From contig PHBC01000002.1 of the NCBI GenBank assembly GCA_002840505.1, positions 62,001 to 126,000 of the forward strand: DNA of 64,000 nucleotides, in the 5' to 3' direction. The notes under the pieces were generated by a model. That model was not told where the DNA came from. It saw nothing but the letters and a program-made list of their open reading frames with translations, and ran no database searches. Position numbers and translations under genes: made by a program. The stretch is from Deltaproteobacteria bacterium HGW-Deltaproteobacteria-2. Lineage in GTDB: Bacteria > Desulfobacterota > Syntrophia > Syntrophales > Smithellaceae. Shown here piece by piece: positions 1-64,000 of this stretch; the stretch's first letter is position 1, and each line of letters opens with the position of its first letter.

Positions 1-225
1 GTAAAGACTTCTTCGGAACTTTATTCTATCGGCGACACTGTATCTGCAGTAGTCAAGAGTATTGATCCTAAATCTAAAAAAATCAGATTAAGTATAAAAG
101 AACTGGAAGCTCCGGCACCAGCCCCGACATCCAATCAATATATTAACAATACAGAAAATATAGGATCTAATCTTAGTCAGGCGTTAGCAGATTTAAAAAT
201 TAACAATTCGCAAAAAGGTGAATAA
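1..225 (+). CDS. rpsA: 30S ribosomal protein S1, C-terminal end (partial)
   Basis: The window opens inside this gene. Frame 1 is open from base 1 to a TAA at 223-225 and gives the last 74 residues. The first ~35 residues (SIGDTVSAVVKSIDPKSKKI, then RLSIKEL) have the pattern that closes an S1 RNA-binding domain. A low-complexity Ala/Pro/Asn-rich tail follows, as is usual at the end of bacterial S1. S1 binds mRNA on the 30S subunit. The order rpsA-sppA-ihfB downstream is common in Desulfobacterota and supports the call. Another multi-S1-domain protein is possible, since only one domain end is visible. Confidence 0.8.
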   Translation, partial: VKTSSELYSIGDTVSAVVKSIDPKSKKIRLSIKELEAPAPAPTSNQYINNTENIGSNLSQALADLKINNSQKGE

Positions 226-228
226 CGA

Positions 229-1125
229 ATGAGAAAACATCCCGTAATGTTTGGAATGCTCATACTTCTTATTCTGGGTGTCTCGTTTTACTTTTTTTTC
301 TATAAAGCCGGTTTATATTCAGGCAAAAATAAAAGTTTTTCTTTAAAAGATAAAATAGGCGTTGTTCATGTCGACGGTGTAATTACGGATTCCATACCCA
401 TAACAGAGCAATTGGATGAGTTTGGCAATGATGATTCCATCGTTGCCGTAGTTTTAAGGGTGGATTCTCCCGGCGGCGGTGTAGCTGCCTCTCAGGAAAT
501 TTACGATGCTGTAATTGAACTCAAGAAAAAGAAAAAAGTTGTTGCCTCCATGGGTTCAGTTGCCGCTTCCGGCGGATTGCTTGTGGCTTGCTCCGCGGAT
601 AAAATTGTAGCCAACCCCGGCACAATTACGGGAAGTATTTCAGCAATTATGCAGTTTGCTAATTTCGAAGGACTGCTTAAAAAAGTTGGAGTAAAATCTT
701 CAGTAGTAAAAAGCGGCCAGTATAAGGATATCGGTTCTCCGTTGAGAGAGATGACTCCTGAGGAAAAAGTGATTGTTCAGGATCTGGTTGATGATATTTA
801 CAATCAGTTTATTGATGTAATTGTAAAGGAGAGGAAACTTACCAGGGAGAAGGTTATCGAAATTGCCGATGGCCGTGTATTTTCCGGCCGCAGGGCGAAA
901 GAACTGGGATTGGTAGATTATCTTGGCGACATGACATTTGCGGCTAAACTGGCAGGTAAGATGGCGGGAAGAACAGGCGAGTATGAATTGGTTTATCCCG
1001 GTAAAAAACGTTTCTCCGTGTTTGATTATTTTCTGGAAAATGCGGCAAGTAAAATAAGCAGTTCTTTTAAAGAGAAGATGGAAAGTACGAGCGGTTTAAA
1101 CTATATATATTATCCGGGAAGATAA
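229..1125 (+). CDS. sppA: Signal peptide peptidase SppA, S49 family, short form
   Basis: A 298-residue inner-membrane serine protease that degrades cleaved signal peptides. Residues 7-25 form one hydrophobic N-terminal anchor. The S49 core shows the substrate-groove segment VDSPGGG (79-84), the Ser motif MGSVAASGG with nucleophile Ser114, and the general-base segment KSGQYKDIGSP with Lys166. This is a Ser-Lys dyad. The length fits the single-domain, oligomeric (Bacillus-like) form rather than the ~600-residue E. coli form. It starts 3 bases after the rpsA stop, so the two are probably cotranscribed. Confidence 0.93.
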   Translation: MRKHPVMFGMLILLILGVSFYFFFYKAGLYSGKNKSFSLKDKIGVVHVDGVITDSIPITEQLDEFGNDDSIVAVVLRVDSPGGGVAASQEIYDAVIELKKKKKVVASMGSVAASGGLLVACSADKIVANPGTITGSISAIMQFANFEGLLKKVGVKSSVVKSGQYKDIGSPLREMTPEEKVIVQDLVDDIYNQFIDVIVKERKLTREKVIEIADGRVFSGRRAKELGLVDYLGDMTFAAKLAGKMAGRTGEYELVYPGKKRFSVFDYFLENAASKISSSFKEKMESTSGLNYIYYPGR

Positions 1126-1135
1126 AGTAAATTTT

Positions 1136-1420
1136 ATGACGAAAAACGATTTAATTAAAAAATTACAGGAAGAGTTGAAATCCTATTCCCTTCAGGATGT
1201 AACTTGTATAGTAAACATAATATTCGATTCTATGACGGATGCAATAAAACGCGGAGAACGTATTGAGTTAAGAGGTTTTGGCAGTTTTGAAGTTAGAGAA
1301 CGAAAACCGCGTATGGGCCGAAATCCGAAATCCGGTGCTGAAGTAAAATTAGAAGAAAGAAAAGTGCCTTTTTTTAAGACCGGCAAAGAATTGCGAATAA
1401 TGGTAAATAACAAAAAATGA
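1136..1420 (+). CDS. ihfB: Integration host factor beta-type / HU-family DNA-bending protein
   Basis: A 94-residue DNABII protein. The N-terminal helices are followed by the family signature RGFGSFEVRERKPRMGRNPK at about residues 45-65, the DNA-inserting beta-arm with the GRNPKSG turn, and the C-terminal VPFFKTGKELR. IHF bends DNA in promoters, replication and recombination and works with sigma-54 enhancer proteins, two of whose components (rpoN, a PilR-type activator) are in this window. It lies 10 bases after sppA and its stop overlaps the next start by 4 bases. The position after rpsA/sppA favours IHF-beta over HU. The IHF-alpha partner is not in the window. Confidence 0.9.
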   Translation: MTKNDLIKKLQEELKSYSLQDVTCIVNIIFDSMTDAIKRGERIELRGFGSFEVRERKPRMGRNPKSGAEVKLEERKVPFFKTGKELRIMVNNKK

Positions 1421-2184
1421 CGTATCAATCAATAATTGTTGAAAAGAAAAAAGGGTACGCTGTAGTCAAATTGAATCGTCCTCACGAAATGAACGCGATT
1501 TCTAAAACGATGAGGAAGGAATTATATACGGTTTTTGTTGATCTGGAGGTTGATTCGGAAGTTAAAGCGATAGTGCTTACCGGTGGAGAATATGTTTTTT
1601 CAGCCGGCATGGATATAAAAGAAATGTCCAGCCTGCCTAATGAGGAAGGCGATGAATTTCTTGAATCAATGATGAAATATTTAAAAAAGATTTATTCTTA
1701 CAAAAAACCAATAATTGCGGCCGTAGGAGGTATTGCTTTAGGAGGGGGATTTAATCTGGTTACTATTTGCGATCTTGTAGTTGCCTCTGAAAGCGCAATC
1801 TTTTGTCATCCCGAATTACAATTTGGATTTAATCCTTTTTTTTATCCTTTGAGTCAAATTGTCGGTATAATAAAAGCCAAAGAAATAGTAATGCTGGGAG
1901 AGCCTATCGGTGCTAATGAAGCCTTGAAAATCGGATTAGTGAATAAAGTTGCGCCACCGGAGGAGTTTATGCAGGTGGCGGAAAATATGGCTGAAACATT
2001 GGCGAAACGTTCGGTTAAAGCTTTGGAAGAATTAAGAAATATTTGTTCTATCGTGCCGCGCATGGATAAAATGGCTGCGATGGACATAGAATCATCTATA
2101 TGCGCTTTGCTGTTTGCCCGTGATGAGCGTAAAGCCCAAATGCGGGAAGTAATATCTCTGAAAAAATCCCGCAAGAAAAAATAG
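1417..2184 (+). CDS. Enoyl-CoA hydratase/isomerase (crotonase) family protein
   Basis: A 255-residue crotonase-fold protein. The two oxyanion-hole segments are present: FSAGMDIKEM (61-70) and the GGIALGGGFN region (104-113). By hand alignment with classical 2-enoyl-CoA hydratase, the second catalytic Glu (HPELQFGF, Glu133) is kept, but the first (rat Glu144) appears as Asn113. It may therefore be an isomerase, hydrolase or another crotonase activity rather than a plain hydratase. The ATG overlaps the ihfB stop (ATGA), so translation is coupled. Substrate unknown; a role in acyl-CoA metabolism would suit a syntrophic fatty- or aromatic-acid degrader. Confidence 0.85.
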   Translation: MTYQSIIVEKKKGYAVVKLNRPHEMNAISKTMRKELYTVFVDLEVDSEVKAIVLTGGEYVFSAGMDIKEMSSLPNEEGDEFLESMMKYLKKIYSYKKPIIAAVGGIALGGGFNLVTICDLVVASESAIFCHPELQFGFNPFFYPLSQIVGIIKAKEIVMLGEPIGANEALKIGLVNKVAPPEEFMQVAENMAETLAKRSVKALEELRNICSIVPRMDKMAAMDIESSICALLFARDERKAQMREVISLKKSRKKK

Positions 2185-2186
2185 TG

Positions 2187-2302
2187 AAACTCGCTGAAAA
2201 TGAGCGTAGCGAAGTTTGCCCATGCCACCTAAAGTTGGCAGGGTAATTCGCTCTAAGATTTTCCGTGGACTACGTTGTCGAACTATCCAATAGCCAGAGG
2301 CT
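2187..2302. repeat. Intergenic palindromes after the crotonase gene
   Basis: Three bases past the crotonase stop lies an imperfect hairpin with arms AAACTCGCT (2187-2195) and AGCGAAGTTT (2208-2217), with one bulged A. Its loop region carries the AGCGTAGCG string seen in other hairpins of the window. Further on, TATCCAATAGCCAGAGGCT (2284-2302) matches 18 of 19 bases of the reverse complement of 43221-43239. This places the stretch in the interspersed repeat families described elsewhere. It could also help end the upstream transcript, although no T-run follows. Confidence 0.6.
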
Positions 2303-2375
2303 GATGTAGACTATTCCTTGTGTAAAGTGTGCAGAGAAATATCACCGACGCAAAGGTAATCTGAGTTAACAATAT

Positions 2376-2660
2376 CTACAAATTATCCCAGTCGTTTCCC
2401 TGTGTGGCAAAATCTTTAAGCTGGTCTCTTCTTTTCTTATGCTGAAGTTTTTTTAGGGCTTTGGCCTCAATTTGACGAATTCTTTCACGGGTTACCCCCA
2501 TCATATCTCCAACTTCTTCCAGAGTAAATGGCCCATAGTTGCAGGCGACCCATGTGCAGTTCAGAAAGGATTCGTTTTTCAGACGCCATTCGCAGGTTGT
2601 ATCGGTACAGATTTCACTGATGAGAATATTCTTTTTTTTGCATGTATATAGATTAATCAT
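2376..2660 (-). CDS. Stand-alone sigma-70 region 4-like DNA-binding protein with tetracysteine N terminus
   Basis: A 94-residue protein. Its second half (about 43-84: [20 protein letters not shown], then [11 protein letters not shown]) is a near-canonical sigma-70 region 4.2 helix-turn-helix, the part that reads the -35 element. Regions 1-3 are absent, so it cannot act as a full sigma factor. The N-terminal half has Cys18, Cys23, Cys35 and Cys40 in a CX4C-X11-CX4C layout, plus Cys7, which suggests a zinc or iron-sulfur site. Start: ATG at 2660 with an AAGGAG Shine-Dalgarno about 8 bases before it. Upstream, CCAAGT (2690-2695) and ACTTGG (2706-2711) form an inverted repeat. Function unknown; metal- or redox-sensing transcription control is an inference. 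Confidence 0.75.
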
Positions 2661-2803
2661 GGAGATAACTCCTTATTTCCCAGATTTTTCCAAGTCAGAT
2701 GTTTAACTTGGGTTGAATATAATTATTTATCTTGGGAAATCAAGTAAAAAAATGTCTTTATCTGGAATAAATGCGAAAAATAATAAATGAAATCAAATGT
2801 CTT

Positions 2804-3136
2804 TTAAAAACTATTTTTTTCTGACGGTCTTCTTTCGGGAACGTATTGATGTGCAATTTCCCCTTCATTCCATTCGGGAGAAACGTATAAGTTACAGTAA
2901 CAACTGCCATATTCCTTGATATCTTCCGGCCGGTATTGACAGGGGCAGATGATATCGACATCCTTTTCGCGCGTTCCGGATGCCAGACGGCAGGGGCAGG
3001 CCATATAACCGTAGCGGTCTTTATTGATCAAAAGATCACCTAAGATGCTTAGAGCCCAATCTTTGTCTTTGTTAAAGAAAAAGCCTTTGGGTTCCTGGGC
3101 CTTTTTTAACATATCGTATAGTTCAGAGGGAGACAT
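2804..3136 (-). CDS. Ferredoxin:thioredoxin reductase catalytic beta-subunit-like protein
   Basis: A 110-residue protein with all six signature cysteines of the FTR catalytic subunit: CPC (47-49), CPC (64-66) and CYC (79-81). In this family four of them hold a [4Fe-4S] cluster and two form the redox-active disulfide that passes electrons from ferredoxin to a thioredoxin or glutaredoxin. The spacing (X14, X12) differs slightly from plant FTR (X16, X8). The start codon overlaps the stop of the glutaredoxin gene (TAATG), so the two are translationally coupled and the glutaredoxin is the likely partner. No variable (alpha) subunit is seen nearby. Confidence 0.85.
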   Translation of the reverse strand: MSPSELYDMLKKAQEPKGFFFNKDKDWALSILGDLLINKDRYGYMACPCRLASGTREKDVDIICPCQYRPEDIKEYGSCYCNLYVSPEWNEGEIAHQYVPERRPSEKNSF

Positions 3137-3387
3137 TAAATGCCTAAAGCCTCCTTGATGTCGTTTTCCTTAAAACCGATAATGACAACATCACCTATGA
3201 TAATGGTCGGGAAAGAACGATCGGGGTTGTATTGCATGACTTCTTCCAGAACTTTCTGCCTGGCATCTCCTTGCAACAAATCAACGTCAATACAATCAAA
3301 AGGAATTCCGTTATCCTGCATAAATTTCTTTGTCGCTTTGCAATGACTGCACGTGCTTAATGTAAACATTTTGACTTTAGCGGCCAT
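3136..3387 (-). CDS. Glutaredoxin-like protein (CSHC active site)
   Basis: An 83-residue thioredoxin-fold protein. The redox motif C-S-H-C (residues 13-16) follows the first beta-strand, and the cis-Pro segment SFPTIIIGD (58-66) is present. The start is set at the ATG at 3387 (MAAKVKMF) because a GGAG Shine-Dalgarno lies 7-8 bases upstream. The open frame extends to 3513, but that extension would overlap the Nudix gene and has no family similarity. The TAATG overlap with the FTR gene points to a ferredoxin-driven thiol reduction pair. The CSHC motif differs from classical CPYC glutaredoxins, so it may be reduced by FTR rather than by glutathione. Confidence 0.88.
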   Translation of the reverse strand: MAAKVKMFTLSTCSHCKATKKFMQDNGIPFDCIDVDLLQGDARQKVLEEVMQYNPDRSFPTIIIGDVVIIGFKENDIKEALGI

Positions 3388-3499
3388 GTTTTTCTCCTTG
3401 ATTTTTAATGTCTTTATTAAAGCAGATTTTAAAAAAATGACAATGGGATATTTTTTTATTTTAAAAAGAAAAACCGATCCGGTTGGTAAAAAGAGCATT

Positions 3500-4498
3500 T
3501 TACTTCTCTTCATGCCCGCGGGTTAGATAAAAAGTGGCAAGGTCAAAGAAGATAGTCATGCGTCTTTGCAGTTCGAAGGTCATGAACAATTCAAGATTTT
3601 TCTGCAGGGCGTCCTGTGCCAGCGCGAAAGTCCAGATATGTTTGCGGATGAGACTGAGTGCGCTTAATACGTCGCTGATTTTAAAACCGGATTTCCTTCT
3701 TTCTCTGCCGAGCTTGGTATAAAAGCTTTTGATTTTTTCGACATCGTGCAATCCGCCAAGCCACAGAGTCAACTGGGAAAGAATTCTATCACAGATATTA
3801 TATAAAACATCTCTTTCCATTTTATGGTATTCAGCGGTGGAAGGATTTACCAGTACATCATCCAGCCATTGTTCAATAATCTTTTCTTTGTTTTTAATGA
3901 TTACATTGACCAGACGGCGTGTTAAAGAATTTTTCACGACTGCGGGCGGAAGGGTTTTTTTATCAGTGTGCTCAATGGAATCGAATATTGCCCAGTAATC
4001 TCTTCTGCTTTTAATGTAAGCCTCCAGTGCAAGTTTGTTAGAGCGGAAGGCGAGCGGTGGCAATTTGTTTGCCGGCCAGAACCGGGCCTGCGAACAATCA
4101 TCGCCGGCACAAAGCTTTCCGCCGATTTGCTGCACGACAAAAGTCAAGAAAAGCAGATCGCCATAAAAACGGCTTTTGTAGGAATCAACATCCAGTAGTT
4201 TTACAATTTTACCCCTGATGCCTGTTTCTTCTTCCAGTTCGCGCAGAGCAGCTTCCTCAATGCTTTCTCCTGCTTCGGCAAATCCTGTAGGCAGGCACCA
4301 TAATCCCTTGGATGGCGCTCTGTCGCGTTTAACCAGGAGTATCTGACGCGACGATTCAAGAATTGTGGAAACCACCGGTAAAGGATTTTCATAAAAATAG
4401 GAATTACAGGCGGGGCAAAAATCCCTCTGGACGTTGTCCTCGTATTTCTTTATCGTTATTTCGCCGCAGTAAATACAGTGTTTTCGTTGCTTTTTCAT
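3500..4498 (-). CDS. Nudix hydrolase with zinc ribbon and C-terminal RsbRD-like domain
   Basis: A 332-residue, three-part protein. Residues 8-33 hold a zinc-ribbon pair (CIYCG ... CPAC). Residues 35-160 are a Nudix domain whose box GX5EX7REXXEEXG is intact (GFAEAGESIEEAALRELEEE), as in NudC/ADP-ribose pyrophosphatase-like enzymes. Residues ~185-332 are all-helical and resemble the N-terminal sensory domain of RsbRD-type stressosome proteins (KNKEKIIEQW and a long helical repeat). Substrate unknown; NADH or another nucleotide diphosphate is likely from the Nudix class. The start overlaps the methyltransferase stop by one base (TAATG). The C-terminal identification is by pattern only. Confidence 0.75.
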   Translation of the reverse strand: MKKQRKHCIYCGEITIKKYEDNVQRDFCPACNSYFYENPLPVVSTILESSRQILLVKRDRAPSKGLWCLPTGFAEAGESIEEAALRELEEETGIRGKIVKLLDVDSYKSRFYGDLLFLTFVVQQIGGKLCAGDDCSQARFWPANKLPPLAFRSNKLALEAYIKSRRDYWAIFDSIEHTDKKTLPPAVVKNSLTRRLVNVIIKNKEKIIEQWLDDVLVNPSTAEYHKMERDVLYNICDRILSQLTLWLGGLHDVEKIKSFYTKLGRERRKSGFKISDVLSALSLIRKHIWTFALAQDALQKNLELFMTFELQRRMTIFFDLATFYLTRGHEEK

Positions 4499-5355
4499 TA
4501 TATTTCCTCTGGTTTTATGGGGCGTGAACAGATAAAAATTCTGTCATCCTTACACATGGTGACAAAATTTTTCTTCATGGCTGTGTCCTGCAGTTCGCTC
4601 AGAAGCTGGTGGATGATGTTTTTGTTGTGAGCCTCAGTTCCCATTAGGAAAAAAGATTTTTTAAATTGAAAATAATCCAGAAAGTGGTCCATTTCATGAG
4701 ACTGAAATACCAGAGTGTTTTTGAAATCAATTGTCTGTATCTTTCCGAAAGACGGTTGAAGAAGTGATCTGCCTTTTTCAGCGGAAAACTGATCGAAAAT
4801 AATTTCTATCGGCAGTTGTTGCGTGTGATCGAGAAAATTATTCTGTTTAAGAATTTTTTTGACGATACCTACCATTTCCCGCATATCCTCACGGGAGTGG
4901 GTGATGGTAATGAAAAGCCCATCTTTTTTGAGAATGCGGGCAATTTCGGGAATCATGTTAGGAAAGAAATATAAGGCATAGCTGCAAATAACCAAATCAT
5001 AAGAATTGTCGGAATGTTTTCTTATTTGATCGATACCGGAAGAAGAGAATGTTCCCGAGTATCCGGCGCGTCGGCAGGCATCCAGAAAAAAAGGTTTGTA
5101 TTCAGGAATGATATCAATGCCGGTGATAGTTGCGTCTGCATGAAGTCTATCCTTCAGAGCTTCGGTAAAAGCGCCAAAAGCGCATCCTAATTCCAGGACA
5201 TTATGGCAGTTAGAGAGGTCAACGTGATTTAAGGCTGTTTTTCTGATGTCCTCTTTATTGGTGGAAAACTGACGAATTAATTGGGCTATAGCCAGATGTT
5301 TTTGTACATCACGAAATACTTTGCGAATCTTTTTCTTATCCAGAATATCCGCCAT
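4498..5355 (-). CDS. Class I SAM-dependent methyltransferase
   Basis: A 285-residue protein with a Rossmann-type methyltransferase core. Motif I VLELGCAFGAF (about 53-63) binds S-adenosylmethionine, GIDIIPEY is the acidic post-I motif, and YDLVICSYALYFFPN with ARILKKDGLFI are motifs II-III of the UbiE/type 11 group. A ~110-residue C-terminal part of unknown fold may set substrate choice. It sits between rpiB and the Nudix gene on the same strand and overlaps the latter by one base. Substrate not predictable. Confidence 0.8.
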   Translation of the reverse strand: MADILDKKKIRKVFRDVQKHLAIAQLIRQFSTNKEDIRKTALNHVDLSNCHNVLELGCAFGAFTEALKDRLHADATITGIDIIPEYKPFFLDACRRAGYSGTFSSSGIDQIRKHSDNSYDLVICSYALYFFPNMIPEIARILKKDGLFITITHSREDMREMVGIVKKILKQNNFLDHTQQLPIEIIFDQFSAEKGRSLLQPSFGKIQTIDFKNTLVFQSHEMDHFLDYFQFKKSFFLMGTEAHNKNIIHQLLSELQDTAMKKNFVTMCKDDRIFICSRPIKPEEI

Positions 5356-5397
5356 TTTATATTCCTAAATTTAAAGGATTACTTTAACACTGTTGTT

Positions 5398-5480
5398 GAA
5401 ACTCCAATTCCAAAAGCGAAGCGCAGCGGAATTGGTAAGTTGAACAATCCCGCGAAGCGGAGGGTTTCATACCCGTGATT
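5398..5480. repeat. Modular hairpin repeat, copy A
   Basis: Three modules follow each other. Hairpin I has perfect 8-bp arms CCAATTCC (5404-5411) and GGAATTGG (5428-5435) around an AGCGAAGCGCAGC loop. A linker GTAAGTTGAACAATCC follows, then a small CCGC/GCGG stem. Hairpin III is GGGT (5462-5465) and ACCC (5471-5474), ending CGTGATT. Related copies are at 25314-25353, 40217-40333, 43344-43411 (reverse), 59065-59089 and 59388-59406. Its last 14 bases encode the C-terminal end and stop of rpiB on the other strand. Confidence 0.75.
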
Positions 5481-5916
5481 TTTCAGCATCCATTATTTTG
5501 GCTACTCTTCTTGAATGCCTGTCTCCGGCAAATTCAGTATCCATAAATTTTTCAATCATTTTTGTAACCGGGACGGAATATTGTACTCTGCCGCCGAACG
5601 CGATAAAATTAGCATCATTATGCGCTTTGGCCATTTCTGCAGTAAACAAGTCATGAATTAAAGCGCACCGGATACCTTTTATTTTGTTTGCGGTGATAGA
5701 TACTCCGATTCCTGTGCCGCAAAGAAGAATGCCGAAATCATATCCGCCTTTTTTAAATTCGTTGCAAGCAATGACGGCGATATCGGGATAATCTACAGGA
5801 TCTTCGCTGTTTACCCCCATATCCTTTACGTCACAATTTTTTGTTTTTAAAAAAGATACGATTTCACTTTTTAAGGCAATGGCTCCATGATCTGAGGCAA
5901 TAATAATTTTCTTCAT
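5467..5916 (-). CDS. rpiB: Ribose-5-phosphate isomerase B
   Basis: A 149-residue RpiB/LacAB-family isomerase that interconverts ribose 5-phosphate and ribulose 5-phosphate in the non-oxidative pentose phosphate pathway. It shows the N-terminal ASDHGA phosphate-site segment (8-13), the catalytic-cysteine loop LLCGTGIGVSI with Cys66, and the RHSRRV segment near the C terminus. The final codons (SRV and the stop) lie inside repeat copy A, so the repeat has replaced or extended the native 3' end. It heads the minus-strand run down to the FTR gene. Confidence 0.93.
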   Translation of the reverse strand: MKKIIIASDHGAIALKSEIVSFLKTKNCDVKDMGVNSEDPVDYPDIAVIACNEFKKGGYDFGILLCGTGIGVSITANKIKGIRCALIHDLFTAEMAKAHNDANFIAFGGRVQYSVPVTKMIEKFMDTEFAGDRHSRRVAKIMDAEKSRV

Positions 5917-6031
5917 TAGTATCTTTCCCCAAAAGAATTATTTTAATCATTCAGTTCTTATTTTTACGAGATTACAAAATAAGTCAATAAAAAATCTTTG
6001 CTTCACAGGCATATTTGCGTTAAAAAGCGAC

Positions 6032-6922
6032 ATGCGGGAATTATTGACGAAGTATTTTAACTACCTTTTAATCGAACGTGGCATAGCTCAAAACACACTG
6101 GAATCTTATGGGCGTGATTTACGCCGGTTTGTTTCCTTTGTTGAGGAGAAAAGAAAGGTAACGGATATAAAGGATGTAAATCCGGAATCGGTTGTTGAAT
6201 ATCTGAAACATATCAGAAATGAAGGCTTGGCGTCTAATTCCATGAATAGGGCGCTTGCCGCGTTAAGAGGGTTTTATAAGTATCTGCTTCGCGAAAAAAT
6301 AATTAATGAAAATCCGTTAGCCAATATTGAATTAGCCAAAGTCTGGATGAAACTACCCGACACGATCAGTAAAGAGGAAATGAAAACCATTTTGGCTCAA
6401 CCGGGTGATCAAACAATTACAGCCATACGCAACACTGCCATGCTGGAGCTTCTATATGCTACAGGAATCCGCGTTTCTGAATTGATTAACCTGACAATGA
6501 ACAGCGTCAACTGGCAGGTTGGTTTTTTGGTTGTCATGGGTAAAGGGAGTAAAGAAAGAATTGTACCTGTCGGCAAAATAGCTTACGATTGCACCAGACG
6601 TTATGTTGATGAGGCCAGGCCGCAATTGATGCAGAAAAAGAGTACGGATGTTTTGTTTTTAAACCGCTTTGGAAAAAAATTTACCCGGCAGGGTTTCTGG
6701 AAAATAGTTGTCGGTTACGCCCGGCAGACCGGATTGAAAAAAAAGGTTTATCCGCATACTTTTCGTCATTCTTTTGCGTCGCATCTTTTGGAAGGCGGCG
6801 CAGATTTACGTACGGTACAGGTAATGCTGGGGCATTCCGATATTTCCACAACGCAGATTTACACACATGTAACGCGCGAGAAATTAAGAGAAATTCACCA
6901 TAAATATCATCCACGAGGCTGA
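6032..6922 (+). CDS. xerD: Site-specific tyrosine recombinase XerD
   Basis: A 296-residue tyrosine recombinase that resolves chromosome dimers at dif with XerC. Residues 1-88 are the SAM-like DNA-binding domain. The catalytic residues are all present: Arg147 (ATGIRVSEL), Lys171 (GKGSKER), His242 and Arg245 (HTFRHSFASHL), His268 (LGHSD) and nucleophile Tyr277 (QIYTH). The size and lack of an N-terminal extension fit the housekeeping XerD rather than a phage integrase, and no attachment site or mobile DNA surrounds it. It is divergent from rpiB and is followed 35 bases later by the TPR gene. Confidence 0.93.
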   Translation: MRELLTKYFNYLLIERGIAQNTLESYGRDLRRFVSFVEEKRKVTDIKDVNPESVVEYLKHIRNEGLASNSMNRALAALRGFYKYLLREKIINENPLANIELAKVWMKLPDTISKEEMKTILAQPGDQTITAIRNTAMLELLYATGIRVSELINLTMNSVNWQVGFLVVMGKGSKERIVPVGKIAYDCTRRYVDEARPQLMQKKSTDVLFLNRFGKKFTRQGFWKIVVGYARQTGLKKKVYPHTFRHSFASHLLEGGADLRTVQVMLGHSDISTTQIYTHVTREKLREIHHKYHPRG

Positions 6923-6957
6923 TTGCTGCAGAGAACCTATGATTCATTGAGGGATTA

Positions 6958-8982
6958 ATGATTAATCGACGTTTAAATAATGAAGGACAACACAGGGAAA
7001 CATTATTCCCGATAAATAAAATATTGATTGCGGTCGTTTGCGTAATTTTAATTTTTATCCTTATATTTTTTCTTTATCCTAAACCTTTCCGTTATTTTGC
7101 TTTCTACGCCTCCAGGGTAAAAAACACATTTTCTTATTACGTATTAAATTCCAGACCTAACTTTTATTATCTGGAAATGGAAAAAAATGGAAAGGATATT
7201 CGTGCCGGTGAAAACGAAGCTTTAGATGTGACTTACCGTGATGAGTTTGTGATCAAGTCTGTAGTAAGTGACGATTTAACTGGCAAATATATGAATGTTA
7301 AAGTAGAGGGCCTGAACAAAGGTAAAAATGATCTGGGAGTTTTATTAAAAGGTGTTGAGCTCGTTGATAAAATAATAAAAAGCGGAACTATGATAAATGA
7401 CTCCGGAATCGTATCCGACTACAAAATCTTAATAAATTATCGCAACAAAAAAATAGCTTCTGTTCCTCTTAAAGTTGTTATTACACCACAGGATTGGTTT
7501 CGTTTTGCCAAGGATTCTTCAAATGTAAAAGAACAAATCGAATATTTAAAAAAAGCGATAGACTTAAATAAAAACGATATCAGTGTTCGAAAGATTCTTG
7601 CCGGTGTTTATTCGCGGCAGGGCAGGTTGGATGAGGCCATCGGCCAGTATAAAGATGTCGTGGAACTTAAGCCCGATGATACAATAGCTTTGGGGGAATT
7701 GGCCAAATGCTATATAAAGAAAAAGGAATATGACGAGTCTATCAAGATATCGAGACAGATTATCAAAATCAATCCAAAAGAAGTACAAGCTTATATCAGC
7801 GTCGGTCTTTCCTTCGCTGAAAAGGGACTATGGGATCAGGCAATACAAAATTATCGTGAAGCTGTGCGGCTTGAACCGGATAATTATCCTGTCAGATTAA
7901 AACTGGCGGAAGCCTATAAAAATAAAAACCTGATGAATGCAGCTATTGAAGAATATAAATATATTGCTGACCATTCGAAAGAAGCCGACTTGGCGTTGCT
8001 TTCTTTGGGTGATATTTATTTAAAACTTAAAAAATACGAATCTGCAATTAAATATTATAAAGAAGTTATAAAGAAACAACCGCGATCGGTTGCCGCTTAT
8101 GCCAATCTTGCTTCTGCTTATGCCGGAACGGGAAAATGGCCGGAAGAGCTGGATAACTTGAAAAAAGCAGTTTCTTTAAGTCCTAATGAGCCAACAGTCC
8201 GATTCAATCTGGGCGCGGCTTATGATAGAAAAGGCATGAACTCCGAAGCGATTAAAGAATACGAACACGTATTAAAAGTTAATCCTGATGATGCTGATGC
8301 TCTGGAACGTCTCGGTGACCTGTCGCTTAAAAATAAGAAATTTGTTCAGGCCGTGAAATATTACGAGAAATTAGCGGCAAAATCCTCTAAAAATGGTACT
8401 ATTTTTGCCAATTTAGGTTTTGCCTATGGTGAAATGAAAAAATATGCCGCATCAGCCGAAAATTACGAAAAAGCGATTAAGTACGGCGCTAAAAATTCTA
8501 ACTTGCATTATAACTTAGCTTATACATACGATAAACTGGGAAAAGAAAAAAAAGCAATTGCCGAGTATGAAAAAATATCTCCGCCGACGAAAGAGGTGCT
8601 GAGTATTCTTGGTCAATTCTATCTGAAAGAAAAGAATTGCGCGGTGGCAATTAAACAATATAAAAAAATTGCACAAATAGAACCGAAAAAAGCTGAGTCC
8701 TACGAAAGTTTGGGATATGCTTACACCAAATGTAATGATCTGGACGCGGCCATTAAACATTACCGGATTGCTTTAAAATATGATCGCGAAGATGATGAGG
8801 CTTACGCCGGCTTGGGTGAGGCTTACGAGAAAAAAGGTCTTTATCAGGAAGCATTGAAAGCGTACAACAGTGCCTATGCGCTTAATCCGGAATCGGCAAA
8901 AGCAGCACAAAAAATACCGAAAATGAAAATTAAACTTTTGCAGGAAAAAGCTCAGAAAAAAATCAGGAGTGATGAAGAATGA
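6958..8982 (+). CDS. Membrane-anchored tetratricopeptide repeat protein
   Basis: A 674-residue protein. Residues 21-41 form one strong transmembrane helix with a Lys/Arg-rich start, so the rest is probably periplasmic. Residues ~60-190 are a beta-rich domain of unknown family (GENEALDVTYRDEFVIKSV). Residues ~195-660 contain about 13 TPR units with the usual alanines, tyrosines and NP/DP turns. TPR scaffolds hold protein complexes. The ATG has a GAGGGA ribosome site, and the gene overlaps kdsA by 4 bases (ATGA), placing it in the LPS synthesis run. A role in envelope assembly is inferred from context only. Confidence 0.85.
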   Translation: MINRRLNNEGQHRETLFPINKILIAVVCVILIFILIFFLYPKPFRYFAFYASRVKNTFSYYVLNSRPNFYYLEMEKNGKDIRAGENEALDVTYRDEFVIKSVVSDDLTGKYMNVKVEGLNKGKNDLGVLLKGVELVDKIIKSGTMINDSGIVSDYKILINYRNKKIASVPLKVVITPQDWFRFAKDSSNVKEQIEYLKKAIDLNKNDISVRKILAGVYSRQGRLDEAIGQYKDVVELKPDDTIALGELAKCYIKKKEYDESIKISRQIIKINPKEVQAYISVGLSFAEKGLWDQAIQNYREAVRLEPDNYPVRLKLAEAYKNKNLMNAAIEEYKYIADHSKEADLALLSLGDIYLKLKKYESAIKYYKEVIKKQPRSVAAYANLASAYAGTGKWPEELDNLKKAVSLSPNEPTVRFNLGAAYDRKGMNSEAIKEYEHVLKVNPDDADALERLGDLSLKNKKFVQAVKYYEKLAAKSSKNGTIFANLGFAYGEMKKYAASAENYEKAIKYGAKNSNLHYNLAYTYDKLGKEKKAIAEYEKISPPTKEVLSILGQFYLKEKNCAVAIKQYKKIAQIEPKKAESYESLGYAYTKCNDLDAAIKHYRIALKYDREDDEAYAGLGEAYEKKGLYQEALKAYNSAYALNPESAKAAQKIPKMKIKLLQEKAQKKIRSDEE

Positions 8983-9803
8983 AGCGAATAAAGATCAGTA
9001 AATTTATTATTGGAGATAATAAGAAATTCGTTCTGATTGCCGGTCCGTGCGTTTTGGAAAACGAAAAATCAGCAATTGATACGGCCAGGTATTTAAAAAG
9101 ACTTACTGCAAAATTGGACATCCCTTTTATCTTTAAAGCTTCATATGACAAAGCGAATAGAACTTCGATAAAGTCCTATCGGGGGCCTGGAGCAAAAAAA
9201 GGATTGGCAATACTGGAAAAGATTAAAGGGGAATTGGATGTTCCGGTGCTCTCCGACGTACACCGTTTCGAAGAAATTGACGCGGCGGCAAATGTATTGG
9301 ACGTTGTTCAGGTACCGGCGTTTCTTTGTCGGCAGACAGATTTTATTGCGGAGATTGCGAGGAAGGCCGGCGTGATTAATATCAAGAAAGGGCAATTTCT
9401 AGCTCCCTGGGATATGGTCAATGTTATAGATAAGGCCAGAAAAGCAGGTAATGAAAATATTATGATTACTGAAAGAGGGGCATCGTTTGGTTATAATAAC
9501 CTTGTTTTCGATGTTCGTTCTATACCCATTCTCAGAGATATGGGGTATCCGGTAATTTTTGATGCTACTCATTCCGTGCAATTACCCGGAGGAGAGGGAA
9601 CTTCATCGGGAGGACAGCGGGATATGGTGAAATATCTGGCGCGCGCGGCAGTGGCGGCCGGAGTAGATGGTATCTTTTTTGAAGTTCACCACGATCCGGA
9701 AAAAGCTTTGTGCGACGGCTCTAATTCGCTATATCTTTCCGAGCTGGAAGAGTTGCTGATTATGCTAAAAAAAATCGACAGCCTGGTAAAAATAAAAAGT
9801 TAG
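8979..9803 (+). CDS. kdsA: 3-deoxy-8-phosphooctulonate (Kdo-8-P) synthase
   Basis: A 274-residue aldolase-type enzyme that condenses phosphoenolpyruvate and arabinose 5-phosphate to Kdo 8-phosphate, the first committed step to lipid A-core Kdo. Substrate motifs: LIAGPCVLEN near the N terminus, KASYDKANRTS, FDATHSVQLPG and FFEVHHDP. The Cys in AGPC marks the metal-dependent class (E. coli-type enzymes have Asn there), and the His, Glu and Asp ligands in the other motifs are also present. It overlaps the TPR gene by 4 bases and the next gene by 1. kdsC, the next Kdo enzyme, is downstream. Confidence 0.96.
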   Translation: MKRIKISKFIIGDNKKFVLIAGPCVLENEKSAIDTARYLKRLTAKLDIPFIFKASYDKANRTSIKSYRGPGAKKGLAILEKIKGELDVPVLSDVHRFEEIDAAANVLDVVQVPAFLCRQTDFIAEIARKAGVINIKKGQFLAPWDMVNVIDKARKAGNENIMITERGASFGYNNLVFDVRSIPILRDMGYPVIFDATHSVQLPGGEGTSSGGQRDMVKYLARAAVAAGVDGIFFEVHHDPEKALCDGSNSLYLSELEELLIMLKKIDSLVKIKS

Positions 9804-9835
9804 TGCAGTTAGTTCCTGTTTGCGAAAGGATAATT

Positions 9836-10999
9836 TTGTCGATATTCTGGCCTGTGATGATCAATGCAATAAAAACTCTTTCCCTCATAGTCTTTGTTCC
9901 CATCATCATCTTTTCAATGACTGCCGGCGCATTGTGCGAAGAGCTGACGTCCGCACCGGTAAATACAGAACAAAGAATTATACAGACGCCCCTAAAATCT
10001 GCGGAAGCAACACCATCAACCATACAGCAAGAGGATGAAGATTCGCCCGAAACACCGGTGGAACAGTTGGCACCACCTGCAAGAGATAAAGGGTTGAAGA
10101 AGGCAGGAAGACTGGCGGATGCCGTCCATGGAAACATATCAAAGCGGATTATCAACAGTGCTGTCTGGGTTGATTCTTTTTTTGCAAATGAACGGTCTCT
10201 GGCAGAAGAAAACCATACCTATGTCACTCTGCGGTATAACTTATTTTTAGAAGATTCATCCGGCATATCCAATGATCCCAGAGTCGACGCAAGGGTGGTA
10301 TTGCCAAAACTTAAAGAAAAAATGCATTTCATCTTTTCCATAGAGCCGGATGAACCACTTGGAGGTGGTACAGCCGTCAAGGAGGATACTACTAATAGCT
10401 CGCAGGTAATCATGAATAAGCCACAGACACCCGTAAGCGATAAACGACGTTTTACGACGGCCTTGCAGTATTTCCTGGAATCCACAGAAAATCAAAATAT
10501 TTCCATACGTTCAGGACTAACGTTCAGTGGTATAGAACCTGTCGTATTTGGCGCTCCGCGCTATCGTCTCCTGATACCCGTAGATTCATGGAATTTCCGG
10601 TTTACCCAGGAAGTCATGTATCGAACAGATACAAGGTGGCAGGAAACAACGCGGTTTGATTTGGAGCGACCGATAGGCTCATTATTTTTTCGAACTACTG
10701 CCGAGGGTTCATGGTTTCAGGATAAGCCGGGTTACTTTTACAATCTCAGTTTAGTTTTATTTCAACCTCTCGACAGAACAAATGCTCTAAACTACGAATG
10801 GATCAGCAGCTTTGAGACAGAACCGACAGGGAAGTTGACGGATACCGTTTTGTGTGTCCGCTACAGGTATAATTTATTGTCGCATAACTGGATATATTTT
10901 AATATTGCTCCGCAATGCCGGTTTCCAAGTGACAGAGACCATCAATTTACACCGGGCATTCTTTTAAGTGTAGAGGCTGTTTTCGGACGGTCTCAGTAA
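9836..10999 (+). CDS. Secreted or outer-membrane protein of unknown function
   Basis: Not recognised as a named family. The N terminus has a strong hydrophobic segment (INAIKTLSLIVFVPIIIFSM) ending TAGALC-EE, so it is exported, perhaps as a lipoprotein. A Pro/Glu/Thr-rich linker follows, then ~250 residues of alternating hydrophobic/aromatic strands (YVTLRYNLFLED, LLSHNWIYFNIAPQCRF) ending in LSVEAVFGRSQ. This looks like an outer-membrane beta-barrel. Start choice: TTG at 9836 has an AAAGGA site 5 bases upstream. GTG at 9803 (overlapping the kdsA stop) and ATG at 9857 are alternatives. It lies between kdsA and kdsC. Confidence 0.7.
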   Translation: MSIFWPVMINAIKTLSLIVFVPIIIFSMTAGALCEELTSAPVNTEQRIIQTPLKSAEATPSTIQQEDEDSPETPVEQLAPPARDKGLKKAGRLADAVHGNISKRIINSAVWVDSFFANERSLAEENHTYVTLRYNLFLEDSSGISNDPRVDARVVLPKLKEKMHFIFSIEPDEPLGGGTAVKEDTTNSSQVIMNKPQTPVSDKRRFTTALQYFLESTENQNISIRSGLTFSGIEPVVFGAPRYRLLIPVDSWNFRFTQEVMYRTDTRWQETTRFDLERPIGSLFFRTTAEGSWFQDKPGYFYNLSLVLFQPLDRTNALNYEWISSFETEPTGKLTDTVLCVRYRYNLLSHNWIYFNIAPQCRFPSDRDHQFTPGILLSVEAVFGRSQ

Positions 11000-11038
11000 T
11001 AGATATTGATTGATAAAACAAAAAAAGCACATCCTGCC

Positions 11039-11067
11039 TTGACAGGGGGCATATTTATGTTTATTCT
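11039..11067 (+). promoter_or_regulatory. Candidate sigma-70 promoter for kdsC
   Basis: TTGACA at 11039-11044, a 17-base spacer and TATTCT at 11062-11067. It lies in the 208-base gap between the outer-membrane-type gene and kdsC and gives a leader of about 130 bases. Confidence 0.5.
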
Positions 11068-11207
11068 AAATAAAATCAATAACAAACAAAAACAAAGAGG
11101 GAATCAAATCTCCTCTTGGCTCATGGTAAAAATAAAGTAAATAAGAGATTGGTGTTTTTTAATGTTATCTTAATCGGGGTCCAAATTTATAAAGGATAAT
11201 AACGATA

Positions 11208-11750
11208 ATGAAAAAGAATATTAAAGAAAAACTATGCAAAATAAAACTTTTGATTCTGGATGTAGACGGTGTCATGACGGATGGCAGGATAATGATGGAT
11301 GATAAAGGGTGCGAATTAAAAAGTTTCAATGTTCGCGACGGACATGGCATAAAGATATTACAACGCTATGGAGTTGGGGTTGCTATACTTACAGGTCGAA
11401 AATCTAAAGTAGTGGAATATAGGGCTAAGGATCTGGAGATTAAAGATGTTTATCAAGGCGCTTTAAACAAGAAAGAAGTGTTTGAAAAAATTCTCAAGAA
11501 GCGCAAATTATCTGCAGAGGAAACTGCTTATTTAGGCGATGATATAGTGGACATACCGGTACTGAAAAGAGCCGGATTTTCGGCAGCGGTCGCCGACGCT
11601 TTGGATGTAGTAAAAGTATCGGTTGATTACGTGACTAAAAACAGAGGCGGATATGGTGCTGTAAGAGAACTTTGTGAAATGATTCTGCAAGCTCAGGGAA
11701 AGTGGCAGGAGGTTTCTGAAAGATACGAATTTAGTGAAAAGGGCTGTTGA
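11208..11750 (+). CDS. kdsC: Kdo-8-phosphate phosphatase, HAD family
   Basis: A 180-residue C0-type HAD phosphatase that releases phosphate from Kdo 8-phosphate. HAD motif I is LDVDGVMTDG with nucleophile Asp18 and Asp20, motif II is LTGRKS, and motif IV is LGDDIVDIP. It has no cap domain, as expected for KdsC, which works as a tetramer. The end is unusual: the last codons and TGA stop (GGGCTGTTGA) are the start of a long palindromic repeat (11740-11864), so the native C terminus was probably altered by its arrival. It precedes lptC. Confidence 0.95.
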   Translation: MKKNIKEKLCKIKLLILDVDGVMTDGRIMMDDKGCELKSFNVRDGHGIKILQRYGVGVAILTGRKSKVVEYRAKDLEIKDVYQGALNKKEVFEKILKKRKLSAEETAYLGDDIVDIPVLKRAGFSAAVADALDVVKVSVDYVTKNRGGYGAVRELCEMILQAQGKWQEVSERYEFSEKGC

Positions 11751-11864
11751 AAAACGCTCACCTGCTGTGTTGCGCTGCAAACCGCACAGCTCAACGTATA
11801 TCCATATACGCCTCGCGGTACGGTTTTTTGCGCGCCTTGCATCTGAGCATTTTTGAACAGCCCT
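11740..11864. repeat. Long palindromic repeat supplying the kdsC stop
   Basis: The outer arms are 21 bases each, 11740-11760 and 11844-11864, complementary at 19 of 21 positions; both read AGGGCTGTT towards the outside. The centre is a perfect 7-bp stem, CGTATAT and ATATACG, at 11795-11810. Between them lie partly paired GC-rich segments. The CGTAT-ATACG core flanked by CGAGG-like sequence recurs in the palindrome at 25967-26088, which has unrelated outer arms. No ORF lies inside, so it is a MITE- or REP-like element or a structured RNA. Confidence 0.85.
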
Positions 11865-11935
11865 CAATATGATGCTTCTCAATCTCATTAAACTGCATTA
11901 TTTCTTACTTTTGCCATCATTTTTAGCCTTATTTC

Positions 11936-11964
11936 TTTACACGAGACATTCACAGTGATATAAT
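11936..11964 (+). promoter_or_regulatory. Sigma-70 promoter for the lptC-lptA-lptB-rpoN run
   Basis: TTTACA at 11936-11941, a 17-base spacer and a perfect TATAAT at 11959-11964. The predicted transcript start near 11971 is about 35 bases before lptC. It would separate lpt-rpoN transcription from kdsC, with the palindrome between them. Confidence 0.65.
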
Positions 11965-12005
11965 AACAGCAAAAATAGTGCCAAAAGCAGGATGTCACTG
12001 ATTAA

Positions 12006-12560
12006 ATGAAATTAAACAAAAAAACAGCCATTATATCTTCAATAGCAGTTGTTTCTTTGGTGGTTTTGATTGCCGTTGTGGCTGTGATCAAGGTCGGTGT
12101 AAATAAACCCAAAAATTTGTTAAAAGCACTTCAGAATAGCGTAGACCTGCAAATAAAAGGCTTCGTTTATACGGAAGTTGGTGAAGCCAATGCCAAATGG
12201 GAAGTAAAAGCCGAAACCGCCACATATGATAAAAAGCAGGATCTTGCTATATTTGATAAAGTTCAAATAAAGTTAACAACTTCAGATGGTAAGGTCTTTG
12301 TAATGACAGCGGATAAAGGGCAGATGCTGATAAAGAAAAAAAGCATTGATATAAAAGGTAATGTAGTCATAAATTCAGATACCGGCGATAAATTTTCCAC
12401 CGATTATTTGAATTACAGCGATGCTGAAAAGAAATTTTATACCGATGCGCCGGTGACAATGGAAAATAAGCGTATGAAGATAACAGGAAGAGGATTAACT
12501 CTCTTTATGAATAAAGGGGAATTGAATATTCCCTCGATGGTTAAAGCTAAAATAATTTGA
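12006..12560 (+). CDS. lptC: LPS export protein LptC
   Basis: A 184-residue bitopic inner-membrane protein. Residues 9-29 are the single N-terminal helix; the rest is the periplasmic beta-jellyroll that takes LPS from LptBFG and hands it to LptA. The pattern of short strands (AKWEVKAETATYDK, GKVFVMTADKGQM, SIDIKGNVVINS) is typical of LptC/YrbK. It lies 12 bases before lptA, which has the same fold, and in the standard lptC-lptA-lptB-rpoN order. The inner-membrane LptF/G permeases are not in the window. Confidence 0.9.
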   Translation: MKLNKKTAIISSIAVVSLVVLIAVVAVIKVGVNKPKNLLKALQNSVDLQIKGFVYTEVGEANAKWEVKAETATYDKKQDLAIFDKVQIKLTTSDGKVFVMTADKGQMLIKKKSIDIKGNVVINSDTGDKFSTDYLNYSDAEKKFYTDAPVTMENKRMKITGRGLTLFMNKGELNIPSMVKAKII

Positions 12561-12572
12561 TAGAGAAATTGA

Positions 12573-13121
12573 ATGATTAAAAAAATTTGTTTATTTGTCG
12601 TATTTATTGCTTTAATTTCAGTTCTTCGCGTTCATGCTGATAATAATCCCTTGATTAAACAATCAGATGATCCCATCGAAATTACTTCCAACCGGATGGA
12701 GGCTTTTAACGAAAAGAAGCTCGTCGTATTTTCCGGCAACGCCTTAGCAAAACAGGGCAACAAAGTGCTGAAAGCAGACCAGTTGCGTTTGTATTATAAA
12801 GAAGAATCCGGTAAAAAAAATAAAATCGGAAAAATTGAAACAGAAAATGCCGGTGACTTGGAGAAAATAGAAGCGAAAGGAAATGTTTCCTTAACGCAAG
12901 GAGAAAGAATAGCAACGGGAGACGAAGCAGTATACTTTAGAGAAAGTAATAAAGTTATCATGACCGGTAATGCTATGTTGAAAGAAGGTAAAAACCTTAT
13001 CAAGGGAGACAGGGTTATAGTGTTTCTTAATGAAAATAGAGGAATTGTTGAAAGTAACACGCAAAAACAAGTTAAAGCAATAATTTATCCTCAGGAAAAA
13101 AAGAAGGCAGGGAGCAACTAG
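12573..13121 (+). CDS. lptA: LPS transport periplasmic protein LptA
   Basis: A 182-residue OstA/LptA protein. A signal peptide ends at about residue 22 (LRVHA-DN). The mature part is a beta-jellyroll with the family start PIEITSNRMEAFNEKKLVVF, then repeated strand pairs with GNA/GNV turns. LptA molecules join head-to-tail to bridge LPS across the periplasm. A Lys-rich insert near residues 70-85 is unremarkable. It is placed between lptC and lptB. Confidence 0.92.
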   Translation: MIKKICLFVVFIALISVLRVHADNNPLIKQSDDPIEITSNRMEAFNEKKLVVFSGNALAKQGNKVLKADQLRLYYKEESGKKNKIGKIETENAGDLEKIEAKGNVSLTQGERIATGDEAVYFRESNKVIMTGNAMLKEGKNLIKGDRVIVFLNENRGIVESNTQKQVKAIIYPQEKKKAGSN

Positions 13122-13145
13122 CGCAAGCATCATGCGTTTTAAGTT

Positions 13146-13868
13146 ATGGGTAATTTATCAGCAAAAGGTTTAATTAAAATATACAACAAACGAAAAGTCG
13201 TCAATCAGATTGATTTGTCGATTTCACCCGGTGAAGTTGTCGGTTTGCTTGGCCCTAATGGTGCAGGCAAAACAACCACTTTTTATATGATTGTCGGATT
13301 GATTAAGCCGGATGTCGGTGAAATATTTTTAGATGGCGAAAATATTACTAAATTCCCCATGTATTTAAGAGCGCGTAAAGGTTTAAATTATTTGCCACAA
13401 GAGCCATCCGTTTTCCGTAAACTTACGGTGGAAGAAAATATTCTTGCTATTTTAGAGACACTTGATTTGAGGGAAGAAGAAAGAAACGAAAGGTTAGAAG
13501 AGCTCCTCCGGGAACTTGATCTGACAGCGCTGGCAAAAAATCATGCCTATTCTCTGTCTGGTGGCGAAAGAAGAAGAGTAGAAATCACCAGGGCATTGGT
13601 TACTCACCCCAAATATATTCTTTTAGATGAGCCTTTTGCCGGAATTGATCCGTTGGCTGTCGCCGACATTCAGAAAATAATCGAAAAGTTAAAAACGAAA
13701 GGAATCGGTATAATTATTTCCGATCATAATGTGCGGGAGACTCTTTCCTGCTGCGACCGCGCCTACATTGTAAATGAAGGCGCGGTATTAGTTGAAGGTC
13801 CTCCGGATAAGATTTCTCAAAGCGAACTGGCGCGAAAATTTTATTTCGGCGATACTTTTAATATATAG
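13146..13868 (+). CDS. lptB: LPS export ABC transporter ATP-binding protein LptB
   Basis: A 240-residue ABC ATPase that powers extraction of LPS from the inner membrane with LptF and LptG. Walker A is GPNGAGKTT (36-44), the ABC signature is LSGGE (137-141), and Walker B ends in Asp161-Glu162 (LLDEPFAGIDP), followed by the switch His in SDHNVRE. The LptB-type Q-loop YLPQEPSVF is clear. It lies 24 bases after lptA and 26 before rpoN. Confidence 0.96.
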   Translation: MGNLSAKGLIKIYNKRKVVNQIDLSISPGEVVGLLGPNGAGKTTTFYMIVGLIKPDVGEIFLDGENITKFPMYLRARKGLNYLPQEPSVFRKLTVEENILAILETLDLREEERNERLEELLRELDLTALAKNHAYSLSGGERRRVEITRALVTHPKYILLDEPFAGIDPLAVADIQKIIEKLKTKGIGIIISDHNVRETLSCCDRAYIVNEGAVLVEGPPDKISQSELARKFYFGDTFNI

Positions 13869-13894
13869 GAATTATTTAAAATAAGTTTTTTATT

Positions 13895-15367
13895 ATGGCG
13901 TTTGAGCTAAAACAGAGTTTAAAACTTACTCAACAGTTGATCATGACCCCTCAACTGCAGCAGGCTATAAAGTTGTTGCAGTTGTCCCGGCAGGAACTTA
14001 TCGAAACAATTAGTCAGGAAATGGAAGAAAATCCTCTTTTGGAAGAAGTTGCCCCTGAGGAAGGAAATGAAGAGGACGCTCATGCGGAAATTGAAGAAGA
14101 TGTCCAATCTGTTGAACGTGAAGATTTAAAAGCAGTCGAGCGGGCAAAAGAATTGACCGGGGAAGGAGATGGTCGCGAAGAATTTGACTGGGCTAATTAT
14201 CTTGAGGATTACGGTCCGGTAGGCGTAACTTACGGCGGCAGAGATGGTGAAGCAACATCATGGGATAATATTCTTACCGAAGGCCAGTCGCTGACAAAAC
14301 ACCTGATGTGGCAGATGAATCTTTCATCTTTTAATGAAGATGAAACGCGTATCGGTACTCAAATTGTCGGCAATCTTGATCAAAATGGTTATTTATGCGC
14401 GACCGTTTCAGAAATCATGCAGCTGGAAAATGTAAGCGAGGAATTTGTCGAAACTGTTTTACAAAAGGTTCAGGAATTCGATCCACCTGGAATTGCCGCC
14501 CGTAATCTGCAGGAATGTCTCTTAATTCAAGCCAGAATGCTGGGCGTGAAAAATAAAATCATTGACGTTATCATCAAGGATTATCTTAAAGATCTGGAAT
14601 TAAAAAATTATGTCCATATTGCGCATAAATTAAAAGTTCCTCTGCGCGAAGTGGAAATGGCTGTATTATTGATCAGCGGAATGAATCCCAAACCAGGCGG
14701 TATTTATTCCGAAGAAAAGATTCAACCGATCATTCCCGATGCTTATATTATAAAAGTGGGAGATGAATATAAAATCATTCTTAATGATGATGGTTTACCG
14801 CGTTTACGCATAAGTAATTTTTACCGTGAAATTATGGCGGGACTTGCTGATCATGGTCATAACGAGGAAGAAAGCGGGAAAAAATATATAAAAGATAAAG
14901 TGCAGTCGGCTACATGGCTGATTAAAAGCATACAGCAAAGGCAGAAGACAATATATAAAGTTGTGGAAAGCATCGTCAAATTTCAAAAAGATTTTTTTGA
15001 CCTCGGTATTGATTTCCTTAAACCTCTGGTGCTGCACGATATTGCCAATGATATCGAAATGCATGAATCCACCATTAGCCGTGTAGTAAATAACAAATAT
15101 GTGCATTCGCCACAGGGTATTTTTGAAATGAAATATTTCTTTGGCAGTTCCATTAAAAGAACATCCGAGGGAAATATTGCTTCGAAGAGTGTAAAAGAAG
15201 AAATAAAGCAAATAGTCAACGGCGAAGCACCAAAAAAACCATACAGTGACTGCGAAATTGTTGAAATACTGCAGGCAAAGGGGATAAATATAGCAAGACG
15301 CACTGTTGCTAAGTATAGGGACATGATGGGAATATTACCCTCCTCTAAGAGGAAGAAATATTTTTAA
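13895..15367 (+). CDS. rpoN: RNA polymerase sigma-54 factor
   Basis: A 490-residue RpoN. The Gln/Leu-rich activator-interacting region I covers residues 1-50 (LKQSLKLTQQLIMTPQLQQA), an acidic region II follows, then the core-binding domain and the -12 helix-turn-helix. The RpoN box ARRTVAKYR (467-475) reads the -24 element. RpoN needs enhancer-binding ATPases, and a candidate (PilR-type) is encoded at 61155. The order lptB-rpoN-hpf-ptsN-rapZ is conserved in Proteobacteria and Desulfobacterota. No clear GG-N10-GC promoter was found in the window. Confidence 0.96.
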   Translation: MAFELKQSLKLTQQLIMTPQLQQAIKLLQLSRQELIETISQEMEENPLLEEVAPEEGNEEDAHAEIEEDVQSVEREDLKAVERAKELTGEGDGREEFDWANYLEDYGPVGVTYGGRDGEATSWDNILTEGQSLTKHLMWQMNLSSFNEDETRIGTQIVGNLDQNGYLCATVSEIMQLENVSEEFVETVLQKVQEFDPPGIAARNLQECLLIQARMLGVKNKIIDVIIKDYLKDLELKNYVHIAHKLKVPLREVEMAVLLISGMNPKPGGIYSEEKIQPIIPDAYIIKVGDEYKIILNDDGLPRLRISNFYREIMAGLADHGHNEEESGKKYIKDKVQSATWLIKSIQQRQKTIYKVVESIVKFQKDFFDLGIDFLKPLVLHDIANDIEMHESTISRVVNNKYVHSPQGIFEMKYFFGSSIKRTSEGNIASKSVKEEIKQIVNGEAPKKPYSDCEIVEILQAKGINIARRTVAKYRDMMGILPSSKRKKYF

Positions 15368-15419
15368 TAAAAATGTATTTGAGTGGGAACATTAAAAGCA
15401 GGATAATATAAAATATTGA

Positions 15420-15448
15420 TTGACATTTAGTTTTTACATCAATATATG
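15420..15448 (+). promoter_or_regulatory. Candidate sigma-70 promoter for hpf
   Basis: TTGACA at 15420-15425, a 17-base spacer and TATATG at 15443-15448, inside the 160-base gap after rpoN. It gives a leader of about 80 bases before hpf. Confidence 0.5.
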
Positions 15449-15536
15449 ACTTGCCTTTATTGTCAGCCCAGATAAGTTTCAAAAGTTAAGATTATTGTAA
15501 TGTTGAGCTGATTAAATTAATTAAGGAGGAATGATT

Positions 15537-16067
15537 ATGAAGATTTCCGTAACTTTTAGAAACGGTGAAGGTGAAAACTGGCAAAAAGTTTACGCAGAAG
15601 AAAGAATTCAAAGACTGAAAAAATATTTGGATGCACCTGCTGAAGCTCATATTGTAGTTTCCATGGAAAAATTCAGGCATTTTGCAGAAATAAATCTAAG
15701 CTCCAGTGGCTGGAACATAAATGCAAAAGAAGAAGCAAAAGATATGCATCTCGCAATCGATAGCTGTATAGAAAAAATTGAAAGACAACTTAAAAAACAA
15801 AGAGAAAAAATCAGAGAGCATAAGCCCAGAAGCATTCGCCGCAGCACGGAAAAACTTGATCAAGAAGAAGCTGAAGAACCAACAGTAAGTAAAATTGCGG
15901 AAACGCATAAAGTAATATTAAAACCAATGTCTTTTGATGAAGCGATCATGGAGATAGAGGGTACAAAAGATCGCTTTATTCTTTATAGAGATTCTTCTTC
16001 TGAAAACGTAAGTCTGGTCTATCGTCGCGATGATGGAAATTATGTCCTGATCGAGACAAATAGCTAG
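15537..16067 (+). CDS. hpf: Ribosome hibernation promoting factor, long form
   Basis: A 176-residue protein from the ATG at 15537, chosen over the ATG at 15531 because the AAGGAGG site lies 7 bases before the former and only 1 base before the latter. Residues 1-100 are the S30AE/YfiA domain that binds the 30S decoding centre (MKISVTFRNGE, then the basic helix KIERQLKKQREKIREHKP). Residues ~118-176 are the long-HPF C-terminal dimerisation domain (VILKPMSFDEAIMEIE ... SLVYRRDDGNYVLIE), so it should form 100S dimers by itself. It is adjacent to rpoN and ptsN, as in many proteobacteria. Confidence 0.93.
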   Translation: MKISVTFRNGEGENWQKVYAEERIQRLKKYLDAPAEAHIVVSMEKFRHFAEINLSSSGWNINAKEEAKDMHLAIDSCIEKIERQLKKQREKIREHKPRSIRRSTEKLDQEEAEEPTVSKIAETHKVILKPMSFDEAIMEIEGTKDRFILYRDSSSENVSLVYRRDDGNYVLIETNS

Positions 16068-16259
16068 CTGTTGGGTTAAATTAAGCTTAGTCATAAAATC
16101 AAAATTAAAGCGTTTAAAATTTGGTAATTCTTGATAGCTTTAATCAAAGGGAAGTCGTAATAACTGACCTGATTGAAAAGGTATTTGTGTGGCTGAAAAA
16201 AAAAGAATTTAAGAAAATAAGGAAAAATGTTTTGCTGAAAATTTAAAAGGGTATGGTAA

Positions 16260-16727
16260 ATGCAGCTGGATCAATTTTTAAAAATTGAATTTATCAATGC
16301 CAATTTGTTGGCCAAAACAAAAGTTGAAGTGTTGACTGAGTTAGTTAATACCTTAATCCATGGTGATCGTAATCTTAACCCGTTATTGATTGTTGAAACT
16401 TTACAACAGAGAGAAAATCTTGGTTCTACCGGGATAGGCGATGGAGTCGCCATTCCTCATGGGAAAACATCCGCGATTAATGATCTTATTATTGCTTTCG
16501 GGCGCAGCATAGAAGGTATCGATTATGATTCATCAGATGGGAAACCGGTACATCTTTTTTTCCTGCTTCTGGCGCCAGAGAACTCGGCTGGTCATCATTT
16601 AAAAGTTTTGGCTAAGATTTCAAAAATGTTAAAAATAGACAATTTCCGTAAAATGCTTTTGAAAGCAAAATCTCCAGGCGATTTGTATAAAATAATTATT
16701 GATCAAGATAAAATTTGCGTTTCTTAA
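16260..16727 (+). CDS. ptsN: Nitrogen PTS EIIA component (PtsN/EIIA-Ntr)
   Basis: A 155-residue fructose/mannitol-type EIIA domain. The phosphorylated histidine is His67 in VAIPHGKT. The preceding RENLGSTGIGDG is a hallmark of the group. EIIA-Ntr is a regulatory phosphocarrier, fed from EI-Ntr and NPr, that adjusts potassium uptake, sigma factor balance and nitrogen or carbon use. The spacing from hpf is 192 bases, AT-rich with no clear hairpin. No npr or EI gene is in the window. Confidence 0.93.
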   Translation: MQLDQFLKIEFINANLLAKTKVEVLTELVNTLIHGDRNLNPLLIVETLQQRENLGSTGIGDGVAIPHGKTSAINDLIIAFGRSIEGIDYDSSDGKPVHLFFLLLAPENSAGHHLKVLAKISKMLKIDNFRKMLLKAKSPGDLYKIIIDQDKICVS

Positions 16728-16914
16728 AGATTAAACCGAGAATACATTGTCCAACCACCAATTCACTGATCTGAATTAGTACTTATATCGAACAGATTTC
16801 CACTTCCCTAGAAATGTTATACGGACCTTGTTTTAAAAAGAAAGTTCCATTTTCTGGCAATTTTAATAAAAATCTGCTAAAAAATTACATATTAGACTAA
16901 AAGGTGACAGAAAA

Positions 16915-17781
16915 ATGAAAAATCTTCGAGTCGTGATTATCACCGGTCTTTCCGGCTCGGGTAAAAGTACCGCACTCAGGGCTTTGGAAGATATTGGTTT
17001 CTTCTGCGTCGATAACCTTCCTGTTATTTTGTTGCCGAAATTTCTTGCCATAACAACAGTCTCTTCTCCGGAAATAAAACGAGTGGCCATGGTCATGGAT
17101 TTACGGGAAAGAAGCTTTCTCGATAAGTACGAGCGAATATTTGCGGGACTAAAACAAAAAGGATACAAAATTGAGATTCTTTTCCTTGAATCCAGCGACG
17201 AATCTCTATTACATCGCTTTAGTGAGACCAGACGTATTCATCCTCTTTCCGAAAGGGGAATGATTATGGAGGGCATCCTGATGGAAAGAGAAAAGTTGTC
17301 ATCCTTAAAAAAAATGGCTGACAAAATTATTGATACAACTTCTGTTAATGTTCATCAGCTAAAAGATATAGTGCAACGTCATTTTTTGCCATCCTCCAGA
17401 AAGAAGAAAATGGCCATTAATATGACTTCCTTCGGCTATCGTTATGGGTTGCCTGCTGATGCTGATCTTGTCTTTGATGTAAGGTTTCTGCCCAACCCTT
17501 ATTTTGTTGAAAATTTAAAAAATTATGACGGGCATAATGTTAAAGTGCATAACTACGTTATGCATAACAAACAAAGCAAAGAATTTCTGAAAAAAATATT
17601 GGATTTGATGAATTTACTCATTCCCCTATATGAAAAAGAGGGGAAAGTGCGCTTGAATATTGCCATGGGTTGTACGGGCGGCAAGCATCGCTCTGTAGTT
17701 ATGGCTAATAAACTGGCCTCGCATTTCTCGTCGATGAAGTATTTGGTCAATCTAAATCATCGCGATATTAATAAAAATTAG
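16915..17781 (+). CDS. rapZ: RNase adapter protein / nucleotide-binding protein RapZ (YvcJ family)
   Basis: A 288-residue P-loop protein. Walker [10 protein letters not shown] (11-19) is followed by the family segments [11 protein letters not shown] and [10 protein letters not shown], and the C-terminal domain ends with [13 protein letters not shown], the signature of RapZ/YvcJ. In E. coli it presents GlmZ RNA to RNase E to control glucosamine-6-P synthase; in other bacteria the targets are mostly unknown. AAGGTG lies 8 bases before the ATG. It closes the rpoN run and converges on the M23 peptidase gene. Confidence 0.93.
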
Positions 17782-17795
17782 AAGAGTTCTTGAAA

Positions 17796-17818
17796 CCTTC
17801 TCTTTATTAGAGAGAAGG
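17796..17818. terminator. Hairpin between convergent rapZ and M23 genes
   Basis: A perfect 8-bp stem, CCTTCTCT (17796-17803) and AGAGAAGG (17811-17818), with a 7-base loop. It lies in the 49-base gap between the two stops and is a candidate bidirectional terminator. Neither side has a strong T-run, so intrinsic termination may be weak. Confidence 0.5.
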
Positions 17819-17830
17819 AAAAGAATAATA

Positions 17831-19147
17831 CTACCTGATGATATTGTCTTTAATCCAATGCGGATCCCACCACTCCTGCGGATTGACAAATTGTCCACCG
17901 GCAAGAATACTGAAATGTAGATGATCTCCACCAGCTAGACCGGACAATCCGGAATTGCCGATTTTTTCACCCTTCGCTACATTCTTGCCGACGCTCGTAT
18001 TAATGACGGATAAATGACCGTATAAGCTGAACAAGCCCAGTCCGTGATCGATAATAACAGCGTTTCCGTAAATGCCCAATGTTCCCATGAAGACAACAAC
18101 GCCGCTGTTGGCGGCCTCAATAGGTGCCTGAGCGTTGGATGCCAGGTCAACCCCGGTGTGAATAGATTCACCGACAATTTTACGATCAAAGACATAATCT
18201 CTCTTGTCACCGTAAAGAGCCATGGGAGCCGCATTACTCATGCGCAGGAAAGTTCCTTCCCAAAGAGCTTTAGGTGTAGACTTTTTGCAAATATTTTGAA
18301 TGGTCAGCAAATTTTCGTTACGCGTTTGAGAATTGATATAGGTAAATACTTCCAGTGGAGTTTTGCCTTGTAAAGACGGAATCATTGCTTGAAATTCAGG
18401 CATTTTCTGCTGCAAAAAACTTGCACTCAAATTCATTTTATCGTGACGGAATTTCTTTGCCTTAATAACGCAGGGGAAGGCAACATTTGTTTCGTTACCG
18501 GCTTCATCACGAGCGAAAATCATTATTCTGGTCTTGGTTTTATCTGCATCCATCGGTACTGCGAAATAAATGACATAAGAAGCCTTATTGTCAATCAGTG
18601 TGGCTTGGCCGGGAGTAAAACAATTATTAATGTAAGCTCCTGTATCAGTAATTTTTTTAGATGACTGGTAAGCGATAAAGCCTGTACCACCCTGATTTAT
18701 GTAATTGACGGTTTTCAGCAGATTAATCTGTGGCGGAATTGTATCAATTTTCACATTTTGGGATAAAATATTTTGATTTTTGAAAAGAGAATAGTCCGTA
18801 GCCGAAACTTTGATAGTGGCCGGGCCGTCATGGAGTTTCAAATCAGCTGTATTTACAGCAATGGATAAGCTTTCCTGTTTTTTCCCTTTGGAGGGGATTT
18901 TTTTATCTGCCAAAATCTGGCCTTTGTTATCCTGGATAATTTCCACATTCAAATGTGAAAGACCGCTCTGTGAATCGGAAAAATTAATTTCCAATATTTT
19001 TTGTCTGCCGATGGCGGTAACACCTTGAACAAATTTGATTGCGGGTTTCCCTAATTCCACATAACTGCCGAAGAAAAACCAACCCAGAGCAACGATAACT
19101 AAAATGGCTATAGAAATTTTGATATATAATAAATTGAATCTTTTCAT
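17831..19147 (-). CDS. M23-family metallopeptidase, membrane-anchored
   Basis: A 438-residue peptidoglycan-peptidase-type protein. Residues 9-28 are an N-terminal membrane anchor, so the body is periplasmic. Residues ~35-230 are Ig-like beta-rich repeats (DSQSGLSHLNVEI, ARDEAGNETNVAF). Residues ~325-425 are the LytM/M23 domain: His330 and Asp334 of HTGVD, the YGNAVIIDHGLG core and His411 of GGDHLHF, with His409 also kept. With all ligands present it should be an active endopeptidase rather than a degenerate activator. Cell-wall remodelling is the likely role. Confidence 0.9.
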   Translation of the reverse strand: MKRFNLLYIKISIAILVIVALGWFFFGSYVELGKPAIKFVQGVTAIGRQKILEINFSDSQSGLSHLNVEIIQDNKGQILADKKIPSKGKKQESLSIAVNTADLKLHDGPATIKVSATDYSLFKNQNILSQNVKIDTIPPQINLLKTVNYINQGGTGFIAYQSSKKITDTGAYINNCFTPGQATLIDNKASYVIYFAVPMDADKTKTRIMIFARDEAGNETNVAFPCVIKAKKFRHDKMNLSASFLQQKMPEFQAMIPSLQGKTPLEVFTYINSQTRNENLLTIQNICKKSTPKALWEGTFLRMSNAAPMALYGDKRDYVFDRKIVGESIHTGVDLASNAQAPIEAANSGVVVFMGTLGIYGNAVIIDHGLGLFSLYGHLSVINTSVGKNVAKGEKIGNSGLSGLAGGDHLHFSILAGGQFVNPQEWWDPHWIKDNIIR

Positions 19148-19399
19148 AATAATCCCCTAAAAATGTGAGATGATGCGTCTGCGGGGCTTATAATAACTTT
19201 AATGATGTTTTGCAAGACAAATCTCCGCGCCAAATAAAGGTTAGTTCAATACTAAACTTTTCTAAAATATATTGAAGGTAATAAAGATAATTATGCCTTG
19301 ATATTGTTGAAAAGCGCTGTTATATTTCGTAAATAGATTGAGTGCAGTTGTATTTCTGATGAGCGGTTTGAATAACAATATATCGGGAAGATTAGTGAT

Positions 19400-20608
19400 A
19401 TGCTGGAGAACAAAAAAATTGTTTTAGGTGTTACCGGAGGCATTGCCGCCTACAAGGCGGCGGAATTAATTCGTGCGCTCATTAAGTCAGGGGCGCAGGT
19501 AAAAGTTATCATGACGAAAAGCGCAAAAGAATTTATCACGCCCTTAACACTGCAGACACTTTCACAGAATCAGGTCTATACGGATATGTTTGTTCCGGCG
19601 GATAAATATGAAATGGCACACATAACTCTTGCGGAATTTGCCGACGCGTTTGTTATTGCACCGGCAACGGCAAACATAATCGGAAAAATTGCTTCGGGCA
19701 TTGGCGATGATTTGTTATCTACTACAATTATGGCTCAGGAAAAACCAACGCTTATTTGTCCGGCCATGAATGACAAAATGCTTGCCAATCCCATCGTTCA
19801 GAAAAATATAAATAAACTTAAAAAATTCGGTTACGCTGTAATGGAAAGTGCGGAAGGCGAGCTTGCATGCAAAACAAAGGGGAAGGGGCGTTTGCCGGAT
19901 ATTGCGGAAATTGTCGAAGCAGTAGAAATCCTTCTTACTCCCAAAGACTTTGCCGGCGTGAAGATTTTAATTACAGCCGGTCCTACTGAAGAGCCTTTGG
20001 ATCCTGTACGTTTTATTACCAACTTATCATCGGGCAAAATGGGCTATGCATTGGCCGTCGAAGCGCACAGAAGAGGCGCTGAAGTTACTTTAATCAGCGG
20101 TCCGACAAATTTACCCCTGCCACCGGTAGGGAAAATCATCAAAGTGCGTACGGCAAAAGAAATGCACAAAGCAGTTATGGATAATTATAAAAAAGCTGCA
20201 GTTATTATTAAAGCCGCTGCCGTAGCCGATTATAGCCCCAAAGAATTAGCTACGGAAAAAATCAAAAAAGACAAGAAAACTCTTTCTCTGGAATTGAAAA
20301 ATAATCCTGATATCATTGCCGATGTCGGAAGGAATAAAGGCAGGCGCATACTAGTTGGTTTTGCGATGGAGACGCAAAATCTGTTGGCTAACGCCAGAGA
20401 GAAACTCAAAAAGAAAAACATGGATTTGATTGTTGCCAATAATTTACGGGAAGAAGGCGCCGGTTTCCGGACAGATACAAATATAATTACGATAATTGAT
20501 CGCGCAGGTAAAGCAGAGTCTTTAGAGAAGATGACTAAAATAGAAGCGGCGGGCGCGATTCTTGATCGCGTCAAAAAAATAATTAAAAAAAGTAATGGTA
20601 AAAAATAA
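19400..20608 (+). CDS. coaBC: Bifunctional phosphopantothenoylcysteine decarboxylase / phosphopantothenate-cysteine ligase
   Basis: A 402-residue Dfp/CoaBC protein for coenzyme A synthesis. The N-terminal flavoprotein decarboxylase (1-185) has VTGGIAAYKAAEL, the His of EMAHITLAE, the PAMNDKM motif and the catalytic-Cys loop GELACKTKGKGR. The C-terminal ligase (186-402) has LITAGPTEEPLDPVRFI and NLSSGKMGYALA, then KAAAVADYSP. Both halves look intact. The UDG gene starts 17 bases after its stop. Confidence 0.96.
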   Translation: MLENKKIVLGVTGGIAAYKAAELIRALIKSGAQVKVIMTKSAKEFITPLTLQTLSQNQVYTDMFVPADKYEMAHITLAEFADAFVIAPATANIIGKIASGIGDDLLSTTIMAQEKPTLICPAMNDKMLANPIVQKNINKLKKFGYAVMESAEGELACKTKGKGRLPDIAEIVEAVEILLTPKDFAGVKILITAGPTEEPLDPVRFITNLSSGKMGYALAVEAHRRGAEVTLISGPTNLPLPPVGKIIKVRTAKEMHKAVMDNYKKAAVIIKAAAVADYSPKELATEKIKKDKKTLSLELKNNPDIIADVGRNKGRRILVGFAMETQNLLANAREKLKKKNMDLIVANNLREEGAGFRTDTNIITIIDRAGKAESLEKMTKIEAAGAILDRVKKIIKKSNGKK

Positions 20609-20625
20609 CGGGAGAACATTTTAAT

Positions 20626-21333
20626 TTGGCGGCGGAAGAATTACAGAGGGAATTGCTTAAAGCTGTTAAGGCGCTGAAGGGGCAAGTGATAAACAGAGAC
20701 AGCTTGTCTGTCGGGATTGATTGGAAAAAGACACGTCCGGTGTCCGCATCAGTCAGTCATGTGAAAACCGGTGGCTCAACAAAAGAAGACATGTTGAAAA
20801 TAGTTCATCAGGAAATGGCAAACTGTCAGCTTTGCCCCTTGGGAAAAACAAGAAAAAATCTTGTTTTTGGCGTTGGTAATCCCGAAGCGAAAATAGTTTT
20901 TGTCGGGGAAGCGCCCGGGGCTGATGAAGATGAACAGGGGCTGCCCTTTGTAGGAAGGGCTGGACAACTCTTGACGGACATTATTAAGGCGATGGGTTAT
21001 CAACGTAAAGATGTTTACATCTGCAATATTCTCAAATGCCGTCCGCCGGGTAATCGCAATCCACAACCGGATGAAATAAGCAAATGCGAATCTTTTTTAA
21101 AAAAACAATTGCAGATTATTACACCAAAAATAATATGTGCTTTAGGAACCTTTGCCGCCAAGACGCTATTAAATACTGATATACCCATATCCGCATTACG
21201 CGGCCGTTTTCATTCCTACGAGGGAATAAAATTAATGCCGACATATCATCCGGCATATCTTTTACGTAACCCTTCGGCCAAAAAACAAGTCTGGGAAGAT
21301 GTCCAGATGATTATGAAAGAAGTTAAGCCCTAA
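20626..21333 (+). CDS. Uracil-DNA glycosylase, type 4/5 (iron-sulfur)
   Basis: A 235-residue glycosylase that removes uracil from DNA. The core begins with [10 protein letters not shown], then motif [21 protein letters not shown] and motif [10 protein letters not shown], and it has four cysteines placed for a [4Fe-4S] cluster (CQLC, CNILKC and CESFL). An ~60-residue N-terminal extension is Lys-rich and typical of deltaproteobacterial members. The start is a TTG at 20626 with a GGGAGA site upstream; no earlier ATG fits. Likely cotranscribed with coaBC. Confidence 0.9.
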
Positions 21334-21366
21334 TCATTCAAAACAATTAGCGAAAGAGGTGAAACA

Positions 21367-22668
21367 ATGTCCAGGAAGATAATTTTCACATTGATTGCGG
21401 TTTTATTACTCATGAGTTTTGGAACTTGGGCCGAAGAGAAGAAACCGGTATTTAATGTTATTACAATCGATGGCGTTATTACATCGCCGACGGCAAAATA
21501 TATCTCCAAAAGCATAGAAGATGCAAAAAAAGATAATGCTGAAGGTTTGATAATTTTACTCGACACACCTGGCGGAATGGACACGGCAATGCGCGATATC
21601 GCTAAAAGTATTCTCAATGCGCCACTGCCGGTAATCGTTTTCGTTTCTCCTCCTGGAGCTCGTGCCGCATCGGCGGGAGTTATTATTACGGAAGCGGCTC
21701 ACATAGCCGCAATGGCTCCCGGTACAAATATTGGAGCCGCTCATCCCGTGGCGATCGGTCTTGGCGGCGGGAAGGATATGGATAAAACAATGTCTGCGAA
21801 AGTGGAAAACGACGCTGCCGCTTACGCTCGCAGTATTGCAAAATCAAGAGGGCGCTCTGAAGAATGGGCCGAAAAAGCTGTGCGCAAAAGCGAATCAATA
21901 ACTGCCGAAGAAGCGCTTAAACTAAAAGTTATTGATTTTGTAGCTCCTGATATCGAGAAACTTTTAGTTGCCATTGATCAAAAAGAAGTAAATTTGGCCA
22001 AAGGTAAAAAGAAAATATCAACAAAAAATGCCGTAATTAATAATAAGAAAATGGGGACACGTCAGGGGATTCTTGCTGCTATTTCCGATCCGAATATTTC
22101 TTATATTCTTTTGTTAGTAGGATTGGCAGGCTTGTATTTCGAACTTTCCACACCCGGAGCAATATTACCCGGAGTAATCGGCGGCATATCGCTCTTGCTG
22201 GCGTTTTTTGGTCTGTCCACATTGCCGGTAAATTATACCGGAATATTAATGATAATATTCGGTGTAATTTTATTTATTGCGGAGATAAAAGTTATGAGTC
22301 ACGGCATGCTTACTGTCGGAGGGATAATTTCACTAATTATGGGATCATTATTATTATTTGATACAACGGAGCCTGCCTTACGCCTTTCTTTTCAGGTTTT
22401 GATTCCGGCCGTTTTGGTTGCTTCCGGTTTCTTTATTGTGGTTATCTGGCTGGCGATTAAAGCGCAAATGCGGAAACATTTTTCAGGATCGGAAGCAATG
22501 GTCGGTGCCGAGGCGGAAGTGATGAAGGATATTGACGAAGAAGGGGAAGTATTTTTAATGGGAGAGTACTGGAAAGCTTCAAGTAAAGAACCGGTTAAGA
22601 AAGGGGCAAAAGTAAGGGTTGTTAAGGTTGTAGGTCTGAGATTAATCGTGGAAGAAATAAAAAAATAA
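21367..22668 (+). CDS. Long-form NfeD protein (membrane-bound ClpP-class serine protease)
   Basis: A 433-residue NfeD. A signal peptide ends near TWA-EE (22). The protease part (30-215) has the ClpP-like LDTPGG segment and nucleophile Ser102 in GARAASAGV, with a candidate general-base Lys in MSAKVEND. Four or five transmembrane helices lie at about 245-370, and an OB-fold NfeD domain follows (VGAEAEVMKD ... GAKVRVVKVVGLRLIV). Such proteins pair with stomatin-type SPFH proteins, which is the next gene. Role: membrane protein quality control, by analogy with the PH1510/PH1511 pair. Confidence 0.92.
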   Translation: MSRKIIFTLIAVLLLMSFGTWAEEKKPVFNVITIDGVITSPTAKYISKSIEDAKKDNAEGLIILLDTPGGMDTAMRDIAKSILNAPLPVIVFVSPPGARAASAGVIITEAAHIAAMAPGTNIGAAHPVAIGLGGGKDMDKTMSAKVENDAAAYARSIAKSRGRSEEWAEKAVRKSESITAEEALKLKVIDFVAPDIEKLLVAIDQKEVNLAKGKKKISTKNAVINNKKMGTRQGILAAISDPNISYILLLVGLAGLYFELSTPGAILPGVIGGISLLLAFFGLSTLPVNYTGILMIIFGVILFIAEIKVMSHGMLTVGGIISLIMGSLLLFDTTEPALRLSFQVLIPAVLVASGFFIVVIWLAIKAQMRKHFSGSEAMVGAEAEVMKDIDEEGEVFLMGEYWKASSKEPVKKGAKVRVVKVVGLRLIVEEIKK

Positions 22669-22707
22669 CTAATATTTTAAGGAATAAATTAAGGGAGGAT
22701 AATTATA

Positions 22708-23472
22708 ATGATTGGTACTTTTTCTTTGCCTTTAGTTGTTGTTATCGTATTGATTGTAATGTTTTTGGCATCCGCAATCAAGATAATGAACGAATACGAA
22801 AGGGCTGTTATTTTTCGTTTAGGCCGCATCAGAGATGTCAAAGGACCGGGATTGATTATTATTATTCCCGGCATTGACAGAGTGGTGAAGATAGATATGA
22901 GGACAATTACCATGGATGTTCCTCCTCAGGATGTTATAACGAAAGACAATGTTTCGATCAAAGTAAGCGCCGTTGTTTATTTTCGCGTTATGGATGCAAA
23001 TTCCGCCGTGACCAATGTGGAAAACTATCTCTTCGCCACATCACAGCTCGCCCAGACCACACTCAGAAGTGTCTGCGGCCAGATGGAACTTGATGAAATC
23101 CTTTCCGAACGCGAGAAGATTAACATGCGTTTGCAGGAAATTCTCGATCGCAGCACTGAACCATGGGGCATTAAAATATCGCTGGTGGAAGTCAAACACA
23201 TTGATTTACCCGAAGAAATGAAACGTTCTATGGCGAAACAGGCCGAAGCGGAAAGAGAAAGAAGGGCAAAGGTCATTAACGCGGAAGGTGAATTCCAGGC
23301 CGCGCAGAAATTAATTGAAGCTGCGGCTTTAATGGAAACTCAGCCGATGTCATTGCAGCTGCGTTATTTGCAGACGTTGAACCAGATTGCGTCGGAAAAT
23401 AATTCCACAACGGTATTCCCGATACCGATTGATCTTTTTAAACCATTTTTAAAATTGGCTGAAAAATCTTAA
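22708..23472 (+). CDS. Slipin / stomatin-like SPFH-domain membrane protein
   Basis: A 254-residue protein with an N-terminal membrane segment (6-24), the SPFH domain beginning with [13 protein letters not shown], and the slipin hallmark segments [30 protein letters not shown] and [17 protein letters not shown] coiled-coil Ala/Glu-rich stretch ([20 protein letters not shown]) follows. Slipins form ring-shaped membrane scaffolds and are classic partners, and in archaea substrates, of the NfeD protease encoded 40 bases upstream. GGGAGG lies before the ATG. Confidence 0.95.
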
Positions 23473-23480
23473 AAAATGTA

Positions 23481-23504
23481 AGGCAGGAGTATAAACTCCT
23501 GCCT
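23481..23504 (+). terminator. Terminator-like hairpin after the slipin gene
   Basis: A perfect 10-bp stem, AGGCAGGAGT (23481-23490) and ACTCCTGCCT (23495-23504), with an ATAA loop, starting 9 bases after the slipin stop. AT-rich sequence with scattered T follows, so it should at least reduce read-through into the next gene. Confidence 0.7.
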
Positions 23505-23537
23505 GCAAAATATAATTTTATTTTTGGAGGGAAACTT

Positions 23538-23849
23538 ATGCCTAACGAAAAGCGCAATATTATTACCGGTGGTCTTATTTTAATTACTTTAGGTATATTA
23601 ATCTTTGTAAGCAGGACATCAATTTATAGTTTTGGTCAAACATGGCCGATATTGATAATTGTTATTGGAATTTCCACAATTTTTCAGAGAGCAAAAGATT
23701 TTGGCGGCTGGTTTATAACAATTGCGGGAGTATTGTTTCTCGCAAATGAATTTTATGGTCTTGAACTTTCCAAATTCAACAAATATTTATTGCCTGCAGT
23801 CCTGGTCTTACTGGGAATATTTCTTATATTAAGACGAAAGAAAAAATGA
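23538..23849 (+). CDS. Small integral membrane protein, LiaF/LiaI-like transmembrane domain
   Basis: A 103-residue protein with about four predicted membrane spans: residues 9-23, 35-48, 58-72 and 83-97. The repeated pattern (GGLILITLGILIFVSR, then WPILIIVIGISTIFQ and LPAVLVLLGIFLILRRKKK) is that of the LiaI/LiaF-like transmembrane region found in many small envelope-stress proteins. It has a strong GGAGGG ribosome site. It follows the nfeD-slipin pair after a terminator-like hairpin; no specific function can be given. Confidence 0.75.
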   Translation: MPNEKRNIITGGLILITLGILIFVSRTSIYSFGQTWPILIIVIGISTIFQRAKDFGGWFITIAGVLFLANEFYGLELSKFNKYLLPAVLVLLGIFLILRRKKK

Positions 23850-23883
23850 TTGAGTAATAATTACCGAACGGGATTTTATAAAT

Positions 23884-25065
23884 ATGACTATTGCTAAAAA
23901 AATCAAATCATCAATGTCTCAATCATCGATGATCCGCAAGATGTTTGAGGAAGGAATTCTTCTTAAAAGAAAACATGGTACGGATAAGGTTTATGATTTC
24001 AGTCTGGGGAATCCCAACGTGGAACAGCCGGACGAATTTAAATCCGAGCTGATTAACCTGGCCCATGAAATTATCCACTTGAAACACGGTTATACGCCCA
24101 ATGCCGGATATCCCGAGACAAGACAGGCTATTGCCGGCAAAATCAATAGGACAACAGGGTTGAAGATGTCAGCAGATCATATTGTGATGTCCTGCGGCGC
24201 CGGAGGAGCGCTAAACGTCATTTTTAAGGCACTCCTTGATCCCGGTGATGAAGTGATTATTCTTAAACCTTTCTTTGTTGAATATCCTTTTTACATTGAA
24301 AATTATAGTGGTGTCGTCAAGTATGCTCAAACCAAAGCTGATTTTTCTTTGGATATCGCCGCTATTTCCAAGGCGATTAACAGAAGGACAAAGGCGATTA
24401 TCATTAATTCGCCCAATAATCCGACCGGTAAGGTTTACAGCAAAAAAAATATCACGGATTTAGCCAGGCTGTTGAAAGAAAAGGGCCGGGCATACAACAA
24501 GGCAATCTATCTTATCTCTGATGAACCGTATGCGGAAATAGTATTTGATGGTGTCACCGTGCCCAGTGTACTGAAGGCTTATGCCAACAGCATTGTGGCC
24601 TATTCTTATTCCAAGACTTTGTCTTTGCCGGGAGAACGAATTGGTTATATTGCCGTCAATCCGAAAATTCATGAATCCGACAATTTAATCAACGCGCTGA
24701 TTCTATGCACGAGAATTATGGGATTTGTGCATGCGCCGGCTCTGATGCAGCGGATAGTTGCCAGACTTCAGGATGTGGCTGTTGATGTGAAAGTCTATCA
24801 GAAAAAGCGTGATTTGCTCTGTGCAGGTTTGGCTAAAGCAGGATACAAATTTGTAAAACCACAGGGAGCATTTTATTTATTTGTAAAAAGCCCGATTCCC
24901 GATGATGTAGAATTTGTCAAAATGCTTTTGAAAAAAAATATACTTGTCGTGCCCGGGAGCGGTTTCGGTGGACCAGGCTATTTCCGTATTGCCTATTGTG
25001 TCGATGATGCGACAATCATCAATTCCATGAAGGGTTTTGCGGAAGCAATCAATGACACTCGCTAA
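23884..25065 (+). CDS. PLP-dependent aminotransferase, class I/II
   Basis: A 393-residue fold-type I aminotransferase. The PLP lysine is Lys244 (YSYSKTLSLPGERIGY), with the Asn of SPNNPTG (176-182), the Asp of SDEPYAEI and the Arg of YFRIAYCV in the expected places. It belongs to the aspartate aminotransferase-like Igamma group, which acts on amino acids with 2-oxo acids; the exact substrate cannot be told. The gap from the previous gene is 34 bases. Repeat sequences start immediately after its stop. Confidence 0.88.
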   Translation: MTIAKKIKSSMSQSSMIRKMFEEGILLKRKHGTDKVYDFSLGNPNVEQPDEFKSELINLAHEIIHLKHGYTPNAGYPETRQAIAGKINRTTGLKMSADHIVMSCGAGGALNVIFKALLDPGDEVIILKPFFVEYPFYIENYSGVVKYAQTKADFSLDIAAISKAINRRTKAIIINSPNNPTGKVYSKKNITDLARLLKEKGRAYNKAIYLISDEPYAEIVFDGVTVPSVLKAYANSIVAYSYSKTLSLPGERIGYIAVNPKIHESDNLINALILCTRIMGFVHAPALMQRIVARLQDVAVDVKVYQKKRDLLCAGLAKAGYKFVKPQGAFYLFVKSPIPDDVEFVKMLLKKNILVVPGSGFGGPGYFRIAYCVDDATIINSMKGFAEAINDTR

Positions 25066-25071
25066 AAACGA

Positions 25072-25353
25072 ATCCCGACGGGATGAAGTTTGAAGCGTAA
25101 GTGGAATTGATCCCGAAAGCGAAGCTATTCGGGATCAAATGCGGGAGATTCCTCCTTGCCGTCTCGTATGACAATAGATAATGTTTTTAAATCATATATT
25201 TAGATATAGGACTTAAAGTATTTTCGATGGGGTTTATTTCGCAAATTTGCGGTGTTTATGATATTACAGTGAAGCTCAAATTTTAAAAACGCAGTAAATT
25301 AGAATTTGTAAACTGAAATATCCCGCAAAACGGAGGGGCAGAGACCCGTGATA
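25072..25353. repeat. Hairpin repeats in the gap 25066-25407 (copy E)
   Basis: This 342-base gap has no gene. It holds a short palindrome ATCCCG-A-CGGGAT (25072-25084) and a strong hairpin with 11-bp arms TTGATCCCGAA (25107-25117) and TTCGGGATCAA (25128-25138) around an AGCGAAGCTA loop. It also holds TATCCCGCAAAACGGAGGGG, then CAGAGACCCGTGAT, from 25319 to 25352, which matches the 3' part of copy A at 5446-5479. The middle (about 25145-25310) is AT-rich with nothing recognised. Confidence 0.65.
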
Positions 25354-25407
25354 CAAGATCCATATAAACAATGTTGGACATAAAATTAATGACCAAAGGA
25401 GGATTAA

Positions 25408-25857
25408 ATGAAACTACGAAAAACATTGTTATTAGTATCGGTTATATTTTTGCTTGTTTCATTAGCATCACTAGCCACAGCATCTGAATTCGATTGGATG
25501 CCAAAATTTAATATTCAAGCACAAGCAGATCCATCTGGATTCCGTGCAAGGATCGCCACTCGTTTTAATATCGGGGATGCACAGATCACAACCGTACTCA
25601 GTAATTTTTCCCAACCTGCGGATGCCTATGTCGCTCTGCGATTGGGAGAAATGTCCGGAAAACCAATTGACTACGTGACTGAACAATACAAAGAAGGTAA
25701 AGGTCGAGGGTGGGGTGCACTGGCAAAAAGTCTGGGTATTAAACCCGGTTCTCCAGAGTTCCATGCCCTCAAACGCGGTGATGATCTCTATGGCCAAAAA
25801 GGTAAAGGTAAGAATAAGAGCAAGAGCAAGGGCAAGGGCAAAAAATTAAATAAGTAA
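25408..25857 (+). CDS. Small secreted protein of unknown function with Lys/Gly-rich tail
   Basis: A 149-residue exported protein. A clean signal peptide ends at about residue 25 (LATA-SEF). The mature part has a conserved-looking segment with YVALRLGEMSGKPIDYV and, at residues 98-123, KGRGWGALAKSLGIKPGSPE then FHALKRG. The tail (130-149) is almost only Lys, Gly, Ser and Asn and very basic. I recall similar proteins of unknown role in Geobacter and relatives, but this was not checked. A strong AAAGGAGG site precedes the ATG. The basic tail suggests contact with an acidic polymer such as LPS, nucleic acid or mineral; this is inference. Confidence 0.8.
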   Translation: MKLRKTLLLVSVIFLLVSLASLATASEFDWMPKFNIQAQADPSGFRARIATRFNIGDAQITTVLSNFSQPADAYVALRLGEMSGKPIDYVTEQYKEGKGRGWGALAKSLGIKPGSPEFHALKRGDDLYGQKGKGKNKSKSKGKGKKLNK

Positions 25858-25966
25858 AAGCAAAAAAAGTATGTCACTGATGAAAGGAAATAACCTGAGA
25901 AATATCAAACAAGCCACTCAAGCCGATCGCAGCTTGCTGGGATGCTCCGAATGATTTTCTCGTGAA

Positions 25967-26088
25967 TTCCATTTCTAAATCAATGATGATATCGCGGCGG
26001 CTAGGAGGAGGCGACGAGGCGTATTATACATACGTCGAGGAAGCCGACGACGAAGCCAACAAAGATAGCACTTGATTTAGGAATGGAA
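25967..26088. repeat. Long palindromic repeat, second copy of the CGTAT-ATACG core family
   Basis: The outer arms 25967-25983 and 26072-26088 (TTCCATTTCTAAATCAA and TTGATTTAGGAATGGAA) pair at 16 of 17 positions. The inner part is rich in GGCGACGAGGCGTAT and ATACGTCGAGG (26010-26040), with the stem CGTAT/ATACG around TATAC. The core resembles that of 11740-11864, while the outer arms are unrelated. It lies just beyond the stop of the receiver-protein gene, between two convergent genes. Confidence 0.8.
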
Positions 26089-26091
26089 AGA

Positions 26092-26640
26092 TTATTCTTT
26101 TCCCATGAATATCTCAATCCACGCCAGGAAACCTTTTTCGCCCACTGCATCATAATGACTTTTATCAATGCAGGTTTCTTTGGCGATACTCACAAGCGGA
26201 GTGTAACCGGATTTGCCTTCATGAACGCTTTTTTTGCTCAAAAATCTGCTCTTCTCGCCACTTGTTGATGAAAGAACCACTATGGGGATACCGGCGTTTT
26301 TCCTTTTGCTTTCGTATTCTTTTTTAAGCCTGTTAATAACTTCCCAGCCATCCATTACAGGCATGTTCAGATCAAGCACGATCAGGATCGGGTCTCGAAG
26401 ATACTTGGAACGGATGAAACCAAGCGTCTCCAAGGCTTCGGCGCCGTTGGTTGCTTCGAAAACAACGACGGATGAATCAAATGCTTTGACATCCCGGGCG
26501 ATCTTCATTCTGATACCTTTCTCATCATCCACAATCAAGACAGTGTTTTTTTTCGGATCCATGTTACGTTTAATGGAATCCAGAAGTTTCGAATAATCGT
26601 CTTTTTCAGAAGATGTGATATCAATAGGATTATCTATCAT
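26092..26640 (-). CDS. Response regulator, receiver domain only
   Basis: A 182-residue protein with a ~30-residue N-terminal extension and one receiver domain. Acidic pocket Asp38-Asp39 (LIVDDE), phospho-acceptor Asp90 (VLDLNMPVMDGW), switch Ser/Thr (VVLSSTSG). A long insert (about 130-165: SRFLSKKSVHEGKSGYTP) replaces the usual beta5-Lys region, so the conserved Lys is hard to place. There is no output domain. It starts 17 bases after the histidine kinase stop on the same strand and is its likely partner. Confidence 0.88.
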   Translation of the reverse strand: MIDNPIDITSSEKDDYSKLLDSIKRNMDPKKNTVLIVDDEKGIRMKIARDVKAFDSSVVVFEATNGAEALETLGFIRSKYLRDPILIVLDLNMPVMDGWEVINRLKKEYESKRKNAGIPIVVLSSTSGEKSRFLSKKSVHEGKSGYTPLVSIAKETCIDKSHYDAVGEKGFLAWIEIFMGKE

Positions 26641-26657
26641 GATGAACCTCCTTTATG

Positions 26658-27872
26658 CTAAAGTATAATAGTGAACGTTGTTCCGTTGTTGTCTATATCA
26701 CATTTTATCGTTCCGCCGTGCACGTCAATAATTTTCTTTGTGATTGTTAATCCGAGACCGCTGCCGCCTTCTTTTTTCGTTTTGAACGCCACAAAAAGAT
26801 TATTAGCTATTTCCGGCGGCATACCTGGACCATTATCGCTGATTACCAGAACAACATGCCCGTTTTGCTCCGCTGATGAAATTCTGATCCTGGGATGCGG
26901 CACTTTGTGTTCAACAAGTGCTTCAACTCCATTCTTGCACAGGTTGAAAAATGCCATTTTCAGTTGCGACGCATCAAGATTTTTTAATCCGATTTTCTTG
27001 TCAAGGTCAAGCTCTACGATAAAATCAGAGGCTTTGAGTTCAACCGCCAGAGCTTTCACCGATTCGCCAGTCTCAACCAGCACATCGTTGACATTCACCG
27101 GGGTGAAATTGGGGCTGTATATATTTGTAAACTCAAGATACATCCTGGCAAGATTGGCGCCTTCCTTGATTGCACTTTCCGATAGCTCGAAATCCTGCTT
27201 GATGTTTTCATCGTCAAGAATAGCAGGGGTCTTCCGGCGAATATCTTCTTTTAGATATTTAATCCATGACAATCCTGATATAAGTTTGTTTTTGAGCTCG
27301 TGTATTGCCTGATACGAAGTTTGACGCAGTCTCGTCACTTCCATGCCGAACGCAACAATCGGCAGAATCCATAATACACCATTCAGCCGATCCATGAAGG
27401 GCATATTTTCTTTAAAAGATGTTAACGAAAATTCTTGCGCACCGTGCTCTACATCGATTTCCGGGAAAATGTTGTGCTCAAACAGCAGTTGCAGGGCGCC
27501 GGTGTTGTTTGCCACATGGTCTCCATCTGTGGATTTTAGGATGGATTGGATAGGAATGCTTAACAGGTATTTTGTCTTATGTTGAATCTGCGTGTCCACA
27601 CCATCGAAATGCCGTTTATCGGTAGGTGCGTAAGTATAAACGACCTTGCTCTCGTTGACTGTAACTCCGGCAATGCTATCGAAAGGCACCCGAACACCGA
27701 TGAGTTCGACAACATCGGAGAACAGGAATTGCAGATGCACACCTTCTTCGCCGAGAATTGAGCCGCCTGTCGCGCCGGTAAGCTTAATGCAGGTTTCCAG
27801 CGAGGCCTTGAGCAACTCTTCCGGTGTGCTGCCCAGACTCAATTCTACTATGTTGCGGAGATAGTCTTCCAT
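26658..27872 (-). CDS. GAF-like sensor histidine kinase
   Basis: A 404-residue cytoplasmic kinase with no membrane helix. Residues 10-150 look like a GAF domain (LKASLETCIKLTGATGGSIL). The phospho-acceptor region is QAIHELKNKLISG with His191, a less common H-box (HELKN). The ATPase domain has the N box FFNLCKNGVEAL, G1 SDNGPGMP and G2 GGSGLGLTI. It should phosphorylate the receiver protein encoded directly downstream. The ligand of the GAF domain is unknown. Confidence 0.88.
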   Translation of the reverse strand: MEDYLRNIVELSLGSTPEELLKASLETCIKLTGATGGSILGEEGVHLQFLFSDVVELIGVRVPFDSIAGVTVNESKVVYTYAPTDKRHFDGVDTQIQHKTKYLLSIPIQSILKSTDGDHVANNTGALQLLFEHNIFPEIDVEHGAQEFSLTSFKENMPFMDRLNGVLWILPIVAFGMEVTRLRQTSYQAIHELKNKLISGLSWIKYLKEDIRRKTPAILDDENIKQDFELSESAIKEGANLARMYLEFTNIYSPNFTPVNVNDVLVETGESVKALAVELKASDFIVELDLDKKIGLKNLDASQLKMAFFNLCKNGVEALVEHKVPHPRIRISSAEQNGHVVLVISDNGPGMPPEIANNLFVAFKTKKEGGSGLGLTITKKIIDVHGGTIKCDIDNNGTTFTIIL

Positions 27873-27884
27873 AAATATGCTGCC

Positions 27885-28154
27885 TTACTTGATATGGAAA
27901 TCCATGAATTCACCGATAAAGGGTTCTTCCTCAGTCATAACTTTTTCAACCCTGGCCGAAGGTGGTCCAATATGACACCAATCCAGCATTTTATCCACGT
28001 TTTCATCGTTACCTTCAAAGACAGCTTCTACGCGGCCGTCGGCAATATTGCGCACCCAGCCGGTAAGGTTGAAACCCTTGGCTGTTTGTTGTGTTACCGC
28101 GCGAAAGAATACTCCCTGTACTCTGCCGCTAACATATACGTGAACACGTTTCAT
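27885..28154 (-). CDS. acyP: Acylphosphatase
   Basis: An 89-residue enzyme that hydrolyses the carboxyl-phosphate bond of acyl phosphates. The family signature GRVQGVFFR (10-18) with catalytic Arg18, and GWVRNIADG with Asn36, are both intact. The size is standard. It lies 12 bases before the histidine kinase gene on the same strand; the link is probably only positional. Confidence 0.95.
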   Translation of the reverse strand: MKRVHVYVSGRVQGVFFRAVTQQTAKGFNLTGWVRNIADGRVEAVFEGNDENVDKMLDWCHIGPPSARVEKVMTEEEPFIGEFMDFHIK

Positions 28155-28203
28155 GAATACCGTTCTCTTTCTTCGGCAAAACTGGATTCTCGCCGGAGTA
28201 TAA

Positions 28204-28219
28204 TCCCGCGCATGCGGGA
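28204..28219. repeat. Short hairpin between acyP and ligA
   Basis: TCCCGC (28204-28209) and GCGGGA (28214-28219) with a GCAT loop, followed on the + strand by CGGGAATGAC. It resembles the CCCGC-type stems of the repeat family elsewhere in the window and lies between ligA and acyP, which are read in the same direction. Confidence 0.5.
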
Positions 28220-28240
28220 CGGGAATGACAACCTTCTGTA

Positions 28241-30528
<2,288 letters not shown>

Positions 30529-30535
30529 ACTTAAA

Positions 30536-30564
30536 ATAATAACTTTACTTAGCACTAAAGTCAA
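30536..30564 (-). promoter_or_regulatory. Sigma-70 promoter for the ligA operon
   Basis: On the minus strand, TTGACT (30564-30559), a 17-base spacer and TATTAT (30541-30536). The predicted start of transcription is about 30529-30530, next to the ATG at 30528. Confidence 0.6.
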
Positions 30565-30616
30565 ATTAAAAGCTTGTTTTTTTTGCCGCTTGCAGCTAAT
30601 AATTACAGTATAAATT

Positions 30617-31108
30617 ATGGAAAATAACATAATAAAAATCGGCGTAATTTCCGATACTCATCTGACAGATTATGATGAAAAAATGAGAAGATGCGTCGTA
30701 GAACATTTCAACGATGTAGATATGATTCTTCATGCCGGAGATTTAGTTGATCTTCGGGTTTTGGAAATATTCGAGGGTAAGAAAATTAGAGCGGTATGCG
30801 GTAATATGGATAATGTTTTCGTAAAAGAGAAATTTCCAGAGCATTTGCTTTTTGATATAAAGGGGTTTAAATTCTTGCTGATTCATGGCTGGGGATCTCC
30901 GTTGGACATTGAAGAAAAGATATCAACCCGATTTAAAAATGTAGATTGCATTATTTATGGACATACACATAAACCGGCAAATCATAAACAGGGTTCCGTC
31001 CTGTTCTTCAATCCCGGATCGGCAGTAGATAGATCTATGGGGTCTTCCAGGACGGTAGGCATATTAGAAATTGACAAAGATATAAAAGGTAGGATAATTA
31101 ACATCTGA
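30617..31108 (+). CDS. YfcE/MJ0936-family metallophosphoesterase
   Basis: A 163-residue calcineurin-like phosphodiesterase. The metal-binding motifs are complete: SDTHL with Asp13 and His15, HAGDLVDL, GNMDN, the HGWGS turn and GHTHKP. Enzymes of this group hydrolyse phosphodiesters such as cyclic nucleotides or model substrates; the natural substrate is unclear. It is divergent from the ligA operon and followed after 23 bases by a HIT protein. Confidence 0.88.
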   Translation: MENNIIKIGVISDTHLTDYDEKMRRCVVEHFNDVDMILHAGDLVDLRVLEIFEGKKIRAVCGNMDNVFVKEKFPEHLLFDIKGFKFLLIHGWGSPLDIEEKISTRFKNVDCIIYGHTHKPANHKQGSVLFFNPGSAVDRSMGSSRTVGILEIDKDIKGRIINI

Positions 31109-31131
31109 TTAAAAGCAGGCTGGTTTTGAGT

Positions 31132-31617
31132 ATGGAAACAATATTTGCACCCTGGCGCATGGACTATATTAAAGGAGAAAAACCTGACGGCTGTGTTTTC
31201 TGCAAGTGCTCTATCAGGTGTGAGGAATTTATCTTGTTTGAAGGCAAAACCGCTTATGTAATGATGAACAGATATCCGTATGTAAACGGACATTTAATGA
31301 TAATACCACAAAGGCATACGGGGAAAATTGAAGAACTGACTCAGGAAGAAAGAAAAGAAATATTTGATCTTCTGGAAACAGCGATTAAGGCACTGCGAGA
31401 AGCCATGAGACCGGATGGATTCAACATTGGCGTAAATATCGGCAAAGCGGCGGGCGCCGGAATTGAAGACCATTTTCATGTTCATGTTATTCCACGCTGG
31501 GAAGGAGATACTAACTTCATGAGTGTGGTTACAAATGTGCGAGTAATACCGGAGGATATAACCAAAACGGCGGCTAATCTTGCCCCCCTTTTTAAGAAGT
31601 ATCATCAGGAGGGATGA
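31132..31617 (+). CDS. HIT-family hydrolase (AP4A-type)
   Basis: A 161-residue histidine-triad protein from the ATG at 31132 (a TTG at 31126 is in frame, but METIFAPWRMDYI matches typical family starts). Features: the paired cysteines CVFCKC, the NRYPYVNGHLMIIPQRH segment and an intact triad DHFHVHVIPRW (H-x-H-x-H). The group contains diadenosine tetraphosphate phosphorylase-like and nucleotidyl hydrolases. Compare the HIT protein at 40414, which lacks the third histidine. Confidence 0.92.
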   Translation: METIFAPWRMDYIKGEKPDGCVFCKCSIRCEEFILFEGKTAYVMMNRYPYVNGHLMIIPQRHTGKIEELTQEERKEIFDLLETAIKALREAMRPDGFNIGVNIGKAAGAGIEDHFHVHVIPRWEGDTNFMSVVTNVRVIPEDITKTAANLAPLFKKYHQEG

Positions 31618-31624
31618 TGTTATT

Positions 31625-31933
31625 ATGAGAATAATTTATTTGATTCTTGTTATAATTTTTGCATTATTCATTGTTACTTTTTCTCAGCAAAATTTAACAC
31701 CGGTACGTTTGCAATATTATGATTTTTTGAGAATTCCTCCCGTGCCGGTTTATTTGCTTATTTTTGTTTCCGTTCTATTTGGAGTTATCATTACAGGTTT
31801 CTGGGGCATTGTAGAGAGGTTTCGTTTAAATCGAACAATCAGACGTTTAAATAAAATCGTTCGCGATTTACGCAAAGAACTTCACGCCAACGAAGTTCCA
31901 CCAATGATTGATGAACGTAAAACTCCAAAATAA
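31625..31933 (+). CDS. LapA-domain small membrane protein
   Basis: A 102-residue protein with two transmembrane helices, residues 2-18 and 38-60, and a basic coiled-coil tail (RFRLNRTIRRLNKIVRDLRK). This is the LapA/DUF1049 layout, with the FSQQNLTPVRLQYYDF segment between the helices. In E. coli LapA works with LapB on LPS assembly. Start: ATG at 31625, with AGGAGG 12 bases upstream, slightly long. It overlaps the next gene by 23 bases. Confidence 0.82.
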   Translation: MRIIYLILVIIFALFIVTFSQQNLTPVRLQYYDFLRIPPVPVYLLIFVSVLFGVIITGFWGIVERFRLNRTIRRLNKIVRDLRKELHANEVPPMIDERKTPK

Positions 31934-32426
31934 TTTTAAATCTTCTTCTGCTGAAGATCTAAAATTTATTACTGATGCAAGTTTGGTAAGATTGGCCAAA
32001 TGGATGCGTCTTCTAGGCTACGATACTTCCGTTTTTTCAAAAGAAGCAGGTCGTGAAATGCTGCGGCAGGCCGACGCTGAAGGCAGAATAGTTCTAACCA
32101 GAAGAAGGGACATGGTTCAGCGTCAGTTTTCCGGAACTCTTTTTTTAATCACAGATGTCATTGTAAGTAAACAACTCAAAGCTGTTATTGATAAATTTTC
32201 TCTGAAGATCAACAGGCAGAATATGTTCTGGATTTGTCTGGAGTGCAATCAAAAGCTTCACCATGTTAAAAAAGATGAAGTTCGTGATTTAGTGCCACCT
32301 TACGTTTTTGAAAATTGTGATAAGTATAATCAATGTCCGCGTTGTGGTAAGATTTATTGGATGGGAACGCATCCGCGAAATGCCTTAAGTTTTATGGAAC
32401 AGCACATTCCGAGTCATCTCCCTTGA
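31911..32426 (+). CDS. Mut7-C RNase-domain protein with C-terminal zinc ribbon
   Basis: A 171-residue protein. Residues ~18-95 form the PIN-like Mut7-C domain (FITDASLVRLAKWMRLLGYD, then EGRIVLTRRRD and FLITDVIVSKQL). Residues ~105-150 have two CxxC-type pairs (CLECNQKL ... CPRCGKIYW) forming a zinc ribbon. The family is predicted to be an RNase, with function unproven in most bacteria. It starts inside the LapA-like gene and its last 35 bases overlap the 3' end of the convergent mogA. Confidence 0.88.
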   Translation: MNVKLQNNFKSSSAEDLKFITDASLVRLAKWMRLLGYDTSVFSKEAGREMLRQADAEGRIVLTRRRDMVQRQFSGTLFLITDVIVSKQLKAVIDKFSLKINRQNMFWICLECNQKLHHVKKDEVRDLVPPYVFENCDKYNQCPRCGKIYWMGTHPRNALSFMEQHIPSHLP

Positions 32427-32883
32427 TTTTTTCAATGGCGTGTTTGAGTGCGGGTAGAATTACAGCGAGATTTTCTTTAACGCTCTTGGGGCTTCCGGGA
32501 AGATTAATTATTAAACAGCGTCCGCGAATTCCTGCAACAGCGCGGGAAATCATCGCATGAGGTGTAATCAGCAAACTCTTTTGACGCATGGCTTCCGCCA
32601 TGCCGGGAACTTCTTTATCGATGACGGCAAGTGTGGCGTCCGGTGTGAGATCACGGGGGCTGACGCCTGTGCCGCCGGTAGTCAGAATCAAATCCAGTTT
32701 TTGTACATCCGCGAGATTTATGATCGCTTCCTGAATTTGATCTTTTTCATCAGGTATGATGATTGTTTGTTTTATTTCTATAGCGATACCCGCCAGCATT
32801 TCTGCGATTGCGGGGCCGCTTAAGTCTTCGCGTTTACCCTGCGAGCCTTTGTCACTTACCGTTATAATTCCGGCGCTGATCAT
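32392..32883 (-). CDS. mogA: Molybdopterin adenylyltransferase (MogA/MoaB family)
   Basis: A 163-residue protein that adenylylates molybdopterin before metal insertion. It has the family start AGIITVSDKGSQGKREDLSG, the TTGGTGVSPRDLTPDAT motif and the NLPGSPKSVKENL motif. MogA and MoaB cannot be separated safely by eye. It converges on and overlaps the Mut7-C gene. It implies molybdenum or tungsten enzymes, such as formate dehydrogenases, which are common in syntrophs. Confidence 0.92.
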   Translation of the reverse strand: MISAGIITVSDKGSQGKREDLSGPAIAEMLAGIAIEIKQTIIIPDEKDQIQEAIINLADVQKLDLILTTGGTGVSPRDLTPDATLAVIDKEVPGMAEAMRQKSLLITPHAMISRAVAGIRGRCLIINLPGSPKSVKENLAVILPALKHAIEKIKGDDSECAVP

Positions 32884-32949
32884 TATTGCATAACTCCGTA
32901 TTGAAAAGCGAAAAGCATTAAAATCGAATTATCCGATTCCTGCCGGCAG

Positions 32950-35034
32950 CTATTCTTCTTCTTTATCTTTCTTATACTCGGCGATAATTTTCTCAGCGAT
33001 ATAAGCGGGAACTTCTTCGTAATGTGAATGAGTATAAGTGAAGTTTCCTCTGCCGCTGGTCATGGAACGAAGATCAGGCGCGTATTTCAATATTTCCGCC
33101 AGCGGTACCTGACCTTTAATTACTTGATTGGAACCGTTGGAATCCATTCCCTGAACACGTCCGCGTCTGCTGTTTAAATCCCCAATTACGTCGCCCATAT
33201 ATTCATCAGGTACTTCTATTTCAATATTTACAATCGGTTCCAGCAGGATCGGCTGACAATCCATAACGCCTTTTTGAAAGGCCATGGAGCCGGCGATTTT
33301 AAAAGCCATTTCCGACGAATCAACAGTATGATAAGAACCGAAAGTCAGATTTATTTTAAAATCAACCACAGGATAGCCGGCAATAACGCCTTTAGCCGCT
33401 GCTTCCACAATGCCTTTTTCAACAGCCGGACGATATTGCCCCGGAATAACGCCGCCGACTATTTTGTCATGAAACTCAAAACCGCCGCCGCGAGGCAGTG
33501 GCTCGATATCAATCCAGCAATCACCGAACTGGCCGCGTCCGCCGGATTGTTTCTTGTATTTGCCCTGTACATTGGTTTTTCCCTTAATGGTTTCTTTATA
33601 GGGAATTTTGGGCGTATTCAAGTTTACTTCGACGCCGAATTTTCTTTTCATCTTTTCGATGTTGACTTCAATGTGCACCTGACCCATTCCGGAAAGAATC
33701 ATTTCCTTGGTTTCAACATTGCGGGTAAATACGATTGTCGGATCTTCTTCTGTCAGGCGGTGAATCGATGAAGCAATCTTGTCTTCGTCGCCTCTGGTTT
33801 TCGGTTCCATAGCGTAAGACATGATGGGCGGTGGAACGGCCACTTTTTCAAAGATGATCGGAGATTTCTCATTGCATAAAGTATCTCCTGTTGTTGTTTC
33901 CTTGAGTTTGGCCACGCCGGCAATGTCTCCGGGTATTAGGGTTTCAGCAGGTTTCTGATTTTTACCTTCCAGAAAGAAAACATGGCCGAATTTTTCCGTA
34001 ATTTTTCTTGAAGAATTGTAAACCGGAGTATCTGAGTTTAGCGTGCCTGAATAAACACGGAACAGAGTCAATCTTCCGGCGTAAGGGTCGGCTATTGTTT
34101 TAAAAACTATTGCCGAGAAAGGCGCGTCTTCCGAAGGCTGTCTTTCTTCAATATCGTCAGATTTCGGTTTTTTGCCTTTGATCGGACCGCGATCAAGCGG
34201 AGAGGCAAAAGAATCAACTATCAGGTCAAGCAGGAAGGAAATTCCAACGCCTTTTATTGAAGAGCCGCAGACTACCGGAATTAGACTCCCGGCGGAAACA
34301 CCTTTCTTTAATCCTGTTTTTAATTCTTCGTCGGAAAGTTCACCCGCTTCCAGGTATTTATTCATCAGTTCGTCATCAGTTTCGGCAATATCTTCCACCA
34401 TGGAGTCGCGCATGAGTTTTACGTCGTCCTTCATTTCCGCAGGAATATCCATGGCTTTTCCGGTACCGTTGTTATCGCTGAAAAGATAAGCTTTCATTTC
34501 AATTAAATCAACAATGCCATTTAGTTTATCTTCAGAGCCGATGGGCAGGCAAACCGGAGTAGCTTTTTTCTTGAATTTACTTTTAATGCTTTCGAGCGCC
34601 GTGGAAAAATTAGCACGTTCCCGATCCAGTCTGTTGATGAAAATTACGCGGGGAAGTTTGAATTCCTCGGCTAATTCCCATACTTTTTGTGTTTGAAATT
34701 CAACGCCGCCGACAGCGTCAACTACAATAATAGTGTTTTCGACAACGCTCATTGCGCATTTTATATCATAGGCGAAATTGGAATCGCCCGGTGTGTCAAT
34801 AAAATTAATCTTATGTTTTTCCCATTCGACAAAATTTGCCGCCAAACTGATTGATACTCGCCGTTTCTGTTCTTCAGGCTCAAAATCCATACAGGAGGTT
34901 GCGTCATCAACTCTTCCTAATCGTTCGCTTTTTCCGGAGACGAATAACAAAGATTCACAGAGTGATGTTTTACCGGTTCCGCCGTGTCCGACTATCGCTA
35001 AATTTCGCAGGGATTTAGATTCGTACTTTGCCAT
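32950..35034 (-). CDS. Elongation factor G-like translation GTPase (paralogue)
   Basis: A 694-residue EF-G-type protein from the ATG at 35034, preceded by AAAGGAG at 5 bases; a TTG at 35049 is the far alternative. The P-loop is GHGGTGKTS (16-24), G3 is DTPGD, and G4 reads NRLD instead of the usual NKxD. Domains II-V are present, including RGQFGDCWIDIEP and the C-terminal GDLNSRRGRVQGM. It is outside any ribosomal operon, so it is a second EF-G (EF-G2 type), perhaps for recycling or stress translation. This sub-typing is tentative. Confidence 0.88.
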   Translation of the reverse strand: MAKYESKSLRNLAIVGHGGTGKTSLCESLLFVSGKSERLGRVDDATSCMDFEPEEQKRRVSISLAANFVEWEKHKINFIDTPGDSNFAYDIKCAMSVVENTIIVVDAVGGVEFQTQKVWELAEEFKLPRVIFINRLDRERANFSTALESIKSKFKKKATPVCLPIGSEDKLNGIVDLIEMKAYLFSDNNGTGKAMDIPAEMKDDVKLMRDSMVEDIAETDDELMNKYLEAGELSDEELKTGLKKGVSAGSLIPVVCGSSIKGVGISFLLDLIVDSFASPLDRGPIKGKKPKSDDIEERQPSEDAPFSAIVFKTIADPYAGRLTLFRVYSGTLNSDTPVYNSSRKITEKFGHVFFLEGKNQKPAETLIPGDIAGVAKLKETTTGDTLCNEKSPIIFEKVAVPPPIMSYAMEPKTRGDEDKIASSIHRLTEEDPTIVFTRNVETKEMILSGMGQVHIEVNIEKMKRKFGVEVNLNTPKIPYKETIKGKTNVQGKYKKQSGGRGQFGDCWIDIEPLPRGGGFEFHDKIVGGVIPGQYRPAVEKGIVEAAAKGVIAGYPVVDFKINLTFGSYHTVDSSEMAFKIAGSMAFQKGVMDCQPILLEPIVNIEIEVPDEYMGDVIGDLNSRRGRVQGMDSNGSNQVIKGQVPLAEILKYAPDLRSMTSGRGNFTYTHSHYEEVPAYIAEKIIAEYKKDKEEE

Positions 35035-35179
35035 GAAAACTCCTTTCAATATCTCTCTATGCTTTTCTTAAAAAGAAAATTCATTTGAATGGGCGCTTGT
35101 TTAGCTTATCCGGTAAGTAAAATCAAGACAATTTTATACTTATAAGTAATAGTGATTAAAGCCGGATTTGTGACAGACA

Positions 35180-36421
35180 TTAGTACTTGCCCTGCTTGAT
35201 ATCGTTGTATAAGCGCTTGGCCAATCGTATGAAACAATGATTTTCCGGAATTAGCGGATCAACGTTCGGATCGCTTGCTATAACTTTTTCGAGGATGGCC
35301 AATGCCTCCGCTTTTTTCCCTTTGTAGGCCAGAACATCAGCCCAGGCATAAGGTATGTAATAGTAGTGAGGGAAAAGAATATTAGCTATTTCAAGACCAT
35401 TCAAATCCATTTCTAGTGTTATATTGACAAGATGCATCCCTTTTTCTGTGATCCATCCGCCATTGGTGACTATGGTAGCCAAGCTGATAACGGGACCGCA
35501 GAAGAAGTAGATGCTGTTTTCTTTAGAGCAGAAATAGATCGGATCCAAAATGCTCTTTAGATAGAATGATTTATTTACCAGGCTTGTAAACTGGATTGAG
35601 CGTGATTGATTGAGCATATACCAGTAGTTTGCCGGTACGCTATATGGCAAGAGTTTACAAGCACTGGCCCCATAAGCTATTCCTTGCTTATAGTACGGCA
35701 AGCCTTTGTCATGTTCATCGATGCTGGTATAATATTGACCGATATAATAATTGGCGCGTGAAGCCCAGGTTTGTGCCAGTCCGTCCTTAGGATTCTCCCC
35801 GGCCATTTTTTCTACCCTGATCACGGCTGCTTTGCCCTTTTCAATATCTACACGCGCCAACCAAAGTACTTTAAAAGCATTCCACTCGGAGTATTTCATG
35901 TCCGGAAGAGCTTCTGTGGTATCCTTAATCGGAGCATAGGATCGGATTAGTGTTCCATATTTGCTGAAAATATAATTGTGGTCGCGGCTATAGCATAGAG
36001 TTTCAATAAGCGTAGTGAGGGCATATAAGTTTTTCTGGTCCATTTTGCAGGCTTGAAGAGCATATTGTTCCGCTTTTTCAAAGTGTTCTTTGCGGTCCTG
36101 ACTTTTGTAACGGGCATGCAGATAATGCGCTTTGGCCAGCAGGAGGATAGGCTCGATCTTTGCCGGGTAGACCTCCTTCAGCGAGGTCAGGGTAGAGATT
36201 AATTCATCAAGATTATTTCCTCCGTAGTGATTGTTCCAGAGGGTCTTTACTTTTTCCCATCGCGGGGGATCATAATTCGGTATTGGCGGTTGAGGATCCC
36301 AGGGGAAAGCATATACGCATGTGGAGAGGGCCATGATCAAAAAACACGCCCAAAAAGATGTAAAAAAAAAGTGGATACCATTGCCCCGTCTTAGCCGGGG
36401 AGCGCTTTCTCTATTATGCAT
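35180..36421 (-). CDS. Secreted helical TPR-like protein, copy 1 of a tandem pair
   Basis: A 413-residue protein with a signal peptide ending near residue 38 (CVYA-FPW). The mature part is all-helical with TPR-like units (LLLAKAHYLHARY, FEKAEQYALQACKMDQKNLY, EALAILEKVIASDPNVDPL). It resembles TatT-type periplasmic TPR proteins of TRAP-linked systems, but no TRAP genes are near. It is roughly 70% identical by eye to the product at 36674-37918, and the upstream regions are duplicated too. AGAGGGA lies 5 bases before the ATG. Function unknown. Confidence 0.82.
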   Translation of the reverse strand: MHNRESAPRLRRGNGIHFFFTSFWACFLIMALSTCVYAFPWDPQPPIPNYDPPRWEKVKTLWNNHYGGNNLDELISTLTSLKEVYPAKIEPILLLAKAHYLHARYKSQDRKEHFEKAEQYALQACKMDQKNLYALTTLIETLCYSRDHNYIFSKYGTLIRSYAPIKDTTEALPDMKYSEWNAFKVLWLARVDIEKGKAAVIRVEKMAGENPKDGLAQTWASRANYYIGQYYTSIDEHDKGLPYYKQGIAYGASACKLLPYSVPANYWYMLNQSRSIQFTSLVNKSFYLKSILDPIYFCSKENSIYFFCGPVISLATIVTNGGWITEKGMHLVNITLEMDLNGLEIANILFPHYYYIPYAWADVLAYKGKKAEALAILEKVIASDPNVDPLIPENHCFIRLAKRLYNDIKQGKY

Positions 36422-36529
36422 AAGATCCCTCTTTTTAATGAAATACTAGCTAACAGCTTTAGTGAGACGTTAGAAAGGAATAAATTCAATTGTTTATAGA
36501 TTAACTAAACGGTTATGCTAAGCTGTCAA

Positions 36530-36559
36530 ATGATATGAAAAAAACATTAGTCTTGTCAA
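36530..36559 (-). promoter_or_regulatory. Promoter of TPR copy 1
   Basis: On the minus strand, TTGACA (36559-36554) and TATCAT (36535-36530) with an 18-base spacer. The 20-base stretch 36547-36566 is identical to 38041-38060 before copy 2, so the promoter region was duplicated with the gene. Confidence 0.5.
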
Positions 36560-36673
36560 GGAAATTGCTGGCTCATTCCAAAACATGTTAGTTTAGCTTG
36601 TTTGATAAATAAAATCAAAACAGTTTAAATCTTTTTGGTGGCTGCCTGGTTCAGCAAAACAAAGTCAAGCAGA

Positions 36674-37918
36674 TTAGTACTTACCCTGTTTGATCTTGTT
36701 GTATAAGCGCTTGGCTTCTCTTAGGAAACCATGATTGCATGGAACTAACGGATCGACATTTGGATCGCGAATTATGAGTTTTTCGAGTACAGCCAATGCT
36801 TCGGCCTTTTTCCCTTTATAAGCGAGAATATCTGCCCGGGCGAAGGGTATGTAATAATAATCAGGAAACATCATTTCGGCCAATTCAAGAAAATTCATGT
36901 CCATATCCACCGTTATATTGGTAAGGCGCATTCCTCTTTCCGTGATCCACCCGCCACTGGTGACTATAGTTGCCAGGCTGATAATGGGACCATAGAAGTA
37001 ATAGGCGCTATTCTCCTTAGAGCAGAATAAGAGCGGAACCAAGATATCATTGAGATAGCGTGCCTTATTGGCGATGTTTGTAAACTGAATTGAGCGTGAT
37101 CGGTTGAGCATATAATAGTAATTGGCCGGCACGCTGTTCGGCAGGAGTTTACGGGCGATGGCAGAATAAGCGATGCCTTGCTTATAGTATGGGATTCCCT
37201 TTTCGTGTTCATCTATGCCGGTATAATACTCACCGACATAATAATTAGCTCGTGCGGCCCAGATTTGCGCCAAACCGTCCCCAGGATTTTCCTTGGCAAT
37301 TTTTTCCACCATGGCTGCTGCGGCCTTACCCTTTTCAACATCTACACGCGCCAACCAGAGAGCTTTAAAGGCATTCCACCCCGGGTATTTCATGTCGGGC
37401 AAGGATTCGCCAGTTCCTTTAATTGGTGTATAAGATTTGATAAGTGTTCCGTATTTGCTGAAGATATACTCACGGTCGCGATTATAGCATAGCGTTTCGA
37501 CAAGTGTGAAGAAGGCATACAAATTCTTCGGATCCATTTTGCAGGCTTTAAGGGCATATTGTTCTGCTTTCTCAAAATGTTCTTTACGATCATTTTTTTT
37601 ATATCGGGCATGCAGATAATGAGCTCGGGCCAGCAGGAGAACGGGCTCGATCTTTGCGGGGTATTCCTCTTTCAGCGATTTCAGGGTATCAATTAAATCA
37701 TTAAGATCATCTCCTTCGTTATAGTGTTTGTTCCAGAGAATCCTCACTTTTTCCCATCGTGGGGAATCATAAGTCGGGATTGGTGGTTGAAGATCCCAGG
37801 AAAAAGCACATACGTACGTTGATGATCCCAGTATCCAAAAAAACGCCAGAAAAAATATTAAAAGTACGAGCCTGCCAACATCCGGTTTAAGCCGGTGGGA
37901 TCTTTGTTTGTAAAGCAT
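36674..37918 (-). CDS. Secreted helical TPR-like protein, copy 2 of a tandem pair
   Basis: A 414-residue paralogue of the product at 35180-36421, with the same layout: a signal peptide ending at about 39 (YVCA-FSW), an aromatic/Pro mature N terminus (WDLQPPIPTYD), helical repeats and an identical last segment IKQGKY. The most conserved part is AKIEPVLLLARAHYLHARY to the PDMKYPGWNAFKALW region. GAGGAA precedes the ATG. The gap to copy 1 is 252 bases with a separate promoter, so the two may be expressed differently. Confidence 0.82.
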   Translation of the reverse strand: MLYKQRSHRLKPDVGRLVLLIFFLAFFWILGSSTYVCAFSWDLQPPIPTYDSPRWEKVRILWNKHYNEGDDLNDLIDTLKSLKEEYPAKIEPVLLLARAHYLHARYKKNDRKEHFEKAEQYALKACKMDPKNLYAFFTLVETLCYNRDREYIFSKYGTLIKSYTPIKGTGESLPDMKYPGWNAFKALWLARVDVEKGKAAAAMVEKIAKENPGDGLAQIWAARANYYVGEYYTGIDEHEKGIPYYKQGIAYSAIARKLLPNSVPANYYYMLNRSRSIQFTNIANKARYLNDILVPLLFCSKENSAYYFYGPIISLATIVTSGGWITERGMRLTNITVDMDMNFLELAEMMFPDYYYIPFARADILAYKGKKAEALAVLEKLIIRDPNVDPLVPCNHGFLREAKRLYNKIKQGKY

Positions 37919-38024
37919 AGTGTTCCTCTATTTATTTTAATACTTCCTAATAGCTTTAAAGAGACTTTAGAAAGGAAAAACTATGAATGATCATAGGTTA
38001 ACTTATTGAGTTATATATAATGCT

Positions 38025-38053
38025 ATTATAAAAAATAGTCTTAGTCTTGTCAA
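38025..38053 (-). promoter_or_regulatory. Near-consensus sigma-70 promoter of TPR copy 2
   Basis: On the minus strand, a perfect TTGACA (38053-38048), a 17-base spacer and a perfect TATAAT (38030-38025). This is the best sigma-70 match in the window and suggests strong expression. The remainder of the 322-base gap 37919-38240 is AT-rich and, apart from the helicase promoter, shows nothing else recognised. Confidence 0.75.
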
Positions 38054-38159
38054 GGAAATTTAAGCTAAAGGAGGAATATATTCTTGTATATAAGAAATCT
38101 GGAATCTCGCATATGTAAATGAAATTAATAAATTATTGCGGAAGAAATTATATATTAAC

Positions 38160-38188
38160 TTGAAGATAAAATATTTTTGAATTATAAG
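38160..38188 (+). promoter_or_regulatory. Candidate promoter for the UvrD-type helicase gene
   Basis: TTGAAG at 38160-38165, a 17-base spacer and TATAAG at 38183-38188, about 50 bases before the ATG at 38241. Confidence 0.45.
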
Positions 38189-38240
38189 CGATGAATAGTA
38201 AGGATTTACATCTAATGATATTACTGGTTGAATTGATTTA

Positions 38241-40211
38241 ATGATTGATTATGAAAAAGAGCTTAATCGGGAACAATATCGTGTCGTAATGGAAAAAGGA
38301 GGTCCGCTTCTTGTGTTGGCCGGTGCCGGAAGCGGAAAAACACGAACGTTGACATACCGCGTCGCCCGTTTACTGGAAAGCGGTATTAAACAACAAAATA
38401 TACTGCTGGCTACTTTTACCAATAAAGCTGCGCGCTCCATGCTCAACCGGGTGGAGAGTCTGATTAATTCCGACACAAGAAACATTATGGGCGGCACTTT
38501 TCATCATGTTGCCCATCTCGTCTTAAGAAAACACGCTCATTATCTTGGTTATAAAACCAATTTTTCTATTGTGGACAGTGAAGATTCACGTCAAATTATT
38601 TCTACATGTATGGGCGAGCTAAAAATTGATCCGAAACTCAGCAAATTTCCCAAGAGTAATATACTTTCTGAAATTATAAGCCTGACAGTTAATACTCAAA
38701 GCACGCTGGATGATGTTCTGGAATCAAGATATCCTTTTTTTCTTCATCTGATAAATGAGATTAATCAGATAGCGTGCCTTTATGAGCAAAAGAAGAAAGA
38801 TCTCGTCGTAATGGATTTTGATGATTTATTAAATAATTGCCGTACACTTCTGAAGGAAAATACCGACGTTCTGGAATCTCTTTCCGGCAGATTTGAGCAT
38901 ATTTTAGTAGATGAATATCAGGATACAAATATTATTCAGGCGGACATTGTTGATCTTCTGGCTTCCTGTCATAGAAACCTGATGGTGGTAGGAGATGATT
39001 CGCAGAGCATCTATTCCTTCCGGGGAGCTAATTTCAACAACATAATTAATTTCCCTCATCGTTATCCGGATTGTAAAATATTCAAACTGGAGACAAACTA
39101 CCGCAGTACTCCGGAAATACTGCATTTGGCAAACTTAAGCATAACCAATAATGAAAAACAATTTCCGAAAGAATTAAAAGCAGTACGGGGCAAAGGAATG
39201 CGGCCGGTAATGGTTTCCGCCAGAAACGTCGTGAAACAGGCGGATTTTGTGGCGCAGAGAGTCACGGAATTGATTCGGTCAGGGGTGCCCTTGAAGGAAA
39301 TCGCCGTTCTTTATAGAGCGCATTATCATTCCATGGAGATGCAGATGGAATTTGTCCGGCGCGATATTCCGTTTGACATGCGTTCAGGTATCCGTTTCTT
39401 TGAACAGGCACATATTAAAGATGTGACTTCCTATATGAGAATATTAGTCAATCCGCGCGATGAGTTGGCCTGGCGGCGTTTGCTGATAATGTATCCGAAA
39501 GTAGGGAAAGCGACATTCAATAAAATCTGGCAATATTTGAAGAAGGAAGAAAATCCTTTGAATTCTGTTTTAAAAGATGAATTCATCAAGGCAATGTCGA
39601 AATCTGCAAAACCGGGCTTGGAAGAATGTCGTAAAACAATAATGCTGCTTCTGGAGCTTCCTGAAAAGGAGCGCATCCCGGAAAAAGTGATAGATGTTTT
39701 GTTGAACAGAGGAGGCTACCGTGTTTACTTGCAGGACAATTATTCCGACGCGTCATCAAGGGAAGAAGATTTAATCCAGTTGGGAAATTTTTCCGCTCAG
39801 TTTATACAAATGGAAGATTTCTTAAATGAACTGGCCCTGCTCACCAATATGGCCAAAGAAGAAAACACCGGTGAAGAAGATGATGAAGATAGAATTGCTT
39901 TGAGTACGATCCATCAGGCTAAGGGATTGGAGTGGTCTTACGTATTTTTAATCTGGTGTGCGGATGGTATGATTCCTTTGCAGAGGGCATTGAAGGAACA
40001 ATACGGTGAAGAAGAAGAAAGAAGGCTTTTTTATGTGGCAGTGACCAGAGCCAAAGATCAGCTTTACCTGTGTTATCCTGCTTTGGATTATACAAGGTCT
40101 TCGGGCGTTTTAAATCTTGCTCCGTCCAGGTTTATCAGAGAAATTGCTCCTCTGTCAGAATACGATGAAGACCGTCCATTTGAACAATGGATGCTCTACG
40201 ATGAATATTAG
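38241..40211 (+). CDS. UvrD/PcrA/Rep-type superfamily 1A DNA helicase
   Basis: A 656-residue 3'-5' helicase. Motif I is AGAGSGKT (27-34), Ia LATFTNKAA, II VDEYQDTN, III VGDDSQSIYSFRGA, IV YRS-type ETNYRSTPEI, V STIHQAKGLEWSYVF and VI LFYVAVTRAKDQL. It is shorter than E. coli UvrD (720) and lacks the C-terminal Tudor-like tail. Roles include repair and removal of replication blocks. UvrD, PcrA and Rep cannot be separated by eye. A modular repeat begins directly after its stop. Confidence 0.92.
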   Translation: MIDYEKELNREQYRVVMEKGGPLLVLAGAGSGKTRTLTYRVARLLESGIKQQNILLATFTNKAARSMLNRVESLINSDTRNIMGGTFHHVAHLVLRKHAHYLGYKTNFSIVDSEDSRQIISTCMGELKIDPKLSKFPKSNILSEIISLTVNTQSTLDDVLESRYPFFLHLINEINQIACLYEQKKKDLVVMDFDDLLNNCRTLLKENTDVLESLSGRFEHILVDEYQDTNIIQADIVDLLASCHRNLMVVGDDSQSIYSFRGANFNNIINFPHRYPDCKIFKLETNYRSTPEILHLANLSITNNEKQFPKELKAVRGKGMRPVMVSARNVVKQADFVAQRVTELIRSGVPLKEIAVLYRAHYHSMEMQMEFVRRDIPFDMRSGIRFFEQAHIKDVTSYMRILVNPRDELAWRRLLIMYPKVGKATFNKIWQYLKKEENPLNSVLKDEFIKAMSKSAKPGLEECRKTIMLLLELPEKERIPEKVIDVLLNRGGYRVYLQDNYSDASSREEDLIQLGNFSAQFIQMEDFLNELALLTNMAKEENTGEEDDEDRIALSTIHQAKGLEWSYVFLIWCADGMIPLQRALKEQYGEEEERRLFYVAVTRAKDQLYLCYPALDYTRSSGVLNLAPSRFIREIAPLSEYDEDRPFEQWMLYDEY

Positions 40212-40216
40212 CTCGA

Positions 40217-40333
40217 ATCCAATTCCGAAAGTGAAACGCAGCGGAATTGGTTAGTCGAACTTATCCCGCAAATACAAAATTGCTGACCGAATTATCCCGC
40301 CGTAGGCGGAGGATATAGGCGATATCCGTGGTA
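40217..40333. repeat. Modular hairpin repeat, copy B
   Basis: Hairpin I has 9-bp arms CCAATTCCG (40219-40227) and CGGAATTGG (40242-40250). The linker TTAGTCGAACTTATCCCGC follows, then a second unit beginning GAATTATCCCGCCGTAGGCG (40289-40308) and hairpin III GGATAT/ATATCC (40311-40326) with CGTGGTA. Against copy A, hairpin III has changed on both sides (GGGT/ACCC to GGATAT/ATATCC), so pairing is kept. Located between the helicase and HIT genes. Confidence 0.75.
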
Positions 40334-40413
40334 TCCCTCAAAAAAAGCGTGCAGGGGCTAGAGAAACATTACATATGTTATGGAATCAATCAATTATTCA
40401 CGGGAGGTTACAG

Positions 40414-40848
40414 ATGCCTGAACAAGAGAAATGTGTTTTTTGTGATATTGTTGCTGGTAAAGCAAAGGCTTATAAAATTTATGAAGATGAATTGTCCATG
40501 TGCATTCTGGATATTCATCCCTATACGAAGGGACACTGTCTTGTCATTTCCAAGAGACACGTTCCCTGGTGGCATGAACTGACGGAAGAAGAAAATACCA
40601 GTCTCTTTAATGTTGCGAAAATTGTCTCCAACAAAATGATGCAAACTTTTAAGCCGGATTTTATTTTCCTTTATGCCCGTGGTCGAAGGATTCCTCATAC
40701 GCATCTTTTTCTGATTCCTACATACAGTGGAGATGTCTTGGATAAATTCTTCAATGCTCTGGAGAATTTTCAGGAATCGCCTCAGATGCTGGCAAAGTTG
40801 AAAGAGCCTTTGGAAATGGAAGAAGCTGCCAGACTTCTTAGAATATGA
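40414..40848 (+). CDS. HIT-family protein with incomplete histidine triad
   Basis: A 144-residue histidine-triad protein from the ATG at 40414, which has a GGGAGG site; the frame stays open to 40375 but without a ribosome site. CVFCDIVAGKAKA and KGHCLVISKRHVPWWHELTEEE are typical. The triad reads PHTHLFLIP: the first two His are there, including the expected nucleophile, but the third is Phe. Activity may be changed or lost. The other HIT protein (31132) has an intact triad. Confidence 0.88.
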   Translation: MPEQEKCVFCDIVAGKAKAYKIYEDELSMCILDIHPYTKGHCLVISKRHVPWWHELTEEENTSLFNVAKIVSNKMMQTFKPDFIFLYARGRRIPHTHLFLIPTYSGDVLDKFFNALENFQESPQMLAKLKEPLEMEEAARLLRI

Positions 40849-40889
40849 AATCACACCGATTTTGATTTCGTCCGTTTCATCAGAAAAAA

Positions 40890-42821
40890 TTATAATTCAA
40901 TTTGTGAGCCAAGTTCAACGACTCTATTGGCCGGGATTCCAAAGTAAGAGGTGGGATTACCTGCATTCCTGGACATAAATGCGAAAAATGCTTTGCGCCA
41001 CCGCATCATTTTCGATTTTCCTCCGGTAAGGAGAGTTTCCCTGCCCAGGTAAAATGTCGTGGTCATCGGATCTGTGACGAGTCCATACTGGGCAACAATT
41101 TTCATAATCTGCGGCACATTTGGTTTCTGCATAAAACCATAGAATGCCTCAACGCGGTAAAAACCTTGACCCAAATCAGCCAGTTTAATTCGTTCACCGG
41201 CAGGAACTATTGGTGAATCTGTATTTATAATGGAAAGAAGCACCACTTTTTCATGCAATACGTGGTTGTGTTTTACATGATGAAGCAGTGTCGGTGGCGT
41301 TCCTACAGGTGATAAAGTCATGAAGACGGCGGTTCCGGACACTCGCGGCATATGACTTTTCGGCAATTCGGAAAGAAAACTTTCCAGGGGAAATCTTGAT
41401 CCGATTAAATTGCGATAAAGTTCTTGCCGCCCTTTTTTCCATGTGGTCATAGCCAAGGCTATGATTGCCGCAACAAAGAGAGGGAACCATCCTCCGTCGG
41501 CAATTTTAAAAGTGTTGCCGGCTACATAAGCAACATCGAACGCCAGAAATATTCCGACAAGAGGTATAACTTTCCACAAAGACCATTTCCTGTAATGGGT
41601 CAGCACAAGGAAATAGAGAAGGGATGTGATGATCATAGTTCCTGTCACGGCAATTCCGTACGCACCGGCCAGTGCTCCTGATTCTTTGAAACCGATAACT
41701 ACTCCAATACAGGCAATCATCAATGCATAATTTACGAAAGGAACATAAATCTGACCCTGCATCTCGCTTGATGTATGAACAATCCGAACACGGGGACATA
41801 ATCCCAATTGCACGGCCTGCTGTGTGAGTGAAAAAGCACCGGATATTAATGCCTGAGAAGCTATTACTGTAGCAACGGTGGAAAGTCCGATCATTGGGTA
41901 CAGCAGGATCTCCGGTACTATTTTATAGAAAGGATTGACGTTCATTTCCGGGTGTGCAAGCAACAAAGCACCTTGCCCGAAATAGTTGCATAGTAAAGTG
42001 GGTAAGACAAACGAAAACCAGGAAAGCCTGATAGCATTTCTGCCGAAATGTCCCAGATCGGCGTAGAGAGCTTCGCAACCGGTAATACAGAGAACAACTG
42101 ATCCGAGCACAATAATACCGTGTGTTCCATTGTTCACAAAAAAATCCAGTGCATATACCGGATTAATAGCACGAAAAACTGTCGGTTCACTCATGATCTG
42201 CGTTATGCCGAAAACACCAATGCACACAAACCAAAGCACCATGATCGGAGAGAACAATTTTCCTATATGAGTAGTACCTCTACGCTGCAATGAAAAAAGC
42301 AAAACAAGCACAATACATGTTAAAGGCAATATAAAAGGTGTTGCTGCCGAGGTTGCGACTTCCAGTCCTTCAATTGCGGAAAGAACAGATATGGCAGGCG
42401 TGATGACTCCATCCCCATAAAGAAGACCCGCACCCAGAATCCCTGCAAACAAAAGAATGTATTTAACGAGACGGGAAAGACTTTGACCAGGTGTATTCAA
42501 AAGACTGACCAATGCAAAAATACCACCTTCACCTTTATTATCGGCTCGAAGGATAAAAGTAACATACTTGATGCTGACAACGATGATCATCGACCAGAAG
42601 ATAAGAGATAATACTCCCAGTATATTCAAAATGTTTGGGGTGATCGCATGCTTTCCGTGGAAGCATGCCTTGATGGCGTAAAGGGGGCTTGTTCCTATAT
42701 CACCAAAGACAACTCCAACCGATCCGACAGCAAGAAAAAAGATTTTTTGATTGAACCACTCGCGGGGAGATTTTCCTTTGGATGAAACAGCATCGTCATT
42801 CTCAGAACTTGATGGTGACAC
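40890..42821 (-). CDS. kup: Low-affinity potassium transporter Kup
   Basis: A 643-residue KUP/HAK/KT potassium-proton symporter of the inner membrane. Family segments: VGVVFGDIGTSPLYAIKACF, RADNKGEGGIFAL and GDGVITPAISVLSAIEGL, then about 12 transmembrane helices to ~residue 450 and a soluble C-terminal domain. The start codon is GTG at 42821 with a GGAGG site 6 bases away. A c-di-AMP riboswitch lies in its leader, as in other bacteria where c-di-AMP shuts off potassium uptake genes. Confidence 0.95.
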   Translation of the reverse strand: MSPSSSENDDAVSSKGKSPREWFNQKIFFLAVGSVGVVFGDIGTSPLYAIKACFHGKHAITPNILNILGVLSLIFWSMIIVVSIKYVTFILRADNKGEGGIFALVSLLNTPGQSLSRLVKYILLFAGILGAGLLYGDGVITPAISVLSAIEGLEVATSAATPFILPLTCIVLVLLFSLQRRGTTHIGKLFSPIMVLWFVCIGVFGITQIMSEPTVFRAINPVYALDFFVNNGTHGIIVLGSVVLCITGCEALYADLGHFGRNAIRLSWFSFVLPTLLCNYFGQGALLLAHPEMNVNPFYKIVPEILLYPMIGLSTVATVIASQALISGAFSLTQQAVQLGLCPRVRIVHTSSEMQGQIYVPFVNYALMIACIGVVIGFKESGALAGAYGIAVTGTMIITSLLYFLVLTHYRKWSLWKVIPLVGIFLAFDVAYVAGNTFKIADGGWFPLFVAAIIALAMTTWKKGRQELYRNLIGSRFPLESFLSELPKSHMPRVSGTAVFMTLSPVGTPPTLLHHVKHNHVLHEKVVLLSIINTDSPIVPAGERIKLADLGQGFYRVEAFYGFMQKPNVPQIMKIVAQYGLVTDPMTTTFYLGRETLLTGGKSKMMRWRKAFFAFMSRNAGNPTSYFGIPANRVVELGSQIEL

Positions 42822-42854
42822 AAAAAACCTCCGAAGATTTTTTAGGGGAGAATA

Positions 42855-42996
42855 ATTATCCCGGACTCCTCCGGTCGGTTCTCCTCATCGAAGCCTGCGA
42901 AGTTAGCTGAAGGGCTCGGGTCGAAGAGGTTACCCTACGCCGTAGCGATGCGCCCCAAAAAAATGGTTCCTCCGCTCCTGAAAATCAAGATTAGGC
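42855..42996 (-). promoter_or_regulatory. c-di-AMP (ydaO/yuaA class) riboswitch controlling kup
   Basis: The minus-strand leader carries the conserved blocks of this class in order: AATC near the 5' end, GGAGCGGAGGAACCA (around 42964-42978), GGGGCGCATC (42956-42947), GGGTAACCTCTTCGACCCGA and GAGCCCTTCAGCTAAC (between about 42937 and 42902), then TTCGCAGGCTTCGATGAGGAG. The CGACCCGAGCCC...TCAGCTAAC block is diagnostic. In this class bound c-di-AMP usually turns expression off. The expression platform between the aptamer and the GTG at 42821 is not resolved; a terminator or masking of the GGAGG site are both possible. Confidence 0.9.
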
Positions 42997-43009
42997 ATTT
43001 GTTTTGCGG

Positions 43010-43038
43010 TAATTAAATCATCTTTTAGAAATTGTCAA
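43010..43038 (-). promoter_or_regulatory. Sigma-70 promoter for the kup riboswitch transcript
   Basis: On the minus strand, a perfect TTGACA (43038-43033), a 17-base spacer and TAATTA (43015-43010). The predicted start near 43003 is just before the riboswitch aptamer, which agrees with it driving the kup leader. Confidence 0.65.
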
Positions 43039-43220
43039 TCAAGTTATTGCATGTATTTTTATAATGAAACTTTTCACTTTAAATCAATAAAATTAAAATA
43101 TTTAGATGTTTATACTTAATTAAATGATGATTTAGCGTGTGAAATTTAGATCATGCACTCTGTTTATGAAGCGAAGGCTTACATAGCTCCGCACGCCTCG
43201 TGTGAGGGACTGTTTCCTAT

Positions 43221-43411
43221 AGCCTTTGGCTATTGGATAATTCGGCTAAGAAAATTCGATGCACTATGTTTTTGAAATTTAAGCCTCATTACGACTTATA
43301 AGTTTCAGGTTTGCTACGCTCCTGAAACTTGTGTTTTTTTAGCCCCGCTTCATTTAATTCGCGGGATAAATGCGACTAACCAATTTCGTTATGCTTCGCT
43401 TACGAAATTGG
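43221..43411. repeat. Hairpin repeat cluster after the Re-citrate synthase gene (copy D)
   Basis: Three elements fill the rest of the 597-base gap 42822-43418. First, 43221-43239 matches the reverse complement of 2284-2302 at 18 of 19 bases. Second, a 10-bp-arm hairpin AAGTTTCAGG (43300-43309) and CCTGAAACTT (43321-43330) has a TTTGCTACGCT loop. Third, a reverse-oriented copy of the modular repeat (43344-43411) has hairpin I arms CCAATTTCGT and ACGAAATTGG, and a linker reading TTAGTCGCATTTATCCCGC on the minus strand. It begins 8 bases past the synthase stop. Bases 43040-43140 are AT-rich with nothing seen. Confidence 0.7.
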
Positions 43412-43418
43412 AGTGTTA

Positions 43419-45314
43419 TTAATGGTGACCGTGCTTGGCTTTGGATTTTACTTCCTTGTATTCTTCGCGCAGGGCGATATGATCCATATCGTCCATATCT
43501 TCAGCTCGTTTCACCCAGTCTTCAAATTGAATATCCACACCAAAAATACCCTTCATCTCATCTTGATCGTTAACGATGGGCGCGGAAACCGTGAAGCATA
43601 AAATACCCGTCATCTTGGAAATAAAGAAATCGGAAACATAAACTTTGCCCGTCTGCCGGGGATTGATGAACCATTCCCTGTCGGATTGATCGGTGCCCAC
43701 TCCATAGTTCTCATACTTGGCTCGATCGGCAATGTTAGTAATATTTTTGGTCGTTTTCCGGCCATTCATATCCACTACGTAAGCGAATTGAATGGAAGGA
43801 TGTTCATCGACAAAATATTGCATCAGCATTTCCTGCTGTACGGTATCCATGTTCTTCATTAAAGGATGTTCGATAATTTGATTGACCACGGAAACAGCCG
43901 CTTTTTCTGCTATAAATTTTATCTTTTCCAGTCCCGACATAAAGTGTTCCGGCAGATGCAGACGTACTTTTTTTTCCATTTCTTCTGGAGAAATGGAAGT
44001 TACCCTACCGGCTTCATATTGTTCTGTCACCCACTTGTGAATTTTAGAAATTGCCGGATGTCTTTTATCGATGGTTTTGCTGCCTTCGAGACTGAAACGC
44101 TGATTAATCCAGAAAGCGATACCGGCATTGCCGGATTTATCGGTGATAGTTGTGGTAATGGGTCGCTTTAAAATCTTTCGGGTATCAAATATGTTATAAA
44201 TTTCTTCGCATTTAATGAGACCGTCGGCATGGACCCCTGCGCTTGTGACATTGAATCCCAGGCCTACAAAAGGATAGTTGTGTGGAATTTTTACGCCGAT
44301 TTCTTTTTCAAAATATTCGGCGATATCTGTTATGACTGTTGTATCAATACCATTGTTTCCCTTAAGCGCGATGTATTCAAAAATCAAACCTTCGATAGGC
44401 GGGTTTCCTGTTCTTTCGCCCAGTCCCAGAAGGGTAGAATTAGCCGCACTGCAACCGTGAAGCCAGGCCGTTGTGGCATTAATCATGGCTTTATGAAAAT
44501 CATTATGACCATGCCATTCCAGCAGACGTCCGGGAACGCCGGCATCATTGATAAAGGCGTGAACGAGTTTATCAACGCTGCGGGGAAGGGCAGCGCCTGG
44601 ATAAGTAACGCCGTAGCCCATAGTGTCGCAAAGCCTGATTCTTACGTCAATGCCGCTTTCCTCCCTGAGCTTCATCAGTTCCTGGGCGAACGGAATGCAA
44701 AAACCATAGACGTCTGCGCGGGTGATATCTTCAAAATGGCAGCGGGGAATTATGCCTAAATCCAAAACGGATTTGACCACACTAAGGTAATCGTTCATGG
44801 CCTGGCCTCTTTTCTTGTTCAGCTTAAGAAAAATATGATAATCGGAGACGGAAGTAAGCAGGCCTGTTTCTTTCAACCCTAATTCCTTTACTAAGGGAAC
44901 ATCTTCCTTCGCGGCTCGTATCCATCCGGTTATTTCCGGATAGCGCAGGCCCAGCGCCTGACATTTTTCCACGGCCTCTTTATCTTTTTTACTATAAAGA
45001 AAAAATTCCGATTGACGTATTACACCTTTGGGACCACCCAGTTTACTCATTAACTCATATATCGTTACAATTTGTTCCGCTGTATAAGGAGGGCGGGATT
45101 GTTGTCCATCACGAAAAGTCGTATCCGTTATAAAAATTTCTTTGGCCGGATTCAGGGGAACAGTTTTGTTATCGAAGACAATCTTGCTTACATCGGTATA
45201 AGGAAAGATTTCTTTGAATAAATTTGGTTTGTCTACCTCTTTTAACTTAAATTTCTTGATTTTTTTGGTAGTCAATTTTTTTTCACTCTTGGGTTTAACC
45301 ATCTTTTTCTCCAA
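43419..45314 (-). CDS. Re-citrate synthase-like enzyme (DRE-TIM metallolyase) fused to a Cache/PDC-like domain
   Basis: A 631-residue protein. Residues ~55-410 are an HMGL-type TIM barrel related to isopropylmalate/homocitrate synthases: FITDTTFRDGQQSRPPYTAE (61-80), RCHFEDITRAD, EWHGHNDFHKA (267-275, metal ligands) and GLGERTGNPP. The whole (for example PKGVIRQSEFFLYSKKDKEA) resembles the Re-citrate synthase of Clostridium kluyveri and of Syntrophus, which makes citrate from oxaloacetate and acetyl-CoA. Residues ~485-600 look like a Cache/PDC ligand-sensing fold (QFAYVVDMNGRKTT, SDREWFINPRQTGKVYVSDF, FTVSAPIVNDQDEMKGIFGV). No membrane helix is present. The end is His-rich (KHGHH). A GGAG site precedes the ATG. 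Confidence 0.82.
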   Translation of the reverse strand: MEKKMVKPKSEKKLTTKKIKKFKLKEVDKPNLFKEIFPYTDVSKIVFDNKTVPLNPAKEIFITDTTFRDGQQSRPPYTAEQIVTIYELMSKLGGPKGVIRQSEFFLYSKKDKEAVEKCQALGLRYPEITGWIRAAKEDVPLVKELGLKETGLLTSVSDYHIFLKLNKKRGQAMNDYLSVVKSVLDLGIIPRCHFEDITRADVYGFCIPFAQELMKLREESGIDVRIRLCDTMGYGVTYPGAALPRSVDKLVHAFINDAGVPGRLLEWHGHNDFHKAMINATTAWLHGCSAANSTLLGLGERTGNPPIEGLIFEYIALKGNNGIDTTVITDIAEYFEKEIGVKIPHNYPFVGLGFNVTSAGVHADGLIKCEEIYNIFDTRKILKRPITTTITDKSGNAGIAFWINQRFSLEGSKTIDKRHPAISKIHKWVTEQYEAGRVTSISPEEMEKKVRLHLPEHFMSGLEKIKFIAEKAAVSVVNQIIEHPLMKNMDTVQQEMLMQYFVDEHPSIQFAYVVDMNGRKTTKNITNIADRAKYENYGVGTDQSDREWFINPRQTGKVYVSDFFISKMTGILCFTVSAPIVNDQDEMKGIFGVDIQFEDWVKRAEDMDDMDHIALREEYKEVKSKAKHGHH

Positions 45315-45324
45315 TTATTTACTA

Positions 45325-47094
45325 TTAAACAATTTTCAGAGATAACTCCATCAATTGCTCGATGCTGACTTTAGAAGGAGCATCGGTCATCAAACAGGCT
45401 GCTTTCTGCGTTTTCGGGAAGGCGATAACATCTCGTATTGATTCCGCTTTGGTCATAATCATAGTTAGCCTATCCAGACCGAAGGCCAGTCCTCCATGGG
45501 GCGGAGCTCCATACTCGAGGGCATCCAGCAAAAACCCGAATTTCTGCCTTGCATCTTCTTCACTCAATTTAAGCGCACTGAAGACCTGAGACTGAACGTC
45601 CTTATGATGAATACGAATACTACCGCCGCCGATTTCCGATCCGTTAAGTACCAGATCATAGGCTTTGGCGCGTACTTTTCCCGGATCTGTAGTCATTAGA
45701 GGCAGATCTTCAAGAAACGGCGACGTGAAAGGGTGATGTGTAGAGACAAAACGTTTTTCCGTTTCCGAATATTCCATCAATGGGAATTCCGTAATCCAGG
45801 TAAAGGCCAATGCGTCTGAATCAATCAAGTTAAGTTTCCTGGCCAGATGTATTCGTAAGTTGCCCAGCGAGTCATTAACGACACGCGAAGTATCGGCGAC
45901 AAAGAAGATAATATCGCTTTCTTTAGTGTTCATTGCTTTGCCGATGCTCTCCACTTCCTCCGGTTTAAAGAATTTATAAATGGGTGAAGTCCAGTCGGTA
46001 GCGTTGACTTTGGCCCATGCCAGACCCTTCGCTCCATAAATGGCTACAAAATCTTTCAATCCGTCTAGATCCTTGCGGGAAAGAGCGGAAGCCTGTTCGG
46101 CTTTAATCGCTTTGATTACGCCACCGGAAGCCGCAACTTCCGCGAAAAGTTTAAACCCTGAATCTTTGACAATATTGGTAATATCCACGATTTCCATACC
46201 GAAACGCACATCGGGATTGTCTTTGCCGTAGCGGCTGATCGCATCGGCGTAGGTCAACCTGGGGAGGGGGAGGGTTAGCTCCTTACCCAGGCAGGCTTTA
46301 AAGATGGCTTTCATCAGACCTTCCATCATACTCATAATATCTTCTTCAGTAATGAAAGACATTTCCACGTCGATTTGAGTAAATTCCGGTTGACGATCGG
46401 CGCGCAAATCCTCATCGCGGAAACATTTAACGATTTGATAATAACGGTCAAAACCGGAGACCATTAAAAGTTGTTTGAATAGCTGCGGTGATTGCGGCAG
46501 CGCATAGAATGTGCCTTTGTTAATACGGCTGGGCACAAGATAATCGCGTGCGCCTTCCGGTGTGCTTTTACCCAGAAAAGGTGTTTCAACTTCAATGAAA
46601 CCGTTTTCATCAAAATAGCGACGGGTAGCGGCGGCCAGACGACTGCGTAAAAAAAGGTTCTTTTGAATCACCGGACGTCGCAAATCAAGATAGCGGTATT
46701 TAAGGCGGATGTTTTCCGAAATGTCCTCATCGTCAAAAGAGAAGGGCGGAGTTTTGGATTCATTCATTATCTCCAGATCGGAGACAATAACCTCAATTCC
46801 GCCGGTTTTCAAATCCGGATTTTCCATGCCCTCAGGCCTTCTGCGAACTTTGCCTTTTACGGCAAGAACAAATTCAGAACGAATTTTATGCGCTTCGCTG
46901 TGGGCATTTCCGGCCTCAGGGTTGAAAACAACCTGTACTATTCCTTCACGATCGCGTAAATCAACAAAAATAACTCCACCGTGATCACGGCGGCGGTGCA
47001 CCCAGCCCATCAGAATTACTTCCTGTCCGGCATGAGAAATATCCAGATTTCCGCAGTAATGCGTCCTTTTATCTTTTGTTAAAAAATCAGCCAA
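45325..47094 (-). CDS. aspS: Aspartyl-tRNA synthetase
   Basis: A 589-residue bacterial-type AspRS that charges tRNA-Asp (or also tRNA-Asn if non-discriminating). An N-terminal OB anticodon domain ([20 protein letters not shown]) is followed by class II motifs: motif 2 [20 protein letters not shown] and motif 3 GLAFGLDRL. The bacterial GAD insertion (about 290-420) is present. It lies 6 bases after hisS and 10 before the Re-citrate synthase gene on the same strand. Confidence 0.97.
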
Positions 47095-47099
47095 AACTT

Positions 47100-48362
47100 T
47101 TACCTCTCTTTAATAATTTTAATTATTGAATCCAGCATTCCATCCAGAGGAACTGCCTGTTGATCTTTTGTCTGCATGTTTCTTAATAAAACTTGTTTTT
47201 TATCAATTTCCTTATCACCGAAAATAAGAGAAAAGGAACTGTTTAATTTGTCCGCTCGCTTTAGTTGACTCTTCAGGCTCTTGTCAGAATAATCCATTTC
47301 TGCAATCACTCCGGCGCGTCTCAGTTCATTGGTCAGGTTGAAAGCTATTTTCTGTGCTTTTGGACCCAGTGCAGCAATGAATAAATCAGTTTTAAATTTA
47401 ATACTTCCTTCTTCAGGCAGGCAGGCTATAAGTCTTTCAAATCCGACGGCAAAACCAATTCCGGGAACTTCGGGCCCTCCCAGATCACTAACCAGGCTAT
47501 TGTATCTACCTCCGCCGGCAACCGCGTTTTGCGCGCCCAGTGCGTTTGTTTTAACTTCAAATGCTGTCTTTGTATAGTAATCCAGCCCACGCACCATACG
47601 GGCGTTAATAATAAAAGGAGTATTCAAATCGTGAAGAAATGATTGCACCTGTGAAAAATGATTTTCACAGTCCGTACATAAAAAATCAAGTATCCGGGGC
47701 GCGTTGGCAATAGTCGCGGCACATGTTTCCACTTTACAATCGAAAACGCGCAAGGGATTGGTGTTTATGCGTCTTTGGCAGTCGGGGCAGAGATCGTTTT
47801 CGCTTCCTTTTAAAAAATTAATGACAGCTTTGGAAAATAAAGGGCGACAATCAGGGCAGCCTAGAGAATTAATTTCCAATTCCAGATTTCTCAATCCCGT
47901 GCTTGTTAAGAAATGCATCAGCATAAAAATTATTTCAGCGTCCGATTGAGGTTTTTCTTCGCCGAAAAATTCGACATCAATCTGATTAAATTGGCGGAAG
48001 CGTCCTTTTTGAGGTCTTTCGCGGCGGAACATCGGACCGATCGTAAAAAGTTTGGTTATTTGTTCGGAAGAGGACATATTGTGTTCAATATAGGCGCGGA
48101 TAACAGAAGCGGTAGCTTCCGGTCTTAGGGTTATATTTTCGTTGTCCCGGTCGGCGAAGGTGTACATTTCCTTTTCAACGATATCGGTTGTTTCTCCAAT
48201 GCTTCGTTTAAAAAGGTCTGTTTTTTCGACAATTGGAACGCGGATTTCCCGATAGCCGAACGAATTGAAAACCTCATGGGCTATAGACTCAACCTTCCAG
48301 AAGAGAAGAGAGTCTTCAGGTAGAATGTCTTTAAATCCTCGAATTGCTGTAATTTTTTCCAT
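47100..48362 (-). CDS. hisS: Histidyl-tRNA synthetase
   Basis: A 420-residue class II synthetase. It starts with the typical [12 protein letters not shown]; motif 2 is [20 protein letters not shown]; the His-specific signature is [14 protein letters not shown]; the [12 protein letters not shown] and [13 protein letters not shown] segments follow; the C-terminal anticodon domain is present. The central CPDCR ... CPDCQ and CTDCE clusters are those of the Cys-rich insertion seen in many bacterial HisRS. It is first in the hisS-aspS run. Confidence 0.97.
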
Positions 48363-48496
48363 AACTTATATCCATTAAAATTTAATTTTCTAACATATTC
48401 AGTTATTCTTGGCAATGGGAAAAATGCTCATTTACTCTGTCATTCCCGCGAAGAGACTGTGTCTTAATTGCATGTATTGATTACAGTTATGAATAA

Positions 48497-48623
48497 TGTC
48501 CCCACTGGCGGGGGCAGGGGTGGAATTATTTGAAACATAATTAATATTATTAGTTATTTACGATTTGCGTGAATTTTATCCACTTCTGTCGATACGTGAC
48601 ACCTCCGCTGGCGGAGGACATTA
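48497..48623. repeat. Composite inverted repeat in the gap 48363-48770
   Basis: The ends AATGTCC (48497-48503) and GGACATT (48616-48622) are inverted copies, and each end carries its own GC-rich hairpin: TCCCCACTGGCGGGGGC at the left and CCTCCGC/GCGGAGG (48602-48608, 48611-48617) at the right. The inside is AT-rich with no ORF, which is MITE-like. Elsewhere in this 408-base gap, GAGACTGT (near 48466) and ACAGTCTC (near 48650) form an outer inverted pair; nothing else is recognised. Confidence 0.55.
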
Positions 48624-48770
48624 AATGGTTATATTTATTCTTGCGAAACAGTCTCGGAGGCGGTAATCAAAGTGAATATCCTGATAACCTGAAGGTCATG
48701 CCAGGTTACACAACCTCCACCCTACAATTTCAATTTCAAAAAAGAAAAAGAAGGGATTAGAGAATATTTA

Positions 48771-50525
48771 TTAACTAAAGGCAAAGTTTTTTTCTAGAAA
48801 TAATTTCAGGCAGGCATCCACAACATTGTCATCATAAAGGGTGCCTTTGTTCTTGGAAATCTCATCCAGTGCAAAGTTTATTCCCAGTGAAGGACGGTAT
48901 GGGCGGTGGGAAGAAATGGCCTCTACGACATCGGCAACAGCCAGAATACGCGCCTCCAGAAGAATGGAGTCTCCCTGAAGGTGATTTGGATAACCTGATC
49001 CGTTCATTCTTTCATGATGTTGAAGAACGGCATCGGCTACCGGCCAGGGGAAATCGATATCTTTCAGAATATTATATCCGGCAGGGGAGTGAGTTTTAAT
49101 TAAGTTGAATTCCACTTCGGTAAGCTTTGTGGGTTTGCTGAGAAGCTCCGATGGAACTGATACTTTGCCGAGGTCGTGGATGATGGATGCGGTGTAAATG
49201 AAATCCTGCTGATCGGATGTTAAACCCATTTCCCGGGAAATTGCCACAGCCAGTTGAGCAACTCGCTGTTGATGGCCGGATGTATAAGGATCTTTCGTTT
49301 CTACAAGCAGCGCGATCGATTGTACAGTAGCCTGCAATGTTTTCTTAATGCGGTTATAACCTTCAATGCGTTCTTCCTCCAACAATTTACGCTCAGTGAT
49401 GTCATTCAAAAAATTCAAGGTAGCCGGTTTTTTGTTCCATTCAATGACAGTGGCATTCAGTTCTGCCCATTTTATTTTTCCATCATGAGTAATAATTCTG
49501 AAAGAATATATAGAGGGGACGTTCTCTCCTTTCAATCTTTTTGTGCTGTACTCGGTCACGATATTGCGATCTTCGGGATGGATAAAGTTCGTAAAAGACC
49601 CGGATGTTAGAGTTTCTTTGGAATAACCTATTTGTTCGGCGGCGGCGTTATTGGCAAACACGACGTTCGTATCTCGTGTGATGATGATGGCTTCATGGGC
49701 ATTTTCCACAACAATACGATACCTCTCCTCGCTTTCCAGCAGATTATTTTCGGCCTGCTTGCGTTCGGTAATATCGGAATAGAGCGCCTGAAAAAGTAAC
49801 TCACCATTCCAAAGCACCTGTTTGCGAAATACTTCCAGATAGCGTATTTCGCCATCCTTACGGATGATGCTCAGTTCATAATACGGAATGATTTCGCCGC
49901 GCCGTCTTCTTTCTTCTCTTTTTTCGTGTTCGATATAACACTCCGGAGTGTATCTTTTTTTGTGGGGAATGGTAGAAAATTCTTCAATGCTGTCAAAACC
50001 ATAAATCTTTAAAACTTCCTGATTGGCGTAAAGAGTTTTGCCATCTGCGGATACAATGCGAATGCCTAAAGGTGAATTATCGAGGGAATGACGGAAATTT
50101 TCTTCACTTTTTTTCAGCATTTCATCTGCGGTTTTCTTTTCTTGTCTTATTTTGGCTTCGCGGATTTCTCTCTCTATTGCGACTACGAGCTTGGCAAGTT
50201 TGTCTTTCATCAGGAAATCGTGTGCGCCTGATTTCATTGCCGCCACTGCCGTATCTTCTCCGATAGCGCCGGACACAATAATGAAAGGAATATCGATTTT
50301 TATGTCTTGCAAAACTTTGAGGGCGGCGGGTGCGCTGAAACGCGGCATTTTATAATCGCAGAGAATAACATCCCACTGTTTGCTCTCAAGAGCTGCTTTC
50401 ATGGTTTCGGCAGTCTCCACTCTTTCCCATTTCGGATCATATCCTCCATTGCGCAACTGACGTATTATCAACTTGGCATCATCATCCGAATCGTCGACGA
50501 TTAGAACACGGAGAAAAATATTCAT
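48771..50525 (-). CDS. Response regulator: receiver, two PAS domains, HD-GYP phosphodiesterase
   Basis: A 584-residue protein. Receiver 1-125 with Asp57 (CDYKMP); PAS 1 about 140-258 and PAS 2 about 262-380, each ending in DITERK; a linker helix; HD-GYP domain 395-584 with His450-Asp451 (HDLGK), HHERMNGSGYP (GYP 511-513) and the usual CDSFDAM-like AVADVVEAI segment. HD-GYP proteins hydrolyse c-di-GMP. The motif usually reads HHExxDGxGYP; here the D is N, with uncertain effect. Third gene of an operon with a giant kinase and a receiver protein. Confidence 0.92.
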   Translation of the reverse strand: MNIFLRVLIVDDSDDDAKLIIRQLRNGGYDPKWERVETAETMKAALESKQWDVILCDYKMPRFSAPAALKVLQDIKIDIPFIIVSGAIGEDTAVAAMKSGAHDFLMKDKLAKLVVAIEREIREAKIRQEKKTADEMLKKSEENFRHSLDNSPLGIRIVSADGKTLYANQEVLKIYGFDSIEEFSTIPHKKRYTPECYIEHEKREERRRRGEIIPYYELSIIRKDGEIRYLEVFRKQVLWNGELLFQALYSDITERKQAENNLLESEERYRIVVENAHEAIIITRDTNVVFANNAAAEQIGYSKETLTSGSFTNFIHPEDRNIVTEYSTKRLKGENVPSIYSFRIITHDGKIKWAELNATVIEWNKKPATLNFLNDITERKLLEEERIEGYNRIKKTLQATVQSIALLVETKDPYTSGHQQRVAQLAVAISREMGLTSDQQDFIYTASIIHDLGKVSVPSELLSKPTKLTEVEFNLIKTHSPAGYNILKDIDFPWPVADAVLQHHERMNGSGYPNHLQGDSILLEARILAVADVVEAISSHRPYRPSLGINFALDEISKNKGTLYDDNVVDACLKLFLEKNFAFS

Positions 50526-50543
50526 TGTTTTGTCTCCTTAAAA

Positions 50544-50987
50544 TTATAACAAATTCGGACCTTCGTTTATAAGAAGCCAGTAAAGTCCCAGTTGTTTTAC
50601 CATTTCCATGAACTGACTGAAGTCAACGGGTTTGCGTATATAGCTGTTGCACCCAAGCTTGTAGCAGATGAGAAGATCGCCCGGCTCCTTTGAAGATGTC
50701 AGTATTACCACGGGAATCAGTTTTGTTCTTTCATCGGCTTTCAGCTTTTTCAATACTTCAATACCATTTATTTTCGGTAGTTTCAAGTCAAGCAAAATTA
50801 AAACGGGCAGATCGTTTTTCTGATCATTGACAGCGCCTTCTTTACCGAAGAAGAAATCCAGAGCTTCCGCTCCATCGCGCTTAACAATGATCTTATTTAT
50901 AATATTATTTTTTTTAAATGCGCGCAGAGTTAACTCAACATCATCTGGGTTATCTTCCACCAGTAATATCTTCTTGTCGTTTGACAT
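50544..50987 (-). CDS. Single-domain response regulator (Rcp1/CheY-like)
   Basis: A 147-residue receiver from the ATG at 50987, where an AGAGG site fits; the upstream open frame to 51014 overlaps the kinase gene. It starts KKILLVEDNPDDVELTLRAF, has the phospho-acceptor in LILLDLKLPKINGIE and Lys in RKPVDFSQF. The NPDD and long alpha1-beta2 region (AEALDFFFGKEG-type) are typical of Rcp1-like partners of phytochrome-type kinases. It lies between the giant kinase and the HD-GYP regulator and probably relays phosphate. Confidence 0.9.
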   Translation of the reverse strand: MSNDKKILLVEDNPDDVELTLRAFKKNNIINKIIVKRDGAEALDFFFGKEGAVNDQKNDLPVLILLDLKLPKINGIEVLKKLKADERTKLIPVVILTSSKEPGDLLICYKLGCNSYIRKPVDFSQFMEMVKQLGLYWLLINEGPNLL

Positions 50988-51003
50988 GGGGCACCTCTTA
51001 ATT

Positions 51004-54000
51004 TTATTTCTCATTAAGACTGAAATAGAAAGTTGCGCCTTTGTCTATTTCTCCTTCCGCCCAAACCTTGCCTCCGTGGCGGTTGATAATGCGCCGCACG
51101 GTGGCCAATCCAATTCCAGTCCCGGGAAATTCATCATCAGCGTGCAGGCGTTGGAAAGGGGCAAATAGTTTGTCTGCGTAAGCCATATCGAAACCGGCTC
51201 CGTTATCGCGGATGAAATATACTTTTCCTCCACCTTCCGCCTTCAATAATCCGAATTCTATTTTAGCTTTTGTCTGCCTTTCTGTGAATTTCCAGGCGTT
51301 GCTAAGCAAGTTGTCAAGGACGATGCGCATTAATCTCAAATCTGCAGTGTCTTCCAGAGAGTCAGCAATACTTATCTCAACATGCCTTTGGGGTTGAGAC
51401 TTTTGCAACTCACTCATTACTGACCGGGCAATCACAGTAAGATTGATTTTTTCAATGTTCATTTCCATTCGTGTAATACGGGAAAGCTGCAGCATATCTT
51501 CTATAAGATCCGCCATCCTTCTTGTGGCTGTCTTTATTCTTGTCAAATAATCCTTGCCTTGTATATCCAGTTTATCACAGTAGTCTTCAAGAAGCGCCTG
51601 ACTGAAACCCTCAATTGACCTGAGGGGGGCGCGCAGGTCGTGAGAGGCTGAATAGGAAAACGCTTCCAGTTCCTTATTGGATGCTTCGAGTTTAATCGTC
51701 CGTTCACGCACCAGTTCTTCCAAATGCTCACGGTATTTTTCAAGTTCTTTTTCAGCTTTCATTCGTTCGGTAATGTCAATACCAACTCCAAGAAGATAAT
51801 TATTGTTGGCGATGGTTAGTTTTACTCCGGTAAAAATCATGGGAATTGCCCGTCCATCCTTGGTTATAAGACGTCCCTCTGCTGTAGCGTGACCATTGTT
51901 CATAACATCGGCTATGCCTTTTTTAATAGATGATGTATCAGGCTCTATGTCACCAAACCAGTCCAGTATATATCTCCCATTAATTTCGTCGCCGGAATAA
52001 CCGGTTAATTCTTCATGTTGTTTGTTCCAGTGCACTAAATGACCGGCGTTGTCATAGAGATAAAGAATGCCGGGAACGCTTTCGAGTATGGCCTTGTTAA
52101 GAACTATAGATCTTTTCAACTCTTCTTCAGCTTTTTTGCGTTCAGTTACGTCAACCAGGATACCTGATGAACCGTCAAACTTGCCCTCCGCTGTTAAAAT
52201 AGGCTCGTGGTAGGCTTCGAAAAAGCGATCCCCTACACTGACAAGAGCAGTGAACGCTTCTCCTTGCAGCGCTCGACGGAAATGTTCTTGATCATCGGGA
52301 TGATCGCGATACACATCAAACACGGACCGGCCTACGACCTCGCCGCCCTTCAATCCCATAGTCGAAAGTGCTTTTCCTTCAGACAGAATGAAGATGCCAT
52401 GCTTGTCGACGGCAAATATTACTACCGGAGCATTGCTGACCATGGTTTGGAGGCGAACAAATTCTTTTTGAAGAGCATCCTCAGCTTTCTTGCGTTCGGT
52501 TATATCTTCCAGTGTTTCTACCGAACCGATAATGTTACCATGAGCATCTCTAATCAGTGCCGCACCGAAGAAAAGCCACTTTCCTTCTTTACCCATGATT
52601 GGAAAAAAACCTTCTGCTTCGTAAGCTCCCTCCGAGTAATTGGACTCGTTACAGTTTCCTTTATATAATTCAGGGATGAGATTTATTTGTTGATCAACCA
52701 GCAGATCGGCAAGACATGGACGCTCGTTATGATAAAAAGCTTGCCAATGCTTGTTAGTTCCTAATATGTCGGCCGATTTGATTCCGGATATTTCTTCCAG
52801 AGCTTTGTTCCAGTAAAGTATTTTGTGATTTTGATCTATTACGAACTGTGGAACAGGAGAGCCTTGGATTACCGCCTTTAATTTTGTTTCGCTGTCCCGC
52901 AATGCTGCTTCCATACGCTTGCGATCGGTGATGTCTCTCTCCACAACCACGATCCCGTTTGCTTTACCATTTGCGTCCACTATCAGATTTCCAGTTGCTT
53001 CAATGAAAACTCTGCGCCCACTCTTGGTAATGACAGTGAACTCGGTGACATTAACACCACTGCCCATCAGTAACTCTTGCATTGTTGAAGTAACCCTTTC
53101 TTTATCTTCTGGCGCGACATAATCCAGGGCGCTTACCCCAAGATCTTCTGTCTCAAACAGTTTCTTTGCGGCTTCGTTTGCGCTTATAACCTTTCCCTCC
53201 AGATCAACGATCAGAATGGGGTCTAGGGCTAGCTTGAGAGCGTTGGAAAGTACGGCTATTTCCGCTTCAGCCTGCTTGCGTTCGGTGATATCAATTAATG
53301 TACTGAGCATTCCAATGATGTTCCCCTGAGAATCTGTGAGAGGTCTGGAATTATTTAGTACAGTAATGATACTGCCGTCTTTGCGCCGGAGTTTGTGTTC
53401 GTAGTTGATGAGGCGCCCGCCGTCAAAAAGTTCCTGATGAGCCGGCAAAACGTTAACAGGGTCATCATCCACATCCGGAATGCTCATTCTCATCAGCTCT
53501 TCTTTAGAATAACCGAGGAGGTCCAGGCCGGCCTGGTTGGAATCTATGAAGTTCTTTTTTGTATCAAATATATAAATTGCTGTAATTGATTCATCAAAGA
53601 TTCCCCGGTATTTCTCTTCGCTTGCCCGTAATGCTTCCTCTGCCTGCTTCATTTCGGTGATATCGCGTATAATAGTCAGAAAAGCAGGTTTATCCTTCCA
53701 CTCGATAAGCCTGCTTCTCAGGTCAACCAATGAAATAGAACCATCCGCCCGAATGGCCCGATAAATATAGCCTTCGGGAGATCGCATACCTTTTAGCCTT
53801 TGTTGGAGTCTTTGTGCGGCGATTTCTCGATCGTCGGGATGAATGAAATCAAGAGGTTTCATGCCAATTGTTTTTTCAACAGGATAACCACTTATAACGG
53901 AAAAGGCATAATTAGCTTCAATTATGCTGGATGGATCATTGATTGTTATACCATCAATACTTTGTTCAAAAAGAGAGCGGAAGTCTTCTTCGGAACGTTT

Positions 54001-56367
54001 TAGTGCTTCCTCCGCAAGTTTACGTTCGGTGATATCCGTATGAATTCCGATAAGACCGATAATTTTTCCGGCCTCGTCCTTTATCGCATCCGCGCGAATT
54101 TGAACGGGAAATTTGCGCCCGCTTTTTGATATCATTGTGATCTCGCCTTGCCATGAATTCCCGCTCATGATTGATTCAAAAACTTCAGATGCGGTATCTT
54201 TATTGGCAAAAGCTGCCGGTCCGCCGCCTGCGGCTTCGAGTTCTTCGGCAGTCGCGTATTCAAATAAATCAGAGAATGCTTTGTTTTGATAAAAGTGGTG
54301 ACCCTGTGGATCGGAAACGCCGATGGCATCGCTGGAATCTTCTACAGCCTTTTTGATAAGAAAAAGTTCTTCTTCAGCCTTCTTGCGTTCGGTAATGTCT
54401 GTATTGAAACCATGCCAGATTATACTGCCATCAGGCAGTTTTTCGGGTGTGGAAGTGCCCAATAGCCATCTGAGCGGCTTGCCGGGAACTTGAACCCTGT
54501 ATTCACATTGCCAGGAAGTCATGTTCTTTGCTGAACATTTTATGGATTGAATGAACCTGTCAGTATCTTCATTGTGTATAACTTTTAGTATAGGCGAAAA
54601 ATCATTGACGATATCCTCAGGAGCACATCCGTAAATATCTTTGACAGCTTCTGTGGAAAAAGGGATACAAAAAGTTCCATCAGGCTTCATCATGAACTGG
54701 TAAATAATTCCGGGAACATTGGCAGACAACTTCTTGAACACAATGTCACGTTCTTTCAACGCTTCCTCCGCGCGTTTGCGTTCGGTAATATCTCTCGATA
54801 CACCATGGAGACCGGTTAAAATACCCTGCTCATTTCTGATTCCGTTAATGGTATTTTCAAGCCAACGCGTTGAACCGTCTTTATGATAGAATTCCAATAT
54901 TAAAGTTTGGGCTCTCTGAGGATCGGTTTTCCCTTGTTTTTCCAGAGCAAGTTCATCCTCCAGAATTTTCTTGGCGGCGGATAATGAATCAGGTGTCAGT
55001 TGTTCATAAACGGTTTGACGCAATCTTTCTTCCTGAGAAAAACCAAGCACTCTCCGTATGGAGGGGCTCACGTAAGTTGTCCGTAAGTTCAAATCCATAA
55101 TCCAGATGATATCGGAAATTGTTTCGGTGAGAAACTTATATTTTTTTTCACTTTCGCGCAGTTCCTCTTCAGACCTTTTGCGCTGTGTAGTGTCTCTGAA
55201 CATGCCAATCAGACATTCTTTGCCGTCTAAGACAATTGAGGAAGTGTTTACGTCCGTAAAAAACAGAGTCTTGTTTTTTTTCATTAAAGGTATATCGCGG
55301 GCTATCGATATTTCTTTTCTGGAAAGTTTTTCAAATTGATCAATAACGTACGACAGTGATTCTTTAGGATGGATATCGGAAACGTTTAATTTTACAATAT
55401 CTTTTTTAGTATAGCCCAGCATTTTACATATGCTTTTATTGGCGGAAATAAAATTTCTGCTGCCCACCTCTGCTAAAAGAATTCCGTCTGATGCGGAATC
55501 AAATATCGTTCTGAATTTTAATTCTGCTTCTTTTAGGGCGTTTTCAGCCAGCTTTCGCTGGGTGATATCGGTGATGGAACCTGTTAAACCTGCCGGCTGT
55601 CCATCTTTAAAAATTACATTACTTGAACTGACTACGTGGCGTATTTCACCATTCTTGATTTTAATACGATATTCGACTGATTCTTTCTCGCTACTGACCA
55701 GAATTCGATTGATACTGGCCAGCACCTTCGGCAGGTCTTCCGGTATAATATGTTCGGTTATGTTGGTTCCGATTACTCCACTTGTTGAGTATCCGGTTAA
55801 ATGTTCCATGGCCGGGCTTATGTAGGTGATAAAGCCTTGCATATCGACAGAGAAGATAACCTCACTTACATGCTCTACTAATTCGCGGTATTTATTTTCT
55901 GATTCCTGCAGGTTCTGAATTGTACTTTTGTGTTTGGTAATGTCCTGTAATGTATGAATCACACCTTTAATCTTGCCTTTTTTATCCACTATAGGATCAG
56001 CGATGATATTAAACCACCTCTTTCCTTTGCGGATCTCACCATTTTCGCGAGCGAATGATTTTTTCGCCCGTGTAGCCGGACATTTTGAAAATGGTTTGGT
56101 TGTACCATGTACAATTTCCCAACAGTGTTTCCCGATAATTTCTTTCTGTGTCAGACCGAACATTTCTGTCATGACACGGTTGCAGTGCAGAATACGTTGA
56201 TCAGGATCCAAAAAACAGACCGCGTCGGTGACTGCATCAAGAGAGGATTTCCAGAACATCCCCGTTACAGGCTTACTTTTATTGACAATCTTAGATGAAC
56301 GAATTGTTTTAGGTACAGATTTACCCTGTTTTTTTTGTCGGGATATCAGCTTAGGTTTCTTTTTCAT
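51004..56367 (-). CDS. Very large cytoplasmic histidine kinase with about 12 PAS domains
   Basis: A 1787-residue kinase. Counting the DITERK-type PAC ends gives about 12 consecutive PAS/PAC units over residues ~35-1540, joined by short helices. A HisKA domain follows with His1576 in SASHDLRAPL, then HATPase_c with the N box LDNLLSNAWKFT, DNGAGFD and GTGIGLATV. No transmembrane helix or signal peptide is seen, so it is cytoplasmic. The HisKA type (EAFSYSASHDLRAPLRSIEG) goes with Rcp-like receivers, one of which follows at 50544. PAS ligands (haem, flavin, small molecules) are unknown. The PAS units differ, so recent duplication is not obvious. Confidence 0.92.
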   Translation of the reverse strand: MKKKPKLISRQKKQGKSVPKTIRSSKIVNKSKPVTGMFWKSSLDAVTDAVCFLDPDQRILHCNRVMTEMFGLTQKEIIGKHCWEIVHGTTKPFSKCPATRAKKSFARENGEIRKGKRWFNIIADPIVDKKGKIKGVIHTLQDITKHKSTIQNLQESENKYRELVEHVSEVIFSVDMQGFITYISPAMEHLTGYSTSGVIGTNITEHIIPEDLPKVLASINRILVSSEKESVEYRIKIKNGEIRHVVSSSNVIFKDGQPAGLTGSITDITQRKLAENALKEAELKFRTIFDSASDGILLAEVGSRNFISANKSICKMLGYTKKDIVKLNVSDIHPKESLSYVIDQFEKLSRKEISIARDIPLMKKNKTLFFTDVNTSSIVLDGKECLIGMFRDTTQRKRSEEELRESEKKYKFLTETISDIIWIMDLNLRTTYVSPSIRRVLGFSQEERLRQTVYEQLTPDSLSAAKKILEDELALEKQGKTDPQRAQTLILEFYHKDGSTRWLENTINGIRNEQGILTGLHGVSRDITERKRAEEALKERDIVFKKLSANVPGIIYQFMMKPDGTFCIPFSTEAVKDIYGCAPEDIVNDFSPILKVIHNEDTDRFIQSIKCSAKNMTSWQCEYRVQVPGKPLRWLLGTSTPEKLPDGSIIWHGFNTDITERKKAEEELFLIKKAVEDSSDAIGVSDPQGHHFYQNKAFSDLFEYATAEELEAAGGGPAAFANKDTASEVFESIMSGNSWQGEITMISKSGRKFPVQIRADAIKDEAGKIIGLIGIHTDITERKLAEEALKRSEEDFRSLFEQSIDGITINDPSSIIEANYAFSVISGYPVEKTIGMKPLDFIHPDDREIAAQRLQQRLKGMRSPEGYIYRAIRADGSISLVDLRSRLIEWKDKPAFLTIIRDITEMKQAEEALRASEEKYRGIFDESITAIYIFDTKKNFIDSNQAGLDLLGYSKEELMRMSIPDVDDDPVNVLPAHQELFDGGRLINYEHKLRRKDGSIITVLNNSRPLTDSQGNIIGMLSTLIDITERKQAEAEIAVLSNALKLALDPILIVDLEGKVISANEAAKKLFETEDLGVSALDYVAPEDKERVTSTMQELLMGSGVNVTEFTVITKSGRRVFIEATGNLIVDANGKANGIVVVERDITDRKRMEAALRDSETKLKAVIQGSPVPQFVIDQNHKILYWNKALEEISGIKSADILGTNKHWQAFYHNERPCLADLLVDQQINLIPELYKGNCNESNYSEGAYEAEGFFPIMGKEGKWLFFGAALIRDAHGNIIGSVETLEDITERKKAEDALQKEFVRLQTMVSNAPVVIFAVDKHGIFILSEGKALSTMGLKGGEVVGRSVFDVYRDHPDDQEHFRRALQGEAFTALVSVGDRFFEAYHEPILTAEGKFDGSSGILVDVTERKKAEEELKRSIVLNKAILESVPGILYLYDNAGHLVHWNKQHEELTGYSGDEINGRYILDWFGDIEPDTSSIKKGIADVMNNGHATAEGRLITKDGRAIPMIFTGVKLTIANNNYLLGVGIDITERMKAEKELEKYREHLEELVRERTIKLEASNKELEAFSYSASHDLRAPLRSIEGFSQALLEDYCDKLDIQGKDYLTRIKTATRRMADLIEDMLQLSRITRMEMNIEKINLTVIARSVMSELQKSQPQRHVEISIADSLEDTADLRLMRIVLDNLLSNAWKFTERQTKAKIEFGLLKAEGGGKVYFIRDNGAGFDMAYADKLFAPFQRLHADDEFPGTGIGLATVRRIINRHGGKVWAEGEIDKGATFYFSLNEK

Positions 56368-56718
56368 AATTCGATCTTACCTCACGGTATACTATTAATG
56401 GTTATAAGTTCTATAAGAATTGCTGCTGAGGGCTGTTTGAAAATGTACTGCTTAAAAAAATGAATTTATCAGGGACAAGCTTAAACATGAGCCTTCCGTA
56501 TTGATAACTAAAGTTGATAAAAATTATGTAAATCCCTTCGATTTGTTTGTGCTTTTTTCATATTCTACACTTGAAAGTCATAAAGTCAATATTATTTATG
56601 GTCGTAAGATATTGTTTTCCCCGTGGTATCAGCAATTATTGCCATGAGCACGACAAAATCTTTATAAAAAAGAAAAATTTTTCGGTTATTGGCTTTTAAA
56701 CAGGTAATATACAGTAAT
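56368..56718. other. Gene-free region between the PAS kinase and comEC
   Basis: This 351-base AT-rich stretch has no ORF. It holds one promoter candidate for the kinase and a GAGGGCTGTTTGAAAATG string near 56428-56445, which resembles an outer arm of the palindrome at 11740 but has no partner arm here. Nothing else is recognised. Confidence 0.5.
56562..56589 (-). promoter_or_regulatory. Candidate promoter for the giant PAS kinase operon
   Basis: On the minus strand, TTGACT (56589-56584), a 16-base spacer and TAGAAT (56567-56562). It would give a leader of nearly 190 bases before the ATG at 56367. Confidence 0.45.
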
Positions 56719-59292
56719 TTATTTGTTTTTTATGAATGTATCTATTTTTAAGTTATTTCCGTTGGTCGTTAGAATTATTGCTCCATTGTGGTCAGTGCGT
56801 AAAATATTGACGCCGGCGTCTTTATATCTTTGCATGGTTGAAGGATGTGGATGGTGAAATACGTTCGCTTTACCGGCGCTGACAATCGCATAACGACAAG
56901 AGACAGCTTTGATGAATTCGGTACTGCTGGAATGGTTGGACCCATGATGTGGAACCACCAGAACGTCACTACGTAAATCTGTTTTAGCTTCAATAAGCTG
57001 CGTTTCAACATCGCCGGATATATCGCCGGGAATCAGAAAACTTACTTTGCCGAATGTTATTTTTAGAACCAGAGAAGAATCATTAACGTCATCATAGGAC
57101 AGGTCATTGATATCATTCTCCGAATAATTGGGCGGCCATAATACCTTGAATTTGACTCCATTAAATATTTTTTCCGGAGATTTATTGGAGTGCAAACAAA
57201 CACTTTGATTGTTGGATTTAATCGTTTTTTCCCATTCCGGAAAATCTTCCGGATCAACCGGAAGCTTCGACTTCCAGATTTGACGGACATCAAAATTATT
57301 CATAATATAAATAAGTCCCAGTAAATGATCGGGATGAGGATGGCTGAGCACTGCCGTATCAATATGGCCAATCCTTTCGTGATAAAGAAATGGAGCGACA
57401 ACAGCCTTTCCAATATCAAAGGTACTCTCCGAGAAACCGCCGCCGTCGATAAGCATATTATCCCCGCCGGGAAATTGTACCAGAATGGAGTTTCCCTGTC
57501 CTACGTCTATAACTGTAATTTTTAAATCTGAAGATAATTTATCTCTAACAGTAAAATAAATTATATCCGCGGCAAATAATAAAACAGTGACAACTAATAA
57601 ATATTTTATAATCCGTAAGCGGCCTGATAAAGATTCTATTGGAATTGTTCTTCTCTTTGCTTCAATAAATTGAATAAGAAGAAATATTAATAAATAAAAA
57701 ACTGCAATTTCAATCAAATTAGGCCTGATGGTGCTAAGTGAAGACCAGGGAAAAGAAGCTAATTGATTAATCATGTCTACTGATATTTGCACAAAGAGAG
57801 AAGCCAGTTTAATAAAATAACCGGCAATGGTTGAAGAAAAGAAGGCGGAAAGGATAAAAAGCATGGATATAGCCAGCGTCAGTGTTCCCAGAAGTGGAAC
57901 AGCAATCAGATTAGCAATAATTGTCACGCAGGAGACACGGTTAAAATAATACATGATCAGAGGCAATGTGCCGATTGTTGCCGCAATGCAAACGATAACT
58001 GACAAATACGCATAATGGATTATACCTTGCGTCCATAAAGGAAGCGTTGAAATATTTCCTGAAATAATTCCACTGAATTTGGGTACAATATAGATTAATG
58101 ATAAGACAGCCATGAAAGAAAGCTGAAAGGAAATATCAAAAAGAGCTTGAGGTGAGATAGCCAGAATAATTAGTCCCGCCAAAGCCAGGGTAGAATAGAG
58201 GTCTTTTTGTTTTCCCGAAATCAGGGCGATCAAAAAAATCAGTGCCATGAGAGCCGAACGCATAACAGTAACTCCCATCCCCGCAATGAAGGCGTAAATC
58301 AATACCATAATAAATGCCGCCGTTGCCGCTAATTTAATTATGTTGAATCTGAGCATTAGATATTCTGAAGATTTCAAGATGAGGAAAGCGAAGAAGAAAG
58401 CTACAGCCGAGACCATTCCGATGTGCAGACCGGATATGGAAAGGATATGCGCAGCGCCTGTTTTATTGAAATTATCCCGCACATCTGTGGGAATTTCATT
58501 TTGATTGCCGATAGTCATGGCTTCGATGATTTCCCTTTGTGGCGAAGAGGAATTATTATAAATTATTTGTTTTAAATAATTTCTAAAAGATTCCAGATAA
58601 TGACGCGTGCAGTCTGCTGTTCGTTGTCTAAGAAGTATAATCTTGGATGCGTCAGAAATAAATCCAGTGGCATGTATACCCTGAAGATTCAAATAACGTT
58701 CATAATCAAACCCGCCCGGATTATTGAAACTATGAATCTTTTTTAAGGTTGAGTGAAAGCGGATGAAATCACCATATTGGAATTCTAAATTCGGTGGGAT
58801 AACCAGACGAATGTTACCTGATACCGAAATGTAATTTTTATCTCTGATTATTCTCAAACAACGTACGATCAATACATTTTTATCGAGGTAGGCGAGGGGA
58901 GCTTCTATCACAATGCCTTCCATTGCCAATTTGCCTTTATCTGTATATTGTCCGATATGTTGATTTTGCTCAAAAAAATACCGCTGCTTTTGAATATTAA
59001 AAAAACCAAGCAGAAAAATAAGGAAGAGAATTAAAAATAGACCGGTAATCAACCATTTATTCGTGAAACTCCAATTCCGAAAGTAAAACCAGGCGCATGA
59101 CAGGCGAAGTGCTGCGGAGTCTTTTTCTAAAGAATGATTTGTGGTTTTAGGCCCGTAATTTATGATTGTTATAATAAGAAGAAAAGTTAATATAATTGTG
59201 ATTAATAAAAAATAATAGGGCAAGGAGAAATATCTTCCGGCAATAATTCCGGCGATGAATGCAATTAAAAGATAAATTAATGGTCTGCGCAT
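56719..59292 (-). CDS. comEC: ComEC/Rec2 DNA uptake channel protein
   Basis: An 857-residue membrane protein for translocating single-stranded DNA in natural transformation. N-terminal helices and an OB-fold (DUF4131-like: VIEAPLAYLDKNVLIVRC, then NIRLVIPPN), the competence core (about 235-560) with AAHILSISGLHIGMV, and a C-terminal metallo-beta-lactamase domain (about 595-855: VIDVGQGNSILVQFPG, LSHPHPDHLLG, VPHHGSNHSS). Residues ~68-80 (FYFRNWSF region) are encoded by a fragment of the modular repeat family, inserted between the early helices. No ribosome site is evident. comEC next to PilS/PilR-type genes suits a pilus-linked competence role. Confidence 0.92.
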   Translation of the reverse strand: MRRPLIYLLIAFIAGIIAGRYFSLPYYFLLITIILTFLLIITIINYGPKTTNHSLEKDSAALRLSCAWFYFRNWSFTNKWLITGLFLILFLIFLLGFFNIQKQRYFFEQNQHIGQYTDKGKLAMEGIVIEAPLAYLDKNVLIVRCLRIIRDKNYISVSGNIRLVIPPNLEFQYGDFIRFHSTLKKIHSFNNPGGFDYERYLNLQGIHATGFISDASKIILLRQRTADCTRHYLESFRNYLKQIIYNNSSSPQREIIEAMTIGNQNEIPTDVRDNFNKTGAAHILSISGLHIGMVSAVAFFFAFLILKSSEYLMLRFNIIKLAATAAFIMVLIYAFIAGMGVTVMRSALMALIFLIALISGKQKDLYSTLALAGLIILAISPQALFDISFQLSFMAVLSLIYIVPKFSGIISGNISTLPLWTQGIIHYAYLSVIVCIAATIGTLPLIMYYFNRVSCVTIIANLIAVPLLGTLTLAISMLFILSAFFSSTIAGYFIKLASLFVQISVDMINQLASFPWSSLSTIRPNLIEIAVFYLLIFLLIQFIEAKRRTIPIESLSGRLRIIKYLLVVTVLLFAADIIYFTVRDKLSSDLKITVIDVGQGNSILVQFPGGDNMLIDGGGFSESTFDIGKAVVAPFLYHERIGHIDTAVLSHPHPDHLLGLIYIMNNFDVRQIWKSKLPVDPEDFPEWEKTIKSNNQSVCLHSNKSPEKIFNGVKFKVLWPPNYSENDINDLSYDDVNDSSLVLKITFGKVSFLIPGDISGDVETQLIEAKTDLRSDVLVVPHHGSNHSSSTEFIKAVSCRYAIVSAGKANVFHHPHPSTMQRYKDAGVNILRTDHNGAIILTTNGNNLKIDTFIKNK
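59065..59089. repeat. Modular hairpin repeat fragment inside comEC (copy G)
   Basis: GAAACTCCAATTCC (59065-59078) is identical to 5398-5411 of copy A, and CCAATTCCGAAAGTAAAAC (59071-59089) matches copy B (from 40219) at 18 of 19 positions. The right half of hairpin I is missing. The fragment is in frame with comEC on the minus strand. Confidence 0.7.
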
Positions 59293-59387
59293 ATTTTTAA
59301 AAATTTATTTTTACAAGACAATAATTCAAATTAATTAGCGAAAACTGCTAAAATATTATAGTATGATTTTAAATTACAACTTGCTTT

Positions 59388-59406
59388 GGGTTTCATACCC
59401 GTGATT
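59388..59406. repeat. Modular hairpin repeat fragment before the PilS-like gene (copy F)
   Basis: The 19 bases GGGTTTCATACCCGTGATT are identical to 5462-5480 of copy A (hairpin III and its tail). They lie 15 bases before the ATG of the PilS-like gene, so the GGGT/ACCC hairpin would be in its mRNA leader. Confidence 0.7.
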
Positions 59407-59420
59407 CAAAAGGAAATGAA

Positions 59421-61091
59421 ATGCCTGTACTGTATAACGAAGCCTTAATCAAAGAAAAAAATACAAGGCGTTTATTTTTTTTAATCGTATCCAGGGTTAT
59501 TCTTGTAACTCTATTTCTGGGGACAACCGTTTTTCTCGATATCAGAAAACAGGAATTTTCAATATCACAAATAACTATTAGTTTTTTTTATTTTATCACT
59601 GCTGCGTTTTATTTCTTTTCGGTTGTTTATATTTTCCTTCTTAAATTTCTGAAAAATATACGGAGTAATATTTATTTACAACTCACTGTGGATATCGTTT
59701 TGATCACTTTTCTTGTTGGCCTGACCGACAACATCCAAATTGATTATTCTCTTTTTTACACGCTGGTTATAATTTATTCGGTGCCATTTCTGGGTCGCAG
59801 TGGAGGATTAATTGTAGCTTCGGTTGCCAGCATATTTTATGGCGTGCTGGTGGGCCTTAAATTTTTCGACCTACTGCCTTTTGCTTCTTCTATCGGACAT
59901 TATTATAATCTTAACGCTTATGATGTATTAACAAATATTCTGGTGCATATCGTATCCTTTTACGTTTTAGCTTTTTTAGCCGGTTTTGCTGTTGAGCAGG
60001 AAAAGAAAACAAGATCTTTACTGGAAGAAAAGAAATCGGAATTTAATCAATTGGATTTGCTTTTTCGCAGCATTGTAGAGTCTGTTTATACCGGTGTCAT
60101 GACTGTTGATTTGAATAATATTATCAAAACTTTTAATAACGCTGCGGAAGAAATTACCGGATTTCCACGGTCAAAAGTATTAGGTCTTAAAATAGATGAT
60201 GTATTCCCTGAGTTTCTGCCTTTTATGAATACAGAAATGATCGATCAACAATTCAAAAACCGGATTGAAGTTTTAATAAATGGAGGAAGGGGTAGTGAAG
60301 TTAATTTGGGTTTGTCGGTTTCTCCGCTCAAGGGAAGAAGCGAAAATCAAATTGGAAACATTTTAATATTTCAGGATTTAACTCAAATTACAGAGATGGA
60401 AAAGAAACTCGAAATGAACAGGAAGATGGCAATAATCGGCGAAATGGCGGCCGGATGGGCACACGAAGTTCGTAATCCGCTGGCGGCAATAACCGGTTCA
60501 ATAGAACTATTAAAGAAGGGATTAGAACCCGAAGGAACCAATAAGCGTTTAATGGAGATAATATTGCGAAGCAAAGACCAATTGGACAGCTTCGCCCGTG
60601 ATTTTCTTTTGCTGGCTCGTTCGGTACCGGTATCAAGGGAATTTGTTAATTTAGAGGAAGTTGTTGAAGAAGTCTTCGAACATATAAAGTTGTCTCCGGA
60701 ATGGAAAGACAAAATCAGAATTCAGAAAAAATTATCGGCTAATGAGAAAGCATTTGCCAATAAAGAACAGGTCCGGCAAATTATTAACAATCTGGTTCTC
60801 AATGCCGTGCAGTCCATGGAAGAGGATGGTGTTTTGTCTGTCGAAACTAAAATCGTGCAGTTAGATGATGAGAAAAAATATGCCGAAATCAAAGTTGCGG
60901 ATACAGGATGCGGTATCAGCAAAGATGAGTTAAACAGAGTATTTGAACCTTTTTTCACGAATAAAACGAAGGGAACCGGATTGGGATTAACCATTGTTAA
61001 TCATATCGTTGACGGCTACAATGGAAGAATCAAAATAGAGAGTACCGTAAATGAGGGAACTGTCTGTTATGTCTGGTTGCCCGTAATATAG
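59421..61091 (+). CDS. PilS-type membrane sensor histidine kinase
   Basis: A 556-residue kinase. Six hydrophobic segments lie between residues 18 and 190, the PilS/NtrB-like membrane module. PAS about 213-325 (LLFRSIVESVYTGVMTVDLN), HisKA with His348 (GWAHEVRNPLAA), HATPase_c with the N box QIINNLVLNAVQSM, VADTGCGIS and KGTGLGLTI. This layout with a sigma-54 activator directly downstream is that of PilS-PilR, which switches type IV pilin genes, though no pilA is within the window. AAGGAAA precedes the ATG. Confidence 0.88.
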   Translation: MPVLYNEALIKEKNTRRLFFLIVSRVILVTLFLGTTVFLDIRKQEFSISQITISFFYFITAAFYFFSVVYIFLLKFLKNIRSNIYLQLTVDIVLITFLVGLTDNIQIDYSLFYTLVIIYSVPFLGRSGGLIVASVASIFYGVLVGLKFFDLLPFASSIGHYYNLNAYDVLTNILVHIVSFYVLAFLAGFAVEQEKKTRSLLEEKKSEFNQLDLLFRSIVESVYTGVMTVDLNNIIKTFNNAAEEITGFPRSKVLGLKIDDVFPEFLPFMNTEMIDQQFKNRIEVLINGGRGSEVNLGLSVSPLKGRSENQIGNILIFQDLTQITEMEKKLEMNRKMAIIGEMAAGWAHEVRNPLAAITGSIELLKKGLEPEGTNKRLMEIILRSKDQLDSFARDFLLLARSVPVSREFVNLEEVVEEVFEHIKLSPEWKDKIRIQKKLSANEKAFANKEQVRQIINNLVLNAVQSMEEDGVLSVETKIVQLDDEKKYAEIKVADTGCGISKDELNRVFEPFFTNKTKGTGLGLTIVNHIVDGYNGRIKIESTVNEGTVCYVWLPVI

Positions 61092-61154
61092 TGAAAAGAA
61101 GAATTAAATATTCTGCTGTTGAGATGTTATTGAAAGGAAGCGGAGGTAAAAAGC

Positions 61155-62522
61155 ATGGCGAAAATTCTGGTTGTTGATGATGATCAGGGCATGAGAGAAT
61201 TTATGGAAATTATGCTTGCTCAGGAAGGCTACGATGTAACCAGCATCGGAGAACCGGTAAAAGCAATTGATCTATGCCGCAAGACCGCCTTTGATCTGAT
61301 TATTACCGATTTAAAAATGCCTAAAATCAGTGGAATTGATTTTCTCAAAGTCATCAAGGATCACAGACCTGATGCCATAGTTATTCTTATTACGGCTTAC
61401 GCTTCAGGAGAAACAGCAATAAAAGCGATGAAAGAAGGGGCTTATGATTATGTGGAAAAAGGCGGAAGTATTGAAGAAATAAAAAAAGTTGTACGCTCGG
61501 CCCTGCAGAAAAAAGGATTGATTGAAAATAATATTGGGGAAGAAAAATTACTGGCAGATGCGGCAAATTCATTCTGCGGAATGATCGGAACCAACAGGGA
61601 AATGATTAAAATATTCGCGACAATAAAAAAAGTGTCCGATACACTGGCGAATATTTTAATACTGGGTGAAAGCGGAACAGGAAAAGAGCTTGTCGCGCGT
61701 GCTATTCATGAAAATTCTTCCCGTCTAAAAAAACCATTTGTGGCCATTAACAGTGGTGGAATACCGGAGAATCTTCTGGAGAGCGAACTTTTCGGATACA
61801 TGAAAGGCTCTTTTACCGGAGCTTACGCCGATAAACCGGGATTCTTTGAAATGGCGCGTGGCGGCACCATATTTCTTGATGAAATAGGCGAGTTATCTCC
61901 GACTTTGCAAGTCAAGCTCTTGAGGGTGGTTCAGGAAAGAACATTCAGGCGGATAGGTGGTTCGGAAGACATCAAGGCAGATGTACGCATCATTTCCGCG
62001 ACAAATCAGAATTTAAAGGAAAAGGTAAGCAAGGGAGAATTTCGAGAAGACCTCTATTATAGACTCAATGTTATTCCCATTCATCTTCCTCCGCTGAGAG
62101 AGCGGAAAGAAGACATTCCTCTTCTTATCAGTTATTTTATAATAAAATATGCGGAAATGTTCGGCAAGGAGATACGGGATATTTCTTCATATGCCATGGA
62201 ATTGTTGACAAATTATGCTTTTCCGGGCAACGTTCGTGAATTAGAAAATATTATTGAACGCAGTGTCGCCATGGAGAGCTCCAACATAATACTTCCGGAA
62301 AGCTTAACTTTGCATCCTGAAGCGTCTCAAAGTGTCCCAAGGTTTGATATTGAGATAACGGATAAAGGAATTGACCTCAACATGGAGATGGGAAAAATAG
62401 AAAAGATAATAATTGAAAAAGCTTTGCAGAAAACTAATGGATCAAAAGTAAAGGCTGCTGAATTGTTAAATGTCACCTTAGATTCTTTGCGCTACCGCAT
62501 TGAAAAGCTTGGCGTTGAATAA
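61155..62522 (+). CDS. Sigma-54-dependent response regulator, PilR/NtrC type
   Basis: A 455-residue activator. Receiver 1-120 with Asp52 (ITDLKMP); AAA+ domain about 140-375 with Walker A GESGTGKE (170-177), sigma-54 contact loop GSFTGA (217-222, Ser in place of the common Ala) and Walker B GTIFLDEIGE; C-terminal Fis-type helix-turn-helix (GSKVKAAELLNVTLDSLRYR). It works with RpoN, encoded at 13895. The next gene is 318 bases away. Target promoters were not found here. PilR is favoured by the PilS-like partner; another NtrC-type regulator is possible. Confidence 0.9.
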   Translation: MAKILVVDDDQGMREFMEIMLAQEGYDVTSIGEPVKAIDLCRKTAFDLIITDLKMPKISGIDFLKVIKDHRPDAIVILITAYASGETAIKAMKEGAYDYVEKGGSIEEIKKVVRSALQKKGLIENNIGEEKLLADAANSFCGMIGTNREMIKIFATIKKVSDTLANILILGESGTGKELVARAIHENSSRLKKPFVAINSGGIPENLLESELFGYMKGSFTGAYADKPGFFEMARGGTIFLDEIGELSPTLQVKLLRVVQERTFRRIGGSEDIKADVRIISATNQNLKEKVSKGEFREDLYYRLNVIPIHLPPLRERKEDIPLLISYFIIKYAEMFGKEIRDISSYAMELLTNYAFPGNVRELENIIERSVAMESSNIILPESLTLHPEASQSVPRFDIEITDKGIDLNMEMGKIEKIIIEKALQKTNGSKVKAAELLNVTLDSLRYRIEKLGVE

Positions 62523-62592
62523 TATTAAAAAATAATTAAATAAAAGCTTGGAGATTGTTGTCATCCACGGCGGTTTTTTTGTTTCTTTTTCC

Positions 62593-62622
62593 TTGACTTT
62601 TAAGCGATATTTGCTCTATATC
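62593..62622 (+). promoter_or_regulatory. Candidate promoter for the leader of the ABC binding protein
   Basis: TTGACT at 62593-62598, an 18-base spacer and TATATC at 62617-62622. It would start transcription near 62629, just ahead of a small Phe-rich ORF. Confidence 0.45.
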
Positions 62623-62642
62623 CCTCATTATAAGAGGCAACA

Positions 62643-62735
62643 ATGAAAATGTTAAGATTTCATTTTATGAAAAGGGCAGTTTTCTTTTATTTTTTTATCT
62701 TTATTAACTTAAAGGTCTGCCTGATAAAATCATGA
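62643..62735 (+). CDS. Possible Phe-rich leader peptide
   Basis: A 30-codon ORF with an AAGAGG site about 6 bases before the ATG. Seven of 30 residues are Phe, including the run AVFFYFFIF, reminiscent of pheA/pheST leader peptides (FFFYF types). It lies between a promoter candidate and a perfect terminator hairpin. TCTGCC (62716-62721, inside the ORF) can pair with GGCAGA (62762-62767), which overlaps the terminator's left arm. AT-rich DNA makes Phe codons common by chance, so this is tentative. Confidence 0.35.
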   Translation: MKMLRFHFMKRAVFFYFFIFINLKVCLIKS

Positions 62736-62754
62736 CCATTTACAAAGGGAAATG

Positions 62755-62789
62755 AACCGTGGGCAGAGAAAATCCCACGGTTTTTTTTT
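62755..62789 (+). terminator. Rho-independent terminator upstream of the ABC binding protein
   Basis: A perfect 9-bp stem, AACCGTGGG (62755-62763) and CCCACGGTT (62774-62782), followed by a nine-T run (62781-62789). It lies 52 bases before the next start codon, a place fit for attenuation or for ending the PilS/PilR transcript. Confidence 0.85.
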
Positions 62790-62804
62790 GCCATAATTAT
62801 GGCA
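62789..62804. promoter_or_regulatory. 16-bp perfect palindrome, possible operator
   Basis: TGCCATAATTATGGCA is a perfect palindrome directly after the terminator T-run and 37 bases before the ABC gene. It has the form of a dimeric repressor site. No cognate regulator can be named. Confidence 0.45.
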
Positions 62805-62840
62805 TGTTACTAAATTAAAAAGAACAAAAGGGGAGGGGAA

Positions 62841-64000
62841 ATGACTATGAGAAGTAAATTCTGGATAACAATTTTAGCTGCTGTTTTTCTGGTTGCATGC
62901 TTTGGCAATGTGCAGGCAAAGACAATTAAAGTTGGAGCTGCAATCAACCTGACAGGTCCGGCATCAACTTGGGGCAAATTTCATGAAAAAGGTCAGCGTG
63001 ATTATTTTAATTATGTAAACGAAGTGAAGGGTGGAGTTTTCGGTAATAAGATTGAAATGATTACTTATGACACCGCTTATAAGGTTCCCGAAGCGCAGGC
63101 AGCGGTAAACAAATTCGTTCTGCAGGATAAAGTGGATATGATCGCTACCTGGGGAGCAGGCGAGGGATTGGCGGCAAAACCCATCATACAGAAATATAAA
63201 GTGCCCACAATCAACTATTCCACCAGTTGGGAAATACTGGAAAAACCGGTTGATTACATGTATTTGCCTTTTGGCAGTTACAGAATGGATTGCCATGCCG
63301 TGTTGGAGTACATTAAAGTCATTCATAAAGGTAAAGAAGCTCCCAAAGTTGGTCTTTTGACTTACAACAATGCCTATGGCCGTTCAATCCATACTCCCAG
63401 CAAGGAATACGCCCAGAAGCTAGGGATCAACCTTGTAGCAGTGGAAGAATTTCCACCCAAAACCGTTGATCTCAATACAGAACTTCTTCGTCTTCAAAAA
63501 GCCGGAGCGGAATATGTGTTTATGCAGATGCTGCCTTCAGCAATCATCACGGCTTTCAAAAGTGCTGATCGTATAAATTACAGTCCTGTTTTTCTGGGAA
63601 CATGGACGTCGACAGACCCCGATTTCTTTAAAATGGGTGCGGGGCTTATCCGTGATAGACTGATAATCCAGTTTCCGGGAGGATTACCTGTTGATAAATC
63701 AAAAGGAATTGCCGCAATGCAGCAGTTATGGAAACGATATAAAACAGTGGATAAATTTGATGCTTCTTACTGGGAAGGAGTTGTTATCGGTATGATTATG
63801 GAACGAGCTTTTATCCGTGCATATGAAAAGAGTAAAAATATTAATCCGGAAACAATAAACGCGGCTCTGGAATCGTTCAAGAAAGAAAATTTCGGCGGCT
63901 TGGTTCCGGCAATAACTTATACCAAAGATGATCACGGTGCTTCTTTTACCGCGCGCATGGTTAGAGTGAAGGAAGACGGAACTTATATACCACTTACAAA
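62841..64000 (+). CDS. ABC transporter substrate-binding protein, branched-chain amino acid type (partial)
   Basis: Open to the window end; 386 codons are visible. A signal peptide (WITILAAVFLVACFG) ends near NVQA-KT. The mature part has the periplasmic-binding type I (LivJ/AmiC-like) layout: KTIKVGAAINLTGPAS, the first-lobe segment VNKFVLQDKVDMIATWGAGE, and VGLLTYNNAYGRSI, then the second-lobe LNTELLRLQKAGAEYVFMQM. Such proteins bind branched-chain or other amino acids, amides or aromatic acids. Start: ATG at 62841 or 62847, both behind GGGAGGGG. The permease and ATPase genes should follow outside the window. Confidence 0.9.
   Translation, partial: MTMRSKFWITILAAVFLVACFGNVQAKTIKVGAAINLTGPASTWGKFHEKGQRDYFNYVNEVKGGVFGNKIEMITYDTAYKVPEAQAAVNKFVLQDKVDMIATWGAGEGLAAKPIIQKYKVPTINYSTSWEILEKPVDYMYLPFGSYRMDCHAVLEYIKVIHKGKEAPKVGLLTYNNAYGRSIHTPSKEYAQKLGINLVAVEEFPPKTVDLNTELLRLQKAGAEYVFMQMLPSAIITAFKSADRINYSPVFLGTWTSTDPDFFKMGAGLIRDRLIIQFPGGLPVDKSKGIAAMQQLWKRYKTVDKFDASYWEGVVIGMIMERAFIRAYEKSKNINPETINAALESFKKENFGGLVPAITYTKDDHGASFTARMVRVKEDGTYIPLT

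Follow-up and report, generated by a model that had tools for sequence, protein, structure and literature searches.

Locus and gene features

The window, i.e., the whole stretch of 64,000 nucleotides that was analysed (contig PHBC01000002.1 of Deltaproteobacteria bacterium HGW-Deltaproteobacteria-2), carries on its minus strand the gene of a protein in which a DRE-TIM catalytic part is followed by a C-terminal Cache domain; this architecture is called the long form below (Table 1). The reading frame is open from 45314 to 43419 and encodes 631 amino acids from a TTG codon or 627 from the ATG at 45302. The ATG is the likely start of the gene, and residue numbers refer to the 627-residue product. 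The original prediction had placed the gene correctly at 43419-45314; the minus strand is added here. The gene is probably co-transcribed with aspS. The order hisS, aspS, putative Re-citrate synthase gene (window 43419-48362) brings tRNA charging and citrate synthesis together, a puzzling association. Elsewhere in the window, inspection by eye suggested a response regulator with an apparent HD-GYP domain (48771-50525) and a response regulator of 156 amino acids (50544-51014), the latter adjoining a histidine kinase of 1787 amino acids with many apparent PAS repeats (51004-56367, minus strand).

Table 1. Long-form gene, its parts and the neighbouring tRNA synthetase genes (positions in the window)
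Feature	Position	Strand	Remarks
CDS, very probable long-form Re-citrate synthase with C-terminal Cache domain	43419..45302	-	from ATG, 627 aa + stop
N-terminal extension, residues 1-56	45135..45302	-	residues 1-12 of low confidence in the model
PF00682 HMGL-like (DRE-TIM) catalytic barrel, residues 57-329	44316..45134	-	Pfam and alignment
Post-barrel region, residues 330-450	43953..44315	-	invariant N351, T353, A355, G356, H358, D360, G361
Long helix and linker into the Cache domain, residues 457-486	43845..43934	-	model
Cache (PDC) domain, residues 487-600	43503..43844	-	Pfam, fold prediction, structure comparison
R542-E-W544	43671..43679	-	positions of the carboxylate-binding Arg and the aromatic residue in Cache ligand pockets
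D590	43533..43535	-	invariant, 78/78; position of D173 in the amino-acid sensor PctA
C-terminal helix and tail, residues 605-627	43422..43490	-	gapped in most distant relatives
aspS	45325..47094	-	10 bases upstream of the TTG, 22 upstream of the ATG
hisS	47100..48362	-	upstream of aspS

Catalytic part and enzyme identity

A scan of named genomes yielded 586 confirmed stretches, 80 of which (loci L031-L110) were analysed. Alignment A1 contains 67 of these 80 loci. The window protein, nine of the loci L001-L030 and the homologue of genome G084 were added, giving the 78 rows of alignment A2. Copies and near-copies (L031, L032, L033, L040, L045, L046, L053 and L062) were left out, as were L036, in which the frame is broken after 84 residues, and L066, L089, L108 and L110, which are cut short or end in N. 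L097 was kept in the alignment though it runs to the contig end.

The catalytic part of the window protein matches PF00682 (residues 57-329, E 2.4e-26). F63-R64-D65-G66-Q67 and H264-x-H266, which are taken here to be the catalytic motifs of DRE-TIM enzymes, are invariant in the alignment of the window protein with 77 relatives (78/78). The AlphaFold model of the whole protein reached a mean pLDDT of 86.9, and in structure comparison it was matched first by homocitrate synthases and also by LeuA. The best NCBIfam matches are likewise 2-isopropylmalate and homocitrate synthases, all far under their cut-offs, and a Re-citrate synthase model is absent among the 23 NCBIfam models that match the protein up to E 1. 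For want of such a match the gene is easily overlooked. A passage of PMC5606693 reports that citrate synthase was not detected in the genome of Candidatus Smithella cisternae, in which a Re-citrate synthase like the window protein may have been overlooked.

Si-citrate synthase (PF00285) was not found in the source genome, which is 98.4% complete. Besides the window protein, this genome encodes four PF00682 proteins, namely LeuA and citramalate synthase, both above their cut-offs, and two pyruvate carboxylase B-type proteins. An aconitase-family gene adjoins the gene of an NADP isocitrate dehydrogenase, the latter above the NCBIfam cut-off.

Among 149 relatives, the long form and PF00285 occur together in 17 genomes, the long form only in 77, the Si-type only in 44 and neither in 11 (Fisher p 9e-14). 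When a second PF00285 type of about 375 bits is set aside, the counts become 10, 84, 43 and 12 (p 5e-17); both p values are inflated by relatedness, because genus g5 supplies many of the Si-only genomes. Si-citrate synthase was counted at PF00285 scores of at least 300 bits, together with three matches cut by contig ends (G095, G121 and G130), and weaker PF00285 matches in other long-form genomes lie outside this count. In 30 further long-form genomes of unstated completeness (L097 left out), full-length PF00285 was found in six, and one had weaker partial matches only; the same search was positive in 13 of 14 control genomes. Judged from gene content, the long form and Si-citrate synthase appear largely, not absolutely, to exclude each other. 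Endomicrobiaceae (Elusimicrobiota) are described in a passage of PMC11257099 as lacking a canonical citrate synthase and encoding putative Re-type enzymes.

The second PF00285 type has a longer span and co-occurs with the long form in G005, G009, G011, G013, G017, G029, G034 (a partial match) and G036, all from genera g1 and g2. Methylcitrate synthase or an additional citrate synthase are conceivable identities. Two neighbouring genes with partial, mostly C-terminal PF00285 matches were observed in G114, G120, G125, G129, G139, G142 and G148; these pairs are perhaps of the citryl-CoA lyase or ATP-citrate lyase type.

Flanking genes were searched with tblastn in 80 of the 586 loci. Isocitrate dehydrogenase was found in 15 of the 80, aconitase-family genes in 15 and aspS in 37, and 27 had none of these. 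In Desulfovibrio (L106), the long form lies, in this order, with an isocitrate dehydrogenase above the equivalog cut-off and an aconitase-family hydratase; in Syntrophorhabdaceae (L061), with a member of the aconitase/isopropylmalate dehydratase family and an isocitrate dehydrogenase above the equivalog cut-off; and in Omnitrophota (L063), with a member of the isocitrate dehydrogenase family under the cut-offs. A locus of Elusimicrobia (L104) combines, in this order, the long form, a member of the lactate/malate dehydrogenase family, an aconitase above the equivalog cut-off and a member of the isocitrate dehydrogenase family. This run of genes spans L104:3989-9706 and would constitute a compact route from malate to 2-oxoglutarate if the second gene encodes malate dehydrogenase. 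Succinate dehydrogenase/fumarate reductase flavoprotein genes also occur near the long form (L063:314-2029, Omnitrophota; L083:6509-8233, Nitrospirae).

The enzyme of Syntrophus aciditrophicus is treated in a passage of PMC12016533, which cites Kim et al. 2013, as a known and isolated Re-citrate synthase. Genome G084 encodes four PF00682 proteins (LeuA, citramalate synthase, a pyruvate-carboxylase-like protein and a long form), and a PF00285 match was not found in it. As the other three are assigned elsewhere, the long form is by elimination its Re-citrate synthase; it is 72% identical to the window protein over 609 residues, Cache domain included. With G084 taken as strain SB, the characterised S. 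aciditrophicus enzyme is probably a Cache-bearing long form.

The window protein might instead be another acyl-CoA condensing enzyme that carries a Cache domain, such as a homocitrate or citramalate synthase. This is very improbable: the leading NCBIfam matches and the presence of PF00285 in 17 of 94 long-form genomes would fit such an enzyme, but LeuA and citramalate synthase are separately present, operons join the long form to aconitase and isocitrate dehydrogenase families, Si-citrate synthase and the long form largely exclude each other, and the S. aciditrophicus homologue points the same way. Homocitrate or citramalate synthase was rejected as the main reading since other PF00682 proteins fill the LeuA and citramalate synthase roles. 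The window protein is very probably a Re-citrate synthase, as had been proposed for its first ~480 residues, which comprise the PF00682 barrel and the post-barrel part, and it is then the only citrate synthase recognisable in the source genome.

The C-terminal Cache domain

For residues ~485-600 the original prediction had proposed a Cache/PDC pattern, quoting the peptides VVDMNGRKTT, SDREWFI and TGKVYVSDF, all of which are present in the protein. Profile HMMs and structure prediction were both applied to the C-terminal part, and both recovered the Cache similarity. In Pfam, residues 515-595 match PF22673 (MCP-like_PDC_1) with E 2.5e-11 and 44.4 bits, above the cut-off of 27, and PF02743 (dCache_1) matches with 36.3 bits, under its cut-off of 45. 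Both models are matched at E <= 0.01 by all 78 sequences of the alignment, and YkuI_C by 24 of them. The window protein gives the only PF22673 match in the source genome. It contains a single Cache module (residues 487-600), and the alignment to dCache_1 covers positions 42-153 of the 240 in that model.

The isolated domain was predicted at a mean pLDDT of 91.5. Its Foldseek matches include KinD (E 2.6e-8), Tlp3 (1.1e-6), YkuI (1.1e-5) and PctC (3.3e-5), and VIA-align gave Z scores of 12.7 to 16.4 among the 50 matches listed, with further families possible outside those 50. A C-terminal profile built from the 78 sequences matched the solved structures of Tlp3 (E 2.7e-11), KinD, PctA, PctC, PctB, Mlp24 and YkuI. 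The long N-terminal helix and PAS-like sheet of the Cache fold are seen in the model and in structure comparison.

A membrane helix had been predicted to be absent, and this holds. The highest 19-residue mean hydropathy is 1.65 (residues 559-577), and since this stretch is modelled as a loop and a beta-strand within the Cache domain, a good membrane helix was not found by hydropathy and model. A value of 1.6 is attained by 8 of the 78 relatives. At a threshold of 1.9, two hydrophobic segments were present in all ten aligned receptor controls and none in five long-form proteins. Extracytoplasmic placement between two membrane helices, which is usual for Cache domains without defining them, is thus lacking in the window protein, and a signalling output domain was not found in it with Pfam. 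A membrane receptor was rejected on the missing helix and on the long-form controls, which lack the segments seen in receptors.

In the alignment the Cache domain comes after the post-barrel region, which agrees with the predicted placement at the site where LeuA enzymes carry their regulatory domain. The C-terminal module of 2-isopropylmalate, homocitrate and citramalate synthases is LeuA_dimer or RAM/ACT-like. Neither LeuA_dimer nor an ACT-like C-terminal domain was found in the window protein with Pfam up to E 1, and both were rejected as identities of its C-terminal part.

Distribution and short forms

The long-form records placed in the trees carry ten phylum labels: Thermodesulfobacteriota, Nitrospirota, Spirochaetota, Lentisphaerota, Fibrobacterota, Armatimonadota, Elusimicrobiota, Omnitrophota, Margulisiibacteriota and Auribacterota. 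The label Myxococcota, borne by some records titled Deltaproteobacteria, is outside this count. In Elusimicrobia, the phylum of L104, 8 of 16 sampled genomes contain a member. Since it is so widespread and the Cache domain occurs in 78 of 78 sequences, the Cache-bearing protein is a usual long form of this enzyme, present in many phyla, and not an odd fusion. A one-off fusion or an assembly artefact was rejected because all aligned sequences share the architecture. The predicted fusion of enzyme and sensor domain is thus real, while the picture of an unusual arrangement in one organism was not borne out.

Members at E <= 1e-30 were found in 33 of 198 Spirochaetota genomes and 25 of 151 Armatimonadota genomes. 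Many of them end after about 445-495 residues and have no Cache domain. In 29 such short forms the catalytic part is 49-63% identical to that of the window protein, and a Cache reading frame was not found in their flanks, of which 89 to 1530 bases downstream were covered. Genomes G195 and G231 encode one long and one short form each. The Re-citrate synthase of Clostridium kluyveri is presumably of short-form length; not every short form need be a citrate synthase. Given these putative short Re-citrate synthases, the Cache domain is probably not the ordinary domain of all such enzymes; since relatives do without it, it is an added module.

In a tree of the catalytic part (44 long and 24 short forms), at least four switches between long and short are needed. 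The branches with the best support require at least two for the short label and one for the long, so that one gain followed by losses is compatible with the tree. Placement of all long forms on one side of a branch was rejected at a borderline level in an AU test (p = 0.0456, with a long outgroup branch). L160, which stood beside a long form in the first tree, was left out of the second (the locus ends 176 bases after the stop). Proteins without the domain occupy at least two tree branches, from which the domain would be dispensable in some lineages. Estimates of dN/dS were 0.02-0.08 where computable, with synonymous changes above 1 or not computable.

Ligand pocket

Among the 78 sequences, R542 is kept in 73, W544 in 78, F/Y545 in 77, Y/F560 in 76 and D590 in 78. 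Counted as R542, W544, F545, S562, L568, T571 and D590, the positions are kept in 73 to 78 sequences, and the mean column identity of the domain is 52%. The amino-acid sensor motif is given in passages of PMC10104139 and PMC11245519 as Y121, R126, W128, Y129, Y144 and D173 (PctA numbering), with R126 bonding the carboxyl group of the ligand (PMC10104139). At these six positions the window protein has T, R, W, F, F and D, i.e., five of six if F is allowed at Y129 and Y144. The position of Y121, T in the window protein, is Y in only 10 of 78 sequences. The complete motif, absent from the window protein, likewise occurs in 10 of 78 (L071, L086, L087, L092, L098, L099, L101, L103, L105 and L106). 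Nearly all of these are Desulfovibrio-type, and judged by the motif they are the most suitable proteins for a ligand test. The window domain departs from dCache_1AA in its incomplete motif and in having one Cache module instead of two.

Receptors of the same phylum served as a control. Of 30 loci, 15 had no alignable Cache match, leaving 10 receptors and five long-form enzymes; as only alignable receptors remained, those compared are the ones most like the window domain. In all ten, W, F/Y, Y and D as well as Y121 are present, and R stands at the R126 position in one. Therefore only Arg542 discriminates. The aromatic and Asp positions would say only that the pocket is intact, and Arg542 is the sign that points to a carboxylate ligand. 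Membership in the amino-acid sensor family is weakened, as four of the five matching motif residues are common to the aligned receptors.

Proposed control of citrate formation

The reading preferred here, and regarded as probable, is that the only recognisable citrate synthase of the organism, a Re-type DRE-TIM enzyme, carries a Cache module that would bind a carboxylate and directly alter catalysis. The domain would be an added cytoplasmic ligand-binding module at the place of the LeuA regulatory domain, joined through the long helix to the barrel and post-barrel region. A small carboxylate would bind in the pocket around Arg542, Trp544 and Asp590, and its binding would alter catalysis directly. 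The original prediction had likewise proposed direct small-molecule control of citrate formation, by an acid or amino acid; it is supported in part, as the conserved pocket would fit a carboxylate. Such anaerobes use citrate mainly to supply glutamate. The most likely form of control would be feedback by a product formed downstream of citrate, such as 2-oxoglutarate, glutamate or another acidic metabolite. Control by a carboxylate metabolite is favoured because Arg542 discriminates and points to a carboxylate, and an end product of the pathway, either an amino acid or 2-oxoglutarate, would be the first ligand candidate.

A purely structural Cache domain, which would act as a degenerate sensor domain without a ligand and serve oligomerisation or stability, is unlikely. 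In its favour, LeuA-type C-terminal domains take part in dimerisation too, there are relatives that lack the domain, and 68 of 78 sequences have a residue other than Tyr at the Y121 position. Set against this are the retention of the pocket residues, well above the mean identity of the domain, and the conserved pocket Arg, which would be unexpected in a purely structural module. If a ligand is bound, it could also be a product or substrate (citrate, oxaloacetate or pyruvate) in place of a pathway end product. Both single-sequence search and Foldseek give KinD, whose structure was determined with pyruvate, as the closest solved relative, and the fold also resembles CitA with bound citrate and DctB with bound succinate or malonate; a ligand cannot be read from similarity of fold, however, and KinD carries Phe and Ala at the positions of the invariant Trp and Asp of the long forms. 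Sensing of a product or substrate is thus held to be unlikely.

Feedback by an end product could extend beyond the window protein. It is conceivable, if doubtful, that throughout a large and old branch of the Re-citrate synthases a cytoplasmic Cache domain gates the first step towards citrate and glutamate by binding an amino acid or another acidic end product, with the complete amino-acid sensor motif kept in the Desulfovibrio-type forms. In that case a receptor sensor domain would have been recruited as the allosteric domain of a central metabolic enzyme, in parallel to the LeuA and ACT/RAM domains of sister enzymes. Were a metabolite bound, a point at which sulfate reducers and syntrophs control their glutamate supply would be directly testable with the soluble enzyme, and ligand motifs of receptors would be transferable to metabolism.

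In the open-licence literature, searched by titles and the beginnings of abstracts, no description was found of a Cache domain on a citrate synthase or on a cytoplasmic allosteric metabolic enzyme. The enzyme is already known; within that literature its Cache-type regulatory architecture was not found described, although the paper on the S. aciditrophicus enzyme may note it.

Comparison with known systems

The window protein shows no substantial difference in sequence from the S. aciditrophicus Re-citrate synthase, if G084 is strain SB. DVU0398 is taken to be a Desulfovibrio Re-citrate synthase. The short Re-citrate-synthase-like proteins of Spirochaetota and Armatimonadota resemble the window protein in the catalytic part, and only the window protein has the Cache domain. 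2-Isopropylmalate, homocitrate and citramalate synthases share with it the DRE-TIM barrel, the post-barrel region and a C-terminal module at the same place; LeuA of the same genome aligns with it at 25% identity.

In membrane receptors, Cache domains belong to the extracytoplasmic region and mostly comprise two modules. KinD, Tlp3, PctA/PctC and Mlp24/Mlp37 have the fold and most pocket positions in common with the window domain; their Cache domains are carried on membrane receptors, whereas that of the window protein is a single soluble module on an enzyme. Passages of PMC4822843 present Cache domains as dominant among the extracellular sensors of prokaryotes and place them, one exception apart, in signal transduction proteins; the small families Diacid_rec and YkuI_C are described there as mainly intracellular. 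Against this usual extracellular sensor role, the domain stands here, under ten phylum labels, on the enzyme that very probably opens citrate synthesis. YkuI of Bacillus subtilis (EAL domain and YkuI_C) has, according to a passage of PMC4822843, an intracellular Cache-superfamily domain, as does the window protein, and its structures (PDB 2bas/2w27) match the fold of the window domain. YkuI is a c-di-GMP signalling protein, whereas the window protein is very probably an enzyme of central metabolism.
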